Assembly (NCBI RefSeq): GCF_002835465.1
Contig: NZ_PIZM01000001.1
Coordinates: 62,001-126,000 of the forward strand
DNA from: Psychromonas sp. psych-6C06
GTDB taxonomy: Bacteria > Pseudomonadota > Gammaproteobacteria > Enterobacterales > Psychromonadaceae
DNA: 64,000 nt
Direction of reading: 5' to 3'
Shown here: piece after piece, positions 1 to 64,000 of the stretch
Layout of the letters: every line of letters starts with the position of its first letter
Position numbering within the stretch: the stretch's first letter is position 1
Program-made: the position numbers and the translations under genes
Notes under the pieces: model-generated
What the model saw: the letters and a program-made list of their open reading frames with translations, nothing else
The model's database searches: none
Told to the model about the DNA's origin: nothing

Positions 1-1264
1 AGGCTTTAATATTAAATCTAACAAGCGCCTGAATGCAGGGGGACGTTACCTTAGTTTTAAAGACTTTATTCAATTTCCAACGGTCGGAGATAGCACATTG
101 GTTTACGATAAAATGCCAAGCTTAGTGCATCCGGCATTTAATGTAAGTGAGCATTTATCACAGGCTATCAAAAAGCAAGATATTCTACTTTATTACCCTT
201 ACCATAAATTTAGCTACTTTACTGAGTGGTTAAGACAGTCGGCATTTGATCCATTAGTAACCAGCATTGAAATCTGCTTATATCGGGTTGCTAAAAACTC
301 AAGGGTGATTGCCGCATTAATGGAAGCGGTAAAAAATGGTAAAAGCGTTCACGTTAATATTGAGTTACAGGCACGCTTTGATGAGCAAGCAAACATCACT
401 TGGGCTGAAAAGTTAACCAAAGCGGGGGTTCGTGTTACCTACGGAGTACATGCACTGAAGGTACATGCAAAATTGTGTGTGATATCACGTCAAGAAGGCG
501 AGAAATTAGTACGATATGCGCATATTGGTAGCGGTAACTTTAACGAACAAAACGCTAAAGTTTACACAGACTTCAGCTTATTTACTTGCTCTCCTGAAAT
601 AACCAATGAAGCTGTACAAGTTTTTGAATTTTTAAAGTATCCCTATTTAAAGTTTGAATTTAAACATCTTGTTGTTTCTCCTATTAATAGTCGTGAAAAA
701 TTATCTGAACTGATTAATAACGAAATTAATTTTTCACAGAAAGGTATTAAGAGTGAAATTATCCTTAAGGTGAATAACTTAGTTGATCAACTGCTGATTC
801 AAAAGTTGTATCAGGCGAGTAATGCAGGAGTAAAGGTTTCGCTGATTGTACGTGGAATCTGTTCTTTGGTTACTGGTGTGAAAGGACAGAGTGAAAATAT
901 TACTGCTGTCAGCATTGTTGATCGCTACTTAGAGCATGCTCGCGTGTCTATTTTTTCAAACTCGGGTGAGCCTCGCGTTTATATTTCATCAGCTGATTGG
1001 ATGACCCGTAATATCGAGAGAAGAGTCGAGGTGGGGACCCCTATTTACTGCCCTTTAGTACAGCAAACTATCTTTGATATTATCAATATGCAGTTGGCTG
1101 ATAACTGTAAAGCAAGAGTCTTAGACACGGGGCAAACAAATAATTATTTACCTCAAACAGGCGCGCCTCGTTTTCGTTCGCAAATGGAAATCTATGATTA
1201 CCTTAATCGGGTGCCAGAGCAGAAAGCATGTTCAGGTGTTGCCTTTCTTGAGGCTCAATTATGA
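1..1264 (+). CDS. ppk: Polyphosphate kinase 1 (C-terminal part, 5' end outside window)
   Basis: PPK1 reversibly transfers the gamma phosphate of ATP onto polyphosphate chains. The reading frame is open from base 2, so the gene enters the window already in progress; the apparent start at 98 is an internal TTG. The first visible residues (GFNIKSNKRLNAGGRYLSF) already match the PPK1 middle domain, leaving about 420 of the usual ~690 residues. Both family histidines are present: one in KVHAKLCVI (the autophosphorylated His in E. coli PPK) and one in YLEHARV. The SSADWMTRN signature follows. The stop overlaps the ppx start in ATGA (1261-1264), indicating translational coupling. Identity is secure; the N-terminal third cannot be judged. 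Confidence 0.97.
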   Translation, partial: GFNIKSNKRLNAGGRYLSFKDFIQFPTVGDSTLVYDKMPSLVHPAFNVSEHLSQAIKKQDILLYYPYHKFSYFTEWLRQSAFDPLVTSIEICLYRVAKNSRVIAALMEAVKNGKSVHVNIELQARFDEQANITWAEKLTKAGVRVTYGVHALKVHAKLCVISRQEGEKLVRYAHIGSGNFNEQNAKVYTDFSLFTCSPEITNEAVQVFEFLKYPYLKFEFKHLVVSPINSREKLSELINNEINFSQKGIKSEIILKVNNLVDQLLIQKLYQASNAGVKVSLIVRGICSLVTGVKGQSENITAVSIVDRYLEHARVSIFSNSGEPRVYISSADWMTRNIERRVEVGTPIYCPLVQQTIFDIINMQLADNCKARVLDTGQTNNYLPQTGAPRFRSQMEIYDYLNRVPEQKACSGVAFLEAQL

Positions 1265-2757
1265 GCAAAGCACAGCATATTGCTGCTATTGATCTTGGGT
1301 CTAATAGCTTTCATTTGATTGTAGCAAGGGAATTAACGGGTTGTATTCAGAGTGTATTAACACAGAAAAAAAGCGTCGCTTTAGCAAGTGGGTTAGATGA
1401 AAATAATTACCTTTCAGGAGAGGCGATGCAACGAGGTTTAGACTGTTTAGCTGAGTTCAATCAGCTACTCTCTGGTTTAACCTGCCGTACCGTGCGAATC
1501 GTCGCTACTTACTCTTTGCGTGTCGCAGTAAATAGCGATGAATTTCTTACCCGTGCACAGCATGTCATGCCGTACCCAATTGAGATCATTAGCGGGGAAA
1601 AGGAGGCCACATTAATTTATCAGGGAGTCGCGCACACTTATCCTGTTAAAGGTACGACTTTGGTGATTGATATTGGCGGTGGGAGCACCGAGTTCATTAT
1701 CGGTAAGTATTTTAAAATTAAGTTTTCCCGAAGTTTATCAATGGGCTCTCGTGCTTTTTCTAATAAATTTTTTACTGATGGCTTAGTGACTAAAAAAAAC
1801 ATGAGATTAGCACAAGCTGAGGTATATCAGGTTCTATTGCCCACTGTTCAAGAGTGTCGTTTTATTGGTTGGAAAAGCGTTATAGGCACTTCAGGATCAT
1901 TTAAAGTGATCAAAGAGATCATGCTTGAATTGTATGGCGATACTGCAATAACCGAAAAACGTATTCAGCGATTAATAACGCGCTTTATTGATTATACAAG
2001 TGCAGATAACGTGCAATTTAAATGTTTTGAAGCGAGTCGTTTTACCCTTATTGCCAGTGCGTTAGCAATTATTAGCACCTGCATGGATCTATTTAAAATA
2101 AAAAGAATTGATGTTAGTAATGCGGCTTTGCGTGAAGGAGTATTATATGGGCTCAGTAATATCCAAGAAAAAGTTGCGCCAAGGGATAGAACCATTACTG
2201 CTTTGCTTAAGTTACACCGTATTGACCAAGTGTTTAGTAGGCGTGTACTTTTACAGTTAAAGCTATTTAATGAGCAATTAAATGAACAGGGTAAAAAAAT
2301 CAATGAAACACACTTTATGTTTTTACATTATGCTGCGCTGTTACATGAAGTAGGAATGAATATAAATACTAAAAAATTTCATAAACACGGGGAATACATT
2401 TTACAAAATAGTGCTATGCCTGGCTTTAGTGAACAAGAGCAACTTATTATTGCGACGCTAGTCGGACAACAGCGTGGCAAAATAAAGTTAAATAGTGCGC
2501 TGTTCTTATTAACGGATACTAAATACTTACAATTATTACAGCTGTTAAGATTAGCGCTTATTTTGACCTTAGGGCGGGGGGAATTCCCTCCTCAAAAAGC
2601 CAATATTAGTCTTTCTAATAAGCAGCTAACTTTAACCTTGCCACAGGTTTTATTTAAAAATAGTGAGTTATTTTCTTTACTGGAAAAAGAGGTCGAGTTA
2701 CAAAAAAATGTGGGGCTAACGCTGACACTATTACCTGTAAATAGGCGATTAAGGTGA
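1261..2757 (+). CDS. ppx: Exopolyphosphatase Ppx/GppA family
   Basis: Removes terminal phosphates from polyphosphate, opposing the upstream kinase. The protein has 498 residues (E. coli Ppx 513). It opens with the ASKHA phosphate-1 motif AIDLGSNSFHLIVAR (about residues 9-23) and carries the phosphate-2 motif VIDIGGGSTEF (about 135-145). The second half contains an HD-like region (HYAALLHEVGMN, near 364), as in long Ppx rather than short GppA-only proteins. The start overlaps the ppk stop by 4 bases, so kinase and phosphatase form one operon. GppA (pppGpp hydrolase) activity is possible because the families intergrade, but the ppk linkage favours Ppx. Confidence 0.95.
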   Translation: MSKAQHIAAIDLGSNSFHLIVARELTGCIQSVLTQKKSVALASGLDENNYLSGEAMQRGLDCLAEFNQLLSGLTCRTVRIVATYSLRVAVNSDEFLTRAQHVMPYPIEIISGEKEATLIYQGVAHTYPVKGTTLVIDIGGGSTEFIIGKYFKIKFSRSLSMGSRAFSNKFFTDGLVTKKNMRLAQAEVYQVLLPTVQECRFIGWKSVIGTSGSFKVIKEIMLELYGDTAITEKRIQRLITRFIDYTSADNVQFKCFEASRFTLIASALAIISTCMDLFKIKRIDVSNAALREGVLYGLSNIQEKVAPRDRTITALLKLHRIDQVFSRRVLLQLKLFNEQLNEQGKKINETHFMFLHYAALLHEVGMNINTKKFHKHGEYILQNSAMPGFSEQEQLIIATLVGQQRGKIKLNSALFLLTDTKYLQLLQLLRLALILTLGRGEFPPQKANISLSNKQLTLTLPQVLFKNSELFSLLEKEVELQKNVGLTLTLLPVNRRLR

Positions 2758-2948
2758 ACTCTTTAGCAAAAAATAATTTAGCGGTATCAGTAGGAAATCA
2801 TAGCAATATATCCTCTTATCAAGCTATATGCAGGTTCATTGCATTAGCTTGTCAATCAAGGTAAATTATCGCCGTAGCTAAATAGCAAACTAATCAAGTA
2901 TGCCCTAACCATCGGTATTACGGGCCTCCAATTTTGTAAGGAAAAATA

Positions 2949-4511
2949 ATGTTAATCGATTTTGCAGCCTCCCCGCTGTCGATTTTACCCGCCATCATCG
3001 CGTTAAGCTTAGCCATTATAACACGCCGAGTTTTAATATCACTCGGCGTAGGTATTGTGCTTGGTGCACTATTGCTAACTAATTTCTCGCTGGTAACGGC
3101 GCTCTCGTATGTTGCGACGACCGTTAAAGGAGTTGTGATTGAAGATGGAGGCATCAATACGTGGAATATGAGTATCGTTGGCTTCTTGTTGTTGCTTGGC
3201 ATGATGACTGCGTTGCTTACTTTATCGGGCGGTACACGCGCTTTTGCTGACTGGGCATTAGACCATATTAAAGACAAACGTGGTGCGTCTTTTCTCGCCG
3301 CTTTTTTAGGTGTATTTATCTTTATCGATGATTATTTTAATAGCCTTGCAGTGGGCTCAATTTCACGCCCTGTAACTGATCGCTTTAATGTCTCACGTGC
3401 CAAACTTGCCTATATTCTCGATTCTACAGCTGCTCCAATGTGTATTTTGATGCCAGTCTCGAGCTGGGGGGCGTACATTATGACCATTATTGGTGGAATT
3501 TTAGTGAGCCATGGGATGACTGAATATTCACCATTAGGGGCATATGTTGCACTTATTCCAATGAACTTTTATGCGCTGTTTACATTGCTCATGGTGTTTG
3601 CTGTGATCTATTTTAAACTCGATATTGGTTTGATGAAAACACATGAAGCCGAAGCTGAAAAAAGAGGCTCAAAGCATGCCGCAGATAAGGATGCAATCAA
3701 TTTACATGATGAGCTAGGCATTACAGAAAGTGAACAGGGTAAAGTGAGTGATTTAATATATCCTATCGTAGCGCTTATTGCTGCCACACTGTTTTTCATG
3801 CTTTATTCAGGGCAACAAGCGTTGGCAAAAAGCGAATTGCCTTTTTCAGTTTTAGGCGCTTTTGAGAACACCGATGTAGGTTCATCCTTAGTCTATGGAG
3901 GGGTAGTAGGGTTATTGGTGACCTTAACCACGACATTTAAACAAAAACTACCTTTAAAAGAGATTGGTTTTGCACTGTGGGTGGGCGCTAAATCGATGTT
4001 TGGGGCGATTATTATTCTATTCTTTGCTTGGTCTATTGGTACCGTGATCGGCGATATGAAAACAGGCACATACTTATCAAGCCTAGTGCAAGGCAGTATC
4101 GGTTTACACTGGTTACCGGTTATTCTATTTGTATTATCTGGATTAATGGCATTCTCTACGGGCACCTCATGGGGCACTTTTGGTATTATGCTACCAATTG
4201 CTGGAGATATGGCTGGTGCGACTGATTTAGCCTTAATGCTACCTATGTTAAGTGCAGTATTAGCGGGGTCAGTTTTTGGTGATCACTGTTCGCCTATTTC
4301 CGATACAACTATTTTGTCATCGACAGGTGCACGCTGTAAACACATCGACCACGTAGCCACACAATTACCCTATGCATTGTCAATGGCGGCGGTATCAATC
4401 GTTGGTTTTGTAGTGATCGGCTTTACCAGCTCACTTATGACCGCATTGCTAGCTTCAAGCCTTGCATTCGCATTGGTTATCGTTGTAATGAAGGCACTTT
4501 CTAAGCGTTAA
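2949..4511 (+). CDS. Na+/H+ antiporter, NhaC-type family
   Basis: A 520-residue polytopic inner-membrane protein of the Na_H_antiporter (NhaC-like) family, expected to exchange Na+ for protons. Many hydrophobic helices are visible from residue 10 onward. The family signature regions GTSWGTFGIMLPIAGDMAG and GSVFGDHCSPISDTTILSST lie in the C-terminal half. A charged cytoplasmic loop (about residues 230-265, rich in K, E, D) splits the helix bundles. AAGGAAAAATAATG gives a good ribosome site for this start. The gene stands alone: 191 bases separate it from ppx and a terminator follows. Some relatives carry amino acids instead, so substrate is inferred only. I checked the leader for a lysine-type riboswitch and saw none. 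Confidence 0.85.
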   Translation: MLIDFAASPLSILPAIIALSLAIITRRVLISLGVGIVLGALLLTNFSLVTALSYVATTVKGVVIEDGGINTWNMSIVGFLLLLGMMTALLTLSGGTRAFADWALDHIKDKRGASFLAAFLGVFIFIDDYFNSLAVGSISRPVTDRFNVSRAKLAYILDSTAAPMCILMPVSSWGAYIMTIIGGILVSHGMTEYSPLGAYVALIPMNFYALFTLLMVFAVIYFKLDIGLMKTHEAEAEKRGSKHAADKDAINLHDELGITESEQGKVSDLIYPIVALIAATLFFMLYSGQQALAKSELPFSVLGAFENTDVGSSLVYGGVVGLLVTLTTTFKQKLPLKEIGFALWVGAKSMFGAIIILFFAWSIGTVIGDMKTGTYLSSLVQGSIGLHWLPVILFVLSGLMAFSTGTSWGTFGIMLPIAGDMAGATDLALMLPMLSAVLAGSVFGDHCSPISDTTILSSTGARCKHIDHVATQLPYALSMAAVSIVGFVVIGFTSSLMTALLASSLAFALVIVVMKALSKR

Positions 4512-4550
4512 ATTCATATTTAACCTGTATTAAGGTTATTTAAAATAAAG

Positions 4551-4573
4551 AACCAGCCGAGGCTGGTTTTTTT
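4551..4573 (+). terminator. Rho-independent terminator after the antiporter gene
   Basis: AACCAGCC pairs with GGCTGGTT across a very short loop and is followed by a run of T residues. It lies 40 bases after the antiporter stop. Confidence 0.85.
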
Positions 4574-4615
4574 ATGCGTATATCACCTCATAAAGATGAC
4601 AACGTTGTGAATATA

Positions 4616-5461
4616 TTACATACCAACTTCTGTAAGTTTTGCCAGTATTTCCTCACCATAAATAAATTGGGGGCGTGATTGCTTTGACTCGGTAATGCCA
4701 TACATTGGTTCAAGCCATTGTGTTTCCTCTACGGTTTCATCAAAGCTTTGTTTTATTTTTTTATTTTTATCTAAGTACTTTTCAAAAAAAGCACGGCCAA
4801 AAAATGAAAAGTTTGGCGATTTACTATAATAGGAAACTCTTTCTGCATCTGTTGATGTAATCACCAATGTATATGGATCAATTAAATCATCAATAAAACT
4901 TCCGGAATAACACGCATTAACAACAACTACTTTCCATTTTATTTTCGATTTTTTTAGGTAATGATTGAGTGTTTTTGCGTTAATTAATTGATGCCTGTTA
5001 GGGCCAAAATTTATATAAAACTGGCCTCCATGGCCTCCATGGGCAGCTAAAGAAATAAATAAAATATCCTCTTCAGGATCCATTTTCTGGGCCATATTAT
5101 TAATCGTTTTTCTGATATTATTTTGCGTCACTATTGGTGTCGTTTCGGTGGTGCTGAGATGATTGATTAATAGGGTTGAACGTCCCTTAGTATGAAACGT
5201 ATCATCAAAAAATTCCTGAGAGTCTATCACTTCTCTAAACATTTCTGGTTGTTGATAGTCTGCAGAGATACCCAAAAAGTACAGTTCAGTCACCCCTTTT
5301 TGGCTAGTTAAAATTTCTGATTGCTGTTGTTTTAGAAGCATGGGTTGTGTTGCTTCGATTGCATTTATTTCATCTTCAGTGGGAGGAAGAGAGCATGATT
5401 GAATCATTATTAACAATAGTAACGTGATAAAGTGCAATGGTTTTTTTATCTGGTCTGTCAT
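4616..5461 (-). CDS. Caspase-like peptidase C13 family lipoprotein
   Basis: A 281-residue putative lipoprotein with a legumain-type (C13, caspase fold) protease domain. The N-terminus is a lipoprotein signal with lipobox IQSC, placing the lipidated Cys at residue 23. The catalytic dyad is visible: His in SLAAHGGHGG (H141 or H144) and Cys184 in VVVNACYSGSFIDDL. Downstream elements TLVITSTDAERVSYY and FSFFGRAFFEKYL match the bacterial C13 pattern. It is a single gene, convergent with the antiporter and divergent from the FAD dehydrogenase at 5693. Substrate and partner are unknown; by the signal it should act in the periplasm or at the outer-membrane inner face. The catalytic call is strong, the role open. 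Confidence 0.85.
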   Translation of the reverse strand: MTDQIKKPLHFITLLLLIMIQSCSLPPTEDEINAIEATQPMLLKQQQSEILTSQKGVTELYFLGISADYQQPEMFREVIDSQEFFDDTFHTKGRSTLLINHLSTTETTPIVTQNNIRKTINNMAQKMDPEEDILFISLAAHGGHGGQFYINFGPNRHQLINAKTLNHYLKKSKIKWKVVVVNACYSGSFIDDLIDPYTLVITSTDAERVSYYSKSPNFSFFGRAFFEKYLDKNKKIKQSFDETVEETQWLEPMYGITESKQSRPQFIYGEEILAKLTEVGM

Positions 5462-5590
5462 AATTACCTATCAAGTTTTTTATGAAATTAAAGTCAAATA
5501 TATACTTTTTATAGTTGGATTAACACTCTAATTTAGGGTTCTAGATGATCAGCTGATATTTATCAAATTATGCTACTGAAAAAACTTCCT

Positions 5591-5606
5591 TTAACAATTT
5601 TGTTAA
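5591..5606. promoter_or_regulatory. Short inverted repeat upstream of the FAD dehydrogenase gene
   Basis: Perfect 7-base arms TTAACAA / TTGTTAA separated by TT, about 90 bases before the start at 5693. A second perfect 10-base palindrome, ATCAGCTGAT, lies at 5548-5557. Either could be an operator in this divergent intergenic region; no regulator is assigned. Confidence 0.3.
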
Positions 5607-5692
5607 TTTCAATTTAGCGTTACTTCACGTACACTACGCGATTATTTTAAAGCCCATTTTTAAGCATTTTTTATACAGCGACCAGGTGAAGT

Positions 5693-7312
5693 ATGATACG
5701 TCTCAACCAAGTAAAACTACCGTTAGATCATAGTGAAGATGCACTGCAGCAGTTTGTCTTAGATAAACTCAGTATATCTGCGCAACAATTGGTTGATATC
5801 CATGTTTTTAAACGTGGTTATGATGCGCGTAAACGTAACGTGATCACCTTGATTTACACGCTTGATATTACCTTGCAAGATGTGGATGAAAATTTAATTT
5901 TAAGCCGTTTTGAAAAAGATCAAAATGTACGTGTTTCGCCTGATACCGAATATAAATATGTTGCACAAGTCCCTACGGATTTAACTGAACGTCCGATTGT
6001 GATTGGGATGGGGCCTTGTGGTTTATTTGTTGGGTTGATGTTAGCGCAGATGGGCTTCAAACCGATTATTTTAGAGCGTGGTAAATCGGTGCATGAGCGT
6101 GCCAAAGATACTTTCCGTTTTTGGCGCACGAGTGAGTTAAATACCGAATCAAATGTTCAATTTGGTGAAGGGGGAGCGGGGACGTTCTCGGACGGAAAAT
6201 TATATAGCCAAGTGAAAGATCCGGGTTTTTTAGGGCTTAAAGTAAAACAAGAGTTTGTTGCTGCCGGTGCGCCTGCTGAAATCATCTATGTGAGTAAACC
6301 GCATATTGGTACCTATAAATTAGTGACCATGGTTGAAAAGATGCGTCGTAAGATACGCGAACTGGGTGGTGAGATACGTTTTGAAACCCGCGTTGAGGAG
6401 ATAAACATTGAAGGCGAGGGCGAAAACCGCCAAGTAACCGGTGTTACCTTAAATGGTGGTGAAGTGATTCATTCTAAACATGTTACCTTAGCGATTGGCC
6501 ATAGTGCGCGTGATACGGTACAAATGTTACACGATAAAGGCGTACATTTAGAGGCTCAATCTTTCTCGATTGGTTTCCGTATTGAGCATAAACAAGAGAT
6601 GATCGATAAATGTCGCTTTGGTATTAACGCTGGTCACCCAATTTTAGGTGCTGCCGATTACAAACTCGTGCATCACTGTAAAAATGGCCGTTCAGTATAT
6701 AGTTTTTGTATGTGTCCGGGTGGTGTTGTTGTGGCCGCAACCTCGGAAGAGCATGCCGTTGTGACCAATGGTATGAGTCAATACTCTCGCAGTGAGCGTA
6801 ATGCAAATAGTGCGATTGTAGTTGGGATAAGCCCCAATGACTTTGATAATGATCCACTACAAGGTATCGAGTTACAACGTAGACTTGAGCGTAATGCTTA
6901 TGTGATGGGCGGTAGCAACTACGATGCGCCAGCACAAATGGTGGGCGACTTCCTAAATGCAGGAGAGGGGAAACCTTTCGAAAATGTTGAGCCTTCTTAC
7001 AAACCTAATGTAAAAATGACCGATTTAACACCGGCTTTACCTGGTTTTGCGATTGATGCGATTCGTGAAGCGATTCCTGCTTTTGCTAAAAAAATCCGTG
7101 GTTTTGATAGTAAAGATGCGATGCTAACGGGCGTTGAAACACGCACTTCATCACCCGTGCAAATCAAACGTGGCAGTGACTACCAAAGTTTGAATACTAA
7201 AGGTCTATACCCTGGTGGCGAAGGTGCTGGTTATGCTGGCGGTATTTTATCTGCTGGGATCGATGGTATTAAAATAGCGGAAGCGGTTGCCTTGGATATG
7301 CTAAAAGGCTAG
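5693..7312 (+). CDS. FAD-dependent dehydrogenase (COG2509-type)
   Basis: A 539-residue flavoprotein of the widespread uncharacterised FAD-dependent dehydrogenase family. A small N-terminal domain (about residues 1-95) precedes the Rossmann dinucleotide motif IGMGPCGLFVGLMLAQ (about 104-119) ending in ILERG. The segment VQFGEGGAGTFSDGKLYSQV is strongly typical of this family, as is the C-terminal LYPGGEGAGYAGGILSAGID. No signal peptide is seen, so it should be cytoplasmic. Reaction and substrate are not established for the family. An 8-base tandem repeat begins inside the last codons and a strong terminator follows, so it is transcribed alone. Confidence 0.88.
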   Translation: MIRLNQVKLPLDHSEDALQQFVLDKLSISAQQLVDIHVFKRGYDARKRNVITLIYTLDITLQDVDENLILSRFEKDQNVRVSPDTEYKYVAQVPTDLTERPIVIGMGPCGLFVGLMLAQMGFKPIILERGKSVHERAKDTFRFWRTSELNTESNVQFGEGGAGTFSDGKLYSQVKDPGFLGLKVKQEFVAAGAPAEIIYVSKPHIGTYKLVTMVEKMRRKIRELGGEIRFETRVEEINIEGEGENRQVTGVTLNGGEVIHSKHVTLAIGHSARDTVQMLHDKGVHLEAQSFSIGFRIEHKQEMIDKCRFGINAGHPILGAADYKLVHHCKNGRSVYSFCMCPGGVVVAATSEEHAVVTNGMSQYSRSERNANSAIVVGISPNDFDNDPLQGIELQRRLERNAYVMGGSNYDAPAQMVGDFLNAGEGKPFENVEPSYKPNVKMTDLTPALPGFAIDAIREAIPAFAKKIRGFDSKDAMLTGVETRTSSPVQIKRGSDYQSLNTKGLYPGGEGAGYAGGILSAGIDGIKIAEAVALDMLKG

Positions 7313-7370
7313 AAAGCTTAAAGGCTTAAAGGCTTAAAGGCTTAAAGGCTGAAGGGCTGAAGGGCTAAAA
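7307..7370. repeat. 8-bp tandem repeat (GGCTTAAA), eight units
   Basis: Eight consecutive 8-base units: three exact GGCTTAAA copies at 7323-7346, flanked by variants GGCTAGAA, AGCTTAAA, GGCTGAAG (twice) and GGCTAAAA. The first unit contains the last Gly codon and TAG stop of the upstream gene. The period is not a multiple of three. This looks like a slippage-generated microsatellite between the gene end and its terminator. Confidence 0.9.
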
Positions 7371-7391
7371 AGCCTAATTAAAAAGATAATG

Positions 7392-7430
7392 AAAGAGCCA
7401 TTATTGCCAGCCAATAATGGCTCTTTTTTT
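7392..7430 (+). terminator. Strong rho-independent terminator
   Basis: A 15-base perfect stem, AAAGAGCCATTATTG / CAATAATGGCTCTTT, with a short loop and a T-run, just downstream of the FAD dehydrogenase gene. Confidence 0.95.
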
Positions 7431-7517
7431 GGCTAATAAAATTTACTGTCTTTATTTTTTATTGTTTCCTGTTACATTTGCAAGTTAGTGATTGGTGATT
7501 GGCGATAGGGGATTGAA

Positions 7518-8453
7518 ATGAAAATAGTTTTATTGGACGCATTAACATTGGGAGATAGCGACCTTTCTGAGTTTGATTATTTAGGCGAATTTACCCGTTA
7601 CGATATTACCGAGCCAGAGCAGCGTTTAGCGCATATTAGCGATAACCAAGTTATCATCACTAATAAAGTGGTGATCGATGAAGCGATTATCCTTGCTAAC
7701 CCACAATTAAAGCTTATCTGTATTGCAGCCACTGGCATGAACAATGTTGATCTATTGGCTGCTGAGAAAGCGAATGTTGAGGTTAAAAATGTCTCAGGGT
7801 ATTCAACGGAGAGTGTCGCGCAAGCAACCTTTGCGATGCTATTTCAGCTTTTACATCAACAACGTTATTATGATGCCTATGTAACACAAAAGCAGTGGTG
7901 CGAAAGTCCTAACTTTACCCACATTAGTCGACCTTTTACTGAAATAAGTGGCAAACGTTGGGGCATTATTGGTTTAGGGGATATTGGCAAACGAGTGGCC
8001 AGCTTAGCAACTGCGTTTGGTTGTGATGTTTGTTATTTTTCGACATCAGGTAAAAATAATCAATCAGAATATCAACAAGTTGATCTCAATACGCTACTTT
8101 CACTGTGCGATATTATTACTATTCATGCGCCACTTAATGAACAAACACAAGACCTTATTGATGTACAAGCGTTGCAGTTATTAAAACCGGGTGCCATTAT
8201 TTTAAACTTAGGGCGTGGTGGCATTATCGATGAAACTGCGATGGCAGTGGCACTGGATACGCGTGATATTTATCATGGTAGTGATGTGTTAGCGGTTGAA
8301 CCGATGGCGCAAGATCATATCTATTTTAATGTACAACAACAGCATCGCTTAGTACTTACACCACATACTGCATGGGCGAGCAGTGAAGCGAGAAAGAGCC
8401 TAGTCGCGAAGATAGTTGATAATATTATAAGCTGGCAAGGAAGAAATGCTTGA
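7518..8453 (+). CDS. D-2-hydroxyacid dehydrogenase (glycerate/hydroxypyruvate type)
   Basis: NAD(P)-dependent oxidoreductase of the D-isomer 2-hydroxyacid dehydrogenase family, 311 residues. The nucleotide-binding motif is GIIGLGDIGKRVA (about residues 154-166). The catalytic set is visible: Arg in LNLGRGGIID, Glu in VLAVEPM and His in LTPHTAWAS. The overall pattern is closest to glycerate dehydrogenase/hydroxypyruvate reductase (HprA-like), interconverting hydroxypyruvate and glycerate, but related D-lactate or phosphonate enzymes cannot be excluded. The start has a weak purine-rich site (GGGGATTGAA). No operon partner: terminators lie on both sides. Confidence 0.85.
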   Translation: MKIVLLDALTLGDSDLSEFDYLGEFTRYDITEPEQRLAHISDNQVIITNKVVIDEAIILANPQLKLICIAATGMNNVDLLAAEKANVEVKNVSGYSTESVAQATFAMLFQLLHQQRYYDAYVTQKQWCESPNFTHISRPFTEISGKRWGIIGLGDIGKRVASLATAFGCDVCYFSTSGKNNQSEYQQVDLNTLLSLCDIITIHAPLNEQTQDLIDVQALQLLKPGAIILNLGRGGIIDETAMAVALDTRDIYHGSDVLAVEPMAQDHIYFNVQQQHRLVLTPHTAWASSEARKSLVAKIVDNIISWQGRNA

Positions 8454-8475
8454 GCTCTAAAACAGCTCCTCGATT

Positions 8476-8548
8476 AATATCAATTGCATTAAGTATGCGA
8501 TTTAAATTTTCTCTTGAAAAAGAGGATTAGGTTAAAGCTGAATTTAAA
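8476..8548 (+). repeat. Decayed half-copy of the ~168-bp dispersed repeat
   Basis: ATATCAATTGCATTAAGTAT and the following AAATTTT and AAAAAGAGGA tracts align with the left half of the full copies at 35156 and, reverse-complemented, 31795. The right half is absent or unrecognisable. A separate hairpin, CGCTGG/CCAGCG, lies at 8615-8631. Confidence 0.55.
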
Positions 8549-8651
8549 CTAAGTGATTGCTTTTGAAATCAAAATGTAAGTGCGCGTTTGTGTAGAAAAA
8601 TAGCGCTATTATGTCGCTGGCTTGTCCAGCGCTGAGGTTGTTAATACATAT

Positions 8652-8683
8652 AAAAAGGCTAGAAAGTTGTTTTTCTAGCCTTT
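8652..8683 (-). terminator. Terminator after the purine permease gene
   Basis: A perfect 12-base stem AAAGGCTAGAAA / TTTCTAGCCTTT with a 6-base loop. On the minus strand it ends in five T residues, so it serves the permease gene ending at 8707; it may also stop plus-strand readthrough. Confidence 0.85.
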
Positions 8684-8706
8684 AACATTATTATTTTAAA
8701 CGCGAT

Positions 8707-10008
8707 TTAACCTGGGAAGAAAATTAATTTCGCAAGGAATAAAATCGCTAAGAACCAAACGCTTGCACTTAACTCTTTCGCTTTACCGCTCATCACTTTA
8801 ATCGCTGCAAAGGTGATAAAGCCAATCGCAATACCGTTAGCGATCGAGAAAGTTAATGGCATCATAATTGCCACCGTTACAACCGGTGCTGCTTCAGTAA
8901 TATCATCCCAATTAATTGATTTTAAACCACCAACCATTAACACTGCTACGTACAGTAATGCACCCGCTGTTGCGTATGCTGGTACCATGCCCGCGAGTGG
9001 CGCAAAGAATAACGCTAATAGGAATAACACACCAACCACAACTGCGGTTAAACCAGTACGACCACCTTCAGCAACACCCGATACACTTTCAATGTAACTT
9101 GTTGTTGTAGAAGTCCCCATCATAGAGCCGGCAATAGATGCACCACTGTCCGCAAGAAGGGCACGGTTTAAACGTGGTAGATTACCTTTTTCATCTAATA
9201 GTTTTGCTTTGTCTGCAACGGCAATTAAGGTGCCTGATGTATCAAATAGATCAACAAATAGGAAGGCAAAGATAACGCTGATCATACCGACGTTAAATGC
9301 CCCTGCGATATCCATCTGCATAAATGTTGGTGCAACACTTGGTGGCATCGAAATAATACCTGCGTATTCAACATCTCCTAAAATGATACCAATAGCAGTC
9401 ACCGCTAGAATGGCTATCATCACCCCACCTTTAACGCGGTAATGCGCTAGTGCGATAATAAGAAAGAAACCAATAGATGCAAGCGCCGCTGGAAGGTGTG
9501 TTAAATCACCTAGTGACACTAATGTTGCAGGGTTATCTACGACAATACCGGCATTTTTAAGTGCGATTAAAGCAAGAAAAAGACCGATACCGGCAGCGAT
9601 ACCTTTACGCATTGGAAGTGGGATAGAGTTGATGATCCATTCACGCACTTTAAACAGGCTTAGCGCTGTAAAACAGATACCAGATAAGAACACAGCACCT
9701 AATGCAACTTGCCATGTGTAACCCATATCAAGAACCACGACGTAGGTGAAGAATGCGTTTAAGCCCATTCCCGGTGCTAAAGCAACAGGGTAATTTGCAT
9801 AGAAGCCCATAATGAAACAGCCGATAGCTGCGGCTAGACAGGTCGCGACAAACACGGCTCCTGGATCCATCTCAGTAGCAGATAACATCGATGGATTAAC
9901 AAAGATGATATATGCCATGGTTAAAAAGGTAGTAAAACCCGCAATAACCTCTGTTTTAAGCGACGTCTTGTGCTCGTTAAGTTTAAATATTTTTTCAAGC
10001 ATTTCCAT
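8707..10008 (-). CDS. NCS2-family purine permease (AzgA/GhxP-like)
   Basis: A 433-residue inner-membrane permease, probably a proton symporter for adenine, guanine or hypoxanthine. The N-terminal block FKLNEHKTSLKTEVIAGFTT is characteristic of the AzgA-like branch of NCS2, and GTSTTTSYIESVSGVAEGGR (about residues 298-317) is the conserved family segment with substrate-site residues. About a dozen hydrophobic helices fill the rest. Met1 and Met3 are both possible starts. It is a single gene with its own terminator. The intergenic region shared with the lipoprotein gene at 10271 contains a long inverted repeat that may regulate one or both. I saw no purine riboswitch. Confidence 0.88.
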   Translation of the reverse strand: MEMLEKIFKLNEHKTSLKTEVIAGFTTFLTMAYIIFVNPSMLSATEMDPGAVFVATCLAAAIGCFIMGFYANYPVALAPGMGLNAFFTYVVVLDMGYTWQVALGAVFLSGICFTALSLFKVREWIINSIPLPMRKGIAAGIGLFLALIALKNAGIVVDNPATLVSLGDLTHLPAALASIGFFLIIALAHYRVKGGVMIAILAVTAIGIILGDVEYAGIISMPPSVAPTFMQMDIAGAFNVGMISVIFAFLFVDLFDTSGTLIAVADKAKLLDEKGNLPRLNRALLADSGASIAGSMMGTSTTTSYIESVSGVAEGGRTGLTAVVVGVLFLLALFFAPLAGMVPAYATAGALLYVAVLMVGGLKSINWDDITEAAPVVTVAIMMPLTFSIANGIAIGFITFAAIKVMSGKAKELSASVWFLAILFLAKLIFFPG

Positions 10009-10091
10009 GTGATTGAACCTATGTAGTAGAGTGTATGAATTTCGCGCGATTATAAGAGGTTAAGGTACAGTGATCTAGTGAATTAACTCAT

Positions 10092-10153
10092 TTTTAAATC
10101 ATGAAATGAAAATTAATGATTTAAAATAATTTTTATTTCATGATTTAAAATAA
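10092..10153. promoter_or_regulatory. 16-bp inverted repeat plus direct copies between divergent genes
   Basis: TTTTAAATCATGAAAT (10092-10107) is the perfect inverse of ATTTCATGATTTAAAA (10135-10150). The core ATGATTTAAAATAA also occurs twice in direct orientation (10117-10130 and 10140-10153), so the motif appears three times within about 60 bases. It lies between the minus-strand permease and the plus-strand lipoprotein genes. It fits a multi-site operator; the binding protein is unknown. Confidence 0.55.
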
Positions 10154-10270
10154 CTTTATTTTTTGAGTGCTTCTTTATGGGTGTTTTATTGTTGTATATT
10201 TGACATGCTTTGCGTAAAGTCGGCGCTCAAAATTATTGTTATTACATAAACATTTATACATGGATGAGAA

Positions 10271-11386
10271 ATGAAAAAATCACTATTAAGCACCATACTA
10301 ACCTGTTCATTATTAACCGCTTGTGGTGGCGGAGGAGGAGGTACGGCACTACGACCGAGCATTGTTAGTGATGAAACCGTGGCGATTGTTGACGATAGAA
10401 GCGCATTAACGGTTGAAGAAGTTGAGTTAGCATTTCCTGATGCAAGTTTAGCTACTTGTGTAGTTGCTTCCATTGCTAATGCGGGCTTTGTTATCAATAA
10501 ACTCTCTGATATCGCCGTTGTTGATTGTCAACTTCCTACTGTCAGTAATACACGGGGGCTAGAAACATTAACAGGATTAACTTTTTTAAATTTAAATAAT
10601 ACCCAGATTACAGATATTGATCTTGTCGCGAATGTGAAATTAGAGCACTTATACCTTAATAATTCAGCGCTTCAAGAGATAGATTTATCAAGTAATGTCG
10701 CGCTAATGAGTATCAGTTTGAACGGCACTGCGATTAGCGCGTTGGATCTAAGTCAAAACAAAAAACTTGAACGTATTGATATTAATGATGGCGCATTAAC
10801 GACGCTTAATGTGGAGGAGTTAAAAAATTTAGTGTATCTATCTGCTACTAATAACGCTATCTCTGTTTTAGACATCTCAAATAATATCGCCTTAGAAAGC
10901 CTTTGGTTTAGTGAAAATTTATTAACGGATATCGTTGTAACACAAAACCCAAAACTTGAGCACCTGAGCCTTGCGGGTAATCCGCTTGCAGTTACGACAA
11001 TAGATCTATCTCAAAACCCTGAATTGTTGATGCTTTCGCTTGATTCAATCAATATTACAGATATAGATTTGCAACATAATACTAAATTAACCGCGTTGCT
11101 TTTAAGCCAAACGGGTATTACATCACTCCTGCTAACTGAGAATAAAGCGTTGCAAACATTAAACCTTGGTTATTCCCAGATCAGTGCTGTTACCTTAAAT
11201 ACGAATACTGAATTAACACACCTTTATTTACCAGGTACTGATATATCTACGTTAGATATTCGAGAAAATAAAAAGCTAGTCGAATTAGATGTATCTTATA
11301 CCGATGCGGTGCTTAATATTGATATCTCGGGGCTGATAGAATTGCTGACTATCAACAAAGACAGTGATGATGTTGTTGCCGCATAA
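10271..11386 (+). CDS. Leucine-rich-repeat lipoprotein
   Basis: A 371-residue putative surface or periplasmic lipoprotein. The signal peptide ends in lipobox LTAC (Cys18) and is followed by a glycine run, GGGGGG. After a linker with three Cys (about residues 61-87), roughly a dozen repeats of about 21 residues begin near residue 95. Each has the form L-x-x-L-x-L-x-x-(N/T)-x-(I/L)-x-x-(L/I)-D-(L/I)-x-x-N, for example LTFLNLNNTQITDIDLVANV and LEHLYLNNSALQEIDLSSNV. This predicts a curved LRR solenoid, suggesting protein or ligand binding. One repeat near 240 carries a two-residue insertion. It is monocistronic. No specific family name or partner can be given. Confidence 0.85.
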   Translation: MKKSLLSTILTCSLLTACGGGGGGTALRPSIVSDETVAIVDDRSALTVEEVELAFPDASLATCVVASIANAGFVINKLSDIAVVDCQLPTVSNTRGLETLTGLTFLNLNNTQITDIDLVANVKLEHLYLNNSALQEIDLSSNVALMSISLNGTAISALDLSQNKKLERIDINDGALTTLNVEELKNLVYLSATNNAISVLDISNNIALESLWFSENLLTDIVVTQNPKLEHLSLAGNPLAVTTIDLSQNPELLMLSLDSINITDIDLQHNTKLTALLLSQTGITSLLLTENKALQTLNLGYSQISAVTLNTNTELTHLYLPGTDISTLDIRENKKLVELDVSYTDAVLNIDISGLIELLTINKDSDDVVAA

Positions 11387-11392
11387 GGAAAG

Positions 11393-11443
11393 CAAGCCAC
11401 CTATTTGATAGTGGCTTGTATAGTGTTTTGTATAGTGGCTTGA
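11393..11443. terminator. Hairpin region between convergent LRR and cmoB genes
   Basis: CAAGCCAC (11393-11400) pairs with GTGGCTTG at 11411-11418, and a second GTGGCTTG at 11436-11443 offers an alternative partner. There is no long T-run, so termination efficiency is uncertain. Confidence 0.45.
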
Positions 11444-11449
11444 ATATTT

Positions 11450-12436
11450 TTAGCTAAGTGTTTTTTCCGCTTTTTTTGCAATTAACAAAGCGCGCTTTGG
11501 CGCCGGATGACCTTCGACTGTTTTGCTTGGGTCATTCGGATCCAAATAATCCTCTAGGGATTCATTGGTCATCCATGCGGTGCTGCGTTGCTCACCCGTT
11601 AATGTATCGTTAATGTCCACGATACGCACATCCTCAAAACCACACTTTTCAACCCATAGTTTTAGTGCTTCAGCGCTTGGTAAGAACCAGATATTACGCA
11701 TTTTTGCATAGCGATCCTGTGGCACAAGAACATCATCTTTGCCACCTGCAATCACGAGTGTTTCTAATACAAGCTCACCACCTTCAACTAACTGATCTTG
11801 TAGCTGAGTGATATGGTCCATTGGTGATTTACGGTGGTATAACACCCCCATCGAAAATACCGTATCAAAAGCTTCCAGTTTTGGTAACTCTTGAATACCT
11901 AATGGCAATAGGTGCACGTTTTGATCTTTATTAGCAAAGTGGCGCACCGCTTCAAATTGACATAAAAATAGGTCGCTTGGGTCGATACCCACCACAAATT
12001 CTGCGCCTTCACCACGCATACGCCACATATGGTAACCGCTGCCACAGCCCACATCTAACACATAGCGGTATTTAAGCGGGCTGATATGCGGTAATACCCG
12101 GTCCCATTTCCAATCACTGCGCCATTCAGTGTCAATATGCACGCCATGAACATGAAAGGGGCCTTTGCGCCACGGATGAAACTTTTGTAATAGATTTTCA
12201 AGCTTTTTGGTTTCGCCCGTTGATAACTCATTCTCTGAGCCTATTTCCACACGGTCTTTGAGCTCGATATTATCGGTTTTAATGTCGGGGAATTTATTTA
12301 AAACGCGGATCCAACTGGCCAGCTTGCCATGTACATGGGTATTTTCCCATTCATGTAATTGTGAGGGTAAAACAAGCAACCAATGCTTTAAACGATTTTG
12401 CGCAATAATGCTGTAAAAATTACTAAAGTTAATCAT
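11450..12436 (-). CDS. cmoB: tRNA U34 carboxymethyltransferase CmoB
   Basis: Transfers the carboxymethyl group of carboxy-S-adenosylmethionine onto 5-hydroxyuridine at position 34 of certain tRNAs, making cmo5U. It has 328 residues (E. coli 323) and matches along its length: [33 protein letters not shown], the methyltransferase motif [14 protein letters not shown] and [12 protein letters not shown]. The C-terminal [13 protein letters not shown] block is also typical. It lies downstream of cmoA on the same strand with a 128-base gap, so the two may share a transcript or have separate promoters. Confidence 0.97.
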
Positions 12437-12564
12437 GATATTCTCTTACTATGAAATCAGTATCAAAGAAGCCACTGAAATTGTATTTTGATTTGAGGAT
12501 AAGACGTGTGGTTTAGTTTCCTAAACGCGCACTTTGACAAAGAAACTAAAGACAAAGATAAGCC

Positions 12565-13296
12565 TTATTTTATACTCAGGATTGAGCCGAAATTAAAACA
12601 TTGGTACCACAGGTTGTTATGCTTGAAACCGGCTGCTTGTAAACGTTCATAGTGCTGCTCAACGGTGTCGGCAATTAATACATTTTCAAGTGATGAACGC
12701 TTTTGGCTGATCTCTAATTCGCTATAGCCATTATTGCGTTTAAAGTCTAAATGCAGGTCTATTAATAGCTGGTGGCTCAGCTCATCTTCAAAAACAAATT
12801 TTTCAGAAAGTACTAAAATCCCACCTGGTAACAAACCATTATAAATATTGGTTAATAACTCAAGGCGTTTTTCAGGTGTTAAAAACTGCAGGGTGAAATT
12901 AAGCACAACAATGGAGGCGTTTTCAATTTTAATGTTGCAGATATCATCTTGTATGACGGTGACTGGCGTCTCTGAGCGGTAAGCTTGAATGGTTTCGCTA
13001 CAACGTTTTACCATCGCTTGTGAGTTATCAACGGCAATGATTTGGCAACCGGTTTTATCTTTTAAGGCGCTTCTCATTGAGAGGGTCGCAGCCCCTAAAG
13101 AGCACCCCAAATCATAAAGGTTACTGTTATGCATCGCCTTTCGTTCGGTGATCATGGCAATGGTCGCGATCATCTTTTCGTAACCGGGCACCGAGCGTTT
13201 AATCATATCAGGGAAAACCTGTACAACCTGCTCATCAAAACTAAAGCCTTCTACTTTATCCAAAGGCTTATTATAAATGTTGTCTGTTTGTGCCAT
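12565..13296 (-). CDS. cmoA: Carboxy-S-adenosyl-L-methionine synthase CmoA
   Basis: Makes carboxy-SAM from SAM and prephenate, the donor used by CmoB. It has 243 residues, the usual CmoA length. Visible landmarks are [20 protein letters not shown] near the N-terminus, the Rossmann motif [16 protein letters not shown] (about residues 60-75) and [14 protein letters not shown]. It is divergent from aspS across a 222-base region. The order cmoB-cmoA next to aspS is also found in E. coli, though there nudB and yebC follow aspS and here they do not. Confidence 0.97.
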
Positions 13297-13412
13297 TTTT
13301 TTCTCACGCAGAAATTTGAAGATATACCAAATTGGGCTTCAAGTGCGCCCTTAAGCTTGCGTTTTATCGGCAAGGCAAGTTATCGCTTGAAGTATCATGG
13401 GCATTTATTTTA

Positions 13413-13448
13413 CTTAAATAAACGGCGGTGGTCATTTTTTTATTTAAG
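13413..13448. promoter_or_regulatory. 10-bp inverted repeat upstream of aspS
   Basis: CTTAAATAAA (13413-13422) and TTTATTTAAG (13439-13448) are perfect inverse copies 16 bases apart, in the cmoA/aspS intergenic region about 70 bases before aspS. It may be an operator or leader hairpin; no regulator is assigned. Confidence 0.35.
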
Positions 13449-13518
13449 CGTATGACTAAGGGATATTTTCTTCTATAATACGCGCAATTATTTTGTAACG
13501 TTTTTAAAACAGGAATCG

Positions 13519-15294
13519 ATGATGCGCACAATGTATTGTGGTGAAGTGACCGAAACAAATATTGGTCAAGAGATTGAATTAGTAGGCTGGATCAATAAAC
13601 AACGCGACCTTGGTGGTGTAACCTTTTTAGATTTACGTGATCGCGAAGGTATCGTGCAAGTATTCTTTGATGCTGATACGCCAGAAGCAACTGCGATCGC
13701 AGCCACTGTACGTAATGAATTCTGCGTTAAATTAAAAGGCCAAGTACGTGCTCGTCCAGAGGGACAAACTAACAAAGAGATGACAACGGGTGGTATTGAA
13801 ATCCGTGGTCTTGAGTTAGAAATTCTAAACCGTGCAGAGCCTTCACCACTTGATAGCAATCAAAATAACTCAGAAGAGCAACGTTTACGTTACCGTTATT
13901 TAGACCTGCGTCGCCCAGAAATGGCGGAGCGTATGGTATTTCGCTCTAAAGTAAGCAGCTTTGTACGTCGTTTCTTAGACGACAACGGTTTCTTAGATGT
14001 TGAAACCCCCATCTTAACTAAAGCAACGCCAGAAGGTGCACGTGACTACTTAGTACCAAGTCGTACTCATAAAGGTCAGTTCTTTGCATTGCCACAATCT
14101 CCACAGCTATTTAAACAGTTGCTGATGATGTCGGGTCTGGATAAATACTACCAAATCGTTAAATGTTTCCGTGATGAAGATTTACGTGCTGATCGTCAGC
14201 CTGAATTTACACAAATTGATATCGAAACGTCATTCATGACTGGCGAACAGGTGATGGATAAAACGGAAGAGATGATCGTTAAACTTTTCCAAGAGATGCT
14301 AAATGTTGATTTAGGTACTTTCCCTAAAATGACCTACGCAGAGGCGATGCGTCGTTTCGGTAGTGATAAACCTGATCTACGTATCGACTTTGAGTTAGTT
14401 GATGTGGCTGATCTATTAAAAGAAGTTGAGTTCAACGTATTCTCTGGCCCTGCTAACGATGCCGATAGCCGTGTAGCCGTTATCTGTGTACCAGGTGGTG
14501 CAAAACTTTCTCGTAAGAACATCGATGAATACGGTAAATACGTTAACATCTATGGTGCGAAAGGCTTAGCATGGATGAAAGTCAACGAGGTGGCGAAAGG
14601 CCTTGAAGGTGTTCAGTCTCCAATCGCTAAATTCTTAAATGAAGAGATTGTTGCAGAGCTGCTTAAACGTACCAACGCACAAGATGGCGACATCATCCTA
14701 TTTGGCGCAGATAAAGCAAACGTTGTTGCTGAGGCAATCGGTGCATTACGTCTGAAAGTGGCTGAAGACTTAGGCCTTGTGAAAGATGAGTGGAAACCAC
14801 TATGGGTAATCGACTTCCCAATGTTTGAACCACTAGAAGATGGTGCATTAACACCACTGCATCATCCATTTACAGCACCGATTAATTTAACGGCAGAAGA
14901 GTTAGAAGCTAACCCAGTTGGCGCATTATCAAATGCTTACGATATGGTACTTAACGGTTGTGAGTTAGGCGGTGGTTCTGTTCGTATTCATAAACAAGAT
15001 ATGCAAGCTGCGATTTTCCGTATTCTAAATATCTCTGATGATGAAGCGCAAGACAAGTTTGGTTTCTTGCTTGAAGCCCTACAATTTGGTGCTCCACCAC
15101 ATGCAGGTCTTGCATTTGGTTTAGATCGTCTCGTGATGTTAATGACCAACACAAGCTCAATTCGTGAAGTGATTGCCTTCCCGAAAACCGCTTCTGCGGC
15201 TTGTCCATTAACTAACGCACCAGGCTTTGCTAACCCCGCTGCACTGGCAGAATTAAATGTAGCCGTGGTTGCTGAAGAGAAAAAAGCGGATTAA
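13519..15294 (+). CDS. aspS: Aspartyl-tRNA synthetase
   Basis: Class II synthetase charging tRNA-Asp. About 590 residues, like the E. coli enzyme, with near-continuous similarity: N-terminal OB-fold anticodon domain ([20 protein letters not shown]), motif 2 region [19 protein letters not shown], the bacterial GAD insertion (about residues 285-420) and motif 3 [18 protein letters not shown]. The E. coli protein begins MRTEYCG, so the second of the two tandem ATGs (13522) is the likelier start; AGGA sits 7 bases before it. A bidirectional terminator follows. Confidence 0.98.
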
Positions 15295-15319
15295 TAGCAA
15301 ACTGCTTTTAAAGGATTAA

Positions 15320-15354
15320 AAAAGGGAGGTAGTGATTCACTATCTCCCTTTTTT
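15320..15354. terminator. Bidirectional terminator between aspS and carbonic anhydrase
   Basis: AAAGGGAG-(G)-TAGTGA pairs with TCACTA-(T)-CTCCCTTT. It is flanked by A-runs on the left and T-runs on the right, so it works as an intrinsic terminator for both convergent genes. Confidence 0.9.
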
Positions 15355-15379
15355 GTCTGTTTTTATCCAGGATGTCGGA

Positions 15380-16015
15380 TCAAGTAATCCTATTAAACTC
15401 GCCCGTCTCTGTATCCATTTCACAAAGTAATGAGCGGCTTAAATCGTAACGCCAGCCGTGTAATTTTAAAGTACCATTTTCAACTCGCTCTTTAACCCAT
15501 GGGAAAGTCATTAAGTTATCTAATGAATGTTTAATGCCTTTTCTCTCGCAGCAGTTATAACGATCTTCTTGGTTATCGATATTATCGTCACAGAGTATTT
15601 CATGGCGTACGCTCTCAAGTTGATGCATCCATTTTCCGATAAAAGTACTTGAAGAATGTGAAGCGGGGGTATCCATTAAGGCTTTGATCCCGCCACATTG
15701 TGTATGCCCTAATACAATAATACTTTCTACTTCTAAATCGGTGACTGCGAACTCTAGTGCTGCACTTGTGCCATGCAAGCTATCGTTGCTTTCACAGGGG
15801 GGGACGAGATTAGCTACATTACGAATAACAAATAGATCGCCGGGTTCACAATCAAGAATAACACTTGGCTCTACACGAGAATCTGAGCAACTGATCAGTG
15901 CTATTTTAGGAGCTTGTCCCTCTTTAGCTAGTTTGACTAATTGATCTTTATGCGCTTCATAATAACCTTCACGAAAGCGCTGATAACCTGCGATTAGCTT
16001 GTCAGTTGCTGGCAT
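15380..16015 (-). CDS. can: Beta-class carbonic anhydrase
   Basis: Zinc enzyme interconverting CO2 and bicarbonate in the cytoplasm. It has 211 residues. The active-site set is complete: Cys43, Asp45 and Arg47 in ISCSDSRVEPS, and the His-x-x-Cys zinc ligands in VLGHTQCGGIKAL (about residues 104-107). No signal peptide is present. Divergent from a LysR-type regulator across 107 bases, an arrangement that usually means the regulator acts on the shared region; control by that LysR is inference. Confidence 0.94.
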   Translation of the reverse strand: MPATDKLIAGYQRFREGYYEAHKDQLVKLAKEGQAPKIALISCSDSRVEPSVILDCEPGDLFVIRNVANLVPPCESNDSLHGTSAALEFAVTDLEVESIIVLGHTQCGGIKALMDTPASHSSSTFIGKWMHQLESVRHEILCDDNIDNQEDRYNCCERKGIKHSLDNLMTFPWVKERVENGTLKLHGWRYDLSRSLLCEMDTETGEFNRIT

Positions 16016-16064
16016 ATTTATCTCCTCTAATATTCAATGGTGCTATCATAGTGCATTTATTGTA

Positions 16065-16078
16065 TTAATAATAATTAA
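16065..16078. promoter_or_regulatory. Possible LysR-type operator
   Basis: TTAAT-AATA-ATTAA, a short dyad compatible with the T-N11-A pattern of LysR-type sites, lies in the 107-base gap between carbonic anhydrase and the LysR gene. The region is AT-rich, so chance occurrence is likely. Confidence 0.25.
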
Positions 16079-16122
16079 ACTATATTATCAGAGGCATTAA
16101 AATAATTTATAGTTGGAGTTGT

Positions 16123-17049
16123 ATGCGCACCACATTACATCAGCTAAAGGTATTTAAGCAGGTTGCTCAGTTACTTAATTTTACTAAAGCAGGCGAAGTC
16201 TTAGGTTTAACGCAACCGGCTGTGAGTATCCAAATTAAACAACTAGAAGGTAATTTAGGCCTTACGCTGTTTGAAAAAATAGGTAAATCGCTTTATTTAA
16301 CGCCCGCTGGTAAAGAGTTACAGCTGTTTAGCGATGATATCTTTAATCGTTTTGAAAATATGGATATGACATTAAGTGCTTTGAAGGGAGAGTTGCAGGG
16401 GGATTTTTATCTTTCGGCAGTAAGCAGTGCGAAATATTTTACACCACATTTATTAGGTGCTTTTCATAAAAAATACCCTAAGGTAAATCTGCATTTAGAT
16501 ATTGTAAACCGTGAAAATATTATCCAGCGATTACAAGAAAATAAAGACGATTTAGTGATTATGGGCTTATTGCCACAAATGATGCCATTGGCGCGATACC
16601 CGTTTGTTGAAAACCAAATTATTTTAATCTCTAGTCCAAATCATCCCTTAGCTAAACAGAAAAAAATTTCACTAGAAGCGCTCTCTGAGCATGCTTTTAT
16701 ACACCGTGAAAAAGGATCGGGGACGCGCAAGGCGTTAGAAGAGTTTCTTAGTAAAAAATCGATTAACCTACAGGTTAATATGACCCTAGGAAACAGTGAA
16801 ACGATTAAACAGGGCGTAATGGCAGACCTTGGTATTTCGGCGGTATCTCGTCACAGTGTTTCACTGGAGTTAGCGACGAATACATTAGTAGAATTAGATG
16901 TAGTGGGTTTTCCCTTGGTGCGAAGTTGGTATGTAGTGCACCATGAAAGTAAGCACTTATCGCCGATTGCAAAAGCCTTTGTTGAGTTTGTATTATCGGA
17001 GCAGGAAAATGTCCCTGCCATTTGTAATCGCCTTTTAGAATCACCCTAA
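16123..17049 (+). CDS. LysR-family transcriptional regulator (CbbR-like)
   Basis: A 308-residue LTTR. The N-terminal helix-turn-helix is clear (NFTKAGEVLGLTQPAVSIQI, about residues 19-38, then LEGNLGLTLFEK), followed by a LysR substrate-binding domain from about residue 90. The substrate domain resembles the CbbR/CysB-like group (HREKGSGTRKALEEF, LGNSETIKQGVMADLGISA). Divergent from carbonic anhydrase, which it may control in response to CO2/bicarbonate or a metabolite; this is inference from position. The Gfo/Idh/MocA gene follows in the same direction after 56 bases and could be co-transcribed. Confidence 0.88.
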   Translation: MRTTLHQLKVFKQVAQLLNFTKAGEVLGLTQPAVSIQIKQLEGNLGLTLFEKIGKSLYLTPAGKELQLFSDDIFNRFENMDMTLSALKGELQGDFYLSAVSSAKYFTPHLLGAFHKKYPKVNLHLDIVNRENIIQRLQENKDDLVIMGLLPQMMPLARYPFVENQIILISSPNHPLAKQKKISLEALSEHAFIHREKGSGTRKALEEFLSKKSINLQVNMTLGNSETIKQGVMADLGISAVSRHSVSLELATNTLVELDVVGFPLVRSWYVVHHESKHLSPIAKAFVEFVLSEQENVPAICNRLLESP

Positions 17050-17105
17050 AGGTTTGACTATTAACCAACAACACCTTGATAAGATAGGATGAGCAGGAGT
17101 ATTAA

Positions 17106-18104
17106 ATGAAAAAGATTAAGTGGGCGGTTATTGGTGCTGGCAATATTGCTCATCAATTTGTTAGTGAATTAATTAAACTGCCTAACTGCTCCGTTGTCGG
17201 GGTTGCTTCTCGTACCAAGGCCTCTGCAGGTGCTTTCGCGGAAAAATTTAATATTACCGATGTTTATGAATCCTATGAAATGTTAGTTAACCATTGTGAT
17301 GTAGACATTGTTTATATTGCTTCGCCACATCAATTGCACTTTGAGCAAGCCTTGAGTTGCTTAAATGCCGGTAAAGCAGTGCTGTGTGAAAAGCCGATGA
17401 CGCTTAATGTGGGTCAGTCAATGCAGCTGATACAGCTGGCCGAGCAGAAAAATCTATTTTTAATGGAAGCGATGATCACGCCTTTATTACCTGCAATTAA
17501 AGGATTACAAGCATACATTGAGCAGGGCAAGCTAGGTGAAGTAAAGTCAATTCAGGCAAGTATGGGCTTTCAGGCGGAGTTAGATATCAATAGCCGGATA
17601 TTCAATCCTAAACTTGCTGGTGGTGCACTATTAGATGTCGGAATATATCCGCTCACATTAGCACAGTTGTTAATGAAAAAGATGCCAAGCTCAATGGTAA
17701 GTCAAGTGGAAAAAGCGCAAACCGGCGTTGATCAGCAGTCTATTGTTAGTTTGAAATATGAAAGTGAACAGGGCGCCGATGTACTGGTTCAGTGTCAAAG
17801 TTCAGTGGTTAATTTTTTACCTTGTTGTGCAACAATTTATGGGGATAAACTGATTGCTCAGCTAGCTGATTTTAGTTGGTCGGGGCGACAAATAGTGTTC
17901 ACAAATCACCAAGGTGAAAGGGTAGAGGTACTTGATTATGCAAGTGATGAAAATGCGTATGCATTAGAAGCTATCCATGTGAATCATTGCTTACAAAATG
18001 GCCTCATCGAAAGTCCACTCATCCCACATCAGCAAACATTAGCAGTCCTTCACATTATGGATAGCTTACGTCAGCAATGGGGGTTGGTTTACCCTGATGA
18101 GTGA
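17106..18104 (+). CDS. Gfo/Idh/MocA-family oxidoreductase
   Basis: NAD(P)-dependent sugar-type or dihydrodiol dehydrogenase family, 332 residues. The N-terminal nucleotide motif is WAVIGAGNIAHQFVSEL (about residues 5-21); the family signature CEKPMTLN lies near residue 98, and the C-terminal-domain active-site strand GGALLDVGIYPLTL near 177. The pattern is closest to the trans-1,2-dihydrodiol dehydrogenase-like subgroup. Substrate is unknown. It starts 56 bases after the LysR gene with site GAGCAGGAG. Confidence 0.82.
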   Translation: MKKIKWAVIGAGNIAHQFVSELIKLPNCSVVGVASRTKASAGAFAEKFNITDVYESYEMLVNHCDVDIVYIASPHQLHFEQALSCLNAGKAVLCEKPMTLNVGQSMQLIQLAEQKNLFLMEAMITPLLPAIKGLQAYIEQGKLGEVKSIQASMGFQAELDINSRIFNPKLAGGALLDVGIYPLTLAQLLMKKMPSSMVSQVEKAQTGVDQQSIVSLKYESEQGADVLVQCQSSVVNFLPCCATIYGDKLIAQLADFSWSGRQIVFTNHQGERVEVLDYASDENAYALEAIHVNHCLQNGLIESPLIPHQQTLAVLHIMDSLRQQWGLVYPDE

Positions 18105-18223
18105 TCATCTTTGAGCTTCTCTTACTATTTCATAAGTATTTGTCTGTACGAATAACTTTGCCTAAAGGACTTACAATGAAGTACAGTGTCCCCTTTTATT
18201 GAGCAACTTATTTTAGGTGTATC

Positions 18224-18745
18224 TTGAGCATTATTCTTGGCATTGATCCCGGTTCACGAATCACCGGTTATGGCATTATTGAGCAAAAAGGCAGTAAATG
18301 TTTTTATCTTGGCAGTGGTTGTATCCGCACGCAGGGTGAGTCATTAGCCCCAAAGCTAGACATGATTTTTAATGGTATAAGCGAAATTATCAAACAATAC
18401 CAACCCACTGAGTTTGGTATTGAACAGGTATTTATGGCTAAAAACCCTGATTCAGCGCTTAAACTTGGTCAGGCGCGTGGTGCCGCTATTGTTGCGGCTA
18501 CTCAGGCTGATCTTTATGTGTGTGAATATTCTGCAAGACAGATAAAACAAGCTGTGGTTGGTACGGGAGCTGCAAGTAAAGAGCAAGTTCAGCAGATGGT
18601 GAAACAGATATTAAACCTTTCCGGTAAACCGCAAGCGGATGCCGCCGATGGCCTTGCGGTGGCTATTTGTCATGCGCATACTGCGCAATCATTGGTTGCG
18701 ATGGCAGGCAAAGTGAAAAAAACCGTACGCGGTCGATTACGCTAA
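18224..18745 (+). CDS. ruvC: Holliday junction resolvase RuvC
   Basis: Endonuclease resolving Holliday junctions with RuvAB. It has 173 residues. The start is a TTG: the protein begins [17 protein letters not shown] directly after it, as in E. coli, and no in-frame ATG fits. The acidic catalytic set is visible: Asp8, Glu67 in [10 protein letters not shown], and the two Asp of [12 protein letters not shown] (about 139 and 142). The basic tail RGRLR is typical. It is separated from ruvA by rarD, all on one strand. The preceding AGGTG is a modest ribosome site, so expression may be low. Confidence 0.97.
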
Positions 18746-18792
18746 TCGGCTACTTATTCTTCCTTTTTCCTCTTTTAGGGTAATAACCATCA

Positions 18793-19680
18793 ATGAAGCC
18801 ACTTTCTGAACTGCATTTAGGTGTCCTTTACGCGCTCGGTGCTTATTTAATGTGGGGACTTGCGCCACTTTATTTTAAGTATTTAGAGTTTATCCCTGTT
18901 GGTGAAATTCTTGCTCACCGTGTTATTTGGTCAGTATTAGTCACTGCGGTTCTTATTACAATCACTCGAGCATGGCCTAATGTTTGGCATATTATTCACT
19001 CACCTAAAAAATTAGCACTGTTGTTGATCACGACATTACTAATAAGTTGTAATTGGATGGTGTTTATCTGGGCGGTAAATAATGAACGCATGCTCGAAGC
19101 GAGTCTTGGTTATTTTATTAACCCGATTATTAATGTAGTGCTAGGGCTAATGTTTTTAAAAGAGTCGTTAAGTCGAGTGAAATGGATTGCTGTTTTTCTG
19201 GCGCTGATTGGCGTGCTGGTGCAAGTTTATGCCTTGGGTGCATTGCCGTGGGTGTCGTTGATATTACCCATTAGCTTCGGTTTTTATGGTTTAGTACGCA
19301 AAAAAATTAAAGTCGAGTCGTTAACCGGGTTATTTATCGAGACGCTTCTTGTAGCGCCAATTGCGATTTATTACCTGTTTATGTTTGCAACCAGTGACTA
19401 TGTCAATATGCTTAATAACACCTTATCGGTAAACCTTTGGTTAATGTTTGCCGGTGTCGTGACCGCTTTACCTTTGATCTTTTTTGGGCAAGCCGCATTA
19501 CGCTTAAAATTATCGACCCTGGGGTTTTTCCAATACCTAGCACCATCGTTATTATTTCTTTTTGCTGTGCTTATTTACGATGAGCCACTGGATGTGGACT
19601 CGTTAATTACCTTTATGTTTATCTGGAGTGGTATTGCATTGTTTGCTTTTGAGAAGCAGATCTTGAGAAAGTTTAAATAA
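18793..19680 (+). CDS. rarD: EamA-family transporter RarD
   Basis: A 295-residue inner-membrane protein of the drug/metabolite transporter superfamily with about ten hydrophobic helices (E. coli RarD 296 residues). RarD features seen include [19 protein letters not shown] at the N-terminus, [20 protein letters not shown] (about residues 77-96), [14 protein letters not shown] and [18 protein letters not shown]. Substrate is unknown; E. coli rarD was linked to chloramphenicol resistance. It lies between ruvC and ruvA, an unusual place, with 47 bases before and about 70 before the true ruvA start. Confidence 0.93.
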
Positions 19681-19753
19681 TACTGGATATACAGTCAGCC
19701 CTTTTTTATACTCTGTGGCATTATTTCACTTTGATAACGGTTTGGATGAAAAG

Positions 19754-20377
19754 ATGATTGGAAGATTACGTGGCATTTTAATAGAAAAACAGCCGCCTGA
19801 AGTTGTATTAGATGTGTCAGGGGTGGGTTATGAAATCCAATTGCCAATGAGCTCTTTCTATCCACTACCTGATATCGGTGAAGAGGCGGTTATCTTCACA
19901 CATTTTGTCGTGCGTGAAGATGCACAACTTTTATATGGATTTGCTGATAAACATGAGCGTGCCATGTTTCGTGAGTTGATTAAAGTTAATGGTGTCGGGC
20001 CTAAATTAGCATTAGCTATTTTATCGGGTATGTCCGCTAATCAGTTTGTGCAATGTATCCATAACGATGCGGTAAGTAGCTTAGTGAAACTGCCGGGCGT
20101 GGGTAAAAAGACGGCTGAGCGTTTAGTGGTTGAGATGAAAGATAGGCTTAAAAACTGGGTTGGGGCAGATCTACTGACCCCTGAAGCAGATAAAATGGCC
20201 TTTGATAATGGCATTGAAAATACTGTTGTTTCGGGCAATGCAATTGATGAAGCGGTGAGTGCTTTGGTGGCATTAGGTTATAAACCTGCCAGTGCTGAAA
20301 AAGCGATCAAGCAGGTGAATAAGCCGGGCATGGATTGTGAAGCGTTAATTCGAAGTTCACTAAAAAGCATGCTTTAA
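19754..20377 (+). CDS. ruvA: Holliday junction DNA helicase subunit RuvA
   Basis: Tetrameric junction-binding subunit of the RuvAB branch-migration motor. The open frame extends upstream to 19715, but the conserved N-terminus [20 protein letters not shown] fixes the start at the ATG at 19754, giving 207 residues (E. coli 203). The paired helix-hairpin-helix region is seen in [18 protein letters not shown] and [20 protein letters not shown], and the C-terminal domain that contacts RuvB in [20 protein letters not shown]. It is followed by ruvB after 36 bases. Confidence 0.97.
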
Positions 20378-20413
20378 ACCGATTGATATTCATTTTAAAA
20401 AATAGAGTCGCAG

Positions 20414-21418
20414 ATGATTGAAGAAGATCGCCTTATATCAGGAACAGAAAAACTAGACGATAGCTTTATCGACCGTGCTATTCGCCCTAAATTATTAGCC
20501 GATTACGAGGGACAGCCTCAGGTTAATAAACAGATGGAGATCTTCATTGAGGCTGCTCGCCAACGCAGTGAAGCGTTAGATCATCTGCTTATTTTTGGCC
20601 CTCCTGGTTTAGGTAAAACCACACTTTCTCATATTGTAGCGAATGAATTAGAGGTGAATATCAAAACCACCTCAGGACCTATTTTGGAAAAAGCGGGCGA
20701 TTTAGCCGCGCTACTTACCAACCTTGAAGAGAACGACGTACTGTTTATTGATGAAATTCATCGCTTAAGCCCAATCGTTGAAGAGATTTTGTATCCTGCA
20801 ATGGAGGATTATCAACTCGATATTATGATTGGTGAAGGCCCTGCTGCACGCTCTATTAAGCTTGACTTACCTCCCTTTACTTTGATTGGCGCAACCACGC
20901 GCGCGGGATCTTTAACTTCACCATTGCGCGATCGTTTCGGTATTGTGCAACGTTTAGAGTATTACGAGCTTAAACCTCTCACTAAAATTGTAATGCGCAG
21001 TGGTAAGCACTTTAATTTAGACTTAGCGGAGTCGGGCGCGATAGAGGTGGCGAAACGTTCTCGTGGAACACCACGTATTGCAAATCGTTTATTACGACGT
21101 GTTCGAGATTACGCGCAGGTTAAAAAAGCTGTTGTGATTAATGATGAGATCGCGAAACAGGCGTTAGATATGCTTGAGGTAGATAATCAAGGTTTTGATT
21201 ATATGGACAGAAAACTACTAATGGCTATTTTGGATACTTTCCAAGGAGGCCCGGTTGGGTTGGATAATCTGGCTGCTGCCATTGGTGAAGAAAAAGAGAC
21301 CATTGAAGATGTACTTGAGCCTTACCTGATTCAGCAAGGCTTTTTACAAAGAACACCACGTGGACGAATTGCCACTAACCGTACTTATCTACACTTTGGC
21401 TTTGATAAACCGTCATAG
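20414..21418 (+). CDS. ruvB: Holliday junction DNA helicase RuvB
   Basis: AAA+ ATPase driving branch migration. It has 334 residues. Walker [11 protein letters not shown] (about residues 62-71), Walker [12 protein letters not shown] (about 113-123), sensor 1 [17 protein letters not shown] with the arginine finger region, and the C-terminal winged helix ([16 protein letters not shown]) are all present. It is the last gene of the ruvC-rarD-ruvA-ruvB run and converges with the ECF-controlled cluster ending at 21460. Confidence 0.98.
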
Positions 21419-21424
21419 GGTGCT

Positions 21425-21451
21425 TGGCAACTTATCACATATGAGTTGCCA
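21425..21451. terminator. Hairpin between convergent ruvB and DUF3833 genes
   Basis: TGGCAACT (21425-21432) pairs with AGTTGCCA (21444-21451). There is no T-run on either side, so it may act as a weak or rho-assisted end signal in this 41-base gap. Confidence 0.45.
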
Positions 21452-21459
21452 GTTTGGGG

Positions 21460-21978
21460 TTACTTAGTGATCACTAAAATAACTTCTCCGACATTAATCC
21501 CCCATTTCTTTATGTAGCTGCGATTTATCACAACCTGCTCATCTATTTGATATAACCAATCATCAAAAGTAACACGATAAACACTGTCATCAACCGTTAA
21601 ATCAAGCTCATAATCCCACTGCAGTGCAAAACCTGCGCTCTGTCCCTGTGCCTCACCAACAATGTCACCGGCTGTGCCTGTGTAACGACCATCTTGTAGC
21701 TTGTTAATTACCCATGTGCGCTCTGTTTTTTCACCATCGTCAAAGACAAACCATTCTGCTAACGTACCTTGGTTATCCTCCCAAGTACCTATCATCTCAA
21801 CGCTAAATCGCCTGGTTACTTTGCCGGATCTATCTAACACAATCCCTTTGGCTTGAAGTGGGCCATTGAAAAATGTTTTGACATCAAATACAGGTGTTGT
21901 TTGATCATAGTCGCTCAGTTTTTGGCTACTACATGCGACTAACATTAAACTCGAAAAGATGATTAATAATGACTTCAT
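21460..21978 (-). CDS. DUF3833-type lipoprotein
   Basis: A 172-residue predicted lipoprotein of the DUF3833 family. The open frame runs up to 22029, but the ATG at 21978 is preceded by TAAGGAAATATCAA and begins a proper lipoprotein signal (MKSLLIIFSSLMLVACSS, lipobox LVAC), so it is the likely start. The rest has DUF3833 character: FFNGPLQAKGIVLDRSGKVT, WVINKLQDGRYTGTAGDIVG and a C-terminal VINRSYIKKWGINVGEVILV. It is the last gene of the ECF/ChrR cluster and follows the chalcone-isomerase-like gene. Function is unknown; a periplasmic lipid-binding role is a guess. Confidence 0.8.
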   Translation of the reverse strand: MKSLLIIFSSLMLVACSSQKLSDYDQTTPVFDVKTFFNGPLQAKGIVLDRSGKVTRRFSVEMIGTWEDNQGTLAEWFVFDDGEKTERTWVINKLQDGRYTGTAGDIVGEAQGQSAGFALQWDYELDLTVDDSVYRVTFDDWLYQIDEQVVINRSYIKKWGINVGEVILVITK

Positions 21979-22027
21979 TTGATATTTCCTTATATTATAA
22001 ATATGTTTATCGCTCGATTGCTTACGC

Positions 22028-22108
22028 ACCTATCTACCAATTAATTTCTGGCGCAGCTATTTACCGATTAATTGCTCTTTCAGCTATTTACCGATCAATT
22101 GCTGTCGC
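22028..22108. repeat. 27-bp tandem repeat, three units, spanning a stop codon
   Basis: Three consecutive 27-base units: 22028-22054, 22055-22081 and 22082-22108. The last unit encodes the final residues QLIGK and TAG stop of the chalcone-isomerase-like gene on the minus strand. The two other units lie downstream, in the same frame but after the stop, and decay with distance. This is a 3'-end duplication producing two silent copies of the C-terminal codons. Confidence 0.85.
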
Positions 22109-22614
22109 AATTGGGGCTCACTGGTATTTTGTGATAACCAAATCGATAAAAATGCATGTGAGAATTGTTCGCTATTGATAGCGCCTAACAGCTTTTGATT
22201 ATGATAAAAGTAGCCACTACCATCTTCTTCAACCATGAATAATAGCTCATCACCTTTTTTAATATCTGGCCATAATTGCCCGAGCGCATCTAGCCAATAA
22301 GGTGCTTGTTGCGGATTTAGTCCCAATTTTTGCCACTCTTTCTCGGTGGCGCTGATCAGATGTTGTTTATCAATATTCTTTTGATAAACAATATGAAGTG
22401 CTTGAGGATATTGTTTTTCATTGTATTTGCCACTTGGGCTATATAGGGAGGCTTGATAGAGGTCGATAAACAACCAACTCATTTCACCTTGTCCAACCAT
22501 CTTTAAATGATCGGTGAGGTGGTTGCTTGCAATGGCATGATGGCTGTTAACACAAACAATAAAAAGGAGGCTAAATAGACTATGTTTGAAGCTCTTTGAC
22601 GGTAGTTTTCTCAT
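22084..22614 (-). CDS. Chalcone-isomerase-like exported protein
   Basis: A 176-residue protein of the chalcone isomerase-like family found in bacteria. A signal peptide of about 29 residues (SLLFIVCVNSHHAIA) is followed by a domain with GEMSWLFIDLYQASLYSPSG, YPQALHIVYQKNI, EKEWQKLGL and GQLWPDIKKGDELLFMVEED, typical of this family. Its start overlaps the DUF2878 gene by 35 bases, showing tight coupling. True chalcone isomerase chemistry is not implied; relatives of the fold bind fatty acids, which would suit the lipid-modification context. The location should be periplasmic. Confidence 0.8.
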   Translation of the reverse strand: MRKLPSKSFKHSLFSLLFIVCVNSHHAIASNHLTDHLKMVGQGEMSWLFIDLYQASLYSPSGKYNEKQYPQALHIVYQKNIDKQHLISATEKEWQKLGLNPQQAPYWLDALGQLWPDIKKGDELLFMVEEDGSGYFYHNQKLLGAINSEQFSHAFLSIWLSQNTSEPQLRQQLIGK

Positions 22615-23128
22615 CGTAGCGTATCCTATTTTGTGATCCTATAGATACATATACGGGTAATAGGGATGCCCAGATCATACTGATAGAAAATAAACTAAGT
22701 AGTAGATTTTCATTAAGGGTAACCGCGCCCAATTTTGCACCAGCGTAATAACTGAGCGTGCCAAATATTGCGCCAAAAGTAATTTGTATGTAAACAGGAA
22801 CTTGCGTTAACCAGCGCATACTATGATTTAAAGTCAGGGAAAAATGCGCCCATAAAAGTACTAACCATAGTGGAATAAAGCTCTCTTTAGGGAAGATAAA
22901 AATACCCAGAAAGGTGAGTAGATAGTCGGCTAATGAGCCGACTAAAGTAATGGCAAGCAGTGTAAATAAGTCCGCTTTTTTACTTGGGCTGAGTAAAAAG
23001 TGGGCGCACAAAGACATCACTAAAATAGGTAATGCTTGATCTGTATAGAGCACTGCTGCAAACCAAATTGCTTGGAACCAAATAAAATTTATCCAAATGA
23101 AATGCTTATTGTTTATTGTCACATTCAT
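22580..23128 (-). CDS. DUF2878-type membrane protein
   Basis: A 182-residue inner-membrane protein with about five or six hydrophobic segments (FIWINFIWFQAIWFAAVLY, LPILVMSLCAHFLLSP, FTLLAITLVGSLADYLLTFL, LWLVLLWAHFSLTLNHSM). The charged break SPSKKADLF and the LADYLLTFLGIF segment are as I recall for DUF2878. No enzyme motif is visible. Overlaps the chalcone-isomerase-like gene by 35 bases. A 311-base gap with a repeat fragment separates it from the CFA-synthase-like gene, so transcription from the upstream genes may be partly uncoupled here. Confidence 0.75.
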   Translation of the reverse strand: MNVTINNKHFIWINFIWFQAIWFAAVLYTDQALPILVMSLCAHFLLSPSKKADLFTLLAITLVGSLADYLLTFLGIFIFPKESFIPLWLVLLWAHFSLTLNHSMRWLTQVPVYIQITFGAIFGTLSYYAGAKLGAVTLNENLLLSLFSISMIWASLLPVYVSIGSQNRIRYDEKTTVKELQT

Positions 23129-23153
23129 GATGGCCCCTTTTGAAATGTTCGAG

Positions 23154-23200
23154 TATTATACCAATACGCTTAACTATCTGATCTATCTTGCGGGTTAAAA
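23154..23200 (+). repeat. Fragment related to the ~168-bp dispersed repeat
   Basis: Within the 311-base gap 23129-23439. TTATACCAAT at the left end and CTGATCTATCTTGCGGGTTA match the ends of the copies at 31795 and 39457; similarity is lost after about 45 bases. Beyond it, 23201-23439 shows no gene and nothing else I can name. Confidence 0.5.
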
Positions 23201-23439
23201 AAATAGATAACAGCGTTGCATTCAATCGCAATAGCTATTACTAAATCATGCGCCTTGCTCTCTATCATTTTCCTCAACAAGCCCTGTTCACAATATTATG
23301 CGCAATGTTATTAGTCTCTGTGTACACAATACAAAACCTAAAAACATTGTGCTGTTGTGAGAACAAATTCGCTTAGAATAACTAAGCGAGAATAATCCTG
23401 ACTTGCGAAATAAATTCAAACAGTAAAGTTCAACAGAGG

Positions 23440-24699
23440 CTAGTATTCGCGGTAATTAGGCTTTGCTGCAATTAAGTGCACAGTGCTGATACGTCGCTCT
23501 AAAAATGCGCCTTCACAGTAGCTAAAGTAGAACTTCCACAATCGAATAAAAGTATCGTCATAACCTAATGATTTAACTTTTTCTAGTGCATCATCGAAAC
23601 GTTGATGCCAATGGTTCAAGGTTTTAGCATAGTCCTGTCCAATATCATGTAATCCTGTGACTACCATGTCAGTTTTTTTACTCACATTTTGTGTCATTAC
23701 ACTGACCGAAGGTAGGCAACCTCCAGGGAAAATATAGCGTTGGATGAAATCAACGCCTTTACGATAACTATGGTATCGTTGATCAGAGATAGTGATCGCT
23801 TGAATGAGCATTTTACCGTGTGGTTTTAAATGTTTATTACAGGTTTCAAAAAAGCTAGCTAAGTATTCATGGCCGACTGCTTCAATCATCTCTATCGAAA
23901 CTAACTTGTCGTATTCCCCCGTTAACTCACGGTAGTCTTTTTTAAGTAAAGTAATTTTTTCTGTCAATCCAAGTGCTTCTATACGCGATTTTGCATAGTC
24001 GTATTGTGCATCGGAAATAGTAGTAGTGGTAACTTGTGCACCATAGTTTTGCGCTGCATAAATAGCTAATGCTCCCCAACCTGTGCCTATTTCTAATAGT
24101 GTGTCACCGGGTTTTAGTTGTAAACGTTGGCAAATTGTATCTAGCTTATTGAGCTGAGCTTGCTCTAAATCTGCTTCATTGTGTGGGTAAATAGCACTGG
24201 AATAGAGCATCTCTTTATCTAAAAATTGCTCATACATATCATTACCTAAGTCGTAATGCTCAAGAATGTTTTTCTTTGCGCCTGATTGGGTGTTTTTGCG
24301 CGCTTTATGGTAGAACCAACTAGGGATCGCCATAAACCGAGCAAAACGTTTTTCTAGTTTATCAAGTGCGACTTGCTCTCTTGCTAATACTTGAATCACG
24401 CGTGTTAAATCAGGGCTACTCCATAAGCCTTGCATGTAGGCTTCACCTGCACCAATGCTTCCACCAAATAACATTTTGCTGTAACAACTCATGTCATGAA
24501 TAACGATTTTGGCATGCAAATCTGCTTTCATATTACCTAAATGAAACTGTCCGGTTGGCTCTTCAAAGGTAAGGTAACCATTTTTCATTTCACCTAAAAA
24601 AGAGATGATCAATTTTTTTGCCATTTTATCGACTAAGCCAATAGGCTCCATAGTCTTTGTTTTGACCTCGTTAGATAAGGCGATATTTTCAGCTGACAT
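23440..24699 (-). CDS. Cyclopropane-fatty-acid-synthase-like SAM methyltransferase
   Basis: Methyltransferase of the CFA synthase family, acting on unsaturated acyl chains in membrane phospholipids. The ATG at 24699 (MSAENIALSN) with upstream AAAGGAGAACC is preferred over the longer frame from 24738, giving 419 residues. The N-terminal acceptor part carries GGSIGAGEAYMQGLW, the SAM site is LLEIGTGWGALAIYAA, and SIEMIEAVGHEY and FIQRYIFPGGCLPS follow. The segment LDKEMLYSSAIY lacks the Cys found in the corresponding YSC motif of E. coli Cfa, so chemistry may differ. Its first bases overlap the DUF1365 gene. In Rhodobacter, CFA-like methylation belongs to the RpoE/ChrR-linked furan fatty acid pathway. 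Confidence 0.88.
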   Translation of the reverse strand: MSAENIALSNEVKTKTMEPIGLVDKMAKKLIISFLGEMKNGYLTFEEPTGQFHLGNMKADLHAKIVIHDMSCYSKMLFGGSIGAGEAYMQGLWSSPDLTRVIQVLAREQVALDKLEKRFARFMAIPSWFYHKARKNTQSGAKKNILEHYDLGNDMYEQFLDKEMLYSSAIYPHNEADLEQAQLNKLDTICQRLQLKPGDTLLEIGTGWGALAIYAAQNYGAQVTTTTISDAQYDYAKSRIEALGLTEKITLLKKDYRELTGEYDKLVSIEMIEAVGHEYLASFFETCNKHLKPHGKMLIQAITISDQRYHSYRKGVDFIQRYIFPGGCLPSVSVMTQNVSKKTDMVVTGLHDIGQDYAKTLNHWHQRFDDALEKVKSLGYDDTFIRLWKFYFSYCEGAFLERRISTVHLIAAKPNYREY

Positions 24700-25471
24700 G
24701 ATGGTTCTCCTTTTTTGAATGTGCCACGTAGGGAACACCTTTTATATATAGTTTGAGTGCTTGCCAATAGATACCGAGTACTGTTTTAGCAGTCATCATT
24801 GGAATAGCTAATAGGTTTTTTAACAGGTTTTTGTTAGTAAATGCTTGGCGTTTCATATTGATGCTAGCAGTAAACATTTTTCTTTGTGCAGTGTTGATTG
24901 TTGGGTTATCGGATTGGTTATCGGCTACGTTTTCGATTGTTAAACTCAATGTTTCTGCCGGTGCTTTAATTCGCCAGTGATAACGCATGTTAAGATCCAT
25001 AAAGGGGGAAACATGAAACGTTTTTTCACACTGTTGTTCAGTGCTCACATCAATCAGATAATATTGACGCTCATTCCATGGAGTGTTGCTCACTTCAGCA
25101 AGTAGGTAAGCTAATTTCTCATTTTGGTCATAACAGTAATAACTGTTGATGGGACTAAAATAGAGTCCAAAGCATCGCATCTGACCGATGAAGAGTATTT
25201 TTCCTGCTTTGTCATCACCACCTAAACTAACTACTTTATCCCATACATCTTGTTTACTTATATTCTGTTTATGTTGCAGATAATCTGGTGCAAAAAAGCG
25301 TAACGGTGCAAAACCATCGGTTTTAAAGTATCGCCCTAGTTGACTTAATTGTGTTAGCTCATCCAAGTCGATTGCTAAGAAGAAGATACGGTAACTAAAA
25401 CGGTGTTTTTTAGGCGTAAATCGTTGGTGAAAAACCTCACCTTGATAGATGCATGAGTTGAGTGAACTCAT
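24689..25471 (-). CDS. DUF1365 family protein
   Basis: A 260-residue protein of the DUF1365 family, which is nearly always found between an amine-oxidase-like FAD protein and a CFA-synthase-like protein. Typical features: YQGEVFHQRFTPKKHRFSYR at the N-terminus, FAPDYLQHKQN, CFGLYFSPINSYYCYD and FHVSPFMDLNMRYHWRI. The C-terminus has a hydrophobic stretch (about residues 225-245). The start overlaps the FAD protein stop in ATGA (25468-25471) and its end overlaps the CFA-like gene by 11 bases. Biochemical activity is not known; it probably works with its two neighbours on acyl-chain modification. Confidence 0.85.
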   Translation of the reverse strand: MSSLNSCIYQGEVFHQRFTPKKHRFSYRIFFLAIDLDELTQLSQLGRYFKTDGFAPLRFFAPDYLQHKQNISKQDVWDKVVSLGGDDKAGKILFIGQMRCFGLYFSPINSYYCYDQNEKLAYLLAEVSNTPWNERQYYLIDVSTEQQCEKTFHVSPFMDLNMRYHWRIKAPAETLSLTIENVADNQSDNPTINTAQRKMFTASINMKRQAFTNKNLLKNLLAIPMMTAKTVLGIYWQALKLYIKGVPYVAHSKKENHHVS

Positions 25472-26724
25472 AGTGTTACTCCAAAACGTTTACACACATC
25501 TAATGCGCTATTAACGCCATCCTCATGAAAGCCATTATACCAATACGCGCCAGCGAAGTGAGTATGTTGTTGTCCACAAATAAGTTTACGCTGTTGTTGT
25601 GCTTTAATACTTTGGGCATTAAATACGGGGTGCTCATACTGGTAAGTACCTAATATGGATTCAGGCTTTATTAGTTCTGTCTGGTTGAGTGTGACACAGA
25701 ATGTTGGCGTACCTTTTTTCAAACGCTGCAAAATATTCATATTGTAGGTGAGGGCCGCAGGGCGTTTATTATCGTTATTGAGGTGATAATTCCATGCAGA
25801 CCAAGCGCGTTTTTTATTGGGTAATAAACTGATGTCGGTATGCAAAACTACTTCATTATTTTGATATTGTAATCCGTTAAGCACTTTTTGTTCATCATCG
25901 CTGATATCAGAGAGTAGTCGTTTTGCTTGGTTGCTGTGGCAGGCAAGTACCACTTCATCAAAGTGTTGCCACTCACCTGAGTTTACTTGTAAACGAATAC
26001 CTTCTTTTACTCTTTCAATAGATGTGACTGGCGCGTTTAGTTGAATTTTATCTTTAAAGCTATCACAAAGAGGTTGTACATACTGCTTTGACCCCCCCGG
26101 AATGACGTACCACTGTGGTCTATTCGTAATACTAAGTAAGCCATGGTTGTAAAAAAATCTAATAAAAAAATATAATGGAAACGCTTTCATATCTTCTAGG
26201 CTTGATGACCAAATAGCAGCACCCATTGGAAGAATGTAGTGGTTAGCAAAGTAATCATTAAAGCCATGTTGTTGCAAAAACTGTTCTACATTTTGCTCTT
26301 CGTCAATACACTGATCTAACCATGCTTCATTGCACAGTTTATTGAAGCGTAAAATTTGTTTGATGAGCATTAAAAACTTGGGGTTAAATAGGTTACTGCG
26401 TTGTGCAAAAAGGCTATTAAGGTTAGTGCCACTATATTCTAAGCCACTGTCTTGATTGCTGACACTGAAACTCATTTCGGTCGCTAATCGTCCAACACCA
26501 ATTTTTGATAGTAATTTTTCAAAGTTTGGGTAGGTACGATCATTAAATACAATAAACCCGGTATCTATATCCCATGACTCACCTTCGGCTTGTACCGTTT
26601 TGGTGGCGGTATGTCCTCCGATATATTCTCCGGCTTCAAATAGGGTGATGTCATGTTGTTTGTTGAGTAGGTAAGCGCAGGTTAGTCCTGATATACCGCT
26701 TCCGACAATGGCAATTTTTTTCAT
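25468..26724 (-). CDS. FAD-dependent amine-oxidase-like protein
   Basis: A flavoprotein of 418 residues with a strong Rossmann motif at its start, KKIAIVGSGISGLTCAYLL; this fixes the ATG at 26724 (preceded by GGAGCTTACAAAA) rather than the upstream frame start at 26760. GEYIGGHTATKTVQAEGES and the C-terminal FAGAYWYNGFHEDGVNSALD are typical of the group annotated NAD/FAD-binding or flavin amine oxidase. Homologous proteins next to CFA-like enzymes were implicated in desaturation of methylated fatty acids in Rhodobacter (UfaD type), as I recall; orthology here is inference. Coupled to the SDR gene upstream and DUF1365 downstream by 4-base overlaps. Confidence 0.88.
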   Translation of the reverse strand: MKKIAIVGSGISGLTCAYLLNKQHDITLFEAGEYIGGHTATKTVQAEGESWDIDTGFIVFNDRTYPNFEKLLSKIGVGRLATEMSFSVSNQDSGLEYSGTNLNSLFAQRSNLFNPKFLMLIKQILRFNKLCNEAWLDQCIDEEQNVEQFLQQHGFNDYFANHYILPMGAAIWSSSLEDMKAFPLYFFIRFFYNHGLLSITNRPQWYVIPGGSKQYVQPLCDSFKDKIQLNAPVTSIERVKEGIRLQVNSGEWQHFDEVVLACHSNQAKRLLSDISDDEQKVLNGLQYQNNEVVLHTDISLLPNKKRAWSAWNYHLNNDNKRPAALTYNMNILQRLKKGTPTFCVTLNQTELIKPESILGTYQYEHPVFNAQSIKAQQQRKLICGQQHTHFAGAYWYNGFHEDGVNSALDVCKRFGVTL

Positions 26725-27443
26725 TTTTGTAAGCTCCGTGCTGAAATAGCTTGCCACCAACTATCTGGTAATAGGGCTAAGGTTTTCAGAATGAGGGTAA
26801 ATTTTTTAGGAAAATGTATATCAAACTGCCGTTTATTAAGACCATTTATGATCTCTTCCGCTGCTTGTTGCGCGCTTATTTGCATGGGCATTTTAAAATC
26901 GTTTTTATCTGTCAAAGGAGTCTTTACGAAGCCGGGGCTAATTAAGCTCACATCAATGTGATGTTTTTTCAAATCTAATGCTAATGTGCGAGCTAAATAG
27001 GCTACGCCTGCTTTACTTGCGCCGTAAGCTTGTGCACGAGAAAAGGGTAAGAAGCTTGCACTAGAGCCAACTAAGGCTAGTTGACCACCGTTACAGATTT
27101 GAGGTAATAATGCCTCTAAACAGTATCCCATCGCAATTAAGTTGGTATTGATCACGCGTGCAAACAGATTTCCATCAAAATTTTTAGCATCATCAATATA
27201 TTCGCAGCTACCTGCATTTAAAATGACCATATCTAGTTCTCCTAAATCGGAGAGCTTTTCATTTACCTGTTGTTGCACGCACACATCTACTTCGATGCAA
27301 TCAATGTTTTGATAGGTACTGAGTCTAGCTAGTTTTTCTGTGTTGCGGCCACACGCAATAATCTTATGCCCAAGCTTTTGATAATCTTGACAAAGTGCTT
27401 CACCAATACCTGAAGTTGCGCCAGTAATTAGAATCGTTTTCAT
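26721..27443 (-). CDS. Short-chain dehydrogenase/reductase (SDR)
   Basis: NAD(P)-dependent classical SDR, 240 residues. Cofactor motif ITGATSGIGEALCQDY (about residues 5-20), NAG motif LDMVILNAGS and catalytic Tyr/Lys in AQAYGASKAGVAYLAR with Ser in VGSSASFLPFS. No signal peptide. Its start shares a base with the previous stop (TAATG) and its stop overlaps the next start (ATGA), so it is fully embedded in the operon. Substrate unknown; a redox step on a modified lipid or aldehyde is a reasonable guess. Confidence 0.9.
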   Translation of the reverse strand: MKTILITGATSGIGEALCQDYQKLGHKIIACGRNTEKLARLSTYQNIDCIEVDVCVQQQVNEKLSDLGELDMVILNAGSCEYIDDAKNFDGNLFARVINTNLIAMGYCLEALLPQICNGGQLALVGSSASFLPFSRAQAYGASKAGVAYLARTLALDLKKHHIDVSLISPGFVKTPLTDKNDFKMPMQISAQQAAEEIINGLNKRQFDIHFPKKFTLILKTLALLPDSWWQAISARSLQK

Positions 27444-27865
27444 TAGCTTGCCCTCTTTTTAACTGCTTTGATCACAGGCCCTATCATAGGCAAGTGTTCA
27501 TAGAGCATTTGTCCAAGATCCAAATAATCTCGATGGCAATCTATTTTTTCTGAAAATTGAAGATGCGAGGAGCCATCTACTACAATGCGTTGCCCCTTTT
27601 TAATTTTGTGATGAGCATATTCCATTCGCCAGATAATAGAGGCTTCCCCAGGTTGCTCAATGACACGATTGATATGAAAATGGCAGTAGTCCATGTTTTC
27701 ATAAAGGTTGGCAAAGTAAGTCGTGAGCGCATCAAGACCATTTACTTGATGAATAGGATCAATAAATACCACACTGTCACTGTAAACCTCTTTCAAGCGT
27801 TCCAAGTTGTCTTTATTGAGACTTTGATAAAGCTGACAAAAATCATTCAACAGTGTGTTCTTCAT
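27443..27865 (-). CDS. SnoaL/NTF2-like protein
   Basis: A small 140-residue protein with the cone-shaped SnoaL/NTF2-like fold signature: FCQLYQSLNKDNLERLKEVY at the N-terminus, VVFIDPIHQVNGLDALTTYF and ASIIWRMEYAHHK. The ATG at 27865 has a good ribosome site (AAAGGAAATACC); an upstream in-frame ATG at 27886 overlaps the photolyase stop as ATGA and is an alternative. Members are binding proteins or small isomerases and cyclases. Function in this conserved cluster is unknown. Confidence 0.78.
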   Translation of the reverse strand: MKNTLLNDFCQLYQSLNKDNLERLKEVYSDSVVFIDPIHQVNGLDALTTYFANLYENMDYCHFHINRVIEQPGEASIIWRMEYAHHKIKKGQRIVVDGSSHLQFSEKIDCHRDYLDLGQMLYEHLPMIGPVIKAVKKRAS

Positions 27866-27882
27866 GGTATTTCCTTTCTGTT

Positions 27883-29265
27883 TCATCCCCCTTGGTGCTC
27901 TTGAGCTTTGAGTACCGAGAAGGAGAGTAGTGCGCGTTGTCGTGCAAATTTATGTTCAACGATTGGCTTAATAGGTTCGTGTAGTTGCTTGCTATTGATG
28001 CCTTGACGCTGTTGTAAATAGATACGGATAAACTCCCCATTTGGATCAAATTTCTTGCTTTGTAAGGTTGGATTAAAAATACGAAAATAGGGCTGTGCGT
28101 CACAGCCTGTACTGGCTGCCCATTGCCAGCCACCATTGTTAGAAGCAAAGTCACCATCAATTAAGTGTTGTTTAAAATATTTTTCTCCCCAACGCCAGTC
28201 GATTAAAAGGTGCTTGGTAAGAAAGCTGGCACAAACCATACGCAGGCGATTATGCATCCATCCGGTTTCATTGAGTTGACGCATTGCCGCATCTACTAAT
28301 GGGTAGCCGGTTTTACCTGCACACCAAGCCACAAAATCTTCATCATTATTATTCCAAATTATATTTTTAGCTTTGGGGTTGTAGTTAGCACCTTTACCAA
28401 TGTGTGGATTAAGTACCATGATATGACGATAAAACTCTCGCCAAAGAATTTCATTAAGCCAAACAACGGGGCCTGTTGCATTACCATCAAGTAAAGTAGG
28501 AAAAGCTTGCAATAGATAATAGACACACTGTTTTGCGCTGATAATACCTAGGGCTAAACAGGGTCCTAGTTTTGAAGTCGCTGACAAAGCAGGAAAGTCT
28601 CGCTGCTCATGATAATCTTCAACGTGCAAATTGATAAATTTTTGCAATGACTGATAAGCCTCTTCTTCGCTGGCTGGCCAAGCACTACTGTTTATTTTAT
28701 CAAGTGGCAATAAAATGTCAGGGTTTTCAATGGGTGCACCTTGTATAACCGGTGCAGGATAAGGATGCAGGTTTACTTCTTGCCTAAGCATTTTTAAGCA
28801 ACAGTTTTTAAAAGGAGTGAAAACTTTGTACATATCCCCTTGTTTTGTTACTACTTCACCAGGGTTTATCAAACAGTCTGCTTGATAGAGGTTAAAACCT
28901 ATTTGTGCTTCACTTAATACTTGTTGGCTTTGAATATCACGAGTGATCTCATCAACTTCTACTTCACTGTTTGCATATACATTACCAATGTTATTTTGCT
29001 TACAATATGCGACTAGTCGTGCCGGAATATCAACAAAGCTATTTACTTCAATAACCTGCAAGGCAATACCTAATTTTCCGAGTTGCACACTTAAATGATT
29101 TAGCGCACGTTGCATTAAATCAATCTGAATAGGTGCGACATCGTGTTGTTGCCATTGTTCGGGAGTAATAAAGTAAATGGCGGTTGTTGGGCCATTCAGG
29201 CAGGATTGATAAAGTGCGGGATTATCGTTGATACGTAAATCTTTACGAAACCATACAAGTTCCAT
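27883..29265 (-). CDS. phrB: Deoxyribodipyrimidine photolyase (class I CPD type)
   Basis: Light-driven repair of pyrimidine dimers, 460 residues (E. coli PhrB 472). The N-terminal antenna domain starts ELVWFRKDLRINDNPALYQ. The FAD-binding catalytic domain is clear: VWLNEILWREFYRHI, GYPLVDAAMRQLNETGWMHN, RLRMVCASFLTKHLLIDWR, ASNNGGWQWAASTGCDAQPY and FRIFNP. The Trp residues of the electron-transfer chain are present in these blocks. The pattern fits a true CPD photolyase rather than a CryB/6-4 type. Placement in an RpoE/ChrR cluster agrees with photo-oxidative stress control; a 184-base gap with a hairpin precedes it. Confidence 0.93.
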   Translation of the reverse strand: MELVWFRKDLRINDNPALYQSCLNGPTTAIYFITPEQWQQHDVAPIQIDLMQRALNHLSVQLGKLGIALQVIEVNSFVDIPARLVAYCKQNNIGNVYANSEVEVDEITRDIQSQQVLSEAQIGFNLYQADCLINPGEVVTKQGDMYKVFTPFKNCCLKMLRQEVNLHPYPAPVIQGAPIENPDILLPLDKINSSAWPASEEEAYQSLQKFINLHVEDYHEQRDFPALSATSKLGPCLALGIISAKQCVYYLLQAFPTLLDGNATGPVVWLNEILWREFYRHIMVLNPHIGKGANYNPKAKNIIWNNNDEDFVAWCAGKTGYPLVDAAMRQLNETGWMHNRLRMVCASFLTKHLLIDWRWGEKYFKQHLIDGDFASNNGGWQWAASTGCDAQPYFRIFNPTLQSKKFDPNGEFIRIYLQQRQGINSKQLHEPIKPIVEHKFARQRALLSFSVLKAQEHQGG

Positions 29266-29352
29266 CTGTTTTCCTTTATGTGAAGTGAGAGCATGTCAAA
29301 GTGATTAAGTATATGCCCTTACTTTTGCACAGGAAAATAGCTTAATGAAGAT

Positions 29353-29390
29353 AATAAACTGACTAAACATCTGCTTTTAATCAGTTTATT
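29353..29390. other. Hairpin in the gap between DUF1722 and photolyase genes
   Basis: AATAAACTGA (29353-29362) pairs with TCAGTTTATT (29381-29390), with partial inner pairing. It lies in the 184-base gap 29266-29449 inside the cluster. It may be an attenuator or a processing signal; no T-run follows on the minus strand. Confidence 0.4.
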
Positions 29391-29449
29391 TTCAATAGGT
29401 TAAGCTATTGTAACCAGAAAATTGAACATATATTTATTCAAATTTGCTA

Positions 29450-30421
29450 TTAGTGGCTATAACGCAACCTTAATTCATCGGGATGAGGGTGCAGGTATAT
29501 CTGTTGTTGTAGATAAGGGTCTGGATAAAGCTTTAGGTAATGATTAATTAGCGTGACAGGGGCCATGAGTGGAATTAACCCTTCACGGTATTGACTAATA
29601 ATATCGGCTAGGTCGGTACGCTGAGCACTGTCTAAGTTACGCTTAAAATACCCTTGCAAGTGGGACAGTGTATTACTGTGACTCTTACGATTAGGGAGTG
29701 TGCTAAGTATTTTCATAAACAAAGCAATATAGTTTGGTGCAATCTCTTCAGCGGTTTCACCTGTGCCACCGAGCATTGGACCTATTTTATAATAAAGTGC
29801 TGCGTTGTGTGCCATTAATAGGTATTTGTGTTTTGCGTGGAATGCCATCAATTTTGCCATAGTAACGCCAGAGTCCATCAAACCTTGCCATTGATGGTAA
29901 GCCAGTACCCGGGTAATGAAATTTTCACGCAGTAGGGGATCGTTTAGTCGACCATCTTCTTCAACAGGAAGTAGTGGATGGTCTTTCATTACTTTAGCTG
30001 CAAATACACCAACGCCATCACGTTGACCGTTGTTAGTGCCTGCTTGATATAAAGTAACGCGCTCCATGCCACAGCTTGGTGACTTAGCACAAAAAATATA
30101 ACCACTTAGGTGATCAAGCGTAGCACTCGTTTTAGCTGAAAATTCATTGAGTTTATCAGTGACATCAAAGCTTCCATCGCTGGCAACAACACGAATGATA
30201 TCTTCATCCTTTACTAAGCGTATAGCACGACGTGGCGTACCTAAGCCTATTGCCATTTCAGGACAAATAGGCTCGAAGTCAAAATGATTAGCTAATACTT
30301 TTTGGCAATACTTACTTTGTTTGTGTCCGCCATCAAAGCGGACTTGCTGACCAACAAGGCAACTACTGATGCCAACCTTAATTGGCGCCTTGCTTACTGT
30401 GTTTTGTTGCTGATCTGTCAT
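29450..30421 (-). CDS. DUF523/DUF1722 (YbgA-type) protein
   Basis: A 323-residue two-domain protein. Residues about 12-160 are the DUF523 domain with conserved Cys motifs: GISSCLVGQQVRFDGGHK, FEPICPEMAIGLGTPR and FCAKSPSCGMERV. The second half is DUF1722 (LMAFHAKHKYLLMAHNAALY, YLKLYPDPYLQQQIYLHP). The Cys pattern suggests a metal or Fe-S cofactor. It is commonly a neighbour of photolyase genes. Relatives of this family have been studied in connection with 2-thiouracil removal; that role is not assumed here. It follows chrR after 19 bases. Confidence 0.82.
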   Translation of the reverse strand: MTDQQQNTVSKAPIKVGISSCLVGQQVRFDGGHKQSKYCQKVLANHFDFEPICPEMAIGLGTPRRAIRLVKDEDIIRVVASDGSFDVTDKLNEFSAKTSATLDHLSGYIFCAKSPSCGMERVTLYQAGTNNGQRDGVGVFAAKVMKDHPLLPVEEDGRLNDPLLRENFITRVLAYHQWQGLMDSGVTMAKLMAFHAKHKYLLMAHNAALYYKIGPMLGGTGETAEEIAPNYIALFMKILSTLPNRKSHSNTLSHLQGYFKRNLDSAQRTDLADIISQYREGLIPLMAPVTLINHYLKLYPDPYLQQQIYLHPHPDELRLRYSH

Positions 30422-30440
30422 ATTTTACCTTTAATCTAGG

Positions 30441-31091
30441 TTAGTAGATAAATTTACCTAATGGATTTAGTACCTTACTCATGCCACTTATAAAATGCAA
30501 TGGTGCATCTTGTACGGTGTAACATAAACAACCTTTATCAGTCTTAGGGGAGTGGTTTATTTCACCAGATAACAGCATGAAATCTCCTTTACTATAAGTG
30601 CCATGTTCATCTGTAAAGCTACCATCTAAGAGTAGTGTTAACTCATAGCCTTTGTGTTGATGTTGAGGAATTTCTCCACCTTCTTTTATGTGTAATAAGC
30701 TTGCGCGCACATTTTCTTCATCGCTGATGACGCGCGCACGGCTGATTGCACCAAAACCTGTCCATTTGAGATGTTCAAAAGAACGAAATGCATGGGGAAG
30801 GGTAATTTGCTTACCTTCTATTAAAACTTGTGTATCTTGTTTGGCAACTATCTTTTTACTCTTTGTTACAGGCGTCGCTAAAATCCCTTGTAACATATCA
30901 CCAAAGTCAGCTAACTCTACCTGTTCGCCATTCCAAGTCTGTTGTGCTTGTGATGCGACAATACGTTGTTCTTTCGCTTTGCATTCCGGGCACATTTCAA
31001 TATGTGCACTGAGTGCAATCGATAATGAAAAAGGTAATTCACCACGACAGTATTGCGCTAACAACTCTTCATTTGGATGATGTTTAATCAT
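30441..31091 (-). CDS. chrR: ChrR-type zinc anti-sigma factor with cupin domain
   Basis: Holds the adjacent ECF sigma factor inactive and releases it on singlet-oxygen stress. It has 216 residues. The N-terminal anti-sigma domain has a ZAS-like zinc motif (HHPNEELLAQYC, then LSAHIEMCPECKAK) with His, His, Cys, Cys in the ChrR order. The C-terminal half is a cupin with metal-ligand pattern PQHQHKGYELTLLLDG (His, His, Glu) and a later His in SGEINHSP, as in Rhodobacter ChrR. The start overlaps the sigma gene by 8 bases. Sensing of singlet oxygen is from family knowledge. Confidence 0.9.
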   Translation of the reverse strand: MIKHHPNEELLAQYCRGELPFSLSIALSAHIEMCPECKAKEQRIVASQAQQTWNGEQVELADFGDMLQGILATPVTKSKKIVAKQDTQVLIEGKQITLPHAFRSFEHLKWTGFGAISRARVISDEENVRASLLHIKEGGEIPQHQHKGYELTLLLDGSFTDEHGTYSKGDFMLLSGEINHSPKTDKGCLCYTVQDAPLHFISGMSKVLNPLGKFIY

Positions 31092-31710
31092 GATCTATCT
31101 CCAATGTTGTTTTCAACTTAGAAAGCGCTAATCTTAACCGAGATTTCACTGTTCCTAAGGGGATGTTTAATAATCGAGCAACTTCAGGTTGACTCAACTC
31201 TTTTAAATACAATGCCTCAACTACTTGTCTTTGTTGCTCGGGCAAGCTATTGATATTTTTTAGTAAATTTCGCGACATTAGGTGATCATCTTCATGTGAT
31301 TCCTGCTCCTCAAAAAGTGGCCATAAATCATCACTGACTTGATCCTCTTTTTGAGTCTGTTTCTTACGTAACATATCAAAGCAGTGATTACGCATGATGG
31401 TATAAATCCATGTTGTCGCTTTGCCTTTTTGTGCATTAAAAAGGCTCGCTTTGCGCCACACTAATAACATAGTTTCTTGGACTAACTCTAATGCCTGAGC
31501 CTCCTGTCCGAAACGTTGTAATCCAAAAGCACGAATTTTAGGGGAGAAGTATTTAAACAATACTTCAAACGCTTTTTTATCTTGCTCTTCAGCGACCTTA
31601 GAAAGGGCTGTCTGAATTACACTGTCCGTGTCTATTTCAGCGATGTTATTTAAATTATTCAATGGTTTACCCGTAACGTTGTTTGTAACTGTTAGCATTT
31701 TATATTCCAT
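31084..31710 (-). CDS. rpoE: ECF sigma factor, RpoE/ChrR (ECF11) group
   Basis: Extracytoplasmic-function sigma factor, 208 residues. Region 2 is visible as EAQALELVQETMLLVWRKA and TWIYTIMRNHCFDMLRKK; region 4 as LPEQQRQVVEALYLKELSQP followed by EVARLLNIPLGTVKSRLR. The overlapping chrR gene places it in the ECF11 group responding to singlet oxygen. Met5 (31698) is an alternative start with better ribosome spacing, since the predicted promoter leaves only a short leader before Met1. It heads the minus-strand cluster down to 21460. This is not the general RpoE of the periplasmic stress response. Confidence 0.92.
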   Translation of the reverse strand: MEYKMLTVTNNVTGKPLNNLNNIAEIDTDSVIQTALSKVAEEQDKKAFEVLFKYFSPKIRAFGLQRFGQEAQALELVQETMLLVWRKASLFNAQKGKATTWIYTIMRNHCFDMLRKKQTQKEDQVSDDLWPLFEEQESHEDDHLMSRNLLKNINSLPEQQRQVVEALYLKELSQPEVARLLNIPLGTVKSRLRLALSKLKTTLEIDHD

Positions 31711-31732
31711 AGTATACGGCTATTGATTCTGT

Positions 31733-31762
31733 TTAATACGCTTGAGTGTCAAAAATGGATCA
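31733..31762 (-). promoter_or_regulatory. Predicted ECF11 sigma promoter (autoregulation)
   Basis: On the minus strand TGATCC (31757-31762) is followed after 16 bases by CGTATTAA (31733-31740), about 23 bases before the sigma start codon. From what I recall of ECF11 (RpoE/ChrR) promoters, TGATCC and CGTA-type elements at this spacing are the consensus. It indicates that the sigma factor drives its own operon. Confidence 0.75.
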
Positions 31763-31794
31763 CTAAAGGAGGAAAATTTATTTGATTTAGTTAA

Positions 31795-31962
31795 TTAATA
31801 GCAAACTAAGCCAGTAGCTGATCTATTTTACTGGTTCAAATAATTTATCTCTTTGTTGAATTTTTCTTAAAAAGAACAACTGTTTACGTAAAATATCGTC
31901 TTGAATTAGTCCTTTTTACTGCACAAAATTCAAACAACATACTTAATATCGATTGATATAAT
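31795..31962 (-). repeat. Full copy of the ~168-bp dispersed repeat (copy C)
   Basis: Reverse orientation relative to the copy at 35156. Shared blocks include CTGATCTATTTTACTGGTTC at its left end and, on the reverse strand, ATTAAGTATGTTGTTTGAAT near the other end. It lies in the 584-base rpoE-cydA gap, between the sigma promoter and the FNR box. Ends are degenerate (TTAATAGCAAAC, GATTGATATA). Confidence 0.8.
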
Positions 31963-32031
31963 CATATTTTGATACCTCCCTTTCAAAAGAAAAGTGCGAG
32001 TACGACTGTCGAAAAGCATGATAAAAAGCCG

Positions 32032-32045
32032 TTGATCTAAATCAA
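32032..32045. promoter_or_regulatory. FNR box upstream of cydA
   Basis: TTGATCTAAATCAA matches the FNR consensus TTGAT-N4-ATCAA perfectly, about 250 bases upstream of cydA. FNR control of cytochrome bd genes is well known in enterobacteria (repression in full anaerobiosis). Confidence 0.75.
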
Positions 32046-32119
32046 TTTACGGCGTATAAAGAGGGTGATTTATTTGTAAGCTATTGATGTTAAAGGGTTG
32101 TTAACTGTTTTGGCGTTTT

Positions 32120-32135
32120 TTAACATTCTTTTAAC
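32120..32135 (-). promoter_or_regulatory. ArcA-like direct repeat upstream of cydA
   Basis: Reading the minus strand, GTTAA-N6-GTTAA with 11-base phasing (GTTAAAAGAATGTTAA) fits the ArcA-P direct-repeat pattern. It lies about 160 bases before cydA, where micro-aerobic activation by ArcA would be expected. A further GTTAAC lies at 32100-32105. The region is AT-rich, so chance remains possible. Confidence 0.55.
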
Positions 32136-32294
32136 AAATTGAAGGGTGGTAAGGACAAAGCCATAGCAATAAGCACAACAAGATATTTTATTAAAATTTT
32201 TATTTTAAAGCGTAATGGTTAATTTTTTTGCTGTGCATGGTGTACAGTTATTTAATATTTTAAAACCTTCCCAAATGATAATACTCAGGAGAAA

Positions 32295-33866
32295 ATGATG
32301 GACGATATTGTAGATCTATCGCGATTTCAATTTGCGATGACCGCTATGTATCACTTCTTATTTGTGCCGTTAACACTAGGTCTTGCATGGATACTAGCGA
32401 TAATGGAGTCACTTTATGTGATGACAAATAAAGAAATATATAAGGATATGACTAAGTTTTGGGGGAAACTGTTTGGTATTAATTTCGCCCTTGGTGTTGC
32501 TACTGGCTTAACCATGGAGTTTCAATTTGGTACTAACTGGGCTTATTACTCTCATTATGTTGGTGATGTTTTCGGTGCGCCTTTAGCGATTGAGGGGATG
32601 ATGGCCTTCTTCTTAGAATCAACTTTTGTCGGTTTATTCTTCTTTGGCTGGGATAGATTAAGTAAATTACAGCATCTTACTGCAACCTGGTTAGTAGCGC
32701 TAGGTTCAAGTATGTCCGCTTTGTGGATATTGGTGGCTAATGGTTGGATGCAAAACCCTGTTGGCGCTGAGTTTAACTATGAAACGATGCGAATGGAGAT
32801 GACCAGTTTTGCTGAGTTAGTCTTTAACCCTGTTGCTCAAGTTAAATTTGTACATACTGTTGCTGCTGGTTATACAACCGGGGCCGTATTTGTACTTGCA
32901 ATTAGCTCATACTATTTATTAAAAGGACGTGATATTGGTTTTGCAAAACGCTCCTTTGCAATTGCAGCTGCTTTCGGTCTTGCTGGTATTCTTTCAACGA
33001 TTGTATTAGGTGACGAAAGCGGTTATGAAGTCGGCGATGTGCAGAAAGTTAAATTAGCTGCTATCGAATCAGAATGGGAAACACACCCAGCACCGGCTGC
33101 ATTTACGATGATTGGTCTTCCTAATCAAGAAGAGCAGCGGACTGATTATGCAATTAAAATTCCTTATGCGTTAGGTATTATTGCCACGCGTTCACTCGAT
33201 GAGCAAGTCACTGGACTCAAAGACTTGATGGCTGAACATGAAGTGCGTATTCGCAACGGCATGATAGCTTATGGTTTGCTTGAAGAGCTACGAGCAGGTA
33301 ATACTTCAGAAGAGAATAAGGCCGCTTTTGATGCTGTTAAAAAAGATTTAGGCTACGGCTTATTGTTAAAAATATACGCACCAAATGTTGTTGATGCAAC
33401 TGAAGCGCAGATCCAAATGGCCGTTGAAGACAGTATTCCAAGTGTTGCACCTATGTTCTGGACTTTCCGTATTATGGTAGGGTGTGGTATTGCGATGTTA
33501 TTTATCTTCTTATTTGCTTTTTATCAATCTGCGCGGAATCGAATTGGCGAAAATAAACTGTTCTTAAAAATATGTTTATTCAGCTTACCTTTACCTTGGA
33601 TTGCAGTTGAAGCGGGGTGGTTTGTTGCTGAGTATGGTCGTCAACCATGGGCTATTGCTGAAATTCTTCCTACTTCTGTAGGGGTTTCCGGAATTTCAAT
33701 TGAACAAATTTGGTTCAGTATTATCTCTATCGCCACTTTTTACACAGTGTTATTAGCGGTTGAGATGTTTTTAATGTTCCGTTTTGCGCGCCTTGGTCCA
33801 AGCAGTTTAAAGACCGGTCGTTACCATTTCGAGCAACCAGAAAACAGCATAGAGCAAAAGGGATAG
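32295..33866 (+). CDS. cydA: Cytochrome bd ubiquinol oxidase subunit I
   Basis: Heme-bearing subunit of the high-affinity quinol oxidase, inner membrane, 523 residues (E. coli 522). Visible features: an N-terminal heme His in [16 protein letters not shown], the Glu pair in [20 protein letters not shown], a second heme His in [16 protein letters not shown], a long Q-loop (about residues 255-390) as in the E. coli type, and [16 protein letters not shown] near the C-terminus. Two tandem ATGs (32295, 32298) both follow AGGAG; the second is also possible. First gene of cydABX, divergent from the ECF sigma gene. Confidence 0.97.
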
Positions 33867-33875
33867 GAATTTATT

Positions 33876-35015
33876 ATGTTTGATTATGAAACGTTAAAAT
33901 TACTTTGGTGGCTACTTATTGGCGTATTGCTGATTGGCTTTGTTATCACTGATGGGTTTGATATGGGAGTAGGGACACTTCTGCCTATTATAGGTAAAAC
34001 AGATGAACAGCGCCGTATAATGATAAACAGTATTGCCCCTCACTGGGAAGGTAATCAAGTATGGTTAGTGTTGGCTGCAGGCGCTATATTTGCGGCCTGG
34101 CCGGCCGTTTATGCAACTGCATTTTCTGGTTTTTATGTGGCCATGATGCTGACTCTATTTGCTTTATTCTTTAGACCTGTTGGTTTTGATTATCGCAGTA
34201 AGTTAGCGGATGATCGCTGGCGTAAAAGTTGGGACTGGGGAATATTTACTGGCAGCACGGTACCTCCTATCGTATTCGGTGTTGCCTTTGCTAATTTATT
34301 ACAGGGCGTGCCTTTTGTATTGGATGACTTTTTGCGTCCTCAATATCAAGGTAGCTTTTTTGCATTACTTAACCCTTTTGCATTAATGGTTGGTGTCTTT
34401 AGTTTATCGCTGTTTGTTATGCAAGGTGCCTCATGGTTACAAATGAAAACCGAAGATGAGATTCATGCGCGTGCTAAAAAAGTCATTTTCATTGTTGCCC
34501 CATTAGCAACATTACTATTTGCACTAGCGGGTGTTTGGTTATATTACGGTATTGATGGTTATGTGATCACTGCAATAGGTGATTTGAATGGCCCTTCTAA
34601 TCCATTATTAAAAACAGCCGAGCTTCAGCAAGGCGGTTGGTTATTAAACTATGAAAAATATCCATTAATGATACTTGCACCTGTACTGGGGTTAATCTTG
34701 CCATTATTGGTTGTGATTGCGACTAAATTTAATCGTGCTGGTTTTGCTTTTTTGTTTAGTAGCTTAACCCAAGGTGCAGTATTGATGACATTTGCACTCA
34801 GTGTTTTCCCATTTGTGATGCCATCGAGTATTGATCCAAGCATGAGCTTCACGGTTTGGGATGCCACATCAAGTGAGATGACGTTGAATATAATGACTAT
34901 CGCTGCTGTTATCTTTTTACCTATTATTTTGCTTTATACGAGTTGGGGATACTTTAAGATGTTCGGTCGTCTTGGAAAAGCGTTCATGGCTAAATATAAG
35001 CATTCAGCGTATTAA
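33876..35015 (+). CDS. cydB: Cytochrome bd ubiquinol oxidase subunit II
   Basis: Second large membrane subunit of the bd oxidase, 379 residues as in E. coli. It shows the conserved N-terminal WWLLIGVLLIGFVITDGFDM, IAPHWEGNQVWLVLAAGAIF and AAWPAVYATAFSGFYVAM. About nine hydrophobic helices follow. It begins 9 bases after cydA and is followed by cydX after 14 bases. Confidence 0.97.
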   Translation: MFDYETLKLLWWLLIGVLLIGFVITDGFDMGVGTLLPIIGKTDEQRRIMINSIAPHWEGNQVWLVLAAGAIFAAWPAVYATAFSGFYVAMMLTLFALFFRPVGFDYRSKLADDRWRKSWDWGIFTGSTVPPIVFGVAFANLLQGVPFVLDDFLRPQYQGSFFALLNPFALMVGVFSLSLFVMQGASWLQMKTEDEIHARAKKVIFIVAPLATLLFALAGVWLYYGIDGYVITAIGDLNGPSNPLLKTAELQQGGWLLNYEKYPLMILAPVLGLILPLLVVIATKFNRAGFAFLFSSLTQGAVLMTFALSVFPFVMPSSIDPSMSFTVWDATSSEMTLNIMTIAAVIFLPIILLYTSWGYFKMFGRLGKAFMAKYKHSAY

Positions 35016-35029
35016 TTAAGGAGTATTTT

Positions 35030-35158
35030 ATGTGGTATTTTGCATGGATTTTAGGTGTTTTGTTAGCTTGTTCGTTTGGGATTATTAACGGTTTATGGTT
35101 TGAGCAAACTGAAGCTAATGAAAAAGAGAAAGCAGAAAGTGATAATGTAGGTGAGTAA
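35030..35158 (+). CDS. cydX: Cytochrome bd accessory subunit CydX
   Basis: A 42-residue membrane peptide required for stability and activity of cytochrome bd. The sequence starts MWYFAWILGVLLACSFGIIN, the single helix expected of CydX, followed by LWFEQTEA and a charged tail ending in GE. The ribosome site AAGGAG is strong and spacing from cydB is 14 bases. The stop codon TAA (35156-35158) coincides with the left end of the dispersed repeat copy at 35156. Confidence 0.93.
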   Translation: MWYFAWILGVLLACSFGIINGLWFEQTEANEKEKAESDNVGE

Positions 35159-35324
35159 TACCAATCGAATTAAGTATGTGATCTAAATTTTGCGCAGAAA
35201 AAGTAACTTAACTCAAGGCGAAACTTGACGTAAATGGTTATTCCCTTTACAAAATTTTCAACGAAGAGGTAAGTTGCTTTAACCAGTAAAATAGATCAAC
35301 TATTTATTTCGTTTGGTATAATAA
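35156..35324 (+). repeat. Full copy of the ~168-bp dispersed repeat (copy A)
   Basis: Bounded by TAATACCAAT on the left and GTTTGGTATAATAA on the right, an imperfect terminal inverted repeat. The internal block AAATGGTTATTCCCTTTAC differs by one base from the copy at 39457 (reverse strand). It begins at the cydX stop and ends before the operon terminator. No open frame is seen inside it. Confidence 0.88.
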
Positions 35325-35354
35325 CGACACCTAAATTTTTTCGCTGATAATGAG

Positions 35355-35382
35355 AAAGGGGAGCATTTTGCTCCCCTTTTTT
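35355..35382 (+). terminator. Terminator of the cydABX operon
   Basis: An 11-base perfect stem, AAAGGGGAGCA / TGCTCCCCTTT, with a 3-base loop and T-run. It is located after the repeat copy, so the repeat is probably transcribed as part of the cydABX mRNA 3' end. Confidence 0.92.
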
Positions 35383-35407
35383 TACCTGATTTTTAATGAA
35401 TCCATGT

Positions 35408-37129
35408 TTAAGGCGCTTTATTATTAATCTTTGATTTGAAGATCAGACCTTGTTCATTAATATCAATACTCATCTGCATACGCGCATCATACTCAGTCAT
35501 AAACATCGCTTCTTCTGGAATCTCCTCTCCTGCAAGTTCGGCTGCGGTAATAATTGGAGTAACCATTTTTTTGAAGTCGAAACTAAGGTTGTAAAGGCCG
35601 TTTTTAGCAATTGCTTCTGAGGTCAGCGCATTAGCTACCTTTTCTCCCTTACTACCATTGTAGATCACAATATGTTGCCCTTTAATCGCTAGTTGCGGAT
35701 CAAGGTTAAGTTCACTTGGCATTGGAATGATGCTGTTGAGTGCTACCGGTGTACCGTTATTACTCAGCTCTATTGATTGAAGCTCTGGAATAAACATTTT
35801 AGCGGAGTTAAACAGTTGGCTTGGGTTTTCTGCGGTTAATGTAAATAATGCATCAAGGTTATCAAGCTGTGGCTGACTATCTATTTTTGAAACACTGTAA
35901 TCCAATAAGCCAATGCTGACACCTTGCACGCCACTTGCAAAGTTTGCTCCCATACTGGCCATACCGATCATTTCACCTGATTGAGAAATCTGTGCTTGTA
36001 ATTCAGCTAAAGGCTGGCAACGATAGCTTGGTGTTTGTAAGTCACTCCACACAGTATTTAAACTATTAGCAAGTTCGCTAACATCAAATCCGACTGCCAT
36101 TGCTAAGACGCTATTGTGAAAGTCATTAGTATAATTAGGAATAAAACCACGAAGTGCAGCAAGCGCGTTGATAATGGTTGCATTTTTACTTTCGACAATG
36201 GTTGAAACCGCTAAGGTTGACTCTTTTTCTGTTACCTCTAATTGTGTGTATCCGGCAACGGTTCTTGGCCAATTTGCTGTGATCGTAGCAAAGTCACTCG
36301 CACACTGTTCATTTCTGATTTGATTTAGGACTTCATCCTCACCTAGGCTTTTTTCAAGATGACTGATCTGCTTTGCTAATTGATTTCCATCTTTGGTGGT
36401 TAACCCTTTCATTAGTTCAACATGGTTAATAAAACCGATACTTGCTTGCTTAAAGTTATGCTGTTTAATGATCTCTTCAACTGTACCGCTGTGCGCTAAT
36501 GAATTTTTTGCCTTACTTAAACCGAGGGCTGTAGATAGTAGCGCGTCATCGTTATAACGGCTATTAAGGGTGACGGTTAATAAGCCATTATCAATTGCGA
36601 CAATGACTTCCGCATTTATCGGATCGGTTTCATCACTTATTGGATAAGCGCGATAGGAAAGGTTATTGAGTGTCCCTTTTTTATGGGTAAAGCCACTTTC
36701 TAGTTCTGTTTTATCAAGTAGATCCCAGATAGCTTGTGGGTTAGCAACTTCAATTTTAAATACCGGTAATAATCCTAACGTGTAGAAGTAAGCACGAACA
36801 TCATCAGCAAGACCAAACGTTTTAACTAATAGATCGGCATCTGCTAAGCCTGCTTCATAGGTTTTGATTAAGCTAAGTATAAAGTTTGCCGCTGGCTGTG
36901 TCGGGTCATACAAAGTATCTATTGTTTCTTGCGCGGTAGGATCAATAATTTTCGGCGCTGATTTTATATATTTTTTGATTGGAAAAGCTTCAAGTTGAGC
37001 TGCAAAAACAGGGGTATCGGCAGGAACATACTCAAGGACGTTATACGCTGGTGTTGTTTGTTGTTGGTTAAGTATATATGCGCCAGCGCCAACAGCGACA
37101 ATAGCACCTGCAATGATAATTTTGTTCAA
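35408..37129 (-). CDS. Membrane-anchored exported protein, DUF3352-like, function unknown
   Basis: A 573-residue protein with one N-terminal hydrophobic segment (IIIAGAIVAVGAGAYIL, about residues 4-20), predicting a signal anchor and a periplasmic domain. The start of the mature part, YNVLEYVPADTPVFAAQLEA, recalls the DUF3352 family, in which proteins begin with a similar LPADTP-type phrase. No catalytic motif is seen. Two Cys (about residues 284 and 374) could form a disulphide. It is a single gene, convergent with cydABX and 102 bases downstream of xni on the same strand. The family assignment is tentative. Confidence 0.6.
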   Translation of the reverse strand: MNKIIIAGAIVAVGAGAYILNQQQTTPAYNVLEYVPADTPVFAAQLEAFPIKKYIKSAPKIIDPTAQETIDTLYDPTQPAANFILSLIKTYEAGLADADLLVKTFGLADDVRAYFYTLGLLPVFKIEVANPQAIWDLLDKTELESGFTHKKGTLNNLSYRAYPISDETDPINAEVIVAIDNGLLTVTLNSRYNDDALLSTALGLSKAKNSLAHSGTVEEIIKQHNFKQASIGFINHVELMKGLTTKDGNQLAKQISHLEKSLGEDEVLNQIRNEQCASDFATITANWPRTVAGYTQLEVTEKESTLAVSTIVESKNATIINALAALRGFIPNYTNDFHNSVLAMAVGFDVSELANSLNTVWSDLQTPSYRCQPLAELQAQISQSGEMIGMASMGANFASGVQGVSIGLLDYSVSKIDSQPQLDNLDALFTLTAENPSQLFNSAKMFIPELQSIELSNNGTPVALNSIIPMPSELNLDPQLAIKGQHIVIYNGSKGEKVANALTSEAIAKNGLYNLSFDFKKMVTPIITAAELAGEEIPEEAMFMTEYDARMQMSIDINEQGLIFKSKINNKAP

Positions 37130-37231
37130 GTGATTTTCTCCATGAAATGAATACTATAAAGTGATTAAGCTGTTATCTTACTGAAAATAGATAGCTAAGC
37201 TATTTAAAAAGTCACTTTTTTATTATTTTTG

Positions 37232-38014
37232 TTACTTTTGTATATAGCGAAGGTCTTGTAGGTTAAAACCGAGGGTGATATCTGTTTTTAGGCTGACCAA
37301 TTGTTTCGCAAGCAGGGCATCTTGGCTGGCATTTTTTACTTTTAATAAGCGCTTATCATTTTCTTGGGGTTCACTTTCTAGCATCGCTTGCAGGCTTTGA
37401 TATTGCGTAAGCAGTGCCAGTGCACCTTTTTCACCAATACCTTCAACACCTTTGATTGCACTACTTGAGATTCCGGTTATAGCCCAAAAATCTGTGAGTT
37501 TATCGACACTTAAACTCATTTTATTTAAAACACGACCAGTATCGGTATAACTGTTTTGGAAATAATCGTAAATAAGTGTCTGTTTGTTTAATAACTGATA
37601 AAAGCCTTTATCGGTTGAAACAATAATGGATTTTTGTCCGTTGTTACTCATCTTGGTACAGAGGGTCGCAATGAGATCATCTGCTTCATCTGTATCTGTA
37701 ACAAGAGACTCGATACCGAGATCAAAAAAACTGTCTTGGATTGTCTCTAAATAATCTTTAAGAGGGATTGGAATTGGTTTTCGGCCTTGTTTGTATTGCG
37801 CATAAAGCTGATGTCGCCAACTTGGTGCATGACTATCAAATACACAAATAATATGCGTTGGGTGGTGAATATTGATTAACTTTTTCAGTGCATTACATGC
37901 TGTACTATTGGTCATACTGAGTACGCTGTGCTGGTCTTTTTGTTGTTTTTCTTGAACAGCATAGATGCGACGAATAAGGTTCATCGCATCTATGATCAAT
38001 AGTGTAGATATCAT
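37232..38014 (-). CDS. xni: Flap endonuclease Xni (exonuclease IX)
   Basis: A 5'-nuclease-family protein like the N-terminal domain of DNA polymerase I, 260 residues (E. coli 251). Metal-binding acidic motifs are seen: [15 protein letters not shown] at the start, [20 protein letters not shown] (about residues 57-76), [13 protein letters not shown] and [13 protein letters not shown]. The H3TH region is [14 protein letters not shown]. The ATG overlaps the ppnN stop as ATGA. Both genes also lie close together in E. coli, with sdaCB between them. Confidence 0.94.
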
Positions 38015-39366
38015 TTAACTATCTTATAACATGGGGTATAAACCGTTCCAGGGAGTTTCATTCTACCTTGTTTAATAAAGCTTTCGAGTAATGCATCAAC
38101 TTTTTTCATGAGTACTTTATCCCCTTTAATTTGGAAAGGACCAAACTCTTCAATGGATTTAATACCTTCATCCTTTACATTTCCGCCAACTATACCAGAA
38201 AAAACGCGCCGTAAATTTGAAGCAAGCTCTTGCACTGGCTGGTTTTTAGTTAATACAAGATTACTCATGTTTTCATGATTTGGAATAAAAGGGTATTGGA
38301 AGGGCTCATCAATCTTCAGAGACCAGTTGAAAGAATAGGCATCGCCAATAGCACGACGATATTCTGTTACTTTACCCATCGATTTTTTGACTACTTGTGC
38401 TACACGAGCAGGATCGTCAATAATAATTTGATAGTGTCGTCTTGCATCGTCTCCGAGTGTATCAGCAATAAACTGATCAATTGCTTCAAAGTAGGCGATA
38501 CTTTCTTTTGGACCCGTTAAAATAATGGGCAAAGGTTGACGTTTATTTTCTGGGTGCATCATGATACCAAGAATATAAAGTAATTCTTCCGCAGTTCCTG
38601 GGCCACCTGGGAAAATAATAATGCTATGCGCAACGCGTACAAAAGCCTCTAGTCGCTTTTCAATATCAGGCAGGATCACCAGCTCATTTACGATAGGGTT
38701 TGGTGGCTCAGCTGCAATAATACCTGGCTCTGTTAAGCCAATGTAGCGTCCATTATTGACGCGCTGCTTCGCATGACCCACTGTTGCTCCCTTCATTGGG
38801 CCTTCCATCGCGCCTGGGCCACATCCTGTACAGATATTTAGTTCACGCAATCCTAATTCACTACCCACTTCGCGGGTATAGTTAAATTCGGTATCATTGA
38901 TTGAATGACCGCCCCAACAAACTACTATATTTGGCTCGACACCTGCTTTTAAGATATTTGCGTTACGCAGTATAGAGAATACCAAGCTTGTTATTTGTGA
39001 ACTCTTATTTTGGCCCGGCTCAATAGCTAATTCAATGCGCTTATCTACATAAAGTAAGTCTCGTAATACGGAAAAAAGGTGTTCTTGAATGCCTTTAATA
39101 AGTTCGCCATCGGTAAAAGCTTCTTCGGGTGGGTTTTGTAGTTCAATTTTAACGCCACGCTCTTGGTGTAATACGTTAATTTTAAAGTCTTTGTATTTTT
39201 CTAAAATCTCTTTACTACTGTCTGTATGGCTACCAGAATTAAGTACTGCGAGGGAACAATTACGGAAAAGCTGATAGATTTCACTTGAGGCAGATTCTTG
39301 TAATTGGTTAACTTCAAGTTGTGAGAGTAGCGCCATGCTACCAACTGGACTGATATGAGAGATCAT
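38011..39366 (-). CDS. ppnN: Nucleotide 5'-monophosphate nucleosidase PpnN
   Basis: Cleaves purine and pyrimidine monophosphates to base and ribose 5-phosphate; the E. coli enzyme is stimulated by (p)ppGpp. It has 451 residues with nearly full-length similarity to E. coli PpnN (YgdH): [20 protein letters not shown], the LOG-family catalytic blocks [20 protein letters not shown] and [18 protein letters not shown], and the C-terminal [14 protein letters not shown]. It is first in the ppnN-xni pair with a 4-base overlap. The 481-base region upstream (39367-39847) holds a dispersed repeat copy and a hairpin. Confidence 0.96.
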
Positions 39367-39456
39367 AATATCTCCTTATAGAATAAGAGAAAAGTGATAT
39401 AAGCATAACCTATCATGATGATAGTTCAATACTTTGTCATGATAGGTTATGCAGTG

Positions 39457-39624
39457 TTAATACCAAATCCACTAAATAACTGATCAATCTTACTGGTTAA
39501 AAGAAGCTATTTGAGCGTTAAAATTTCGTAAAGGGAACAACCATTTGCATCAATTTTCGCCTTGAACTGACTCCTTTTTCCTACGTAATATTTGCTCACT
39601 ATATTAACGGAATTGGTATAATAA
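39457..39624 (-). repeat. Full copy of the ~168-bp dispersed repeat (copy B)
   Basis: Bounded by TTAATACCAAAT and AATTGGTATAATAAA. Reverse-complemented it aligns over its whole length with copy A; the block TTCAAGGCGAAAATTGATG and the following AAATGGTTGTTCCCTTTAC are the best conserved. It lies in the 481-base gap upstream of ppnN. Confidence 0.88.
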
Positions 39625-39771
39625 ATGCTTTGTTAACTTGTTGATAAAAATGAAGTATATAGAGCTGATTGAACTATGCTAAGGGCTGTTGAAAGTTAAT
39701 TTAGGTGTTTGAAAGAGAGCTTGTGATGTTAATGTTGTGCGTTTTATCACTTAAGTAAATCCATTAAAAGT

Positions 39772-39808
39772 AAGTTAAAGTCTACCGATATTGAGTAAAC
39801 TTTAACTT
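39772..39808. terminator. Hairpin downstream of the diguanylate cyclase gene
   Basis: AAGTTAAAGT (39772-39781) and ACTTTAACTT (39799-39808) form a perfect 10-base stem with a 17-base loop. It is located just after the minus-strand cyclase ending at 39848. T-runs on both sides are short, so terminator function is moderate. Confidence 0.45.
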
Positions 39809-39847
39809 TTACCTATTCAAACTTGCTTAGGGAAAAACTGATGATAC

Positions 39848-41305
39848 TTATTTTTGGCAGTAGATAACTTGGTTTCGTCCTCCCGTTTTTGCCTGATATA
39901 AAGCTTGATCAGCGCGTTCAAACGCAGTTTCAATATCATCCTCTTGGGAGAAGCTTGTACACCCAACTGAAATAGTAATACTGATATTTTCCTTTTTAAA
40001 TTTGAACGGTATATTTTTTATAGCTCGGCACAATTTTTCAAGGGTGATTTTTGTTTGTTGTTGGTCTATTTCAGGTAATAGAACTGCAAATTCTTCACCA
40101 CCATAACGAGCAATAAAGTCGGTATTGCGAATCGATTTTTGAAGTGTTTGGGCAATAACATTTAGCACTTTATCACCGGCTAAGTGTCCGAAAGTATCGT
40201 TAATCATTTTAAATTTATCGATATCAATGACGGCAATGTTAAGTGGGTGTTCATAACGTTTAAAACGGGTATATTCTACTTGTAAGCGCTCACTCCAGGC
40301 TGCTCGGTTAGGGATTTTAGTTAAAAAATCTACATGCAGTTGCTGGCTTTGTTGTTTGAGTGTTTTCTGATAGTTATTGGTTTCGTTTTGCAACTCTTTA
40401 ATCTGTCTGACCATCCCCTGAAACTGTTGTCGCACCTGTTGCTCTTTATCTGCTTCGCGCTTAGCAATCATATCCTCTACACTTTCCACGTAGCTGAAAA
40501 TATGTTTTTGTAAGGTTGCAATATCATGCGCATTTTCCGTCGCTAATTTCAAAGCCGAAGATTTTTTCTGAATGCTTTTAACACATTGATCTTGGCTCTC
40601 AAAGGCACTTTCTGCACGCTTAATATTCTTAGCGAAGTTGAGATAAAACTGCGTGAGACTATCGTTAAGTGTATATAAAAAATGACGTGATGAACGACGT
40701 TCCTCGCGAGTGCTATCGATAATTATTGAAATAATTTGCAAACAGTATTGAGGCAAGGCAAGTGGATCTGTTGCGTTAGATATTTTCTTCCTAATGATTT
40801 CTAATTTTTTGCTGTAACTCTGTCCAACATCTAAGTCTAGAATCACTTGTTGTAATTCATCACAAATATTTTCAATAAGTGGGGCGTCAGGGGCCGTGCT
40901 CTGAGAAGTATTATTTTTATTGAGTTCAATAACCACTCGCTGATATATTTTTATAATGTTTGTTAGTTCATTATGGTGCTCAAGCGTAGTATAAGGCTGG
41001 GTTATATGTTTAGAGTCCTCAATCTTTTGGGTGCTTGTTGCGGATAGGTTATCCAGCTTTTGCAGTTGAATTTGAGATTGAGAAACAATTAACCTCCCCT
41101 CTAGTAGCACATCTTCGAGCGGGTAATCACACTCTGCCAATTTTTCTATGCACTCTTGATAAAGCGCTTCAGTAGTGGTGGCTGAACTACTGTTTTGTAA
41201 CTTTTTTAAGAAAGAGTGTTGGTATTTATCAAATGTTTTGTCTTGACGGGAGGTGCGTTTTAATAGCTGTTGAAGCAAGTTTAGTGCAGCCACAAGCGAG
41301 GTCAT
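39848..41305 (-). CDS. Soluble diguanylate cyclase (GGDEF)
   Basis: A 485-residue protein likely making c-di-GMP. The C-terminal GGDEF domain (about residues 325-483) has an active-site variant GGEEF in FIARYGGEEFAVLLPE, the metal-site block VIDIDKFKMINDTFGHLAGD, and a product-inhibition I-site RNTD placed five residues before GGEEF. The N-terminal 300 residues lack membrane helices and known sensor motifs; they are helical with coiled-coil stretches (IAKREADKEQQVRQQFQGMV). The signal it senses is unknown. It is a single gene. Confidence 0.92.
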   Translation of the reverse strand: MTSLVAALNLLQQLLKRTSRQDKTFDKYQHSFLKKLQNSSSATTTEALYQECIEKLAECDYPLEDVLLEGRLIVSQSQIQLQKLDNLSATSTQKIEDSKHITQPYTTLEHHNELTNIIKIYQRVVIELNKNNTSQSTAPDAPLIENICDELQQVILDLDVGQSYSKKLEIIRKKISNATDPLALPQYCLQIISIIIDSTREERRSSRHFLYTLNDSLTQFYLNFAKNIKRAESAFESQDQCVKSIQKKSSALKLATENAHDIATLQKHIFSYVESVEDMIAKREADKEQQVRQQFQGMVRQIKELQNETNNYQKTLKQQSQQLHVDFLTKIPNRAAWSERLQVEYTRFKRYEHPLNIAVIDIDKFKMINDTFGHLAGDKVLNVIAQTLQKSIRNTDFIARYGGEEFAVLLPEIDQQQTKITLEKLCRAIKNIPFKFKKENISITISVGCTSFSQEDDIETAFERADQALYQAKTGGRNQVIYCQK

Positions 41306-41500
41306 AGTATCTATTCCATTAAATTTATTAGACGCTACTCAGAAAGACGCTACGATAATTTTCCTATCCATTCATTGGATAAGATTAGTTACGATAGAAA
41401 TAAAGCCACTGAATAGATTTTGTTTTTATTATTGGCATTAATTATTAGTAATTAACCGCTATTGTGCAAGTTTGAAGGCTAAGTTAAATGACAAAATGCG

Positions 41501-43708
41501 CTACCTATCTAACTCTGGCCAATAAAATTGATGCGTAGGGTGGCTACTGTGAATTTTTACAATGCCTTTTTGAATCGCCTTTTGGCCCAAAATCCATAAA
41601 TCACCATCAAAGAATGCCGGTTGTAGATTGTCGATGGCATAAAGCTCTAGCCAACTGGATTCTTGGTAGCTATTTCGAAGTTGAGTTGCGCCATAAAGTG
41701 CCAAACTACTTAGGTTTAACATGCGAGTTGGTGTTATTGCGCGGCTAACGTTATTAAGAAATGGAAAGGCAACAATACCAATCGAAATATCATTAGTCAG
41801 GTGATATTTTTCACTAAAAAGGGTGAAGAAGTGTTCTATTTTTTGAGCAAAATGTTGCGCACTAGTATGTCCTTTTTGTTCACTAATAAACAAAATTTGA
41901 TTGTCTCTCACCTGGAAAATATCAGCACTATCGGTGAAAAATATGAGTAACGCTTGCCCTAATTTTTTCTCAAGCTTTGCACCTGCAAACAAGCCAGATA
42001 AGGCATTTAATTGCGTTAAAAAGGGTATGTTCACCAAAGCGTAATATAATGGCTCATCATGGTAAATATAATTAAATTCGTTACCTTGCGCCTGTTGAGA
42101 GCGTAATTTTGTGCGTGGATGATAGTTAAGTTGTCGTTGAGAGCGGCTTTCAGATTCTGCTAACTTTCGGTTACGTATCAAAATATAAAAAAGGCTAAGG
42201 ATACTGATGATGAGTAATGTAATGGCACCATAGGTAAGGGTTTTGAAACGCGCATTAGTATTTAGCAGATCATTGTTTTCTAATTCCAGTTGTCGTTGCT
42301 GTTGGGTTAACTCGATTAGCTGCAGTTGCTCATTAATTTGTAGTTGTTGCAGAGTAAATAAACGCTCTTTAATGTTATTCTGAAGTGCATGGAAGTTCTT
42401 AAAGTGTAAGATCGCCTGCTGGTGGTTCCCTGTAATCTCATAACTAGATGCAAGCATTTCAAAGGCTTGTACACGTAATTCAGGGTATTGCTCGCCGGCA
42501 ATACGTAATATTTTTTCTAACTGTAAAATAGCTAATGCAGGATCATCATTAATGATATTTAGACGTGCTAATAATAATAGGCTCGCAATTTGATAGCGGG
42601 GTTCTTTTAAGCGGGTAAAGTGGTAGCGTGCATTTTGCAGGTATTTTTGTGCGAGTAGGCGCTCTTTTTGATTTTCTTTATTAATGACGTGGCTACTATA
42701 GGTACGACCAAGTTCAAGATATACGTGTGCTAATAAGGCGCTGTGTTTTTCGTTCTGTATTAGCTCTAATGCATTAAACAGGAAGATAAGCGACTGGTTT
42801 TTCTCTTTGTTTTGTTCTTTTAATATGGCTAGCTGAATCAGACTTTCCGCGCGTTTTATACGGTTTTCTGTTTGCATGTATAATTCAACTCGTTGGCTTG
42901 CAAAATCGATGGCACGGCTAAATAGATGTTTCTGTTGATAAAGTTTAGCAATGCTTTTTTTAGTTTCCCCACTGAGTTTAATAAAATTGTATTGATTGGC
43001 TAACTTATCTGCTGCAAAAAGGTTGGCAACAGCCAGTTGCTGTTGATTAATTTTGGTGTAATAGATCCCATAATAATAGGCTAGCCAGCCATGTAATTTA
43101 TTGCTCTGATTATTCTTTAATAAATCTTTAGCTGTTTCTAAAGAGAGGTTGGCATTTCGATATTGATCACTCTCAAGCGATAATTGTGTAATGGTCAGGA
43201 GTAACTTTACTTCTAAATTGGGCGAACTTGCAAAGGGCGCTAGCTCCATTTTTCGAAGACTCGTGGTGAATATTTTGATGAGTAGTTGGTTGTTAAAGTC
43301 TGGGCGCTTTTCTTCTGGGATTTCAGAGGCAAGAATATTCAATGTGCGTAACTGATCCGCAGAAAAGCTTTGCTTTTTCAGTAGGCTGCTCAGTAGTTCA
43401 TAGGCTTTGTGGTAGTTCTCTGTTTGTGTATAACAAAATGCCAGTAATTGTATAGCAATCGCATTATTGTCTAGCTCGTTATTTTCATCGGTTATAGGGC
43501 CTGAATTTACATCGTAGGACTGTTGATTATTAATATAATTTTCAGTGGTTTCAATACAGGCATAGGGGTTTTGGTAGCGACCATGATAGACATTTTTCAA
43601 AGGTGCTGAAATATTCGCATCCAATAGCTCTATTGCAGACACTAAGGTCGGAAAAGAGAAAATCAATGATGCCATTAAAGCGATGAGGTAACGCATGCTA
43701 TCTTTCAT
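41501..43708 (-). CDS. TPR protein with membrane helix and GGDEF-like C-terminus
   Basis: About 735 residues. A signal peptide (RYLIALMASLIFSFPTLVSA) is followed by TPR-like helical repeats (for example LNILASEIPEEKRPD, HLFSRAIDFASQRVELYMQT, ALLAHVYLELGRTYSSHVIN) across residues ~50-440, a coiled coil (LQQLQINEQLQLIELTQQQR), one transmembrane helix (LTYGAITLLIISILSLFYIL) and a cytoplasmic C-terminal domain. That domain has the outline of a GGDEF fold but no GGDEF motif, so it is probably non-catalytic. The longer frame begins at a TTG (43717); the ATGs at 43708 and 43696 are likelier. It follows queF closely on the same strand. Confidence 0.7.
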   Translation of the reverse strand: MKDSMRYLIALMASLIFSFPTLVSAIELLDANISAPLKNVYHGRYQNPYACIETTENYINNQQSYDVNSGPITDENNELDNNAIAIQLLAFCYTQTENYHKAYELLSSLLKKQSFSADQLRTLNILASEIPEEKRPDFNNQLLIKIFTTSLRKMELAPFASSPNLEVKLLLTITQLSLESDQYRNANLSLETAKDLLKNNQSNKLHGWLAYYYGIYYTKINQQQLAVANLFAADKLANQYNFIKLSGETKKSIAKLYQQKHLFSRAIDFASQRVELYMQTENRIKRAESLIQLAILKEQNKEKNQSLIFLFNALELIQNEKHSALLAHVYLELGRTYSSHVINKENQKERLLAQKYLQNARYHFTRLKEPRYQIASLLLLARLNIINDDPALAILQLEKILRIAGEQYPELRVQAFEMLASSYEITGNHQQAILHFKNFHALQNNIKERLFTLQQLQINEQLQLIELTQQQRQLELENNDLLNTNARFKTLTYGAITLLIISILSLFYILIRNRKLAESESRSQRQLNYHPRTKLRSQQAQGNEFNYIYHDEPLYYALVNIPFLTQLNALSGLFAGAKLEKKLGQALLIFFTDSADIFQVRDNQILFISEQKGHTSAQHFAQKIEHFFTLFSEKYHLTNDISIGIVAFPFLNNVSRAITPTRMLNLSSLALYGATQLRNSYQESSWLELYAIDNLQPAFFDGDLWILGQKAIQKGIVKIHSSHPTHQFYWPELDR

Positions 43709-43727
43709 AAAAACCAATCTGAGTCTT

Positions 43728-44597
43728 CTATTGGCGCAATAAGCGCAGTTTATTTAAGTTATTTTTTTTCTCATGAGCATTTTGTGAACATCGATAAGGA
43801 TTGATGTCTAAGCCTCCTCGACGAGTGTAACGTGCGTAAACAGAAAGCGAATCGATTTCACCAAAATTCATGAGGTCGCAGTAGATACGCTCCACACATT
43901 GCTCGTGAAATTCGTTATGTTGGCGAAAAGATATTAAATAGCGTAATAGTTTCTCACGGTTAATCTGTTTGCCAGTATAAGTTATTTCAACACTCGCCCA
44001 ATCGGGTTGACTGGTAATTAAGCAGTTTGATTTTAACAGGTTTGAGTAAAGGGTTTCTGTGACTGGCGTGGCATTGCACAATCCCTCTAATAGGCTTGGA
44101 GTAAGTTGATAGTTATCAACATTAATATCTAAATCATCAATACATTGTCCTGAAAAGCAACCTAATTGTTCATTAAAGTTGCTCATATCTGCATTCAGTT
44201 CAACACTTACCGGTTTATTTGCACAGGCTGAAAGATCAGCCTCTAAGCAACGTTGTACCGCCTCGACACTTTCAAATTTAGTCTGATTGAAACTATTTAA
44301 GTAGAGCTTGAACGATTTAGACTCAATTAAGTTATCACTATCATAGGGAACATAAACGACACCAGTTGCAACGACCGGCTTACCTTTGTTATTTAACCAA
44401 GACAATTCGTAAATATTCCACAGATCACAACCAGCAAAAGGTAAGTTATCTGCTGTTAATTTTAGTTCATTGCGATTTAAGCTTCTTGGCACTCCCTGTA
44501 ATAAAGTGACATCATATTCACTTTTATATTCAGTAACCTGACCAAGTGATAAGTTTTGTAAGGCTGTTGCTTGTGAGTACAGAGGTTTGTCAGTCAT
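43728..44597 (-). CDS. queF: NADPH-dependent 7-cyano-7-deazaguanine reductase QueF
   Basis: Reduces preQ0 to preQ1 in queuosine biosynthesis, cytoplasmic. It has 289 residues, the long two-domain (E. coli-type) form. Visible: the QueF motif in [20 protein letters not shown] (about residues 90-109), the nucleophilic Cys and nearby Asp in [19 protein letters not shown], and the His in [17 protein letters not shown]. It is divergent from syd, as in E. coli. I saw no preQ1 riboswitch in the 118-base gap, only a small hairpin CCCG/CGGG near 44630-44645. Confidence 0.96.
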
Positions 44598-44715
44598 GGT
44601 TATTCGCTTTTTGAAAGTAATAATATCCCCGATGTTTACCGGGCCACAGTTACGCTAAATTTTATATCTGTGTACAATAGGTGCATTGTAACTAAATAAA
44701 AGAAATTTTCGAGCA

Positions 44716-45276
44716 ATGAATAACAGAATAAAAACAGCACTTAGTGAACTTTTTCAGCGAAATGCTGAAATCTGGCAACAAGAAAAGGGGAGCTTACCAG
44801 AACAATTATTTGATCCAGAGTGGCTTTCGCCGTGCCAAGTTGAAAAGCTTGATGGTCAGGTAGTGACTTGGTCTCCTGTTGAGCGTAGTGAAGAAACTAC
44901 ACTGAACAATATTGAAGAAGCTCTTGAGATCACATTACACCCAAGCATTGAAGAACTTTATTGTAGTTATTATGCAGGTGTTCTTCCTTGTCTGTTTGAT
45001 GGTCATCCGATTGAACTCATTCAGGTATGGAATGAAGAAGACTTTAACTTGCTACAAGAAAACATGATTGCCCATTTTATGATGCAAAAACGTCTCAAAA
45101 AGCCTGCGTCTATGTTTATCGCAAGTTGCAGTGATGAGATGCAGATTATCTCTATCTTAAATGATACCGGAGAGGTGCAACTTGAAACATTAGGAAAAAA
45201 ACAGGAGGCAATTTTAGCCCCCGATTTAGCTTCCTTCCTCGATTTACTCGAGCCAGTGATTAGCCATGAAGATTAG
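44716..45276 (+). CDS. syd: SecY-interacting protein Syd
   Basis: Cytoplasmic protein that binds SecY and monitors translocon assembly, 186 residues (E. coli 181). Matching blocks: IEEALEITLHPSIEELYCSY, IELIQVWNEEDFNLLQENMI, MQKRLKKPASMFIASC and VQLETLGKKQEAILAPDLAS. It is next to queF, as in E. coli. Its last 17 bases overlap the convergent YcxB-like gene. Confidence 0.94.
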   Translation: MNNRIKTALSELFQRNAEIWQQEKGSLPEQLFDPEWLSPCQVEKLDGQVVTWSPVERSEETTLNNIEEALEITLHPSIEELYCSYYAGVLPCLFDGHPIELIQVWNEEDFNLLQENMIAHFMMQKRLKKPASMFIASCSDEMQIISILNDTGEVQLETLGKKQEAILAPDLASFLDLLEPVISHED

Positions 45277-45748
45277 TATTATCGGTTTTTGTCTTAATAA
45301 AATTTAATGCCTCGCCACTGAGGCTTTTTTTAGACAGATAGCTTTGGTTGTTATTTTTTAACTTCAGAATAATGCCAAGTGGGGTGTCAATAACTTCGCT
45401 GACTTCAGACCACACAATGCTTTGATTTTGATAAAGGCTAATAATTTTAATGGCTTCATCATCAATGGTCAGTGTAATCGTATTACCTGAATTTTTGCTC
45501 CACATCTGCCTAGATAACCACCAAGCTTTACGGTATTTAAAGCTAAAAAACTCCACAAAGGCAAGGCCAATAAAAAACAAGCCGACTGCAACTGATTGAT
45601 CTGTTGCAATCATAATGATAAAACCAAAGATGAGTAGCGCACCAATAAAATGATATCGACACTTTTTAGGAGGATTAATTAATGATGATTGCTCATAACA
45701 TTCTGAAAAATGCGCGCGGTCGAGAATAAATTCACTTGAAAATTGCAT
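45260..45748 (-). CDS. YcxB-like membrane protein
   Basis: A 162-residue protein with two adjacent hydrophobic segments (FIGALLIFGFIIMIATDQS and VAVGLFFIGLAFVEFFSF, about residues 34-70) and a C-terminal domain resembling the YcxB-like family (SIVWSEVSEVIDTPLGIILK, then KKSLSGEALNFIKTK). No enzymatic motif. Function unknown. The 3' end overlaps syd by 17 bases on the opposite strand. Confidence 0.65.
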   Translation of the reverse strand: MQFSSEFILDRAHFSECYEQSSLINPPKKCRYHFIGALLIFGFIIMIATDQSVAVGLFFIGLAFVEFFSFKYRKAWWLSRQMWSKNSGNTITLTIDDEAIKIISLYQNQSIVWSEVSEVIDTPLGIILKLKNNNQSYLSKKSLSGEALNFIKTKTDNTNLHG

Positions 45749-45858
45749 GTAATGCCTGCTTAAAGGTAAAAAGAGATAATATTATATACCTTTTTGTTTA
45801 TGTTCAAAATGTACGTAAATGTTAATATAACCCTCCCCTAAATAGTTGGAATAATCGG

Positions 45859-47031
45859 ATGAAAAAAGAGACGCAAATTGTTAGCTTAGGCCGCGATAAA
45901 AAATGGACCAAAGGGGTGATCAATCCTCCTGTATTTCGTGCATCAACCATGCTTTTCGAAACCATGGAAGAGATGCGTTTTGCCACTAAAAACAGAGCCA
46001 ATGGCGAGATGTTTTATGGCCGTCGTGGGGGGCCAACTCATTTTGCTTTTCAGGCTGCTATTGCTGAATTAGAAGGTGGAGTGGGAACCGCGCTGTACCC
46101 ATCTGGCTCTGCCGCTATCAGTGGTGCTTTGCTTTCATTTTTAAAAGCAGGTGACCACTTGCTAATGGTTGACAATGCCTATGAGCCTACTCGTTCATTA
46201 TGTGATGGATTGTTAGCGGGTTTTGGCATTGAAACAACTTATTATGATCCGATGATTGGTGAAGGCATTAAAGAGCTTATTCAAGAAAATACCAAAGTCT
46301 TGTTTTTAGAATCACCGGGATCGATCACCATGGAAATTCAAGATGTGCCGACATTAAGTCAAATTGCGCATGATAATGAAATGATCGTCATGCTTGATAA
46401 TACATGGGCATCGCCAATTAATTCTCGTCCTTTTGAGATGGGAGTAGATATCTCAATCCAAGCGGCCACCAAATATATCGTTGGCCACTCTGATGTGATG
46501 ATGGGCACGGCGACATCAAATGAAAAATACTGGGATCAATTACGTGAAAATAGCTACTTGATGGGACAGTGTACTTCTCCTGATGACGTATATTTAGCTA
46601 GCCGTGGTTTACGTACATTAGGTGTGCGTATGGCGCAACATGAACAAAATGCACTCAAAGTAGCTAACTGGTTAGCAACACGTCCAGAGGTTGACCATCT
46701 TCGTCACCCGGCCTTTGAAAGTTGCCCTGGTCATGAGTTCTTTAAACGTGATTTTAGTGCCTCTAATGGATTGTTCTCATTTGTACTGAAAGAGGGCAAT
46801 TTAAAATCAGTAACTGCGTTAGTAGAAAATATGCACCATTTTAAAATGGGCTTTTCATGGGGCGGTTATGAGAGTTTAATTTTAGGCGTATTTGGTATCG
46901 ATAAACTTAGAACAGCTACGACGTGGGACAGTAAAAAACCATTAATTCGTTTACATATCGGACTTGAAAATGTAGATGATTTGATTGCTGACTTGGAAGC
47001 CGGTTTCGATCGCTTTAACGCCGCTTTATAA
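45859..47031 (+). CDS. metC: Cystathionine beta-lyase MetC
   Basis: PLP enzyme splitting cystathionine into homocysteine, pyruvate and ammonia in methionine synthesis. It has 390 residues. N-terminal INPPVFRASTMLFETMEEM, the YGRRGGPTHFAFQAAIAELE block and PSGSAAISGALLSFLKAGDH match; the PLP Lys is in QAATKYIVGHSDVMMGT (about residue 205). The C-terminal FSWGGYESL is the MetC rather than MetB pattern. It is monocistronic with a terminator after it. I did not see a convincing MetJ box upstream. Confidence 0.95.
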   Translation: MKKETQIVSLGRDKKWTKGVINPPVFRASTMLFETMEEMRFATKNRANGEMFYGRRGGPTHFAFQAAIAELEGGVGTALYPSGSAAISGALLSFLKAGDHLLMVDNAYEPTRSLCDGLLAGFGIETTYYDPMIGEGIKELIQENTKVLFLESPGSITMEIQDVPTLSQIAHDNEMIVMLDNTWASPINSRPFEMGVDISIQAATKYIVGHSDVMMGTATSNEKYWDQLRENSYLMGQCTSPDDVYLASRGLRTLGVRMAQHEQNALKVANWLATRPEVDHLRHPAFESCPGHEFFKRDFSASNGLFSFVLKEGNLKSVTALVENMHHFKMGFSWGGYESLILGVFGIDKLRTATTWDSKKPLIRLHIGLENVDDLIADLEAGFDRFNAAL

Positions 47032-47038
47032 CGGTTAT

Positions 47039-47072
47039 GAGACTCTGCGTAGCGATACGCTGAGTCTCTTTA
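47039..47072 (+). terminator. Terminator after metC
   Basis: GAGACTCTGCGTA pairs with TACGCTGAGTCTC (one mismatch) around a GCGA loop, followed by a short T tract, 8 bases after the metC stop. Confidence 0.8.
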
Positions 47073-47083
47073 AAGTCAGAGTA

Positions 47084-48403
47084 TTAATCGCTTGCCTGTA
47101 CTTGATTACGCCCATTTGATTTTGCTTGATACAGTGCTTGGTCTGCCCTATCAATAAATGCAGTGGTCGCTTCCCCTTCCTTCATCTCAGCTACACCAAA
47201 GCTAGCTGTTATTTTTAAATCTCCAGGAAACGTTTGGCTTTCAATAATCGCACATAACTTTTCTGCGGTTGCCACGGCGCGGGCAAGGTTGCTATTTTTA
47301 CATATTAATATGAACTCTTCTCCCCCCCAGCGACCTAACCTGTCTGCAATGCGAATATTACTGTGAATTGTCTGTGCGAAGGCGACTAAAATATCATCCC
47401 CACGATTGTGCCCATGTACATCATTAATTTTTTTGAAGAAGTCGATATCGATAAATACAATGCTAAAAGGTACTTGATTCGTTGTTAATTGATTACTGCA
47501 TTCCGAGAAGTGATTACTCAGTCCTGCTCTGTTTCTTAGTCCCGTTAAAGAGTCCCGTTTAGACATCTTTTCAATTTCACTTTTTTCTAGTTTTAAAGCA
47601 TGCATTATCTCTAATAGACGTGCTTGCGATGCTTTGGCTTTTTTAAAGTGATAGCGATATAAGCCAATTTTTGCAATGAGGTAAATAAGTGCCGAACTTA
47701 ACCACATGGCAATGATCGTAAACAATAAATTTTCTTTAGAAATATAGAGTCGTCTAAAAGTAATTTCGTTGACCGTCGCTTGCATCTCCCCAAACTCAAC
47801 TAAACCTGCTGTTGCTATTTCTAACAAAGGCACGTTAGTAAACTCTCGACCTTGAAATTCCGGCGGAATATTACGCATCCCAGACCACCAAGAGGCAACA
47901 TTAAAGTCGCGTAATTGAACATACTCACCACTCGGAAATGAGTTAGGTTCAAATTCAATTTCGTTTATTTTCATTGAGTTATCATCAGACTCTAAATTAC
48001 TGTAGGCGGGATTATAGTTACGGATATAAAAGCGTAAACGTTCTGGTTTTGGGCCTTTGTAGCTGATATCTAAAAAGACTTCATCGTATTCTGAAAGGTC
48101 TAACCCTTGTTGATGTTTGTAGACACCTGGTTTATCAATGGGGGCAAGATGAATTTTAATTTCGCAGTAAGGCCATTGATAGGCCGCTATAATGTCACAT
48201 TTAAAGGTGACACTGTCCTCATTTTTTTCAACTTCAATGGTAGATTCACCACCTTGAACTGCGTCAGAAATACCGATAATGGGATAGGAATCATCTAGTG
48301 GTATGTTTAGCGTCTTGTAAAAGCCTGTATTGTGAATAAAGAGCAATAGTATGCTAATAATGATTAGCAGAACGAGTGCGATATATTTATTAAAAAATGC
48401 CAT
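47084..48403 (-). CDS. Membrane-bound diguanylate cyclase with periplasmic sensor
   Basis: A 439-residue protein. The ATG at 48403 is preferred because the ribosome site ATAGGAGTTAAC overlaps the first codons of the longer frame from 48418. The N-terminal helix ALVLLIIISILLLFIHNTG is followed by a periplasmic domain (about residues 30-215) of beta-rich character, a second helix (ENLLFTIIAMWLSSALIYLI), a short coiled coil and a GGDEF domain with GGEEF in GRWGGEEFILICKN. An I-site RIAD sits five residues before it. Likely active and feedback-inhibited. The periplasmic domain is not one I can name. Confidence 0.9.
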   Translation of the reverse strand: MAFFNKYIALVLLIIISILLLFIHNTGFYKTLNIPLDDSYPIIGISDAVQGGESTIEVEKNEDSVTFKCDIIAAYQWPYCEIKIHLAPIDKPGVYKHQQGLDLSEYDEVFLDISYKGPKPERLRFYIRNYNPAYSNLESDDNSMKINEIEFEPNSFPSGEYVQLRDFNVASWWSGMRNIPPEFQGREFTNVPLLEIATAGLVEFGEMQATVNEITFRRLYISKENLLFTIIAMWLSSALIYLIAKIGLYRYHFKKAKASQARLLEIMHALKLEKSEIEKMSKRDSLTGLRNRAGLSNHFSECSNQLTTNQVPFSIVFIDIDFFKKINDVHGHNRGDDILVAFAQTIHSNIRIADRLGRWGGEEFILICKNSNLARAVATAEKLCAIIESQTFPGDLKITASFGVAEMKEGEATTAFIDRADQALYQAKSNGRNQVQASD

Positions 48404-48527
48404 GTTAACTCCTATCAACGTACTTTAAAGCTAGTAGAAGAAGTTAATTAGGACTACTACTTAGTGATGAATTGATATAAAAATTGTATTTACTGTCTAA
48501 TTTTTAGAGTTATTACCTTAGTAGATA

Positions 48528-48558
48528 TTGACCCTTCCCTAGGGGCATAGCTTAACGT
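48528..48558 (+). promoter_or_regulatory. Possible MerR-type metal-responsive promoter
   Basis: TTGACC (48528-48533) and TAACGT (48553-48558) are separated by 19 bases, the long spacer typical of MerR/CueR-regulated promoters. A perfect palindrome CCCTAGGG (48537-48544) lies in the spacer, though off-centre. It sits 40 bases upstream of the Met/Cys-rich gene that opens the efflux locus. The -10 match is weak. Confidence 0.35.
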
Positions 48559-48598
48559 TCAACCTATCCATTTCCACAATATTCAGATAATGCAGTAA

Positions 48599-48943
48599 AT
48601 GAAACGATTCACCACTCTATTTGTAATGATCACTATCCTCTTCACCTTCACTGAGAAAGTGATGGCGGTTGCACCGATGATTGAGACTAATATGCAGATG
48701 GCTGAACATTGTAAAATGACCAGCGATATGGGGATGGTTGCTTCAAAATCTGATGATTGTCCTATGATGGAGATGCAGAGCTGTAGTACAGATTGTGAAA
48801 TGATGACCGTTGTTTCGTTATTACATTTTGTTGAAGAGCAACATCAAGTGTTGTTTGCAGTCTCTCAAATAAAATATACCCCCCTTCGAATGACTCCCGA
48901 ATACCACTTTTCTAAGCCCTTAGACCGTCCTCCTTTCTTATAA
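48599..48943 (+). CDS. Small Met/Cys-rich exported protein at the efflux locus
   Basis: A 114-residue protein with an N-terminal signal peptide (TTLFVMITILFTFTEKVMA). The next 50 residues are rich in Met and Cys (MIETNMQMAEHCKMTSDMGM, DDCPMMEMQSCSTDCEMM): four Cys and more than ten Met suggest copper or silver binding. No known domain recognised. The ribosome site is poor. It precedes the CusC-like gene by 198 bases on the same strand, suggesting co-regulation. A periplasmic metal-binding or sensing role is inference. Confidence 0.68.
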   Translation: MKRFTTLFVMITILFTFTEKVMAVAPMIETNMQMAEHCKMTSDMGMVASKSDDCPMMEMQSCSTDCEMMTVVSLLHFVEEQHQVLFAVSQIKYTPLRMTPEYHFSKPLDRPPFL

Positions 48944-49035
48944 AAACCTCACTCCTGATATGCCTTGCTTTGGTTAATGCTTTAATCAATATATATCTTA
49001 ATTATTGTTCCTACATATTTTGCAAGTGCCACTTT

Positions 49036-49126
49036 TCAGGCCTGAGGTTTATTAATTTTCGACAATAACGCTGTCTTTCGACAGAGAAAATTAATTATCC
49101 ATTACTTGCTGTTGTAATAATGGATA
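49036..49126 (+). other. Structured leader upstream of the efflux operon
   Basis: Several inverted repeats are stacked before the CusC-like start: TCAGGCCTGA palindrome (49036-49045); ATTAATTTTC (49051-49060) with GAAAATTAAT (49086-49095), enclosing CTGTC/GACAG (49071-49084); and TATCCATTA (49096-49104) with TAATGGATA (49118-49126) just before the ribosome site. They could be operators or mRNA structure controlling expression. Confidence 0.5.
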
Positions 49127-49141
49127 GGAAAGGACAATCCG

Positions 49142-50401
49142 ATGAACAGGTTAATATTTGCGCTGTTATTTTTATTAATAATGTCGCCGAAGATTTTTGC
49201 TTTAACATTGCAGGATGCACTCAACATTGCACTAACTGAAGATCCTGCACAACATATTTATGAAAACCAACAAAATGCATTAATGGCAATGGGAAAAGCT
49301 AGCGCGACGCTTGCAGACCCCATGATAAAGTTGGGAATGGCTAATGTACCTAGCGATAGTTTTTCATTAGACAAGGATCCCATGACCCAGCTTAGTTTCG
49401 GCTTATCACAGCAGTTTAGTCGTGGTCAGTCCCGTAGTATTAGGCAAAAAGGGTTCAACCTACAGTCCCAAGCTAGCGCATATCAAGCACAAGAAAGGCG
49501 TCTATTAGTCAGTAAAACAGTGCGTGAATTGTGGCTTAATATTCTTCTTATTGAAAAATCTATGCGCTTAGTTTCTGAAAGTAGAGTGTTGTTTAGTAGC
49601 TTTTATGATGATCTCTCTGCACAGTTTTCTCTAGGTCTTGCTGAAAATGAAGATCTAATTAGTGCAGAGATTGAGCTTGGGCAATTCGATGAAAAAATTG
49701 CCAAACTTACGCAACAGTCATCGGCATTACGTAGATTATTAAGTGAGTGGATAGGTGAGCGCGCTTATCAGCCACTCACCATTGATTTACCAAAATGGAG
49801 TGAAACAATTGCGTATGTTAATAATAATGATGTGGTTAATGAACAACATTATGAATTGCTGACCGAGCATCCTAAAGCAAAAGCATTTAAGCAAAGTGTG
49901 TTAGTCGCACAGAGTAATATTAATCTTGCTGAACAAGATTATCAGCCCAGTTTTAAAGTTGAACTAGGTTACGGGAAACGTTTCTCTAAGATGGATAATG
50001 GCGAGTCTAGATCTGACCTGCTAAGCGGTTTTGTTTCCATGGATATCCCACTGTTTACTGATCAGCGTCAAGACCAAAAAATGATTGCTGCACAGCATAG
50101 CAAAGGACAAAAGCAAGCTGAATATAGACTCTTGCTTCGCCAATTAAATGCGCAGTTAAGCGCTGAAATTGTTAACTACCATCAATTAGTCGCACGACAA
50201 ATGCGATACAAACAAAGCTTGCTTAAACAAGCAAAACTGCACTCTCAGTTACTAGAGCAAAGCTACCAATCGAATACACGACCATTCAAAGAGGTGATTC
50301 AGGCTTATATCCATGAATTAAACCTTTCGCTTGAGTATCAGCAACTCTATTTCGATGGTTTAAAAAGTCTTGCGACCATCCGTTATTTCCAGGGACTTTA
50401 A
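49142..50401 (+). CDS. TolC-like outer-membrane efflux protein (CusC/CzcC type)
   Basis: Outer-membrane channel component of a tripartite metal efflux system, 419 residues. A signal peptide (RLIFALLFLLIMSPKIFA) is followed by LTLQDALNIALTEDPA, the usual TolC-family opening. Two alpha-helical coiled hairpin regions are visible (for example RRLLVSKTVRELWLNILLIE and LLRQLNAQLSAEIVNYHQLV). There is no lipobox, unlike E. coli CusC. It is first of the three pump genes; the adaptor starts 10 bases after its stop. Confidence 0.88.
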   Translation: MNRLIFALLFLLIMSPKIFALTLQDALNIALTEDPAQHIYENQQNALMAMGKASATLADPMIKLGMANVPSDSFSLDKDPMTQLSFGLSQQFSRGQSRSIRQKGFNLQSQASAYQAQERRLLVSKTVRELWLNILLIEKSMRLVSESRVLFSSFYDDLSAQFSLGLAENEDLISAEIELGQFDEKIAKLTQQSSALRRLLSEWIGERAYQPLTIDLPKWSETIAYVNNNDVVNEQHYELLTEHPKAKAFKQSVLVAQSNINLAEQDYQPSFKVELGYGKRFSKMDNGESRSDLLSGFVSMDIPLFTDQRQDQKMIAAQHSKGQKQAEYRLLLRQLNAQLSAEIVNYHQLVARQMRYKQSLLKQAKLHSQLLEQSYQSNTRPFKEVIQAYIHELNLSLEYQQLYFDGLKSLATIRYFQGL

Positions 50402-50411
50402 GGAAAAAATA

Positions 50412-51833
50412 ATGCGTTATTTATTAATATTATTGGCAGGCATCACTATCGGTATGCTTAGCAGCCAATCACCAAAAATCAGTTCACTTTTTAATTCACA
50501 GCAGCCATTAGAAGCGAGTGAAGAGCCACAAGTATTGTATTGGGTTGCGCCGATGGATGCTAATTATCGTCGAGACAAACCGGGTAAATCGCCCATGGGA
50601 ATGGATTTAGTACCGGTTTACGAAACGCCCGATAACGAACCTAAAATACTGTATTGGGTTGCGCCAATGGATGCCAATTATCGTCGTGATAAACCGGGTA
50701 AATCGCCAATGGGAATGGATTTAGTGCCGGTTTATGAAACTAACCAAGAAGATGAGGCGGGGCTGGTCACGATATCCCCAGCCGTTGAAAACAATTTAGG
50801 GGTACGCACAACTGAAGTGGTTAAAGGTGATTTTAATATTGCGATTAATAGCTTAGGAACCGTGCAAGCCAATGAAGATGCATTGTGGCAGATTAATAGT
50901 CGCGTTTCTGGTTGGGTTGAAAAACTGTATGTGAAATCGGTCGGTACGCAAGTGCAAAAGGGCGATAAACTGTACGCCCTGTATTCGCCAGAATTAGTAA
51001 AAGCACAGGAGTCGCTATTTAATGCGATTAAACTCAATCGTAAGGTATTAGTACAATCTTCAAAAGAGCGTTTACGTGCATTAGGGGTGAGTAATCAACA
51101 GATTAAACAGGTTGTTAAGACTAATAAAGTGCAACAAAAAATTATTATTTATGCACCACAAAAAGGCACAATATCGCAATTATTGGTTAATGAAGGGGCT
51201 TATATTTCACCATCAACGACAGTGGTCAAAGCGGTAAATCTTGATACGGTTTGGGTTGATGTAGAAGTATTTGCAGCGAAAGTATCTTTAGTGAAATTAG
51301 GTGATTTAGCGACCATGACCTTGGATTATTTTCCTGGTAAGGAGTGGCAGGGCAAGGTGGATTTTATCTACCCCGAAATGAGTCCTAATAACCGAACATT
51401 ACGTGTGCGCCTGCAATTTGATAACCCCACTGCACAACTTAAACCTAATATGTTTTCCTCAGTAACCTTAACCTCAAAAATGGATCAGCAACGAGTGCAG
51501 ATTCCACGTGAAGCAGTTATTTACGCAGGAAATATGAACCGCGTTGTTTTAGCTTTAGGAGAAGGGAAATATCGCTCCGTATTGGTAAAGGTTGGTTTAG
51601 AAAATCAACATTCAGTAGAAATTTTATCTGGCCTTGAAGTGGGGCAAAAAATAGTCACTTCAGCGCAGTTCTTATTGGATAGTGAGTCAAGTATTAGTGC
51701 TGATTTTGAACGCATGTTAGAGCGTCAAGAGCTACAAATGCTACCTGCTTATGATCCAACAAAAGAGGACGAAGATTTAGATTGGCTTGATTTTGGTATG
51801 TTAAACGCACCTATCAAAGAGGTGATTTTATGA
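50412..51833 (+). CDS. RND efflux periplasmic adaptor (CusB-like) with duplicated metal-binding segment
   Basis: Membrane-fusion protein linking pump and channel. The ATG at 50412 (AGGAAAAAATA before it) starts a signal anchor (RYLLILLAGITIGMLSS); the longer frame from 50370 is rejected. It has 473 residues. Two tandem 38-residue copies of a heavy-metal-binding-type segment (LYWVAPMDANYRRDKPGKSP followed by MGMDLVPVYE) occupy about residues 41-112. Here the usual Cys positions are Ala and Met, leaving Met as likely ligand. The barrel-sandwich/hairpin region and beta-barrel (VNLDTVWVDVEVFAAKVSLV, VTLTSKMDQQRVQIPREAVI) follow. Its end overlaps the CusA-like start (ATGA). Confidence 0.9.
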   Translation: MRYLLILLAGITIGMLSSQSPKISSLFNSQQPLEASEEPQVLYWVAPMDANYRRDKPGKSPMGMDLVPVYETPDNEPKILYWVAPMDANYRRDKPGKSPMGMDLVPVYETNQEDEAGLVTISPAVENNLGVRTTEVVKGDFNIAINSLGTVQANEDALWQINSRVSGWVEKLYVKSVGTQVQKGDKLYALYSPELVKAQESLFNAIKLNRKVLVQSSKERLRALGVSNQQIKQVVKTNKVQQKIIIYAPQKGTISQLLVNEGAYISPSTTVVKAVNLDTVWVDVEVFAAKVSLVKLGDLATMTLDYFPGKEWQGKVDFIYPEMSPNNRTLRVRLQFDNPTAQLKPNMFSSVTLTSKMDQQRVQIPREAVIYAGNMNRVVLALGEGKYRSVLVKVGLENQHSVEILSGLEVGQKIVTSAQFLLDSESSISADFERMLERQELQMLPAYDPTKEDEDLDWLDFGMLNAPIKEVIL

Positions 51834-54800
51834 TTGCACACATAATAAATTGGTCGATTAAAAATCGTATACTGGTATTGCTTATTACCCTTGCCATTGT
51901 TGTATATGGGCTATTCGCTATTCAAAAAACACCGATTGATGCAATTCCCGATCTTTCGGATGTACAGGTGATTATTAAAACAACTTACCCCGGACAAGCG
52001 CCACAGGTTGTTGAAGATCAAGTTACTTACCCATTAACCACCGCGATGTTGAGTGTACCTGGTGCGAAAACAGTGCGTGGTTTCTCTTTCTTTGGCGATT
52101 CCTACGTATATATCATTTTTGATGATGATACCGATATGTACTGGGCACGTTCACGTGTACTTGAATATTTATCGCAGGTAGCGCCTAACTTACCGCCTCA
52201 GGCGCGCTCTGCACTGGGCCCTGATGCAACAGGTGTTGGCTGGATTTTTAGTTATGCCCTAGTGGATAAAAGTGGCAAGTACGACTTGAGCGAACTGCGC
52301 AGTTTACAAGACTGGTTTTTAAAATTTGAATTACAAACGGTAGCAGGCGTGTCAGAAGTGGCGACTGTTGGTGGCATGGTAAAACAGTATCAAGTACGTG
52401 TTGATCCAAACAAACTGCGTGCCTACAACTTGTCACTGAATCAGATTAGTAGTGCCATTAAAAATGGTAATCAAGAATCGGGCGCAAGTGTGCTAGAGAT
52501 GGGCGAAGCTGAATACATGGTACGTACTTCCGGTTATCTTTCGTCGATTGAGGATTTAGCCTCCATTCCGCTACAGGTAAATGATAAAGGAACGCCACTG
52601 CTATTAAAAGATGTTGCCGAGATTCGGTTAGGGCCACAAATGCGTCGTGGTATTACGGAACTTAATGGTGAAGGAGAAGTGGTCAGTGGCATCATTGTGA
52701 TGCGCTTTGGCGAGAATGCGCAGGGAGTAATTGCTGCGGTAAAAGCAAAGCTGAATGAATTGCAAAAAAGCCTGCCTGACGGGGTTGAAATCATACCGAC
52801 TTATGATCGTTCTGAATTGATTAATGACGCCGTTGATAACCTCTACGATAAATTAGTCGAAGAGTTTATCGTGGTTATTTTAGTCTGTGCCGCTTTTCTG
52901 TTTCATTTCCGTTCTTCGCTGGTGGTATTACTGAGTTTACCTGTGGGTATTTTTGTGGCGTTTATCATCATGTATTGGCAGGGCATAAACGCCAACATCA
53001 TGTCGCTCGGTGGCATTGCAATCGCAATTGGTGCGATGGTAGATGGTGCAATCGTGATGATTGAAAATGTGCATAAGCACATGGAGAAAACTCCTTTAAG
53101 CGATAAAAATCGTTGGCAGGTGATTGCCAAAGCAGCTAGTGAAGTGGGGCCTGCGTTGTTTTTCTCACTGCTTATTATCACCTTTAGCTTTTTACCCGTT
53201 TTTGCATTAGAGGGGCAATCTGGCAAGATGTTTTCGCCACTCGCCTTTACTAAAACCTATGCAATGGCAGCTTCTGCAGGATTAGCGATCACCCTGATTC
53301 CGGTATTAATGGGGTATTTTATTCGTGGAAAGGTGCTTGCCGAGCATAAAAACCCACTCAATCGTTTAGTGATTGCTATCTATAGACCTTTTTTAACTTT
53401 TAGCCTGCGTTTTCCAAAGTTGTTAATTGGCTTTGCACTGGTGCTACTAGTGATTGGTTTTTATCCGGTCAATAAAATTGGTAGTGAGTTTATTCCGCCT
53501 TTAGATGAAGGTGATCTGATGTATATGCCAACCACTTATCCCGGTATCTCAATCGGTAAGGCGCGTCAGTTATTACAGCAGACCAATAAGCTGATCAAAA
53601 CAGTGCCGGAGGTAAAAACTGTATGGGGAAAAATTGGTCGCGCTGAAACAGCAACCGATCCGGCGCCATTGACCATGATCGAAACGGTGATTCAGTTCAA
53701 ACCTGAAAATGAATGGCGCGCTGGCATGACCCAAGAAAAGTTAAAACAGGAACTAGACAGTTTAATCCAATTTCCTGGCTTAACTAATGCTTGGGTGATG
53801 CCGATTAAAACACGTATCGATATGCTGGCAACGGGTATTAAAACCCCTATCGGTATTAAAATTGCGGGGGCTGATTTAAACGAAATTGAAAAAATTGGCA
53901 AACAGGTTGAGCAAATTCTAAAGCAGGTAGAGGGCACCGCATCGGTTTATGCTGAACGCGTGAGTGGCGGACGTTATGTCAAAGTGGATATAAAGCGTGA
54001 AAAAGCTGCGCGTTACGGCCTGAATATTGCTGAAATTCAGCAATTAGTCGCAGTGGCAATTGGCGGGCAAAATATCACTGAAACCATCGAAGGATTAGAG
54101 CGTTACCCAGTCAATTTACGTTATCCAAATGATTACCGTGACTCTATCAATACCCTTAAATCATTGCCAATTATTACCCCAGCCAAAATGACCATTAGCT
54201 TAAATGATGTCGCCGATGTTTATATTGAAGCGGGCGCACCGATGATTAAAACCGAAAATGCGCGTTTAAATGGTTGGATATTTGTGGATATTGAAAATCG
54301 AGATTTAGGATCCTATGTGCAAGATGCGCAAGCGATTGTTAATCAGCAATTACAGCTACCAACGGGTTACTCGTTAGTGTGGTCAGGGCAGTATGAATAT
54401 ATGCAAAAGGCAAATGAGCGCTTGGCAAAAGTGATTCCTGCCACCATTTCAATCATCATTATTTTGCTCTATTTAGCTTTTAGACGAGTAGGGGAAGTCT
54501 TACTGATTTTATCGACCCTGCCCTTTGCGTTAATGGGCGGTATTTGGCTGATGTTTGCCCTTAGTTTTAACTTCTCAATTGCAGTTGGTGTCGGTTTTAT
54601 CGCCCTTGCTGGCGTGTCTATTGAGATAGGTGTGATCATGTTGCTCTACCTTAATCAATCATTTGAGGCGAAAAAGCAACAACGTTTGGTTCTCTTTAAT
54701 GTCGATGATCTGCGTGATGCCGTGATGGAGGGCGCGGGTTTACGCGTTCGTCCGGTGATGATGACAGTGGCAACCGTAGTGATTGGTTTAGTGCCAATTA

Positions 54801-54973
54801 TGTTTGCTACAGGAACTGGTTCAGAGGTGATGCAACGCATTGCAACACCAATGGTAGGAGGAATGGTCAGCGCGGTTATTTTAACCTTGTTAATTTTACC
54901 TGCGGTTTACTTTCAATGGAAAAAATTCAGTTTACGGAAACAACTTGCTGTGACGCAATCAGTCGCTCAATAA
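51830..54973 (+). CDS. Heavy-metal RND efflux pump, CusA-like
   Basis: Proton-driven inner-membrane transporter of the HME-RND family, 1047 residues, the same length as E. coli CusA, which it resembles closely. Landmarks: IDAIPDLSDVQVIIKTTYPG, GGIAIAIGAMVDGAIVMIEN, GDLMYMPTTYPGISIGKARQ, RIDMLATGIKTPIGIKIAGA and AFRRVGEVLLILSTLPFALM. Met residues corresponding in position to the Cu/Ag ligands of CusA appear present (in LMYMP, TMIETV and IDMLATG), favouring copper/silver over Zn/Cd/Co; this is from memory of the E. coli protein. Coupled to the adaptor gene by a 4-base overlap. Confidence 0.93.
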   Translation: MIAHIINWSIKNRILVLLITLAIVVYGLFAIQKTPIDAIPDLSDVQVIIKTTYPGQAPQVVEDQVTYPLTTAMLSVPGAKTVRGFSFFGDSYVYIIFDDDTDMYWARSRVLEYLSQVAPNLPPQARSALGPDATGVGWIFSYALVDKSGKYDLSELRSLQDWFLKFELQTVAGVSEVATVGGMVKQYQVRVDPNKLRAYNLSLNQISSAIKNGNQESGASVLEMGEAEYMVRTSGYLSSIEDLASIPLQVNDKGTPLLLKDVAEIRLGPQMRRGITELNGEGEVVSGIIVMRFGENAQGVIAAVKAKLNELQKSLPDGVEIIPTYDRSELINDAVDNLYDKLVEEFIVVILVCAAFLFHFRSSLVVLLSLPVGIFVAFIIMYWQGINANIMSLGGIAIAIGAMVDGAIVMIENVHKHMEKTPLSDKNRWQVIAKAASEVGPALFFSLLIITFSFLPVFALEGQSGKMFSPLAFTKTYAMAASAGLAITLIPVLMGYFIRGKVLAEHKNPLNRLVIAIYRPFLTFSLRFPKLLIGFALVLLVIGFYPVNKIGSEFIPPLDEGDLMYMPTTYPGISIGKARQLLQQTNKLIKTVPEVKTVWGKIGRAETATDPAPLTMIETVIQFKPENEWRAGMTQEKLKQELDSLIQFPGLTNAWVMPIKTRIDMLATGIKTPIGIKIAGADLNEIEKIGKQVEQILKQVEGTASVYAERVSGGRYVKVDIKREKAARYGLNIAEIQQLVAVAIGGQNITETIEGLERYPVNLRYPNDYRDSINTLKSLPIITPAKMTISLNDVADVYIEAGAPMIKTENARLNGWIFVDIENRDLGSYVQDAQAIVNQQLQLPTGYSLVWSGQYEYMQKANERLAKVIPATISIIIILLYLAFRRVGEVLLILSTLPFALMGGIWLMFALSFNFSIAVGVGFIALAGVSIEIGVIMLLYLNQSFEAKKQQRLVLFNVDDLRDAVMEGAGLRVRPVMMTVATVVIGLVPIMFATGTGSEVMQRIATPMVGGMVSAVILTLLILPAVYFQWKKFSLRKQLAVTQSVAQ

Positions 54974-55003
54974 TTTATTCATATACTTTAAAGGAAATAA
55001 AAA

Positions 55004-55669
55004 ATGAATGTTAAAAGAACCAAAATTGCACTGCTACTTAGTAGTACACTTTTTTTATCACTGCCGATGAGCTCAGCCTTTGCGCATGAGGCACACTGTG
55101 AAATAAAAGAAACCCAGTTGGGCGAAACGATGAAGCACTTAAAAAGTGAATTACGCGCTTACGTCAAAGGTTTTAAAAAAGGTGATCAAGAGAAAATGCA
55201 ACAGCACCTTAATGAGCTGTTGTTACTCAGTGAGAAAGCAATTCAGTTTACGCCAGTGAAAATAGCACAAATGGATCATGAAGATATGAAAGGTAAAGGC
55301 GTGCCAGAAATGGACCATTCAAAAATGAATCATGGTGAAATGAAAAGTAAAGCTATGCCTGAGATGGATCATTCGAAAATGGATCATGGTGAAATGAAAG
55401 GTAAAGCTATGCCTGAGATGGATCATTCGAAAATGGATCATGGTGATATGGACAGTAAAAAGCATGATATGACTAACATGCCAAACATGGAGGGGATGAG
55501 TGCCACGCAACACCACCAACACATGAAATATATGCAAGGAATGGAAAAATTACAGGAATTGTTTAAAGCCCTGAACCTAGCCAAAGATGAAGCTGAAATA
55601 AAAGCGATTTTAGGTAAAATAAAAGCGCACAGTAAAAAAAGTCACCAGCAGTTTCGACAGGATTGTTAA
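55004..55669 (+). CDS. Met/His-rich repeat periplasmic protein (copper-binding candidate)
   Basis: A 221-residue exported protein. A signal peptide (IALLLSSTLFLSLPMSSAFA) is followed by a helical domain with one Cys (CEIKETQLGETMKHLKSELR) and, from about residue 88, Met/His-rich repeats such as PEMDHSKMDHGEMKGKAM. Three 18-residue units are nearly identical, then a further Met/His-rich stretch (HHQHMKYMQGM), and a C-terminal helical domain ending in Cys. The repeats strongly suggest Cu(I)/Ag(I) binding. It lies 30 bases after the pump gene and is probably co-transcribed. Probably a metal chaperone or buffer feeding the pump; this is inference. Confidence 0.8.
   Translation: MNVKRTKIALLLSSTLFLSLPMSSAFAHEAHCEIKETQLGETMKHLKSELRAYVKGFKKGDQEKMQQHLNELLLLSEKAIQFTPVKIAQMDHEDMKGKGVPEMDHSKMNHGEMKSKAMPEMDHSKMDHGEMKGKAMPEMDHSKMDHGDMDSKKHDMTNMPNMEGMSATQHHQHMKYMQGMEKLQELFKALNLAKDEAEIKAILGKIKAHSKKSHQQFRQDC
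55301..55462 (+). repeat. 54-bp in-frame tandem repeat, three units
   Basis: Units at 55301-55354, 55355-55408 and 55409-55462 encode the 18-residue Met/His motif of the surrounding gene. Units 2 and 3 are nearly identical at DNA level, indicating recent duplication. A half unit (55271-55300) precedes them. Confidence 0.9.
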
Positions 55670-55748
55670 TACTATGCTGCTTGCTCACTTTTCATCTTGA
55701 AATATCATAGGTATAGTGCATTTTTGTAACTCAAATGGATGAGATAAA

Positions 55749-56000
55749 ATGAACAAATTTGCACTAATCACAATGGCAAGCTTATTTTTTACTGGGCAAA
55801 GTATGGCCGTTGATTTTGTTAAGTTAAATGAATCAGTTGATAAAGAGAAGGCCGCTGCCTCAGTGGATACCGATAAGTTACAAGAATCGGTGAAAGGCGA
55901 TGAGATTGATTATAAAAAAGCCTATGACTCTGTCGATAAAGAGAAAGCCGATAAAGCGATTGATAAAAAGAAAGCTACCGAAGCGTTGTTTTCTGAGTAA
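55749..56000 (+). CDS. Small exported repeat protein, function unknown
   Basis: An 83-residue protein with a signal peptide (NKFALITMASLFFTGQSMA). The mature part is short, highly charged and repetitive: variants of SVDKEKA recur (ESVDKEKAAASVDTDKLQES, YDSVDKEKADKAIDKKKA). It is low in hydrophobic residues and probably helical or disordered. It follows the Met/His protein after 79 bases and precedes a terminator, so it may end the efflux transcript. No family recognised. Confidence 0.65.
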   Translation: MNKFALITMASLFFTGQSMAVDFVKLNESVDKEKAAASVDTDKLQESVKGDEIDYKKAYDSVDKEKADKAIDKKKATEALFSE

Positions 56001-56018
56001 TTGCTGACATAAACTGCT

Positions 56019-56041
56019 GGCAGAGGATATCTGCCTTTTTT
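56019..56041 (+). terminator. Terminator at the end of the efflux locus
   Basis: GGCAGA pairs with TCTGCC around a 5-base loop, followed by six T residues, 19 bases after the small repeat gene. Confidence 0.85.
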
Positions 56042-56350
56042 GAAAAAACATATCAGTCCATTTCTAAATTGTAGTATCACTTTTCCCCGACTATTTTCAA
56101 TAAATTTTCATTTAATTCCATGATTTATAAAGGGTTATTTTTCTCTTTGTTATGCTATTAATTAAAATGTAGCGTTATCTCTCATATTTGCGTTACGAAA
56201 GACTTTTCTTAAAATAATCTGCCTGTTCTTAAAACTGTTATGTAAATTACGCCTATATTTTATATTTATATGTTTTTTACTTGCCTGTCTATTTGGCTAG
56301 GCTAAACAGCTAAGTAAGTAAAATCAGCAAATGGTTGAGGTGGGTAATGC
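56042..56350. other. Non-coding promoter region before the signalling operon
   Basis: About 309 AT-rich bases with no open frame of note. It must contain the promoter for the operon starting at 56351; I do not see a convincing named operator. GAGGTGGG lies at a suitable distance before the ATG at 56351. Confidence 0.5.
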
Positions 56351-58432
56351 ATGTTCTCTCGAATTAATCATGTTCCTAAAATTTTGTTAATAGATGATGA
56401 CTCTGAGCAAATAAAAATATTAAACCAAGCACTTAATGAACTCGGAGACGTTTTTTTTGAACAGGACTCTTTAAATGCTTTCAATATGGCGATGAGTTGC
56501 AACCCTGATCTTATTTTATTAGATATAGAGATGCCTAGTTTAAATGGCTATCAGGTTTTAGAACAGTTGAAAGCAAATGAAAAAACCTGTCAAATTCCAG
56601 TTATTTTCATTACTGCACACAGCGAAGTAGAGCACCAATTGTATTGTTTAGCCAACGGCGCAGTTGATTTCATTGCTAAACCTCTGCATCCAGAAGTGGT
56701 TGTAGCGCGTGTTAATACCCAATTACTCGCACGTGAAAGAGAAAAGCAATTAATTGAGTGGTCGCAGCATGCAAAAACGACTTTGGATTGTATCGGTGAT
56801 GGGGTCATTACCACCGACAAACTTGGAATCGTCACCTTTATTAATCCCGCTGCAGAACTCATTATTGGTGTGACAAACAATAATGCTATTGGGCATGCTA
56901 TAGAGCAGATCATGCCGTTAAGGGGTCTTAATGATACCTTGCCACAAATTAATCCTATTCGACTTGCTATTGCAGATAGTAGAGCTACATGTAAATCTTT
57001 TAATTACCAAGTAATGAAAAAAAATGGCCTGTGGATCACCATTGAAAATAATGCAGCGCCATTGATATCCAAAGCTGGCAATGTCAATGGTGCTGTTATT
57101 GTATTTGACGATATTGATGAGATGCATGCAACGGCAATTAAAATTTCGCATAGTTTACATTACGATGAGTTAACCAACTTACCTAACCGTTTTATGTTTA
57201 TGGAAAGGCTCGATGCAGAGATCGCGCGTTGTGCATCAAGCAAACATAAGCTTGGCCTGATTATGTTTGATATTGATCGTTTCAAATTGATTAATGAAGA
57301 GTTTGGTTTTGAATTTGGCGACCTTGTCCTTAAAAGAATTGCGCAATCATTACAATCAATGCTGAGCAAAAATGAAATACTGAGTCGCCATAATGCTGAT
57401 GCTTTTATGGTGTTACAGCCCGGATTTGAACAACCGAGTGATCTCGCTAATTTAGCCATAACAATTAAAAAACACCTGTTAACCTGTTCAGACATTCCAT
57501 CTGAAATCAATAATTTGTCCATGAGTATTGGGTTAAGTATCTACCCTGATGACGCATTAGATGGACAGTCATTAATGCTCCACGCAGATGCCGCATTGCA
57601 CCGTGCTAAAGCGGATCCTAGCCATGAAGGTTGCTGCTTTTATTCTGAAGAGATGGAGCTTGTTAATATTTCACGTCGACAGCGCTATATGCAACTGAAA
57701 AAGGCGATGACTGATAGCAATATCGTTGCGTTGTATCAGCCGATTGTGGATGCCAAAAGCGGGCAATTAAAAGCAGTCGAAGCACTGATGCGTATTAGAG
57801 GTGACGATGGCTCGCTTATTGCCCCAAGTGAATTTATTCCTCTCGCCGAGGAAACACGCTTAATCATCCCATTAGGAAAAGCAATGATCGAACTGGCGCT
57901 AACGCAATTAAACGCGTGGTCAAAGCAAGGCTTAACCATACGTATGTGCCTGAACATCTCGCCAGTGCAATTTAAGGATCCTAAGTTTATCGCTTTTTTA
58001 ATCAACGCCATTGAACAACACGGTATTAGCTCAAGCTTGATTGAGCTTGAAGTGACCGAAAGTATGATGCTTGAAGACCAACAGAAACTGATTGATGATC
58101 TACAACTGTTGCGTTCAATGGGAGTCAGCATCTCAATTGATGATTTTGGTACAGGTTTTTCGTGCTTAAGTTATCTCAATTCATTGCCCGTTGATGTCTT
58201 AAAGATCGATAAATCTTTTGTTGCATTACTGAGTGCTGAGCAGCCCAGTGACATATTGGTGAAAACCATTGCTACTTTGGCGCAGAGCATGAATTTTAAT
58301 TCTGTCGCAGAAGGGGTCGAATCGATCGAACAAGCTTGCTTGCTCAATCAGCTAGGCGTGACTTTTTTGCAAGGTTACTTATTTTCTTGTCCGGTTGTGG
58401 CAAATGAGATTAAAGGCCACTATAAAGTATGA
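56351..58432 (+). CDS. Response regulator with PAS, degenerate GGDEF and EAL domains
   Basis: A 693-residue cytoplasmic signalling protein. Order: receiver domain (residues ~9-130; DDD acid pocket, phospho-acceptor Asp58 in LILLDIEMPSLNGY), PAS domain (~140-260), GGDEF-like domain (~270-430) and EAL domain (~445-690). In the GGDEF domain the active loop reads SRHNADAFMVL in place of GGDEF, so cyclase activity is unlikely. The EAL domain keeps VEALMRIRGD, ELEVTESMM and SIDDFGTGFSCLSYL, so c-di-GMP phosphodiesterase activity is likely. It overlaps the hybrid kinase gene by 4 bases (ATGA), suggesting the kinase phosphorylates it. Confidence 0.92.
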   Translation: MFSRINHVPKILLIDDDSEQIKILNQALNELGDVFFEQDSLNAFNMAMSCNPDLILLDIEMPSLNGYQVLEQLKANEKTCQIPVIFITAHSEVEHQLYCLANGAVDFIAKPLHPEVVVARVNTQLLAREREKQLIEWSQHAKTTLDCIGDGVITTDKLGIVTFINPAAELIIGVTNNNAIGHAIEQIMPLRGLNDTLPQINPIRLAIADSRATCKSFNYQVMKKNGLWITIENNAAPLISKAGNVNGAVIVFDDIDEMHATAIKISHSLHYDELTNLPNRFMFMERLDAEIARCASSKHKLGLIMFDIDRFKLINEEFGFEFGDLVLKRIAQSLQSMLSKNEILSRHNADAFMVLQPGFEQPSDLANLAITIKKHLLTCSDIPSEINNLSMSIGLSIYPDDALDGQSLMLHADAALHRAKADPSHEGCCFYSEEMELVNISRRQRYMQLKKAMTDSNIVALYQPIVDAKSGQLKAVEALMRIRGDDGSLIAPSEFIPLAEETRLIIPLGKAMIELALTQLNAWSKQGLTIRMCLNISPVQFKDPKFIAFLINAIEQHGISSSLIELEVTESMMLEDQQKLIDDLQLLRSMGVSISIDDFGTGFSCLSYLNSLPVDVLKIDKSFVALLSAEQPSDILVKTIATLAQSMNFNSVAEGVESIEQACLLNQLGVTFLQGYLFSCPVVANEIKGHYKV

Positions 58433-61400
58433 AAATGAAAAAGCTTGGGAAAAATGGGTTTTTAGGTTGCTGGTTGGTCAGCTTGTTGGGTGTGTTGATG
58501 ACTTTAACGTTGGCATGGGCCGCGCATTATCATAATCAATATAGGATCAAGCAATACACTGCGGGTCTTGCTGAAAAGACAGAGATGCTTATTGCAAGCC
58601 GTTTTCAACATTACGAATATGGGTTGGCGGCAGCCAGAGCGATGATTGTTGCAGTAGGAGGGGATAAACTTACACGCCAGCAATTTAAAACTTATAGCCA
58701 AAGTCGAAAGCTAGACAAAGAGTTCCCCGGTTCACTTGGTTTTGGGTTTATCCGCCGAGTGCCGGTTGCGCAAGAGGTACTATTTATTGAGCAAGCTCGC
58801 GCTGATGATGCGCCTAATTTTAGCATTCGTTCATTATCACCTCATGATGAAGATCGTTTTGTTATTCAGTATATCTACCCCGTCGAGCAAAATAGCCAGG
58901 CTGTTGGGCTTGATATTGGTTCAGAAAGCAATCGTCGAGCTGCCGCTTTAAGTGCAGCGCGTCATGACAGACCGTTTCTGACTGCGCCAATTACTTTAGT
59001 TCAAGCTGATAGAAAACCACGTAAAGGTGCTTTAGCATTGTTGCCTATCTATGCTGATGGGGTGAAGCTTGAAACCAATGAAGCCAGAGAGAATGCAGTT
59101 ATCGGTTGGTCATATACGCCTTTGATTATTGATGATGTATTATCACATCTTGAGGATTTAACGGATCATGCTTTTGTTTCTTTAACCAATAAAACTGAGA
59201 CAAGCCCTTTTTATAAAAGTACTGTGGATAGAAGGAATTCTGATCCTAAAAATAGCCTCGAATATCCCATTTTTGTATTAGGCCAGCATTGGAAAATGCA
59301 AATATCTCCTTCCTTAACATCTATAAAGCATCAGCAACCATGGAATATTAGCTTCATTATTATTTTGGGGCTATTGCTCACTACTAGCGTACTTTATGTC
59401 ATTAATTTGTTACGATTTTCTGAACGAGCGGATAATGAAAATAGGTTAACCGAACAGGTTTATAAAGTTGGTTTTGACAGTCTTGCTTTTTTTATTAAAA
59501 CGCCTCAAGTTAAGCGTGTTTTTTTATTTATTGCGGTGCTTCTATTTCTAATAGGCGTCTTGATTTGTGGTTTGCTGGTGAATAACCATATAAATGAGCT
59601 AAAGCATACTCTTCGTAAATCCAATGACTTCGCACACTCCAAGCTACAAGCAGTGTCGGAACAATACAAAAAAGATGTGTTGTTTCTCGCTAAAGCATCT
59701 CCACTTCTTGAGTTAAAGAGCTTACAGGATGATATACAGACTCGTGGCACCAATGTGGATATGATGCAATTACAAGAAAAATATGATCGAATTAGCAATA
59801 TTTTTAAAGCATATATGTTGGCAAATACAAACGTATATCAAGTACGTTTGATTGGGGCGCATGATGACTGGCAAGAGCGAGTTAAGGTACAACGTATAAA
59901 AGGTGTCCCTACTGAGTTCAAACAAGATGCGTTGCAATCGAAACAACATGAAACTTATATTGCGCAAACTCTTCAGGTGGGTAGCCAAAATATTTTTATG
60001 TCAGCAATAAACTTGAATCGTGAATTTGGAAAAATTGAGCAGCCTCATCGTCCTGTTTGGCGTTTCTCTATGCCACTATTTCATGCTGATGGTCGCCCCT
60101 TTGCTATCATTGTTATTAATATAAATGCCGATACGCTATTAAAGTCGTTAGTAATAGATACTGTTGAAGTAGGCGAGCTTTATGTGACCAATGATGAAAG
60201 TGATTATTTACTGCAGCCAAATTTGTCGAAAACATTTACTTTTCAATATGGCGAGTACCATCGTTGGAAAGATGAATTTAAGCTTGAAACATGGTTTGGA
60301 AACTCGAACCTATTTGAATTAGTTGCTTACACACATCCATTAAACGATATCTTCGCCATTGAAAGTCAATTCTTATTGGGAGGTGGTATCAACGAGCGGT
60401 GGTTGAACTTATATAACACTAGCTCTCAGGTGGCACTTTTCTCTCAAATAGCCGTGAAAATTACAATATTGTGTTTGTTTTTATTGTTACTGTTTATTGT
60501 CGCGTTCACTATTCACTATGGATTATGGTTGACTCAAATATTGCGTAATAGGGAGATGCTAAATTCACAGAAAGAGGCACAGCAAGAAAAAGAGAGACTT
60601 CGTTTTAAAGGGTTATTAGAGTCATCTCCAGATGTAACTATTGTGATTAATGAAGCTGGTAATATTCAAATGGTTAATGCACAAGCTGTGCAAATGTTTG
60701 GCTATGAACGCTCAGAAATAGAGGGGAAATCAATCGATAAATTAATCCCTTTGCAACATAGAAAAGAGTATAAACATCTGATAAATCGCTATATGTGCAT
60801 GCAAGAGGGAAAGTTTATTGCGAATAAAAGGGAGGTGATAGCACTTAGATCGGATGGCATTGAGATTCCAGTCGAAGTAAGCTTAAGCTCTGTTAATGTG
60901 GATGAAAAATTACTGATAACTGCTTCACTTCGCGATATAACACTACGACTTAAAGAGGAAGAAAAACTTAATAAAGCATTGTCTGACGCAAAATTAGCAA
61001 CTGAGGCTAAAAGTGCATTTTTAGCCAATACTAGTCACGAAATTCGCACCCCGCTGAATGCGATTATCGGTTTGAGCTATTTATTATCAGAAGAGGCGTT
61101 GACCGTTGATCAACAGCAACTTGTATCGAAGATTGAATTATCTGGAAAATCTTTACTCGGTATCGTTAATGATGTCTTAGACCTTGCAAAAATTGAAGCC
61201 AATGAGATGCCACTTGAGCAAGAACCATTTGATTTAAGTGACTTTATTGAAGAGGTATGCAGTATATTCGCGGTGCAGGCAGAAGCAAAAAATATTACCT
61301 TTAATGTGCAATTATCCCCTGATCTGCCTGATTGGGTAGCAGCAGATATTACTAGATTACGTCAAATCTTGGTCAACTTGCTGAGCAATGCACTTAAATT

Positions 61401-63225
61401 TACTGAACAGGGAACTATCCATTTTAACGCTGAAGTGATTAGCAATAAGCTTGCTTTATATCCCGATAAAAAAATAGTGCGGATATCGGTGACTGATACT
61501 GGCATCGGCATATCAGAAGAAGCAAAAACACGTTTATTTAAACCCTTTAACCAGTCTGACTCTTCGACTGCACGCCGCTTCGGTGGCACAGGAATTGGCC
61601 TGTCGATCGTACACCAGTTGGTGGAATTGATGGAGGGAAAAATAGGCCTTGAAAGTGAGCATGGAGTAGGCAGTAAATTTTCGGTAGAGTTACCTCTTAC
61701 GGTGCCCACTGAAGATCAAATCGTGGCTATAGATAACCTCAAACAAACGTTATTTGTGATCATTGCTGAGGACGACCCTAGCGATGCAAATCAGTTGCAG
61801 AAGATAGTACAATCGCTAGGCTGGCGTGCGCAGCTAGTCAGTAATGGCAGTGAGATGGTGGATGTTTATATACAAAGAAGAGAAAAAAATTTACGTCCAC
61901 CCGATGCACTGATTGTAGATTGGAAAATGCCTGTTATGGATGGCATACATGCACTTAGTAAACTTTCCAGTATTATCGGGCGTGAAAATTTGCCAGCGGT
62001 ATTGATGATATCTTCTTCTGAGAAAGAAGATATCGTAGCCAATGATAAAGATAAATTAATTAATCATTATCTTGCTAAACCGGTTAATGCGTCATCCTTG
62101 TTTAATGTAGTCAATGAGGTTGTGACGTTACATACGGGCAATTCACAACGTGTACTCCAATCTTCACGCACTGATGCAGTAAAAGCTAAATGGTTACCTA
62201 ATATACATATTCTTGTGGTTGATGATCGCCCTATAAATCTCACCGTTATCAGTAATATATTGCAGCACAATGGAGCTGTAGTCGATACCGCGAATAGTGG
62301 CGAAGAGGCATTAACCCTGTTAGCCGATAAGACTAATGACTTTGATGCGGTATTGATGGATATACAGATGCCGGGAATAGATGGTCTTGAAGCTACAAGA
62401 CAAGTGAGAAATGAGCTTGGCTTATCGAAGTTACCTATCATTGCATTAACCGCTGGTGCATTAGTGGAAGAAAAAAATCGCGCGTTGGCTGCCGGAATGG
62501 ATGACTTTTTAACAAAACCGGTCAACCCGACAAAAATAATTAACGTACTGCGCAATGCAATAGAGAAATATCGTGATAAAGAGATTCCAATTGCCTCACT
62601 CAAGTTAGTGCAGTCAGAAGAAGGAGATTTTCCTACTATTACTGGGTTGAATATTGATAAGGCAAAACAGATCATGCAAGGAGATAAAGAGCTTTTCTTG
62701 AAAGCCTTGGCCAGCATGTTAGCTGATTACGAAAACCTTGCTTCGCCAATTGAAAATCCGAATTCATCAAAAGAACGCCTGACACTTGCATCGCAAATGC
62801 ATAAGCTAAGAAGCGTTTCAGGCATGTTGGGGGCAGAGGAAATATATCAACTGGCAACCCAAGCAGAACAACTATTACATAGCGAAGATGAGCCTGTAGG
62901 GCATTTGTTAATACCAATACGACATGAATTTAAAGCATTGCAACAAGCGAGTGAAACGCTATTAGCTAGTTGGAAAGAAGCGAAAAAAGAGGCGTTAAGC
63001 AATACAAATAATGCGCCAGACCTACAACCTGAAACGCTTAAAAACATACTAACTTTACTTGAAGAACAAGATATGAGCGCGTTAGCTGAGCTTGAATTAC
63101 ATAGTGCTTCATTGCGAAAGTCACTCGGCGGTGAAGACTTTGAAAGACTTCAAACCAGTTTAGATCACCTTAATTTTGGTGAAGCGGTGGTGCTTCTTGC
63201 ACCTCTTAATAAAACCATAGGATAA
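58429..63225 (+). CDS. Hybrid sensor histidine kinase with dual sensor modules, two receivers and HPt
   Basis: A 1598-residue membrane kinase. Order: helix 1 (~12-32); periplasmic CHASE domain (~75-265) with FPGSLGFGFIRRVPVAQ and PHDEDRFVIQYIYPVEQN; helix (~306-326); helix (~363-385); a second periplasmic sensor region (~390-665); helix (~675-700); PAS (~727-840); HisKA with phospho-acceptor His870 in NTSHEIRTPLNAIIG; HATPase (NLLSNALKFTEQGTI, DTGIGIS, GGTGIGLSIV); receiver 1 with Asp near 1162 (LIVDWKMPVMDG); receiver 2 with Asp near 1309 (VLMDIQMPGIDG); and HPt with His near 1458 (MHKLRSVSGMLGAEE). This allows a full His-Asp-His-Asp relay to the flanking receivers. Ligand unknown. Confidence 0.92.
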   Translation: MKMKKLGKNGFLGCWLVSLLGVLMTLTLAWAAHYHNQYRIKQYTAGLAEKTEMLIASRFQHYEYGLAAARAMIVAVGGDKLTRQQFKTYSQSRKLDKEFPGSLGFGFIRRVPVAQEVLFIEQARADDAPNFSIRSLSPHDEDRFVIQYIYPVEQNSQAVGLDIGSESNRRAAALSAARHDRPFLTAPITLVQADRKPRKGALALLPIYADGVKLETNEARENAVIGWSYTPLIIDDVLSHLEDLTDHAFVSLTNKTETSPFYKSTVDRRNSDPKNSLEYPIFVLGQHWKMQISPSLTSIKHQQPWNISFIIILGLLLTTSVLYVINLLRFSERADNENRLTEQVYKVGFDSLAFFIKTPQVKRVFLFIAVLLFLIGVLICGLLVNNHINELKHTLRKSNDFAHSKLQAVSEQYKKDVLFLAKASPLLELKSLQDDIQTRGTNVDMMQLQEKYDRISNIFKAYMLANTNVYQVRLIGAHDDWQERVKVQRIKGVPTEFKQDALQSKQHETYIAQTLQVGSQNIFMSAINLNREFGKIEQPHRPVWRFSMPLFHADGRPFAIIVININADTLLKSLVIDTVEVGELYVTNDESDYLLQPNLSKTFTFQYGEYHRWKDEFKLETWFGNSNLFELVAYTHPLNDIFAIESQFLLGGGINERWLNLYNTSSQVALFSQIAVKITILCLFLLLLFIVAFTIHYGLWLTQILRNREMLNSQKEAQQEKERLRFKGLLESSPDVTIVINEAGNIQMVNAQAVQMFGYERSEIEGKSIDKLIPLQHRKEYKHLINRYMCMQEGKFIANKREVIALRSDGIEIPVEVSLSSVNVDEKLLITASLRDITLRLKEEEKLNKALSDAKLATEAKSAFLANTSHEIRTPLNAIIGLSYLLSEEALTVDQQQLVSKIELSGKSLLGIVNDVLDLAKIEANEMPLEQEPFDLSDFIEEVCSIFAVQAEAKNITFNVQLSPDLPDWVAADITRLRQILVNLLSNALKFTEQGTIHFNAEVISNKLALYPDKKIVRISVTDTGIGISEEAKTRLFKPFNQSDSSTARRFGGTGIGLSIVHQLVELMEGKIGLESEHGVGSKFSVELPLTVPTEDQIVAIDNLKQTLFVIIAEDDPSDANQLQKIVQSLGWRAQLVSNGSEMVDVYIQRREKNLRPPDALIVDWKMPVMDGIHALSKLSSIIGRENLPAVLMISSSEKEDIVANDKDKLINHYLAKPVNASSLFNVVNEVVTLHTGNSQRVLQSSRTDAVKAKWLPNIHILVVDDRPINLTVISNILQHNGAVVDTANSGEEALTLLADKTNDFDAVLMDIQMPGIDGLEATRQVRNELGLSKLPIIALTAGALVEEKNRALAAGMDDFLTKPVNPTKIINVLRNAIEKYRDKEIPIASLKLVQSEEGDFPTITGLNIDKAKQIMQGDKELFLKALASMLADYENLASPIENPNSSKERLTLASQMHKLRSVSGMLGAEEIYQLATQAEQLLHSEDEPVGHLLIPIRHEFKALQQASETLLASWKEAKKEALSNTNNAPDLQPETLKNILTLLEEQDMSALAELELHSASLRKSLGGEDFERLQTSLDHLNFGEAVVLLAPLNKTIG

Positions 63226-63234
63226 CGCCATATT

Positions 63235-64000
63235 ATGATAGCAATACATGATGAATTGGCTGATATTTTGATTATTGATGATGATCCCTCTGTCATTATC
63301 ACTTTAAATAAAGTATTAAATAAAATTGGGCGTATACGCTTTGCTGCTGATGCTAAGCAAGCTTTTGCAATGATATCAGGTCGCCATCCAGACTTAATTC
63401 TGTTGGATGTTGAGTTGCCAGATATGCGAGGTTTAGAAGTGTGTACGCTACTAAAAAGTAATGCTGAGATGCAAAATATTCCGGTGTTATTCATTACCAG
63501 TAATATAGAAGTGGGCTTTGAAGAAAAAGTCTTTGATGTTGGTGGTGCTGATTATATCACTAAACCCCTTAACCCCCGTGTTGTGGCTGCCCGTGTTAAT
63601 ACGCACCTTAATTATCAGCGCGCTATTGGTTTACTTGAAAATTTAGCCCATAAAGATAGTTTGACAGGACTTGATAATCGACGCAGTTTCGATGAGCAAT
63701 TAGCGATTGAATTTAAACGAAGCCGTCGTGAGAATACGCCTTTGACGATTGTGATGATCGATATCGATCAGTTCAAAAAGTACAATGATCATTTTGGTCA
63801 TGTAGAAGGGGATATGTGTTTAAAAAATATCGCGTCGATATTAATGCAAACGGCGAGGCGACCGACTGATTTTGTGGCCCGCTATGGTGGTGAAGAATTC
63901 GCCTTTATTTTTCCTGATACTGATCAACAAGGCGCTCAGGTTTTGCTCTCGCAATTGTTAAAAAATATTGAAAATGTAGGCATAGTACATTCACCAGAAG
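63235..64000 (+). CDS. Response regulator with GGDEF domain (3' end outside window)
   Basis: Open to the window edge with 255 codons visible. A receiver domain (residues ~9-125; Asp58 in LILLDVELPDMRGL, Lys in ITKPLNPRVVAARV) is followed by a GGDEF domain starting near 145 (HKDSLTGLDNRRSFDEQLAI) with an intact variant GGEEF in ARYGGEEFAFIFP (about residue 218) and an I-site RPTD five residues earlier. It is predicted to be an active, phosphorylation-controlled diguanylate cyclase. It begins 9 bases after the hybrid kinase gene, so this operon pairs a phosphodiesterase-type and a cyclase-type output with one kinase. Confidence 0.92.
   Translation, partial: MIAIHDELADILIIDDDPSVIITLNKVLNKIGRIRFAADAKQAFAMISGRHPDLILLDVELPDMRGLEVCTLLKSNAEMQNIPVLFITSNIEVGFEEKVFDVGGADYITKPLNPRVVAARVNTHLNYQRAIGLLENLAHKDSLTGLDNRRSFDEQLAIEFKRSRRENTPLTIVMIDIDQFKKYNDHFGHVEGDMCLKNIASILMQTARRPTDFVARYGGEEFAFIFPDTDQQGAQVLLSQLLKNIENVGIVHSPE

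Follow-up and report, generated by a model that had tools for sequence, protein, structure and literature searches.

We found that a run of twelve minus-strand genes in Psychromonas sp. psych-6C06 very probably forms a photo-oxidative stress operon controlled by an ECF sigma factor and ChrR, which would make a furan fatty acid and carry an accessory envelope module. The run lies at 21460-31710 of the window, the 64,000-nucleotide stretch of DNA analysed here. Its genes, domains, promoter sequence, synteny, residue signatures and predicted folds are observed directly, while the UfaM, UfaD and UfaO reactions, the RudS reaction and sensing by ChrR are known from other species; judging from its genes, the bacterium very likely makes the furan lipid itself. 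The biology of the cluster is mostly known already.

Organization of the cluster

All twelve open reading frames stand in the order given by the first-pass annotation, and profile matches over curated cut-offs confirmed the domain names of the products, namely ECF sigma factor, ChrR, 2-thiouracil desulfurase with DUF1722, photolyase, SnoaL_2, short-chain dehydrogenase (SDR), an amino-oxidase-type FAD protein, DUF1365, CMAS, DUF2878, Chalcone_3 and DUF3833 (Table 1). Overlaps of 1-35 bases had also been described. The 35-nt overlap between the chalcone-isomerase-like (CHI-like) and DUF2878 genes is unaffected by start corrections, but the annotated starts of UfaD, the CFA-like protein and DUF3833 were probably set too early, and with these start codons moved downstream most overlaps are now 1-11 nt (8 nt between the sigma gene and chrR). 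The run is also interrupted by 184 bp between the DUF1722 and photolyase genes, 311 bp between the CFA-like and DUF2878 genes, and about 105 bp between the CHI-like and DUF3833 genes. The grouping exceeds chance, because the order recurs across other genera and the families co-occur above expectation. Of the 80 related loci with names, 8 have the identical 12-gene order; these 80 are the best of 579 and no random sample.

Table 1. Features of the cluster, in window coordinates.
Feature	Position	Strand	Basis or remark
ECF/RpoE-ChrR type promoter TGATCC-N16-CGTATT	31735..31762	-	motif match, upstream of sigma gene
ECF sigma factor (RpoE-like)	31084..31710	-	ORF list and domain matches
ChrR anti-sigma factor	30441..31091	-	TIGR02451 and conserved ligands
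RudS-type TudS + DUF1722 fusion	29450..30421	-	domain match; PMC11417400
DNA photolyase (phr)	27883..29265	-	domain match
SnoaL/NTF2-like protein	27443..27886	-	domain match
Short-chain dehydrogenase	26721..27443	-	domain matches
UfaD-type FAD fatty acyl desaturase	25468..26724	-	domain match; start re-set to ATG 26724
UfaO-type DUF1365 protein	24689..25471	-	domain match
UfaM-type fatty acyl methyltransferase	23440..24699	-	domain match, Gln signature; start re-set to ATG 24699
Short dispersed hairpin repeat copy, ufaM-DUF2878 gap	23322..23387	-	query 53-118
Second dispersed repeat copy, about 160 bp	23155..23314	-	query 126-285
DUF2878 multi-helix membrane protein	22580..23128	-	domain match, synteny
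CHI-like protein, N-terminal hydrophobic signal-like segment	22084..22614	-	domain match, synteny
DUF3833 lipoprotein, predicted calycin-like 10-strand barrel	21460..21978	-	start re-set to ATG 21978

Predicted regulation by the sigma factor and ChrR

The regulation proposed earlier agrees with our results, in that the operon has its own predicted promoter. Its hexamers and spacing are identical to those reported for the rpoE2 promoter of S. oneidensis (PMC4336711), and in sequence it has the TGATCC-N16-CGTA form of the autoregulatory promoters of RpoE-ChrR systems. A looser motif, TGATC-N16-18-CGTANN, scored from -250 to +120 relative to the start, was found at 21 of 28 rpoE ORFs among 141 loci, the window counted, and the reversed motif at 0 of 28 in the same loci. 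Over the whole genome, the promoter pattern gave 24 matches (11+13) as compared to 7 for the reversed pattern. A standard sigma-70 scan (29 vs a mean of 33.4) and a terminator scan (8 vs 8.1) were no better than shuffles.

A second match, TGATC-N16-CGTAAT at 34543-34569 on the minus strand, was rejected as a promoter; it lies inside the plus-strand ORF 33876-35015, which adjoins a cytochrome bd subunit I gene. Around the SnoaL start, 20 of 70 ORFs also carry the motif; 17 of these matches, including that of the window, lie inside the photolyase gene, in codons for D-P-x-x-x-F-I-R, which we take to be a conserved photolyase stretch, and they are therefore read as coding constraint. The remaining three are in loci L180, L181 and L192.

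The ChrR protein scored 196 bits against TIGR02451 (cut-off 124.5). Its zinc-finger ligands H5, H30, C34 and C37 are each conserved in 14 of 14 ORFs above 200 bits, the window counted, as are H144, H146, E150, H180, C188 and C190, which presumably form the C-terminal cupin-type site and the CxC residues. An ECF sigma gene beside a ChrR-family anti-sigma gene with these ligands constitutes, as predicted from sequence, an RpoE-ChrR system. The cluster has at least one wiring besides control by ChrR: of the 68 genomes in the class sample that bear DUF1365, just 8 have a ChrR over its family cut-off, and some loci have a MerR regulator. For example, in the Shewanella loci L172, L173, L194 and L203 a MerR gene separates RudS from photolyase (in L172 chrR adjoins as well), and MerR/B12 light control has been published for the light-induced phrB-ufaM cluster of Pseudomonas, which has class II LitR (MerR-B12).

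Predicted furan fatty acid genes and a glutamine signature

The FAD, DUF1365 and CFA-like proteins appear to correspond to UfaD, UfaO and UfaM of Rhodobacter, in line with the furan fatty acid pathway named in the first-pass annotation, and the DUF1365 protein adjoins the FAD desaturase-like protein. UfaM, UfaD and UfaO are reported to suffice for the methylated furan fatty acid in Rhodobacter, where single deletions of RSP1087, RSP1088 or RSP1089 in chrR-less cells left it unaffected (PMC7380195), and ufaM is reported to be 25-33 fold light-induced in P. mendocina (PMC9758184). The three genes are contiguous in 77 of the 80 named loci (best 80 of 579). By its domains, a TudS-DUF1722 fusion, the DUF523/1722 protein is predicted to be RudS, the family defined by this fusion and described as a tRNA 4-thiouridine desulfidase (PMC11417400). 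At least six members had been thought to lack a known reaction; reactions are published for UfaO, UfaD and UfaM (PMC7380195) and for RudS (PMC11417400), and the number is about five, namely SnoaL, SDR, DUF2878, CHI-like and DUF3833. For SnoaL and SDR we infer roles in the operon.

The bicarbonate ligands of E. coli Cfa are reported as Glu239, His266 and Tyr317 (PMC11387697). Aligned to it, the window enzyme keeps Glu286 and Tyr370 and has Gln313 at the His position, leaving the Glu/His/Tyr site incomplete. Over 135 ufaO ORFs, the CMAS gene that directly follows was Gln-type 120 times and never His-type, with 15 undetermined, and His occurs in 2 of 130 UfaM-type proteins. Close to this position the window enzyme has Ser where E. 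coli Cfa has Cys, but the residue varies among the 130 (Ser 80, Ala 31, Cys 18, Asn 1) and does not distinguish Cfa from UfaM. The replacement of the Cfa His by Gln in the enzyme directly after ufaO is new here, and in the main text of PMC7380195 and PMC12089945 we found no mention of histidine, glutamine or bicarbonate. The signature is defined by clustering with ufaD-ufaO and not by the sequence of an assayed UfaM; it may help annotators separate furan-pathway methyltransferases from cyclopropane synthases. The divide may be leaky, since cyclopropane acids were also reported for Halomonas UfaM in E. coli, some of them already in the control strain (PMC12089945).

The envelope genes

DUF3833 and the CHI-like gene occur together in 48 of the 63 loci having either; over 134 loci, DUF3833 is alone in 9 and CHI in 6. 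Among the 80 named loci (best 80 of 579), CHI accompanies DUF3833 in 30 of 31 cases and is not seen by itself; overall, the two are thus tied strongly but not strictly. This pairing is new here. Co-occurrence across genomes of the class sample was counted for rows over each family's cut-off, leaving out DUF2878 in 1 of 41 genomes (G098), Chalcone_3 in 2 of 69 (G063, G092) and ChrR in 54 of 62. DUF1365 is also present in 32 of 35 DUF3833 genomes (expected 10.4), within 12 kb of DUF3833 in 26 of the 35. For DUF2878, 10 of 40 genomes have no DUF1365 gene, hence it is not confined to the furan pathway; it is found with DUF3833 in 11 genomes (expected 6.1), which indicates that these two families are not mutually exclusive.

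DUF2878 appears to swap with an MFS_2 transporter between clusters, which is also new. Among 68 DUF1365 genomes, MFS_2 was found in 19 and DUF2878 in 24, but never in the same cluster (expected 6.7, p 4e-5, a value that is too small because the genomes are related). Gene orders had been taken first for 53 of the 68, biased to genomes with trio genes; as this could create the exclusion, the remaining 14 were added and the test was repeated on all 68, with the window as the 68th. An earlier figure over 134 loci is less clean, since 80 of these are related and MFS is in only 2 of the 80. Absences are weak where the stretch is short or stops at the end of a contig, as in L123, L263 and L273.

DUF3833 has a lipobox and is confidently modelled as a calycin/lipocalin-like, antiparallel up-and-down barrel, a fold that by itself shows no function. 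The CHI-like protein matches Chalcone_3 with 58.9 bits (cut-off 27), and sequence search found no solved relative. Both look exported. It had been suggested that the trio (DUF2878, CHI-like, DUF3833) could handle or transport the modified lipid. Synteny, apparent export and the transporter swap support this idea, and the trio stands outside the minimal biosynthetic set; that it handles or exports the furan lipid is still what we infer. A more specific reading, tentative and less likely than not, is that DUF2878, or an MFS_2/GPH transporter in the cluster of other lineages, takes a (lyso)lipid through the inner membrane, and that in the periplasm the two exported proteins, with their lipid-binding folds, transport or remove it, as a trafficking line for furan phospholipids or their singlet-oxygen products. 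If true, furan fatty acid metabolism would have a transport branch, and DUF2878 would be a new small lipid translocator. The swap and the pairing make three unknown families a testable lipid-handling hypothesis. Among the open-access papers searched, 3 name DUF3833 and 2 name DUF2878. A mobile furan module with DUF3833 on Klebsiella plasmids was dropped, as the one plasmid examined had no Ufa genes nearby.

Alternative explanations

The CFA-like gene might encode an ordinary cyclopropane fatty acid synthase, with the operon strengthening membranes by cyclopropane lipids and making no furan. The protein is a strong CMAS match whose best solved relative is E. coli Cfa (6bqc, 197 bits), its gene is the only full-length one among four CMAS matches in the genome, and papers on Shewanella and Vibrio, as well as P. 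syringae, name the operon's methyltransferase gene a cyclopropane synthase. However, its score against the Cfa equivalog NF008686, 294.8 bits, is short of the cut-off of 400, it has Gln for the bicarbonate His, and its gene directly follows ufaD and ufaO; we regard this explanation as quite improbable.

For the three downstream genes, it is just as doubtful that they are unrelated neighbours cut off from the Ufa operon. The 311-bp gap with its repeats and a terminator-like hairpin (23389-23369) separates them and may break the coupling of the trio to the operon in this genome, and the trio block is located elsewhere in L120, while in L181, L183 and L185 it precedes rpoE. Against this, the gap is made of repeats dispersed across the window genome, a new observation, the spacing of ufaM and DUF2878 ranges from overlap up to 102 bp in the 60 other same-strand pairs listed, and DUF3833 mostly stays within 12 kb of DUF1365. 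The trio could also be regulatory or sensing parts carrying a lipid-derived signal for ChrR loss or envelope change, rather than lipid movers; we regard this as unlikely, if somewhat less so.

In the stress operon that we favour, singlet oxygen produced by light, or a lipid signal derived from that oxygen, would inactivate ChrR, and the freed sigma factor would transcribe the operon from TGATCC-N16-CGTATT. RudS would protect tRNA and photolyase DNA, while UfaM would methylate the vaccenoyl chain of a membrane lipid, UfaD desaturate the methylated chain and UfaO close the furan ring using O2. The furan fatty acid would be a sacrificial scavenger of oxygen radicals, and DUF2878 in the inner membrane, the exported CHI-like protein and the DUF3833 lipoprotein barrel would most likely bind, move or clear the furan lipid or its oxidation product.

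Comparison with known systems

The RpoE-ChrR regulon of Rhodobacter sphaeroides (RSP_1091-1087, RSP_2144), as described, shares the sigma/ChrR pair, promoter type, photolyase, UfaM/UfaD/UfaO and SDR with the window, and probably DUF3833, to which RSP_1088 probably corresponds, judging by its place in the gene order, its length and the name "lipoprotein" given to its P. syringae ortholog. In R. sphaeroides, neither ufaM nor the photolyase gene is located with ufaD-ufaO, whereas all twelve genes form one run in the window, which also includes RudS and SnoaL, unlike the R. sphaeroides operon. That operon has a GPH-family transporter (RSP_1089), and the list of its genes as published leaves no room for DUF2878 and the CHI-like gene. 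With ChrR control, UfaM/D/O, RudS and photolyase in one run, a single organism could suffice for testing the entire light-stress programme.

The SO_3386-SO_3374 operon of S. oneidensis, reported to belong to the RpoE2 regulon (PMC4336711), has the RudS-to-DUF3833 order and promoter hexamers of the window, a likeness drawn from the published ybgA, phrB and cfa positions and named Shewanella loci, not from MR-1 sequence; rpoE2-chrR is located apart from it, whereas the pair adjoins the operon in the window. An NTF2-SDR-FAD-DUF1365-cfa-DUF2878 operon of Aeromonas salmonicida has six genes in the order of the window, and was reported only as riboflavin down-regulated, its function being called unknown (PMC10012899). 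In Pseudomonas (L217 and others), RudS, photolyase, SnoaL, SDR, UfaD, UfaO, UfaM and DUF2878 follow the order of the window, while DUF3833 is elsewhere in the genome, mostly with CHI adjoining.

Confirmation of the twelve-gene run and its published relatives

The twelve-gene order read by the first-pass annotation, from the ECF sigma factor to DUF3833, was confirmed together with its named domains. The gene set and order hold, but some gene starts had been placed too early. With the revised ATGs, the overlaps of the UfaD gene (FAD protein) and the CFA-like gene (ufaM) have the usual length of 1–11 nt, and DUF3833 acquires a lipoprotein signal. The sigma gene and chrR overlap by 8 nt, as they do in Shewanella oneidensis (PMC4336711).

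Features of the cluster and its surroundings (window positions)
Feature	Position	Strand	Remark
Twelve-gene run	31710 down to 21460	minus	
ECF-type promoter	31735-31762		TGATCC-N16-CGTATT, upstream of sigma gene; sequence match
UfaD, better start	26724	minus	ATG; ORF reading
CFA-like gene, better start	24699	minus	ATG; ORF reading
DUF3833, better start	21978	minus	ATG
ufaM-DUF2878 gap	23129-23439		311 bp, filled by repeat copies
Hairpin	23389-23369		within first repeat
Second ECF pattern match	34543-34569	minus	inside ORF 33876-35015, after cytochrome bd subunit I gene

The core idea of that annotation, a sigma/ChrR-linked pathway of photo-oxidative stress and lipid modification, was right, while its novelty was overstated. 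UfaM, UfaD (RSP1091), and UfaO (RSP1090, DUF1365) of R. sphaeroides are reported to suffice for converting phospholipid vaccenoyl chains to methylated furan fatty acid (PMC7380195). The DUF523/1722 protein of the window is RudS, which strips sulfur from tRNA 4-thiouridine and is described as frequent in light operons (PMC11417400). Clusters of the same type appear in the published S. oneidensis regulon (SO_3386-SO_3374; PMC4336711), in P. syringae (PSPTO_1123-1115), where the sigma factor binds before phrB (PMC5507510), and in P. mendocina, where ufaM is induced 25–33 fold by light (PMC9758184). The V. cholerae cfa gene VC1122 is also light-induced; 159 of the 222 light-responsive genes of that species, which may or may not include VC1122, are reported to be ChrR-dependent (PMC5241685).

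A glutamine that may distinguish UfaM from Cfa

The bicarbonate ligands of E. coli Cfa are given as Glu239, His266, and Tyr317 (PMC11387697; the 6bqc chain runs one above these numbers). In the alignment to 6bqc, Gln313 of the window protein falls on His266. UfaM-type proteins have Gln at this position in 128 of 130 cases and His in two. The residue is His in all 38 examined copies of another, more diverged methyltransferase whose gene frequently adjoins DUF2878. Directly 3' of 135 ufaO ORFs, the CMAS-family gene is Gln-type in 120, His-type in none, and not typed in 15; the Azoarcus and Azospirillum copies adjoining ufaO carry Gln as well. From these residues and gene neighborhoods, we infer that Gln may mark UfaM-type and His Cfa-type enzymes. 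The second, His-type gene adjoins DUF2878 in loci L098, L099, L107, L115, L116, L129, L197, L205, L230, and others, and is also found beside DUF2878 in Nitrospira- and Methylophilaceae-labelled loci.

Conservation of the core and of the envelope trio

Named genomes were scanned for UfaO, and the best 80 of 579 loci were retained. Among these 80, ufaD-ufaO-ufaM is contiguous in 77, the DUF2878-CHI-DUF3833 block (CHI, the chalcone-isomerase-like protein) occurs in 25, and all twelve genes share order and strand in eight: Motilimonas pumila, three Shewanella, two Pseudoalteromonas, Vibrionales SWAT-3, and one gammaproteobacterial MAG. Intact copies of the block occur at other positions too: it precedes rpoE in loci L181 (Parashewanella), L183 (Colwellia), and L185 (an Alteromonadaceae genome), and it stands alone in genome G139 (L120). 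CHI is present in 30 of 31 DUF3833 loci and alone in none of these best 80 of 579; across 134 loci, the two occur together in 48, DUF3833 alone in nine, and CHI alone in six.

The first-pass annotation had put forward co-occurrence as a check, and this was borne out across 229 genomes of the class with DUF1365 as reference. Of 35 genomes with DUF3833, 32 also carry DUF1365 (expected 10.4, p 7e-17; 26 within 12 kb); the corresponding figures are 30/40 for DUF2878 (expected 11.9; 24 within 12 kb) and 38/67 for Chalcone_3 (expected 19.9; 24 within 12 kb), although p values overstate independence because the sampled genomes are related.

Clusters of other lineages contain an MFS_2 transporter, which immediately follows ufaM in 13 of the 23 MFS loci listed; all three transporters tested match PF13347. 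Across all 68 sampled genomes with DUF1365, MFS lies near ufaO in 19, DUF2878 in 24, and both in none (expected 6.7, p 4e-5). DUF3833 or CHI is present in 63 loci, 60 of which have MFS or DUF2878. The MFS_2 family also includes lysolipid carriers such as MFSD2A. R. sphaeroides has a GPH symporter (RSP_1089) and an SDR (RSP_1087) (PMC7074977). The Azoarcus order MFS-DUF3833-SDR parallels this arrangement, which makes DUF3833 the probable identity of RSP_1088 (186 aa). Single RSP1087, RSP1088, and RSP1089 deletions in a chrR-less strain are reported to leave the fatty acid profile as before (PMC7380195). If RSP_1088 is DUF3833, then furan acid could be made without any one of DUF3833, SDR, and transporter, as would be expected of proteins that handle the lipid and do not synthesize it. 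The module of DUF2878 or MFS, CHI, and DUF3833 is a candidate for such handling of furan lipids.

Probable regulation by ChrR and other routes

The hexamers and spacing of the window promoter are those of the S. oneidensis rpoE2 promoter (PMC4336711). A looser motif was found at 21 of 28 sigma ORFs, window included, and the reversed motif at 0/28 (141 loci scanned for both). All ten tested zinc-finger, cupin, and CxC positions are kept in the 14 of 14 ChrR ORFs above 200 bits, window included. The second pattern match is probably chance. In L180 and L181, chrR is directly followed by SnoaL, and ECF-type motifs before SnoaL, outside the photolyase coding stretch, could be internal promoters.

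ChrR accompanies DUF1365 in 8/8 genomes, all within 12 kb; these are eight of the 68 DUF1365 genomes, so ChrR is only one of at least two controls over the lipid cluster. In some loci, a MerR gene lies between RudS and photolyase, and on an Azoarcus plasmid it adjoins ufaD. Because MerR adjoins the pathway mostly where ChrR does not, the gene neighborhoods suggest that light control was rewired. MerR regulators stand beside the same pathway in L160, L217 (Pseudomonas syringae), and the Shewanella loci L194, L203, L173, and L172, with a B12-binding domain in L160 and L217; L172 is the exception that has both regulators. L165 (Ensifer adhaerens plasmid p1, 1205-6777), with sigma, ChrR, DUF1295, a His-type CFA-like protein, and DUF1365, is a different ChrR-linked lipid cluster.

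Properties of the trio and its upstream gap

The gap before DUF2878 in the window holds copies of two dispersed repeats, a hairpin-bearing one of about 66 bp and another of about 160 bp, which have 42 matches in their own genome, the gap itself included; in the 60 other pairs listed, the ufaM-DUF2878 distance ranges from overlap to 102 bp. The hairpin may lower trio expression in the window. DUF2878 has several hydrophobic helices and a confident predicted model, for which comparison with solved folds gave no clear match, and the CHI-like protein has a signal-type hydrophobic N-terminus.

The lipobox Cys of DUF3833 is present in 56 of 58 relatives and followed by Asp in none. In E. coli, lipoproteins lacking this Asp are sorted to the outer membrane, and the same location is predicted for DUF3833. 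Its confident predicted model (pLDDT 94.5) is a ten-stranded barrel, with BFA1, the OssO/OlmO spirocyclases, and nitrobindins, which we label "calycin", as the nearest solved folds; in a second structure comparison, the top match was a designed transmembrane barrel. Of the 149 plasmid records that match DUF3833, 95 are from Klebsiella; in the one plasmid inspected (L159, NZ_CP050155.1, 5582-6133), the gene is a lone copy close to an IS element and a DHA-1 segment, with no Ufa genes nearby.
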